12,616 bases of DNA from contig CALIMO010000082.1 in the NCBI GenBank assembly GCA_938045655.1, forward strand, positions 1-12,616. Reading direction: 5' to 3'. Below, one piece after another: positions 1-12,616 of the stretch (the first letter of the stretch is position 1; each line of letters opens with the position of its first letter). This DNA is from an uncultured bacterium (GTDB taxonomy: Bacteria; Patescibacteriota; Saccharimonadia; Saccharimonadales; Saccharimonadaceae). Made by a program: the position numbers and the translations under genes. The notes beneath the pieces were generated by a model. It was not told where the DNA came from, did not search any database, and was given only the letters and a program-made list of their open reading frames with translations.

Positions 1-450
1 AAGTTCTGCCATAAAATTATCCCTCGCAACTTTAGCACAAATTGCAGCTGCAGAAACGCTTGAAATTAGTAAATCAGCCTTTTTAAGAGTGGAGACATAT
101 TTTTCAAGTGGCGTGCCAGACAAGAAATTTACAGTGCCATCAATGATAACTTCATCAAATTTAATATTTTGTTTTTTACATTTTATCTGCACTTCCTCAA
201 CGGCGCGCCTCGTTGCAAGCTTTAAAGCAGTGCTCAAACCAATTTCATCAAGCTCATCGTTCGAAATCCAACCCAAGCCAATAATTGCAGAACTTTTAGA
301 AATCTCTGCCGATAGCTTCTCTCTCTGCTTTTTTGAAAGAGCTTTTGAATCTGTTAGTCCTTTAATTTTAGCACCATTCAAAACACAAGCACCCACAACC
401 AAAGGCCCAGCCCACGCTCCACGACCAACTTCATCAATCCCGAGAATCAT
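1..450 (-). CDS. rnhB: Ribonuclease HII, 3' end outside window
   Basis: RNase HII cleaves the RNA strand of RNA-DNA hybrids and single ribonucleotides embedded in DNA, in the cytoplasm. The 150 visible residues contain the N-terminal GIDEVGRG motif (D6, E7), the TDSK motif at 33-36, IIDG at 102-105 (D104) and KKAD then SAAAICAKVARD at 123-144 (D126). D6, E7, D104 and D126 are the expected four acidic metal ligands. Family members are usually about 200 residues, so roughly 50 C-terminal residues lie beyond base 1. I chose the ATG at 450 because it puts the family motif directly at the N-terminus. An in-frame ATG at 468 adds six residues, but a TATAAT at 473-478 sits too close to it. There is no clear Shine-Dalgarno. 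Identification is firm; the exact start is less so. Confidence 0.95.
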   Translation of the reverse strand, partial: MILGIDEVGRGAWAGPLVVGACVLNGAKIKGLTDSKALSKKQREKLSAEISKSSAIIGLGWISNDELDEIGLSTALKLATRRAVEEVQIKCKKQNIKFDEVIIDGTVNFLSGTPLEKYVSTLKKADLLISSVSAAAICAKVARDNFMAEL

Positions 451-575
451 TTTATTTACTAAATACATGAAAATTATAATAAAAATCGGTTTTAATTAAA
501 ATTTTTAAGTTTTAATTACTATAACAAATATCTATGTAAACATACTAACAAAAAAATATACTTTAGTCAATAAAC

Positions 576-603
576 TTGATTTTTAAGGGGGGGGCGATAT
601 AAT
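576..603 (+). promoter_or_regulatory. Promoter of the decayed pilin gene, with a G8 tract in the spacer
   Basis: TTGATT at 576-581 and TATAAT at 598-603 are separated by 16 bp. Eight consecutive G residues (587-594) lie in that spacer, which is conspicuous in such AT-rich DNA. The -10 box ends 7 nt before the ATG at 611, so a transcript would be leaderless. The intact pilin promoter (5919-5946) has the same layout, a -35 box, a 16-bp spacer and TATAAT 8 nt before the ATG, but no G tract. Confidence 0.6.
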
Positions 604-610
604 TAAAACT

Positions 611-1095
611 ATGAAAAAATATAAGCTTAACCATGGTTTTACAATTATTTAAATTATTTTAGTTATCGCGGTGGCTGGGTTATTTTTTTGATGGTGTTTT
701 TTTCGCAATCCCTGCTCTCGGGTAATTTCAACAAGATACGGCAAGTAAAAATAATGCCCGCAATATTTTGGCTGCAGTTATTCAATTTAAGACTAATAAT
801 GGCGGAGGACTCCCTTTAACGGAAATAACGATGCCTGGACAAAACTTAAACTTTATTAGAACAAAAGCCAATACTTAAATGATTATCCTAATGGTCATAT
901 CAACAGCTTCAGATCATTTAATTCTGCTACAACTCAAATTGTTACATACAGTCAAGGTGGCATTGATTGGCATAAGCCGGGTAGTTGGAATATCGTTCTT
1001 GGCACGGTTTGTTAAAAAGCGATATCGACGTATACTATTTAAAATGTAGCGGATCCGTTCCAGCTAAGGATATTGCTATATTAGTAGAATTCTAG
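611..1095 (+). pseudogene. Decayed type IV pilin-like gene with multiple stops and frameshifts
   Basis: The reading starts MKKYKLNHGFTII and then hits TAA at 650-652, exactly where the conserved Glu+5 of a type IV prepilin (FTIIE) should be. In-frame reading then continues IILVIAVAGL, the hydrophobic N-terminal helix. Further lesions follow: a -1 shift in the T7 run at 683-689, a -1 shift in the T7 run at 697-703, an in-frame TAA at 723-725, a -1 shift near 870-878 and another near 1013. Restoring the frame gives pilin-like text throughout, for example FQQDTASKNNARNILAAVIQ, then YLNDYPNGHINSFRS, then DIDVYYLKCSG and AKDIAILVEF, ending at TAG 1093-1095. The same frame stays open after that TAG to another TAG at 1153-1155, so the ancestral gene may have been longer. 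It is a paralogue of the intact pilin at 5389-5910: N-terminus, promoter layout and the YxFLKCG/YYLKCSG region correspond. The number of separate lesions argues for decay, though poor sequence quality is possible. Confidence 0.8.
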
Positions 1096-1150
1096 AGTGT
1101 TCATACTGATAGCAGTTGGGGACACCGCATAGATTCAGAAAGTAATCAAA

Positions 1151-1178
1151 AATAGAAGAATGATTATTCTTCTATTTT
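1151..1178. terminator. Bidirectional hairpin terminator
   Basis: A perfect 11-bp stem (AATAGAAGAAT with ATTCTTCTATT) closes a 4-nt loop. It is followed by T4 on the plus strand and by T5 (A5 at 1148-1152) on the minus strand. It could end both the decayed pilin transcript and the convergent gene at 1164-1664, whose stop codon lies inside the hairpin. Confidence 0.7.
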
Positions 1179-1664
1179 AGTATTTTTGTGGTTTAGCTGA
1201 TTTTTAAGAATATCTCGTACCCAAAAAATAGTTTTTAGCTCTTCGTTATCATACCACTCTTCCGTTCCAAAATCCAAATAATGTGCACTTGCTACTTCAA
1301 TATTGTCGATATAAATCGTTAGATGTTGATTACCTATTCCGAAATCACCTACATTAAGGTCGCGACTTTCAATTTCATATCTTCCATCGGAATATAACTC
1401 CCAGGGTTGATCATAACCTCCGCCGTTACGTGCTAAATCTGGGTTATAGCTTTCATTTAGTTGCCCTTCATCAATAAGAGCGAGATTTGAAAAATCTAAA
1501 TCATCTATTACTCTTTTAACATTTTCTGGCGATGATTTCAATGTGAAATATTTGTTGTAAGACGGTTGTTTTCGAAAACCCTTATTTGCGTTTAAAGCCC
1601 ATTCAGCATAAGCGTTATCTAAAAGATATTGTTGAGTCTTTGATTTGTTTAAGTTTTTTTCCAC
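1164..1664 (-). CDS. Hypothetical protein, 166 residues, acidic, unrecognised
   Basis: I do not recognise this protein. It has no signal peptide, no membrane segment and no cysteine. It is acidic and rich in aromatic residues and Asn. The N-terminal half is polar; the segment around residues 110-150 (IYIDNIEVASAHYLDF, then EEWYDNEELKTIFWVRDIL) looks like strand, strand and helix of a small soluble domain. The start is a GTG at 1664, supported by an AAAGGA Shine-Dalgarno five bases upstream; the first in-frame ATG alternative is not available. It stands alone, convergent to the decayed pilin, and its TAA stop lies inside a terminator hairpin. The Shine-Dalgarno, promoter and terminator all support a real, expressed gene despite the missing family assignment. 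Confidence 0.75.
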   Translation of the reverse strand: MEKNLNKSKTQQYLLDNAYAEWALNANKGFRKQPSYNKYFTLKSSPENVKRVIDDLDFSNLALIDEGQLNESYNPDLARNGGGYDQPWELYSDGRYEIESRDLNVGDFGIGNQHLTIYIDNIEVASAHYLDFGTEEWYDNEELKTIFWVRDILKNQLNHKNTKIEE

Positions 1665-1684
1665 AAGATTCCTTTGATGAGACT

Positions 1685-1713
1685 TTATAACCTTCGCCTA
1701 AAGTCATCTCAAA
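1685..1713 (-). promoter_or_regulatory. Promoter of the hypothetical gene at 1164-1664
   Basis: On the minus strand TTTGAG (1708-1713) and TATAAA (1685-1690) are separated by 17 bp. The implied start of transcription is near 1678, leaving a short leader that contains the AAAGGA ribosome site. Confidence 0.45.
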
Positions 1714-1781
1714 CTCTAGGGTAATATAATAACATAATAATAGAATAAAGTCAATAGTAATAATACATTTTTTATAAAAAC

Positions 1782-1810
1782 AAAAAATCGCCCATATCTT
1801 GAGCGATTTT
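1782..1810 (-). terminator. Rho-independent terminator of the rplJ-rplL operon
   Basis: Read on the minus strand, AAAATCGC and GCGATTTT form an 8-bp stem followed by T6. It lies about 40 bases after the rplL stop. The stem sequence is nearly the same as in the rplS terminator at 5949-5976. Confidence 0.8.
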
Positions 1811-1849
1811 CGAAAATCTTAAATTAGGTCGATTTGATTTGTATTATAA

Positions 1850-2215
1850 TTAAGCAAGCTCAACAGTTGCGCCAGCTTCTTCAAGTTTCTTTTTAGCTTC
1901 TTCAGCTTCATCTTTAGAAACTTTTTCTTTAACTGGTGCTGGAGCACCGTCAACAATAGCTTTAGCTTCACCAAGTCCAAGACCTGTAATTTCTTTAACT
2001 GCTTTAATAACAGCAACTTTTTGTGCACCAGCATCTTTCAAAGTAACTGTAAATTCTGTTTGTTCGTCAGCAGCGTCAGCAGCACCGGCAGTAGCGGCAA
2101 CAGCAACAGCAGCTGGTTCAATTCCGTATTCCTCTTTGAGGTGTTCTTTCAATTCGTTAGCTTCAAGAATAGTCAATTTCACCAATTCTTCAGCCAATTT
2201 TTTAATGTCAGCCAT
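1850..2215 (-). CDS. rplL: 50S ribosomal protein L7/L12
   Basis: L7/L12 forms the flexible stalk of the 50S subunit and recruits translational GTPases. At 121 residues it has the standard length. Residues 1-33 ([25 protein letters not shown]) are the dimerisation domain that binds L10. About 35-51 is the Ala-rich hinge. Residues 53-121 are the globular domain, with [35 protein letters not shown] and a VELA end. The ATG at 2215 is preceded by AAAGGAG seven bases upstream. It is the second gene of an operon, 45 bp after rplJ, ending at a strong terminator, and should be under L10 leader control together with rplJ. Confidence 0.98.
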
Positions 2216-2260
2216 TTTTGACTCCTTTAAAAATTTAAGTGGTTAATATTCTAAAATAAA

Positions 2261-2770
2261 TTAATTGGTTGCTTTTCGAAATTCCAAATCTTCGTTTGTA
2301 AGACCACCAGCAATCGCATTGATTGGCGAAAGAAGTGTATCCACAATTTGACCAATAAGTTGATCTTTGCTTGGAAGTTCCGAAAGTGTCGTAACAGTTG
2401 CAGTATCCATTACATCACCGTTGTCAGCAAACGCACCAACAAGTTTCATTTCTGGGTGATTTTTTGCAAATTTACCCAAAACTTGCGCAGCAGCAATCTC
2501 ATCTTCGCTTGAAATCGCGTAAACAAGTTGACCTTTTAGCGCAGAAGCGTCAGATTCTTTCAAAGCTTCAACTTCTTGCATCGCAACTCGCACTAGACGG
2601 TTTTTAACAACTTTGATTTGAACGCCAGCTTCACGAGCTTCTTTTCGAAGTTCTTGAAGGTCGGCAACTGTCAAACCTTTATATTCAGCAAAAGCTGTCA
2701 TTTTTGCGTCTTTAAGAGCGGCGCTTAATTCAGCAACCAATTGGTTCTTTTTATCGCGTGATAATGCCAT
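2261..2770 (-). CDS. rplJ: 50S ribosomal protein L10
   Basis: L10 anchors the L7/L12 dimers to 23S rRNA at the stalk base and represses its own operon by binding the leader. At 169 residues it is of normal length. The N-terminal rRNA-binding domain reads MALSRDKKNQLVAELSAALK, then FAEYKGLTVADLQELRKEAREAGV and VKNRLVRVAMQE. The C-terminal helix that carries L7/L12 includes DTLLSPINAIAGGL. The ATG at 2770 has an AAGGAG site embedded in an A-rich stretch six or so bases upstream. It heads the rplJ-rplL operon with a promoter at 2932-2960 and a structured leader between. The usual neighbours rplK, rplA and rpoB are not in this window. Confidence 0.98.
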   Translation of the reverse strand: MALSRDKKNQLVAELSAALKDAKMTAFAEYKGLTVADLQELRKEAREAGVQIKVVKNRLVRVAMQEVEALKESDASALKGQLVYAISSEDEIAAAQVLGKFAKNHPEMKLVGAFADNGDVMDTATVTTLSELPSKDQLIGQIVDTLLSPINAIAGGLTNEDLEFRKATN

Positions 2771-2822
2771 AAAAACTCCTTTTTTGGTTAATATTCTTCG
2801 ACCTAATTGTTAAGATTCTGGC

Positions 2823-2925
2823 GTTTTGAAAGCCTCCCTTCAAAACTCGTTGGCAGATAGAAAAAGTATTCCTCGGTAGCAGATTAAGCCTAGCTAATGC
2901 GAGGCGGCTACTGTCTCTGGCAACT
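2823..2925 (-). ncRNA. Ribosomal protein L10 leader (autoregulatory 5' UTR)
   Basis: On the minus strand the leader contains the conserved elements I associate with the L10 leader family: GCCAGAGACAGTAG, then GGCTTAATCTGCTACCGAGG, then TCTGCCAAC. GTAGC pairs with GCTAC, and GTTG plus CAGA pair with TCTG plus CAAC as an outer stem, forming a kink-turn-like mimic of the rRNA site of L10. Nearer the gene, GTTTTGAA and TTCAAAAC form an 8-bp hairpin (2823-2846) whose loop contains GGGAGG. The family senses free L10(L12)4 and lowers rplJ-rplL expression. The structure was recognised by eye, not with a covariance model. Confidence 0.85.
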
Positions 2926-2931
2926 TGTTTT

Positions 2932-2960
2932 ATTTTAACACAAAAAAACTAAAATTTCAA
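2932..2960 (-). promoter_or_regulatory. Promoter of rplJ-rplL
   Basis: TTGAAA (2955-2960) and TAAAAT (2932-2937) are spaced by 17 bp on the minus strand, with a TGT extension before the -10. Transcription would start near 2925, giving a leader of about 155 nt that carries the L10 regulatory RNA. Confidence 0.75.
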
Positions 2961-3004
2961 GCACTTTAAGCTCAAAAATCTTGCAAAAACGTCTATTTTT
3001 ATTA

Positions 3005-3033
3005 TTGACAAGTTAGGGTGTTTTCGTTATAAT
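3005..3033 (+). promoter_or_regulatory. Perfect consensus promoter of a candidate ncRNA
   Basis: TTGACA (3005-3010) and TATAAT (3028-3033) are separated by exactly 17 bp. This is a perfect sigma-70-type promoter. No protein gene starts downstream for about 370 bases, and the next gene has its own -10 box. Confidence 0.85.
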
Positions 3034-3038
3034 TTAAT

Positions 3039-3318
3039 AGCTATCATTTACAATCCAACAAATGATAGCTAAAAACCATCTCCGAAAAACGGAAATAGTT
3101 CCTTAACTAAATACCATTTTGCAAATGGCAGTTTGTAAAATAGTGAAACACCTTTCAGTTCCCCCGATAGGGATAGGTTATTTTCGGTTATGCCTATTAT
3201 GGTATAGCCGCTTTTTATTAGGTGGCAGATTAGACCATATAGTTTGAAAAGCAGAGCGTAACGACAATAGAATGCAAACCGACTCTACTATTATTTTCAG
3301 CCACCGCCGAGTTTTTTT
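3039..3318 (+). ncRNA. Candidate structured ncRNA of unknown family, about 280 nt
   Basis: This stretch between rplJ and the LTA synthase gene has no convincing ORF but dense secondary structure. A 12-bp perfect hairpin (3038-3049 with 3060-3071, 10-nt loop) forms at the very 5' end. CCG/CGG closes an A5 loop near 3082-3092. CCATTT with AAATGG forms near 3111-3129. CGGTTATGCC with GGTATAGCCG forms a 10-bp hairpin with two G-T wobbles near 3185-3210. GGTGGC (3221-3226) pairs with GCCACC (3300-3305), enclosing about 70 nt that includes GTTTG with CAAAC. The transcript would end at T7 (3312-3318), although the hairpin immediately before it is weak. I looked for hallmarks of tmRNA, RNase P RNA, SRP RNA and 6S RNA and did not find them. 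It could be a diverged member of one of these families. Confidence 0.6.
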
Positions 3319-3384
3319 ATAGTAAAATAAAATATTAAAAATCTAAAAACTTGAAGAGCAACTCTCGCTAACTTTTCTGAAAAA

Positions 3385-3393
3385 TGTTATAAT
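3385..3393 (+). promoter_or_regulatory. Extended -10 promoter of the LTA synthase gene
   Basis: TGTTATAAT is an extended -10 element with no good -35 box. It ends 9 nt before the ATG at 3403, so the transcript would be essentially leaderless. Confidence 0.6.
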
Positions 3394-3402
3394 TAAATCA
3401 TT

Positions 3403-5352
3403 ATGAAAAATTTTAAAAAGCCTGATTTCAAAAAATACTTTAAAGAAATTTTTAAAAAATATTTATCTGAAAAATCACAAAAAAATGTTATAAAATACGT
3501 AAAAATTAGCAAAAAGATCATTCAAAGCAAAGCTACTTTTTTGATATTTTCAACAATTTGTATTTATTTATTGGGATCTTTTCTTGCAAAATATATTTTA
3601 AATCTCCAATTTGGTAGCTGGGAAAAAGCTAACGAATTCCTTTCGAAAAATCCAAAAATTGCCGAGTACAGCCAAATTGTAACAATTTTAGTCAGTTTTT
3701 TATTTGTTGGAATCTTTCGAAACTGGCGAATTTCAATGGGCATTTTGTTTTCACTCGCCACAATCGTGATGTATATCAGTACTGAAAAAATGGCCTCGCG
3801 CAATACGCCGTTTTTGCCTGAAGATTTAGCGATGTCTGGTGAGGCTGGCGGACTAGCCTCGATGATTAATTTAGAACGATTTTTAAATATGCTTTTTACG
3901 ATTGTAGTAATTATAATCATAACCATTATTGTAAATAAAATTTCAAAAAAAATCTGGCATTTTAAATTTTCAAAAAAGCAAAAAATAGCGATCTTTATTC
4001 CGCAAATTGCTTTAATTCTAATTTGTGCGCACTTTTTAAATTTACACACTTTAGAAATTCGAAATCTTAGCGGAAAAGGCACTTTCATCAAAGTTGAGAA
4101 TCTCGAGACTTCTATTGATTTCACTGATCAAGCTTATAACTACCGAACCAATGGCTTTATTTTAGCAACGATCTCAAACCTTCAAACTAAAACTCAAAAA
4201 CAGCCAGAAGGTTATTCGAAAGAAGCCGTACAAAAAATTGTCCAAAAATACCAAAAAATTGCTGAAGAAAATAATAAAAATCGCAAAAAATTAAGTGATG
4301 AAAAAGTAAATGTCGTTTATGTGATGAGCGAGAGTTTTATCGACCCAAAGCTTGGTAAGCATCTTTACGATTACGGAAATAAAGAGCCAATTCCATACAC
4401 ACAAGAAATTAAAAAATCACAGAGTTCTGGCTGGGCTGCTTCAAGCGAATACGGTGGTGGAACAGCTAATGTTGAATTTGAAGCTTTAACAGGATTAAGT
4501 AATTTCTTCCTAAATTCAATCCCCTATACTTCAATCGTACCTGCAAATAAAGACACACCTTCAATCGTGAAAAATTTTAATGAAAACGGCTACAAAACAA
4601 TCGCAATGCATCCGTATAATCGCAATATGTATCGCCGTGAAGTCGTTTATCCAAACCTTGGTTTCCAAGAATATAAGAGTGCTGATGGTTTCAAAAATAA
4701 TTCGAAAATTGATAGCTCGAAATACATTTCAGATGAATCCGCCTTTAATGAAGTTTTAGCTGAACTAAAAAATAGCCAAAAGCCTGAATTCATTCATCTC
4801 GTGACAATGCAAAATCATATGCCCTATGAAGAAAATGCTTATTCAGAACATAATTTTAGCGTTAATGCAAAAAATGGCGCAAATCCAGAAAATGCAAAAA
4901 CTGTTCAAGCTTATCTTGAAGGAATTTCACGTTCAGATAAAGCAATGAAAAATTTTCTTTCTGAAATTGAAAAATTAAACGAAAAAACCATTGTAGTTTT
5001 CTGGGGCGATCACTGGCCAGGAATTTATGGCGAAATGTTCGAAAAAGAATTAAATAAAAATGATATTCGCCGCACACCAATTTTTGTTTATTCAAATTTC
5101 AAAAAAGAAAAACAAGATTTAGGAACTTCAAGCTTAATTTATAATCAGATTTTAGCCCTAAATGCATTCAATTCAAAGCTTTCACCATTTCAATATTTAT
5201 TAAGTGATTTACGAGAAAAATATCCAGCCCTAACTAAACAATTCGTAAAAACAGACGAAAAAAGTGACATTCTAAAAGATTTCGAAATGATTGAATACGA
5301 TATTTTAAGCGGAAATAAATACAGCCTTGGTGATTTTTATAAAATCAAATAA
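3403..5352 (+). CDS. LTA synthase family membrane protein (sulfatase-fold phosphoglycerol transferase)
   Basis: This family transfers glycerol phosphate from phosphatidylglycerol to make polyglycerolphosphate polymers, or related head groups, on the outer face of the membrane. The 649 residues begin with a Lys-rich tail (1-42). About five hydrophobic membrane segments follow, near 44-64, 88-106, 110-127, 161-180 and 194-213, and then a large extracytoplasmic sulfatase domain from about 300. Catalytic positions are visible: E310 in VMSESF, the nucleophile T354 in GGGTANVEFEALTG, H403 in MHPYN, H472 in NHMPY, and D536-H537 in WGDHWPG. These correspond to the metal and active-site residues known for S. 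aureus LtaS. The length is typical. The ATG at 3403 lies just after a TATAAT, with no Shine-Dalgarno. A terminator follows. The exact polymer made cannot be read from the sequence. Confidence 0.93.
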   Translation: MKNFKKPDFKKYFKEIFKKYLSEKSQKNVIKYVKISKKIIQSKATFLIFSTICIYLLGSFLAKYILNLQFGSWEKANEFLSKNPKIAEYSQIVTILVSFLFVGIFRNWRISMGILFSLATIVMYISTEKMASRNTPFLPEDLAMSGEAGGLASMINLERFLNMLFTIVVIIIITIIVNKISKKIWHFKFSKKQKIAIFIPQIALILICAHFLNLHTLEIRNLSGKGTFIKVENLETSIDFTDQAYNYRTNGFILATISNLQTKTQKQPEGYSKEAVQKIVQKYQKIAEENNKNRKKLSDEKVNVVYVMSESFIDPKLGKHLYDYGNKEPIPYTQEIKKSQSSGWAASSEYGGGTANVEFEALTGLSNFFLNSIPYTSIVPANKDTPSIVKNFNENGYKTIAMHPYNRNMYRREVVYPNLGFQEYKSADGFKNNSKIDSSKYISDESAFNEVLAELKNSQKPEFIHLVTMQNHMPYEENAYSEHNFSVNAKNGANPENAKTVQAYLEGISRSDKAMKNFLSEIEKLNEKTIVVFWGDHWPGIYGEMFEKELNKNDIRRTPIFVYSNFKKEKQDLGTSSLIYNQILALNAFNSKLSPFQYLLSDLREKYPALTKQFVKTDEKSDILKDFEMIEYDILSGNKYSLGDFYKIK

Positions 5353-5354
5353 TT

Positions 5355-5381
5355 AAAAACTCCTTCATGAGAGGAGTTTTT
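5355..5381. terminator. Bidirectional terminator between convergent genes
   Basis: AAAAACTCCT and AGGAGTTTTT form a 10-bp stem with a 7-nt loop. A T run follows on both strands. It ends the LTA synthase gene (stop at 5352) and the convergent pilin gene (stop at 5389). Confidence 0.85.
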
Positions 5382-5388
5382 AAATTTT

Positions 5389-5910
5389 TTAAAATCTTAA
5401 GAGTCCTAAATTTGAAGAAGAAAAACAATATAATCCGCCAGTTTCAAGTCTTGTAAGTAAAATGAAATTCGTTGCATTAAAAGGTTTGTCAACGAATCTC
5501 CCGACCTCGCAATCAGCATTTGAGTTATAGTAAATTTCACCAATTTCAAGATTGTCTTGACCAACTCCTGTCCCGCAATTTACCTTACTTCCACACTTTA
5601 AAAAAGTGTAAAATTGCCCTGTACTTGGATCCAAAAACTCACTCTCGTGGGGCCTTAGATAGTTTTTAATAAAATTTTCAAGCTCATTATTAGTATCATA
5701 ATCACTCACGTAATTACCTTTATTGTTCGTTCTCGACTCCTCTAAAATTGCCGCAATTTTCGAAATAACCTGTTTTCTTTGGGTGTCCCTCTGCGAACGC
5801 TGCAATGTTGGTAAAGCCAAAAATACCATTAGAAATATCAGCCCAGCAATCGCAAGAACTAAAACAACCTCAATAATTGTAAAACCACTATTTAGCTTAA
5901 GCTTTTTCAT
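5389..5910 (-). CDS. Type IV pilin-like protein (prepilin)
   Basis: This is a pilus or pseudopilus subunit, processed by prepilin peptidase and assembled from the membrane. The 173 residues start MKKLKLNSG, then the cleavage site G9/F10 and FTIIEVVLVLAIAGLIFLMV, with the conserved Glu five residues after the cut and a hydrophobic helix of about 20 residues. ALPTLQRSQRDTQRKQV continues the helix. The C-terminal domain has a KCGSKVNC pair and two later cysteines (ADC, LYC) that may form disulfides. An upstream in-frame TTG at 5919 would lengthen it, but that codon overlaps the TATAAT box at 5919-5924, so ATG 5910 is the start and the mRNA is leaderless. A decayed paralogue lies at 611-1095. pilB is nearby on the same strand, beyond rplS. 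Whether it is a major or minor pilin cannot be told. Confidence 0.9.
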   Translation of the reverse strand: MKKLKLNSGFTIIEVVLVLAIAGLIFLMVFLALPTLQRSQRDTQRKQVISKIAAILEESRTNNKGNYVSDYDTNNELENFIKNYLRPHESEFLDPSTGQFYTFLKCGSKVNCGTGVGQDNLEIGEIYYNSNADCEVGRFVDKPFNATNFILLTRLETGGLYCFSSSNLGLLRF

Positions 5911-5918
5911 ACTCTTCA

Positions 5919-5946
5919 ATTATAGCACACTCTCTAAAAAAGTCAA
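5919..5946 (-). promoter_or_regulatory. Promoter of the intact pilin gene
   Basis: On the minus strand TTGACT (5941-5946), a 16-bp spacer and TATAAT (5919-5924) with a TGC extension. The -10 ends 8 nt before the ATG at 5910. It starts immediately after the rplS terminator. Confidence 0.75.
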
Positions 5947-5948
5947 TC

Positions 5949-5976
5949 AAAAATCGCCCAAAATTTGGGCGATTTT
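5949..5976 (-). terminator. Rho-independent terminator of rplS
   Basis: On the minus strand AAAATCGCCC and GGGCGATTTT form the stem, with an A/T-rich loop and T5 after it. It lies 16 bases after the rplS stop. The stem closely matches that of the rplJ-rplL terminator. Confidence 0.85.
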
Positions 5977-5992
5977 AATTTTATAAAAACAA

Positions 5993-6439
5993 TTAAGCTT
6001 CTTTGGCTTCTTCAGTTTTTTCTTTTTTAGCTTCAACTTTTTCTTCAGCTTTTGGAGCTTCAGGTAAAGTATTTACAGCTTCACGATCAAAAGCAACTTG
6101 CTTAAGACGAGCACTTTTACCGCTTCGGTCTCTCAAGAATGAAAGGTAATTTCGGCGAACTTTCGAACGGCGAACAATTTCAATCTTTTCAATTAACGGG
6201 CTATGAAGAAGGAAAGATTTCTCAACTCCAACACCGCTAGCAATTTTTCGAACAGTAATTCGAGAGGTATGTGATTTCTTGCGGTCAGTCCGAATAACTA
6301 CACCTTCGAAAATCTGGATTCGCTCTTTATTACCTTCTTTAATTTTTTGGTGAACGCGAACAGTATCGCCGCTTTTAATATCAAGAACGGCTTCTTTTTT
6401 CTGTGCGTCATTAACTTTTTTGATTAACTCAAAACTCAT
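5993..6439 (-). CDS. rplS: 50S ribosomal protein L19
   Basis: L19 sits at the 30S-50S interface. The sequence shows the full family core: KSGDTVRVHQKIKEGNKERIQ, FEGVVIRT, ITVRKIASGVGVEKSFLLHS, PLIEKIEIVRRSKVRRNYLSFLRDRSGKSARLKQ. The core ends near residue 118. About 30 further residues form a Glu/Lys/Ala-rich tail (KAEEKVEAKKEKTEEAKEA) that the usual L19 of about 115 residues lacks. I chose ATG 6439 (MSFELIKKV). A GTG at 6448 is in frame and would add three residues. A GTGAGTGGA stretch upstream is a poor ribosome site. It is a single-gene unit with its own promoter and terminator. Confidence 0.97.
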   Translation of the reverse strand: MSFELIKKVNDAQKKEAVLDIKSGDTVRVHQKIKEGNKERIQIFEGVVIRTDRKKSHTSRITVRKIASGVGVEKSFLLHSPLIEKIEIVRRSKVRRNYLSFLRDRSGKSARLKQVAFDREAVNTLPEAPKAEEKVEAKKEKTEEAKEA

Positions 6440-6482
6440 ATTTTCCACTCACTTTTAAATTTAATATATACAATCAAGATTC

Positions 6483-6511
6483 ATTATATCATACTTTTTA
6501 GTTTTTGTGAA
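6483..6511 (-). promoter_or_regulatory. Promoter of rplS
   Basis: TTCACA (6506-6511), 17 bp, TATAAT (6483-6488) with a TGA extension, on the minus strand. It gives a 5' UTR of about 37 nt. Confidence 0.65.
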
Positions 6512-6514
6512 GAG

Positions 6515-8143
6515 CTAAATTACACGATTTACTTCTTCAATAGTTGTATCACCACGCAGTGCCGAAATCACGCCCTGTTGTAAAAGGGTTAACAAGCCAT
6601 CTTTGCGAGCTTGAGCCTCAATAGCTTCAGCCGAAATTATACCTCTTTCCCCGCGCAAAAATGCTGCAATATTATCGTTCACAACCATCATTTCCATAAC
6701 CACAATTCGCCCCTTATAGCCGAACGGACTATCTTCTGAAGCTACTGGTTTCCAAAGTTTAAAATCTCCAGAAATATCTTGTGGAAGTTTTTCAGCTGGG
6801 ACACCCTCAAGAACGTTTCGAACCCATTTTTTAGTTGCTTCATCTGGGATATATTCTTTAGCATTTTTGTCAAGTTTTCGAACAAGTCGCTGAGCGATCA
6901 AAAGTCGAATTGCGCTCGAGAAAATTGGATTCATACCAATCATATCAATCATACGCGAAAAAGCCGCACTCGTTGAATTGGCATGAAAACTTGAAAGCAC
7001 CAAGTGGCCAGTAATTGAAGCCTGAATTGCAGTTTTCGCCGTGTCATTGTCACGAATCTCACCAACCATTACAACATCTGGATCAAGACGCAAAACAGAA
7101 CGTAATCCGTCAGCAAAACTAGCTCCATGTGTTGTATCAATCGGGATTTGTGAAATCCCACCAATACCATATTCAATTGGATCTTCAAGCGTAATAATCT
7201 TACGATCAAGCGTATTTAAGGCATTAAGCATAGAATAAAGAGTTGTTGATTTACCGGAACCAGTTGGACCAACCATTAAAACCATTCCACGCGGGTGCGA
7301 AATAATTTCATCAATTTCAGCTCGCTCTTTTGGCGCAATTCCAAGTAAATCAAGCTGAAGCATGCTTTCATCAAAGTTAAATAAACGCATCACCGCATCC
7401 ATTCCATACATTGTCGGCACAGTTTCAACACGCAAATTTAAAAGATGCGAAGTTCCATCACGATAAATATCCTTCTGCATATGGCCAGACTGGGAAGTTT
7501 TTGAAGCGCTCGACACTCCCGCTCGCGAAGAAAGTTCACCCATAATAACACGGTATCGATCTCGCCCAAGCTCAGCAACTGGGTGAAGCGCACCATCAAC
7601 ACGCATCCGGATTCGAATCGTCTGGCGTTGATTTTCGATATGAATATCACTCGCGCCGAGCCTATCTGCTTGATCAATCAGATAATCAAAAACCTGATCG
7701 GAAGCAACATTTGCCAAAGTTTGACTAACCTTCTCTAAAGTAGCACTATCACCCTCACCAGCAATTTCAATATCGTCATAAACAACCTTTTTCGGCGGAT
7801 CATAACGCCGCATAATATTCTTCCATGCGCTTTCAGAAACCAAGAAAAGCTCAAGAGTCTTGCCTTCATCTTGATATTTTTTACTCAATTTTTGAATAAC
7901 TGAGCGTGGAGTTAAGCTGGTGATCAAAACTCGCCAAGGCTTATTTTCATCAATATCACCAATTTGAAGTGGCGCCAAAAATGCCCGATACATCTGCTCA
8001 TTTGTGAAAAGATCTCTTGCGAGAGGAAAAATATCTTCGAAATCTCGTGTATCAAGATATGTTAGCCCAAGGATTCTAGCTCGTTGCTCGGTCGCTTCTT
8101 CTTCCTTTTGCCTACGCATTAGCTGAATTTTATTTTCTTCCAT
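6515..8143 (-). CDS. pilB: Type IV pilus assembly ATPase, PilB/GspE family
   Basis: This is the cytoplasmic hexameric ATPase that powers pilus extension. Of 542 residues, 1-130 form a poorly conserved N-terminal domain. The catalytic part follows: SDIHIE at 165-170, Walker A GPTGSGKS at 292-299, the Asp box TLEDPIEY at 318-325, Walker B RLDPDVVMVGEIRD at 352-365 and the His box TGHLVLSSFHAN at 378-389. QRLVRKL at 418-424 is the place where PilB and GspE usually carry a four-cysteine zinc motif, but here it continues DKNAKEY and has no cysteine. The spacing and motifs favour PilB/GspE over the retraction ATPase PilT, which is shorter. ATG 8143 lies 7 nt after TAAAAT, implying a leaderless mRNA. 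pilC and pilM homologues are not visible here. The intact pilin lies on the same strand beyond rplS. Confidence 0.93.
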   Translation of the reverse strand: MEENKIQLMRRQKEEEATEQRARILGLTYLDTRDFEDIFPLARDLFTNEQMYRAFLAPLQIGDIDENKPWRVLITSLTPRSVIQKLSKKYQDEGKTLELFLVSESAWKNIMRRYDPPKKVVYDDIEIAGEGDSATLEKVSQTLANVASDQVFDYLIDQADRLGASDIHIENQRQTIRIRMRVDGALHPVAELGRDRYRVIMGELSSRAGVSSASKTSQSGHMQKDIYRDGTSHLLNLRVETVPTMYGMDAVMRLFNFDESMLQLDLLGIAPKERAEIDEIISHPRGMVLMVGPTGSGKSTTLYSMLNALNTLDRKIITLEDPIEYGIGGISQIPIDTTHGASFADGLRSVLRLDPDVVMVGEIRDNDTAKTAIQASITGHLVLSSFHANSTSAAFSRMIDMIGMNPIFSSAIRLLIAQRLVRKLDKNAKEYIPDEATKKWVRNVLEGVPAEKLPQDISGDFKLWKPVASEDSPFGYKGRIVVMEMMVVNDNIAAFLRGERGIISAEAIEAQARKDGLLTLLQQGVISALRGDTTIEEVNRVI

Positions 8144-8150
8144 TAACTTA

Positions 8151-8179
8151 ATTTTACCACAAGCACTTTATTTTTTCAA
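8151..8179 (-). promoter_or_regulatory. Promoter of pilB
   Basis: TTGAAA (8174-8179), 17 bp, TAAAAT (8151-8156) with a TGG extension, on the minus strand. The -35 box lies inside the spacer of the divergent promoter for the gene at 8239. Confidence 0.7.
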
Positions 8180-8186
8180 TCAAAAA

Positions 8187-8195
8187 TGCTAAAAT
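8187..8195 (+). promoter_or_regulatory. Extended -10 promoter of the small gene at 8239
   Basis: TGCTAAAAT is an extended -10 element with only a poor -35 match. It leaves a UTR of about 37 nt with a small CGCT/AGCG hairpin and the GAGG ribosome site. Confidence 0.5.
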
Positions 8196-8238
8196 ATTCT
8201 CATCGCTTCAAGCGAAATATTTAGAATGAGGTAAAAAA

Positions 8239-8580
8239 ATGCGCCTTAAAGAAACAATCGAGCAAGCTATTTTCGAAAGTTGTCCAGAAGTAGAAAAAGA
8301 GACAAATATCCCGTTAAAAAACCGATGGAACATTTCTCTAAAAATCAAAGACTCTTTTCGCGCAGAAATTGGCATACTTTCAGAATATTCTGCTTTTGTT
8401 CAAGTTGAAGAACTGGAAACTGACAACAAAAACTCATCGTTGGTAATTTTTAAAAAAGTACCTCTCGAAGACGAGTATACTTTCGAAATAATAAATACCG
8501 ATGGAGTTTCACTAGAGCTCACAAAATACACCTATGAAATCCTCGGTCGTACATTATCAAAACTTAAACGCCATAAATAA
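8239..8580 (+). CDS. Hypothetical protein, 113 residues
   Basis: I do not recognise a family. It is a soluble, charged protein without signal peptide or membrane helix and with one cysteine (C15). The middle part (residues 30-87) alternates hydrophobic and charged residues, for example WNISLKIKDSFRAEIGIL and SLVIFKKVPLEDEYTFEII, which suggests a beta-rich fold. The end (residues 92-113) looks helical and basic. ATG 8239 follows a GAGG site about eight bases upstream. It has its own promoter, divergent from pilB, and its own terminator, so it looks like a real single-gene unit. The divergent arrangement with pilB may indicate shared regulation, but no pilus link can be seen in the protein. Confidence 0.8.
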   Translation: MRLKETIEQAIFESCPEVEKETNIPLKNRWNISLKIKDSFRAEIGILSEYSAFVQVEELETDNKNSSLVIFKKVPLEDEYTFEIINTDGVSLELTKYTYEILGRTLSKLKRHK

Positions 8581-8595
8581 AAAGCGTTAAAATTC

Positions 8596-8615
8596 GAGCC
8601 TTTGGGCTCTTTTTA
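8596..8615 (+). terminator. Rho-independent terminator
   Basis: GAGCC and GGCTC pair around a TTTG loop, followed by T5, just after the stop of the 113-residue gene. Confidence 0.85.
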
Positions 8616-8629
8616 TTTTTTAAAAAATC

Positions 8630-8638
8630 TGCTAAAAT
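8630..8638 (+). promoter_or_regulatory. Extended -10 promoter of the RNA methyltransferase gene
   Basis: TGCTAAAAT ends 8 nt before the ATG at 8647. There is no clear -35 box, because the region upstream is the T-rich tail of the preceding terminator. The mRNA would be leaderless. Confidence 0.55.
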
Positions 8639-8646
8639 AGAAGATA

Positions 8647-9204
8647 ATGAAAAATCCTAACTCTTTCGAAAATCAAAACCGTGCACAAAATCGTGAAATT
8701 ATTGTTTTAGCGCACAATATTCGCTCAACTCATAACATTGGCGCAATCTTACGCACTAGTGAAGGCTTTGGAGTTTCAAAAATTATCTTCAGCGGATATT
8801 CACCCTTCCCAATTTTAAAGGACGAAGATTTTCAAAAAACTGGCCGTTTGCCACATATTGCACAAAAAATTAATTCACAAATTCATAAAACCGCGCTTGG
8901 GGCTGAAAAAATTGTTCCAGCTGAAATTTCTAAAGATATTTTTAAAACGATTCAAAATCTAAAAAGTCAAGGTTTCGAAATCTTTGCGCTAGAACAAAGC
9001 AAAAAATCAATTTTCTTAAAAGATTTTGTAGCCGATAAAAATGCCAAAATTGCCCTGCTTTTGGGAGAAGAAGTTGAAGGAATTTCGAAAGAACTGCTCG
9101 ATTTATGCGATAAAACTCTTGAAATTCCAATGTTTGGCCAAAAAGAAAGTTTCAATGTTTCAGTTGCAACCGGAATAGCCCTTTATAAAATTGCTTGCGA
9201 ATAG
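8647..9204 (+). CDS. TrmH/SpoU-family RNA 2'-O-methyltransferase
   Basis: SPOUT-fold enzymes of this family methylate ribose 2'-OH groups of tRNA or rRNA using S-adenosylmethionine. The 185 residues show motif 1 (NIRSTHNIGAILRTSEGFGV, 24-43), motif 2 (LLLGEEVEGIS, 137-147) and motif 3 (IPMFGQKESFNVSVATGIAL, 160-179). Motif 3 forms part of the trefoil knot that binds the cofactor. There is no added N-terminal RNA-binding domain, so it is a minimal SPOUT protein. The substrate cannot be decided; TrmL, TrmH or an rRNA enzyme are all possible. It has its own -10 box and a leaderless start. Its TAG stop ends at 9204, directly abutting the stop of the convergent NUDIX gene with no room for a terminator. 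Confidence 0.92.
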   Translation: MKNPNSFENQNRAQNREIIVLAHNIRSTHNIGAILRTSEGFGVSKIIFSGYSPFPILKDEDFQKTGRLPHIAQKINSQIHKTALGAEKIVPAEISKDIFKTIQNLKSQGFEIFALEQSKKSIFLKDFVADKNAKIALLLGEEVEGISKELLDLCDKTLEIPMFGQKESFNVSVATGIALYKIACE

Positions 9205-9741
9205 TTATTTTTCAATTTTTGCTCGGGCTTTTTCAAGAATTTTTAATGTAACTTCCGGCGAATCTGTAAAATCTTCAGGATGCTCTTCAACCATTTTTCG
9301 AAATTCTTTAAAATTCACTAGCTTAATTTCGGCAACTTCATCGTGCGCAATCGCTAGCTCTTCAAGATTAAAATTCGTTTTTGCAGCAAAAACTTGCATA
9401 AAACGCCGCTTATTTTCTTTAGTATGAATAAAAACCTTTTCAACTTTAATAAAATCTTGAAACCGCAAGTTCAAACCAATTTCTTCAATAGTTTCACGAT
9501 GAATCGCATCCAGATAACTTTCACCAATCTGAACATGACCAGCCGCCGCCGAATTTTGCCATTTTCCAGCAAATGTAGCCTTCGAAAAAGATCGCCGCTG
9601 AATTAAAAAATCACCATCTAAATTAAATAAAATTAACGAAACCGTTCGATAAATTCTCCCCGTAGTTTTATCAAATTCAGCCTTATTAATTTCGTCAATA
9701 ATTTTATCATTTTCATCAACAATCGGTAAAATTTCTTTCAT
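9205..9741 (-). CDS. NUDIX hydrolase
   Basis: NUDIX enzymes hydrolyse a nucleoside diphosphate linked to another moiety, or related pyrophosphates. The 178 residues contain a complete Nudix box at 68-90: G68, E74, R82-E83, E86-E87 and G89, matching GX5EX7REUXEEXGU. Ahead of it, FLIQRRSFSKATFAGKWQNS resembles the subgroup related to isopentenyl-diphosphate isomerase, but that enzyme's catalytic Cys is replaced (SAAAGH), so a hydrolase is likelier. The substrate is unknown. ATG 9741 directly follows the TAG stop of the Mur ligase gene, and a GAGG in the end of that gene can serve as ribosome site, so the two are probably translationally coupled. Confidence 0.92.
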   Translation of the reverse strand: MKEILPIVDENDKIIDEINKAEFDKTTGRIYRTVSLILFNLDGDFLIQRRSFSKATFAGKWQNSAAAGHVQIGESYLDAIHRETIEEIGLNLRFQDFIKVEKVFIHTKENKRRFMQVFAAKTNFNLEELAIAHDEVAEIKLVNFKEFRKMVEEHPEDFTDSPEVTLKILEKARAKIEK

Positions 9742-11049
9742 CTAAACCTCGTCTTCAGCAACTTCTGTGAAACTACTAAAAAAGTCATCTTTGGTTTTTT
9801 TCCATTTTTCGTCCTGACGAACCAACCATTTTTCATCATCTTTATTTAAGAGTAGGATTTTTGTAGCCTCCTCAAGATAAATTTCACCTTGAGAGCCTTT
9901 AAGTAGAACTAAAGCGCCTCGCTCCATAATCTTATGAACAAAAGTTCCCGCATCAATTGCATTTTTTGCTTCATAAACCTGACAGCCTCGCAATCTTGCA
10001 GCCGGAGCAAGAAACTTATTTGCATACTCGCCAACAGTAACCACCCAGGAAAGAGAAATCCCGTCAAGCATTTCACCTATTTTGTGATGTTCGAAAGCAG
10101 AAGCTTCACCAAGCTCATTCATACTTCCAATAACTGCAATCTTCGAAGGTGCATAGAGAGAATAGAGTGTTTGAATCGCGGCTTCTAATGCAGCCGGACT
10201 CGAATTATAAGTATCGTCAATTAAAACAGAGTCTTTAACGCCTTGCATAAAATTCATTCTACCGGGAACTGGTTTCAAACTTGCCAAACCACCTACAATT
10301 TCTTGTGGGTTCAAGCCAAGCTTAATAGAGACCGCTACTGCACTAGTAATTGGCCTGAGAGAATGCTCGCCAAAAACTTTTGCTCGAACATTAATTTCAC
10401 CATATTCTGGAGTTTGAATTTTACCACTAAAGCCATCGAGCAAAGAGAAATTATTAGCTATAAAATTATAGTTAGCTCCACCAACCGAGCTATAAGTTGC
10501 AATATTCGAATTTAGAACATATTTAAAAAAATCTGGCGAAATATCATCTTGATTTAAAATTGCCATTTTAGCAAAACTCGCAGTTTCAAGCTCTTCTTGC
10601 GCAACAGCATCAATACTCCCAAAAAACTCCATATGCTCAGGGGTGACAGAGGTAATTACTGCAATATTTGGAGCAAGATATTTACTAAACTGCTCAATAT
10701 CACCGGGGTGGTCAGTTCCAAGTTCTTGAATGATAATTTGTGGCTCTTGATCACTTGGTGATTTAATTCGCTTTCTTGCAGCTTTAAAAACTCTATGCCA
10801 TTCCCAAAAATTACGAGGATTTCCGGGAAAATTTATTCCCAAAATCGCCAAAGGGGCACTCAAATGTGTATTGTGGTTCCCCTCATGCAATCGTACACGA
10901 TATTTCTGGCTCAAGATAGTTGCAATCGCAAGTTTTGTACTAGTTTTTCCAACAGAACCAGCAACCGTAATCAATTTAATGTCTGGGTGAGTTTCGAAAT
11001 ATTTTCGAACATATTTTTCAAGTTTTCTCTGAATTCCTTTTTTAAACAT
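9742..11049 (-). CDS. Mur ligase family protein, MurF-like, without the N-terminal domain
   Basis: MurF joins D-Ala-D-Ala to the UDP-MurNAc-tripeptide in the cytoplasm. The 435 residues from ATG 11049 show a P-loop (AGSVGKTSTK, about 30-39), HEGNHNTHLSAPLAIL (about 55-70), the E of QELGTDHPGDI, the H of TSVTPEHMEFFGS, GEHSLRPITSAVAV, LKPVPGRM, LIDDTYNSSPAALEAA and GSMNELGE, then LLKGS. These match the central ATPase and C-terminal domains of MurF better than MurE. The P-loop begins only about 30 residues in, whereas MurF normally has about 90 to 100 residues of UDP-binding domain before it, so that domain is missing. An in-frame ATG at 11061 exists, but it overlaps the TATAAT at 11060-11065, so 11049 is preferred. 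A polar tail of about 30 residues ends the protein. It is followed directly by the NUDIX gene. Another Mur-type ligase activity is possible. Confidence 0.85.
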   Translation of the reverse strand: MFKKGIQRKLEKYVRKYFETHPDIKLITVAGSVGKTSTKLAIATILSQKYRVRLHEGNHNTHLSAPLAILGINFPGNPRNFWEWHRVFKAARKRIKSPSDQEPQIIIQELGTDHPGDIEQFSKYLAPNIAVITSVTPEHMEFFGSIDAVAQEELETASFAKMAILNQDDISPDFFKYVLNSNIATYSSVGGANYNFIANNFSLLDGFSGKIQTPEYGEINVRAKVFGEHSLRPITSAVAVSIKLGLNPQEIVGGLASLKPVPGRMNFMQGVKDSVLIDDTYNSSPAALEAAIQTLYSLYAPSKIAVIGSMNELGEASAFEHHKIGEMLDGISLSWVVTVGEYANKFLAPAARLRGCQVYEAKNAIDAGTFVHKIMERGALVLLKGSQGEIYLEEATKILLLNKDDEKWLVRQDEKWKKTKDDFFSSFTEVAEDEV

Positions 11050-11059
11050 AATCTTATTC

Positions 11060-11088
11060 ATTATAATATAAAATCACCACTTTTTCAA
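11060..11088 (-). promoter_or_regulatory. Promoter of the murF-like/NUDIX operon
   Basis: TTGAAA (11083-11088), 17 bp, TATAAT (11060-11065) on the minus strand. Transcription would begin near 11053, so the ATG at 11061 would not be on the mRNA and the ATG at 11049 would be. The -35 box lies inside the terminator-like hairpin at 11071-11098. Confidence 0.7.
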
Positions 11089-11098
11089 GCAGTGATTT
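11071..11098 (-). terminator. Terminator-like hairpin just upstream of the murF-like gene
   Basis: On the minus strand AAATCAC and GTGATTT pair, with a CTT/AAG inner stem and a GAAA loop, followed by a T-rich run (TTTTATATT). It can end the small RNA starting at 11233 or act as an attenuator for the downstream gene. Confidence 0.55.
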
Positions 11099-11233
11099 AT
11101 TTGTTGATGTGTAGATTTCCCGGTAAAACAAATGGCCCATCTAATCAGATGAGCCATTTTTGTTATTTATTTTTATTTATAAGTGTTATTTAGGGGAGAA
11201 AACAAACATCGCCCTTGATAACACATCAACTAT
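11071..11233 (-). ncRNA. Candidate structured small RNA or leader of the murF-like operon
   Basis: A perfect promoter starts a minus-strand transcript near 11233 with no convincing ORF. The 5' end GTTGATGTGT (11230-11221) is the exact complement of ACACATCAAC (11112-11103), closing the RNA. Inside, GTGTTAT pairs with ATAACAC, extended by AGGG with CCCT, as a first arm (11224-11183). AATGGC plus CATCT pair with AGATG plus GCCATT as a second arm (11158-11131, 4-nt loop, one C-A mismatch). This gives a three-way junction followed by the terminator-like hairpin at 11098-11071. A 27-codon ATG frame starting at 11157 overlaps the second arm and looks fortuitous. It could be a free small RNA or a cis-acting sensor for the ligase gene. 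I could not match it to a known riboswitch. Confidence 0.6.
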
Positions 11234-11239
11234 AATAAA

Positions 11240-11268
11240 ATTATAGCAAAACGTTTAAGCTTTGTCAA
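11240..11268 (-). promoter_or_regulatory. Perfect consensus promoter of the candidate small RNA
   Basis: On the minus strand TTGACA (11263-11268), exactly 17 bp, TATAAT (11240-11245), with a TGC extension before the -10 box. It lies directly behind the histidine phosphatase stop codon. Confidence 0.85.
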
Positions 11269-11271
11269 TAA

Positions 11272-12084
11272 CTATTTTAAAAAAGGTTTATTTTCACTAA
11301 CTTGAGTTAATAATTCATCATTCGAAAAATCTCGGCGAATATCAAATTCTTCCCAATCTCCATATTTTCCGTCTGCTTCGCCTAAGTTCAAAACCCTCCG
11401 CCAAGCAAAATTTTCACGAACATCACTCGCATTCATTGGATTGATTCTTGAATACTCAATTGCCCCCAAATTTGGTACATCGTAAATATCTCGTATTCGA
11501 TTATCATTCCACTGTTCAGGCAAAAATCCTTCAATTAAATAACAAGCAGATTGAATCAACTGTTTATGAGAAACAATCAAAACATTCTGGTTCGATTCCT
11601 CCCTCTTTAAACGCTCACAAAAACTTCGAAAACGCAAATAAACATCAAAAATACTCTCACCACCATCAAGCCGCATAAAAAATGGATCATTATAAAGGTA
11701 TCTCATTGTAATTGGAAAATTATCAACTCGCTCATTCATATCTACGCGACCAAAAATTCCCCAGTTTCGTTCTGAGAGTAAGTCATCAATCTTCCAGAAA
11801 TGGCAATTTTCTCCACTTAAAATTGCAGCAGTTTCTCTTGCTCGGATAAAAGGTGAGGTATATTTCGAATCAAAAAAATCCAAACTTCCATAAATTTTCG
11901 AAAGTTCTCTCCTTGCTCTATCAGCCTGCTCTTTTCCTTCCGGCGAGAGCCGCTGTCGCCAGTCTGCACGCGCCTCAACCTTTTTTTCTAGATTAATTTT
12001 TTGCCCGAGCTTTTGCGCATGCTGAACAATGTTAGCCTCACTTTGCCCGTGCCGAATCATCACTAGTCGCAGCGGATTTGCCAT
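11272..12084 (-). CDS. Histidine phosphatase family protein (phosphoglycerate-mutase-like)
   Basis: These enzymes transfer a phosphate through a phosphohistidine. The 270 residues carry the RHG signature at 11-13 (MIRHGQSEAN, H12 the nucleophile), IRARETAAIL at 80-89, the acid-base E105 in LSERNWG, DGGES at 140-144 and the second histidine H173 in VSHKQL. The substrate is not evident. Residues 180-270, with DIYDVPNLGAIEYSR and a charged tail, are longer than in minimal cofactor-dependent mutases, so a phosphatase acting on a sugar, nucleotide or protein substrate is at least as likely as glycolytic mutase. ATG 12084 has an AAAGGA ribosome site six bases upstream. It is divergent from the alpha/beta hydrolase gene. 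No clear terminator of its own is seen before the promoter of the small RNA. Confidence 0.9.
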   Translation of the reverse strand: MANPLRLVMIRHGQSEANIVQHAQKLGQKINLEKKVEARADWRQRLSPEGKEQADRARRELSKIYGSLDFFDSKYTSPFIRARETAAILSGENCHFWKIDDLLSERNWGIFGRVDMNERVDNFPITMRYLYNDPFFMRLDGGESIFDVYLRFRSFCERLKREESNQNVLIVSHKQLIQSACYLIEGFLPEQWNDNRIRDIYDVPNLGAIEYSRINPMNASDVRENFAWRRVLNLGEADGKYGDWEEFDIRRDFSNDELLTQVSENKPFLK

Positions 12085-12127
12085 TTTTTCCTTTCTTTTT
12101 ATTTAAAAATTCTTAAGCTTTAAATAT

Positions 12128-12136
12128 ATTATATCA
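12128..12136 (-). promoter_or_regulatory. Extended -10 promoter of the histidine phosphatase gene
   Basis: TGATATAAT on the minus strand is a strong extended -10 element. The -35 region 17 bp upstream (TTTCGA) is a poor match. The UTR is about 36 nt with a ribosome site. Confidence 0.55.
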
Positions 12137-12163
12137 CAACTTATGCTTTTTCGAAAGTGCATT

Positions 12164-12192
12164 TTGTAAATAGGCCTCAAAAATGGTATAAT
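12164..12192 (+). promoter_or_regulatory. Promoter of the alpha/beta hydrolase gene
   Basis: TTGTAA (12164-12169), 17 bp, TATAAT (12187-12192) with a TGG extension. The -10 ends 6 nt before the ATG at 12199, so the mRNA is leaderless. Confidence 0.65.
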
Positions 12193-12198
12193 TATAAA

Positions 12199-12616
12199 AT
12201 GAATCTAAAATCTTGGCGAAGAAAGCTAAAAAATGAATTTATCGATATTGATGGTAATAAAATTTCAATATATAAAAATTTAGAAGAGAGTAAACCAATT
12301 GCCGTTCTTTTTCATGGTTTTGGCGGAAACTATTTTGGGCTAACTCCACTTGGATTTGAACTTTCAAAAAAATATTCAATTATTATTTGCGAATTACCCG
12401 CTCACGGTAAAAGCTCACTTAACACCTTTCAAAATATTGATATTTTTCGAATTTTCTACCAAAAAATGATTTCAAAACTTAGCAATTTTGGTGGAATTCA
12501 TCTTATTGTTGGTCACTCTTTTAGTTCTTATTTTGTCAGCGATGATGAGATTTCGAAAAAAATTCCAACCATTATTATAAATCCTGTTTTTGAGCCCAGC
12601 GATTCATTTTTAGCTG
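12199..12616 (+). CDS. Alpha/beta hydrolase, 3' end outside window
   Basis: The 139 visible residues show an alpha/beta-hydrolase core. FHGFGG (38-43) is the oxyanion-hole loop. ELPAHGKS (65-72) matches the DxxGxGxS-type turn. GHSFSS (105-110) is the nucleophile elbow, with S107 as the catalytic serine. The acid and the histidine of the triad lie beyond the window. There is no signal peptide, so a cytoplasmic enzyme such as an esterase, lipase or C-C hydrolase is likely, but the substrate cannot be told. The ATG follows its -10 box by 6 nt and no Shine-Dalgarno is present. It is divergent from the histidine phosphatase gene. Confidence 0.88.
   Translation, partial: MNLKSWRRKLKNEFIDIDGNKISIYKNLEESKPIAVLFHGFGGNYFGLTPLGFELSKKYSIIICELPAHGKSSLNTFQNIDIFRIFYQKMISKLSNFGGIHLIVGHSFSSYFVSDDEISKKIPTIIINPVFEPSDSFLA

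Follow-up and report, generated by a model that had tools for sequence, protein, structure and literature searches.

Trans-encoded bacterial small RNAs (sRNAs) have their own promoter, are 100–250 nt long, fold into a chain of hairpins without an ORF and end in a terminator hairpin followed by a U-run. 6S RNA and Ms1 are RNAs that bind RNA polymerase. RNAs carried as cargo by mobile elements occur amid element genes and at varied positions. Here we compare with these systems a region of contig CALIMO010000082.1 (assembly GCA_938045655.1), whose analysed stretch of 12,616 nt is called the window. The L10 protein of the window is 97% identical to those of two genomes that carry related RNA copies (L001 of G001 and L002 of G002) and 82% identical to that of Candidatus Saccharibacteria (L003); judged by this protein, the window is from a relative of Saccharibacteria.

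The region lies between the divergent rplJ (minus strand, 2261–2770) and a plus-strand gene for an LTA-synthase-like sulfatase (3403–5352), a likeness whose NCBIfam match is far below the cut-off. On the minus strand at 2851–2938, before rplJ, is a candidate ribosomal L10 leader, scoring 42.7 bits with an Rfam cut-off of 44; of the weak Rfam matches close to the RNA, it alone is meaningful. That the region contains a real, independent gene for a structured RNA is, in our assessment, very likely. The full statement, that this is an accessory gene whose RNA acts in trans as a base-pairing sRNA, is drawn from sequence comparison and is held with moderate confidence. The features are as follows.

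2978–3033, plus strand: promoter with a conserved AT-rich upstream stretch; −35 TTGACA at 3005–3010, −10 TATAAT at 3028–3033
3038–3216, plus strand: proposed RNA of about 179 nt, its start placed from the position of the −10 box and its end from the terminator
3038–3071, plus strand: P1, perfectly paired 12-bp stem with a 10-nt loop at the 5' end of the RNA
3081–3093, plus strand: P2, UCCG/CGGA hairpin with an A-rich loop, which RNAalifold also recovers from the unfitted MAFFT alignment
3096–3109, plus strand: P3, small hairpin conserved in sequence, pairing doubtful
3116–3141, plus strand: P4, hairpin of 11–13 bp with the best covariation (double changes at 8 of 13 pairs among the three sequences of the fitted alignment)
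3160–3173, plus strand: P5, C-rich hairpin of intermediate pair probability
3185–3216, plus strand: P6 and U-run, intrinsic terminator and 3' end by terminator scan, 9 of 9 pairs kept in three sequences
3219–3318, plus strand: spacer with GGTGGC/GCCACC and T7, outside the RNA, folding no better than chance and absent from relatives

Promoter, extent and fold of the RNA

The textbook TTGACA-N17-TATAAT promoter reported in the initial annotation is borne out by the promoter scan of the window, with a 12/12 consensus match at 3005–3033. It is also, as was stated there, stronger than the promoters of the ribosomal protein genes in the window, those of rplJ (10/12, 2960–2932) and the L19-like gene (11/12, 6511–6483). 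It is not unique in the window, because a second exact TTGACA-N17-TATAAT, with TG ahead of its −10 box, lies on the minus strand at 11268–11240, upstream of a Mur-ligase-like gene. The stretch 2978–3033 agrees with the promoter of the G001 copy at 48 of 56 bases (86%). The G002 copy has TTGACG-N17-TATAAT, one letter off the exact motif, and the stretch 2978–3033 is not alike there. The exact motif is scarce, with six occurrences in 605 kb of G001 (contigs up to C14, seven of them without their tails), one of which precedes the RNA copy. In the part of G002 that was covered, 525 of about 700 kb, it occurs 11 times. Among the six in G001, only that of the RNA has no ORF of at least 60 aa beginning within 400 nt; two of the 11 in G002 have none either, one of these two being cut by the end of a piece. 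From the strength of its promoter we infer that the RNA may be abundant.

About 280 nt of structured RNA without a convincing gene had been proposed to follow the promoter. The window ORF list contains no closed ORF of at least 50 aa over 3005–3318, and the longest stop-to-stop open frames there span 46 codons on the plus strand and 71 on the minus strand. Strong folding was confirmed (3038–3320, z −4.3, equalled by 0 of 200 shuffles); the extent was not. The 10-bp stem with two G-U pairs, correctly noted in the initial annotation, is located at 3185–3210 and, with the CTTTTTATTA that follows it, was scored as an intrinsic terminator. Because this stem scans as a terminator and is conserved in both relatives, G001 and G002, the RNA is taken to be about 3038–3216. 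Cut at the terminator, it folds with a z of −6.0 (−5.97), again equalled by 0 of 200 shuffles; the distal 3218–3320 gives −1.4 (−1.37), equalled by 18 of 200. The long-range GGTGGC/GCCACC pairing before T7 belongs to this distal part, which is not found in G001 or G002, and with that z-score the pairing was dropped as a domain of the RNA. On this sequence evidence, the 3' end is most likely at the terminator hairpin 3185–3216 and not at 3318. The RNAs of G001 and G002 fold with z of −8.0 and −5.6, over stretches that include a few flanking bases.

Each of the three RNAs was folded alone. Pair probabilities were high throughout for P1 (window 0.97, G001 0.84, G002 0.98; arms picked by eye), P2 (0.95–0.99), P4 (0.98, 0.95 and 0.89, in the same order) and P6 (0.93–0.99), whereas P5 was intermediate in two RNAs (0.46, 0.57, 0.94) and P3 paired well in that of the window only (0.85, 0.01, 0.22). 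At least five hairpins had been counted initially; P1, P2, P4 and P6 are supported in three genomes and P5 partly, while P3 is supported mainly in the window. P1 is the perfect 12-bp stem previously placed at the exact 5' end, and begins a few bases past the −10 box in all three copies. Its stem letters vary among the copies and its pairs remain standard, with the arms again picked by eye. The P1 loop, 10 nt in the window, is about 110 nt in G001 and contains three further hairpins.

Covarying pairs among homologues had been named beforehand as a test, and they were found. In the fitted alignment A9, which comprises three members, is model-fitted and leans towards its own structure, 11 of 32 pairs are changed on both sides (shuffle mean 4.1, 0 of 500 as high). 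Eight of these 11 fall in P4. Of 96 cells, 95.8% are paired in this alignment, against 30–38% in slid controls, and RNAalifold run on it finds double changes in 10 of 36 pairs, with a covariation term of −4.09. Covariation is weaker on the plain, unfitted MAFFT alignment. There RNAalifold recovers P2 to P6, but just 5 of 33 pairs have double changes, nine are broken or contain a gap in one of the sequences, and the term is −0.21; the main reason is that this alignment puts P4 out of register. As far as a comparison of three copies reaches, it shows hairpin pairing to be kept by selection.

Relatives and known RNA families

Relatives were sought with covariance models, R1 built from the window alone and R2 from the G001 and G002 copies. 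R2 and R3 both contain these two copies and match them by construction; the real tests are therefore the search of G001 and G002 with R1 and that of the window with R2. Searched against 295 genomes of the family, R1 found G001 (64.5 bits, E 9.5e-15) and G002 (54.2 bits, E 5.9e-12) and no other match at E ≤0.01. Reciprocally, R2 recovered the window RNA with 64.2 bits (E 9e-15). R2 matched strongly in two of five genomes of the genus of G001, and in two of 394 of the family. R3 matched in three of 392 genomes in each of the order and class samples, two of the three being G001 and G002. The third, G464 (E 0.008), was rejected as a chance match, an AT-rich partial fit without the conserved letters. 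The genome sets of the family, order and class searches overlap. With more than 40 genomes, filters were stricter and, among the rows listed, no more than eight candidates per genome were scored, so diverged members may escape these searches.

The relatives came from the covariance model, whereas plain DNA similarity by blastn gave short chance matches only in seven close genomes and nothing at E 0.001 in the 295 family genomes. No DNA match was found for the window copy in phages or plasmids, for the G001 copy in plasmids or for the G002 copy in phages. Pattern searches picked out 0, 4, 8 and 7 viral contigs, among which no convincing member was seen: R2 matched none of the first four even at E 1, and the best R3 match over all 19 had an E of 0.06.

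The RNA cores of G001 and G002 are 79% identical (111/140), and the window core agrees with them at 58% (78/134) and 56% (76/135), respectively. Across 305 G001–G002 orthologues, median agreement is 70% for whole genes and 46% for third codon positions. Because third codon positions agree at only 46%, unselected sequence of the same age would be hardly recognisable. Selection would account for the core identity, and for G001 and G002 a recent transfer from one lineage to the other may have contributed.

With cmscan, nothing in the whole window reached the gathering threshold of an Rfam family. When the scans were relaxed, the region and its two homologues showed scattered weak matches that disagree between the copies, the best on the RNA being suhB, in the G002 copy alone (E 0.013; 21.9 bits against a cut-off of 41). 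Together with the covarying pairs, this upholds the description of the RNA as structured and unclassified. The earlier statement that hallmarks of tmRNA, RNase P RNA, SRP RNA and 6S RNA are missing also stands. RNase P RNA (RF00010) and SRP RNA (RF00169) have no match at the stretch, and RNase P RNA scores above its cut-off elsewhere in all five close genomes scanned (G001, G002, G003, G004 and G017). 6S RNA (RF00013) is not among the Rfam matches of the window or the copies, and the predicted folds of the three RNAs contain no 6S-type end-to-end stem with a central open bubble. ARAGORN found no tmRNA, with its tRNA-like ends and tag frame, in the window. A known housekeeping RNA was rejected on these Rfam-model and ARAGORN results. 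An SRP-like tip, suggested by CGGAAGCAG in G001, was also discarded, since the loop is not of the GNRA type and neither the window nor G002 agrees with G001 at that place. SRP-tip patterns found nothing convincing in the G001 and G002 DNA covered.

Beyond the locus itself, small SRP RNA (RF00169) had no match in any of the same five close genomes (control, 13 of 14), and 6S RNA had none in seven of seven, G001 to G007 (control, 6 of 14). Loss of the two RNAs from these genomes, gaps in the drafts or divergence beyond the reach of the Rfam models would each account for this. ARAGORN likewise gave no tmRNA in the pieces of G001 (31 of 34 scanned) or G002 (28 of 28 scanned; 525 of about 700 kb).

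Genomic setting and rival explanations

Homologues had been expected beside rplJ or upstream of LTA synthase; those found are not syntenic, and no neighbour gene common to all three copies was seen. Similarity to the rplJ leader of the window stops at 2969 for G001 and at 2946 for G002, with different sequence beyond. The end of the G001 rplJ-block similarity at 2969 and the start of the RNA unit at 2978 mark a rearrangement joint in the window. In G001 to G005 the LTA-synthase genes are preceded by other sequence, including a divergent greA-like gene, where R1 found no RNA copy. In G001 and G002 the LTA-synthase gene (window 3403–5919 region) lies elsewhere, and the order from the L19-like to the Mur-ligase gene (5993–11061) is kept. 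The G002 copy lies, together with a 79-aa ORF, in the 583 bp between a 456-aa gene and ftsE; at the corresponding site of G001 there is no RNA, and the two matches are 88 bp apart. The ORF after the RNA is convergent in both G001 and G002. The 14-kb contig of the G001 copy also encodes a Replic_Relax protein, a coupling ATPase of the TrwB type and two serine recombinases; an AbiZ-like protein (DUF6161; L036, 11579–12871; E 7.9e-42) is encoded about 1 kb from the RNA. The names ftsE, ftsX, prfB, greA, rplS (L19-like) and sufS are putative assignments made from the sequences.

The RNA could instead regulate the LTA-synthase gene at 3403 in cis, as its leader or attenuator, which would be consistent with the position of that gene on the same strand, 187 nt past the terminator. 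However, the terminator at 3185–3216 intervenes, and the gene is likely to have its own −10: a TG-extended −10 box was read from the sequence (the promoter scan lists no −35), and a similar one also precedes the gene in G001 and G002. With other sequence in place of the RNA upstream of the gene in G001 to G005, and convergent ORFs instead of a conserved same-strand gene after the RNA in G001 and G002, the leader does not fit G001 and G002 and was set aside as very improbable. A riboswitch or a housekeeping RNA does not fit. A scaffold or decoy that binds a protein, for example RNA polymerase as 6S RNA or Ms1 do, in a lineage without detected 6S RNA, is unlikely but the strongest of the rivals. 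The strong promoter and stiff structure point to it, as do the missing 6S matches in the seven close genomes and the base of P4 in G001 and G002, where GAGUA/GAAUC resembles loop-E (AGUA/GAA; read by eye). Yet the exact AGUA is missing in the window, the predicted folds contain no end-to-end rod with an open central bubble, and three of the five genus genomes, which are drafts, have no match, unexpected for a general polymerase regulator.

The setting of the G001 copy, amid recombinases, a TrwB-like ATPase and Replic_Relax and near the AbiZ-like gene, suggests a functional RNA of a mobile element, be it a regulator, anti-defence or defence-linked, left behind or recruited at chromosomal sites. 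The three unrelated sites, the corresponding sites without RNA, and the G001 and G002 cores, closer to each other than either is to the window, are consistent with this. On the other side, none of the 10 window ORFs scanned against Pfam matched a recombinase or transposase, the two G002 neighbours scanned had no PADLOC or NCBIfam match, and the phage, plasmid and viral-contig searches described above yielded no DNA match and no convincing member. We consider this origin improbable. A bolder version is more doubtful still: the RNA would represent a new class, mobile and accessory, among the structured RNAs of Saccharibacteria, would travel with integrative elements or between them, and would serve in element–host or phage conflict, the variable P1 domain being the specificity part.

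Proposed action and comparison with known systems

In the favoured reading, that of an accessory trans-acting sRNA, the primary sigma factor would transcribe the unit 2978–3216 from the exact promoter and stop at the P6 terminator, as sequence and conservation suggest. The resulting RNA of about 180 nt would fold into the hairpin chain. Its neighbours are not the same in the three genomes, and what comes after it is either a convergent ORF or a gene with separate promotion; action in trans is therefore the most likely. As an abundant regulatory sRNA, it would be protected at both ends by stable hairpins and could contact target RNAs, perhaps with a protein partner, through the loops and linkers left exposed around P2–P5. 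It would be the product of an accessory gene that has moved between sites, in one case onto a mobile element.

Other sRNAs that end in a terminator suggest, by analogy, pairing with mRNAs as the likeliest action. Conserved-target prediction over the 305 orthologue pairs gave a best product of 2.5e-4, and five of 20 shuffles did better. Among the best six antisense matches in each copy's own genome, the longest in G001 has 15 exact bases (E 0.13) and G002 gave only the RNA itself; in the window, the best six are only the arms of P1.

With this locus, Saccharibacteria gain a defined RNA gene with a promoter, ends, a fold, three members and a search model, which makes its transcript and partners directly testable. 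Its change of place between close relatives also offers a case for how RNA genes spread in reduced genomes.

Like the mobile-element cargo RNAs described above, the RNA has one copy amid element genes and occupies varied positions; unlike them, it has no recognised element genes beside the other two copies, within the scans made. With 6S RNA (RF00013) and Ms1 (PMC9130861), it shares a length of about 180 nt, a strong promoter and a high degree of structure; it differs in giving no model hit, in its distribution, which is not genus-wide, and in its predicted shape, which is not a rod with a central bubble. Among the titles listed in searches of open-licence full texts, weak evidence in itself, none was that of a report of an sRNA from Saccharibacteria. 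Compared with trans-encoded bacterial sRNAs, the RNA is set apart by its narrow distribution and the lack of a gathering-level Rfam match, and agrees with them in promoter, length, hairpin chain, 3' terminator hairpin with U-run and absence of an ORF. It is a new RNA family, absent from Rfam, of this known kind.
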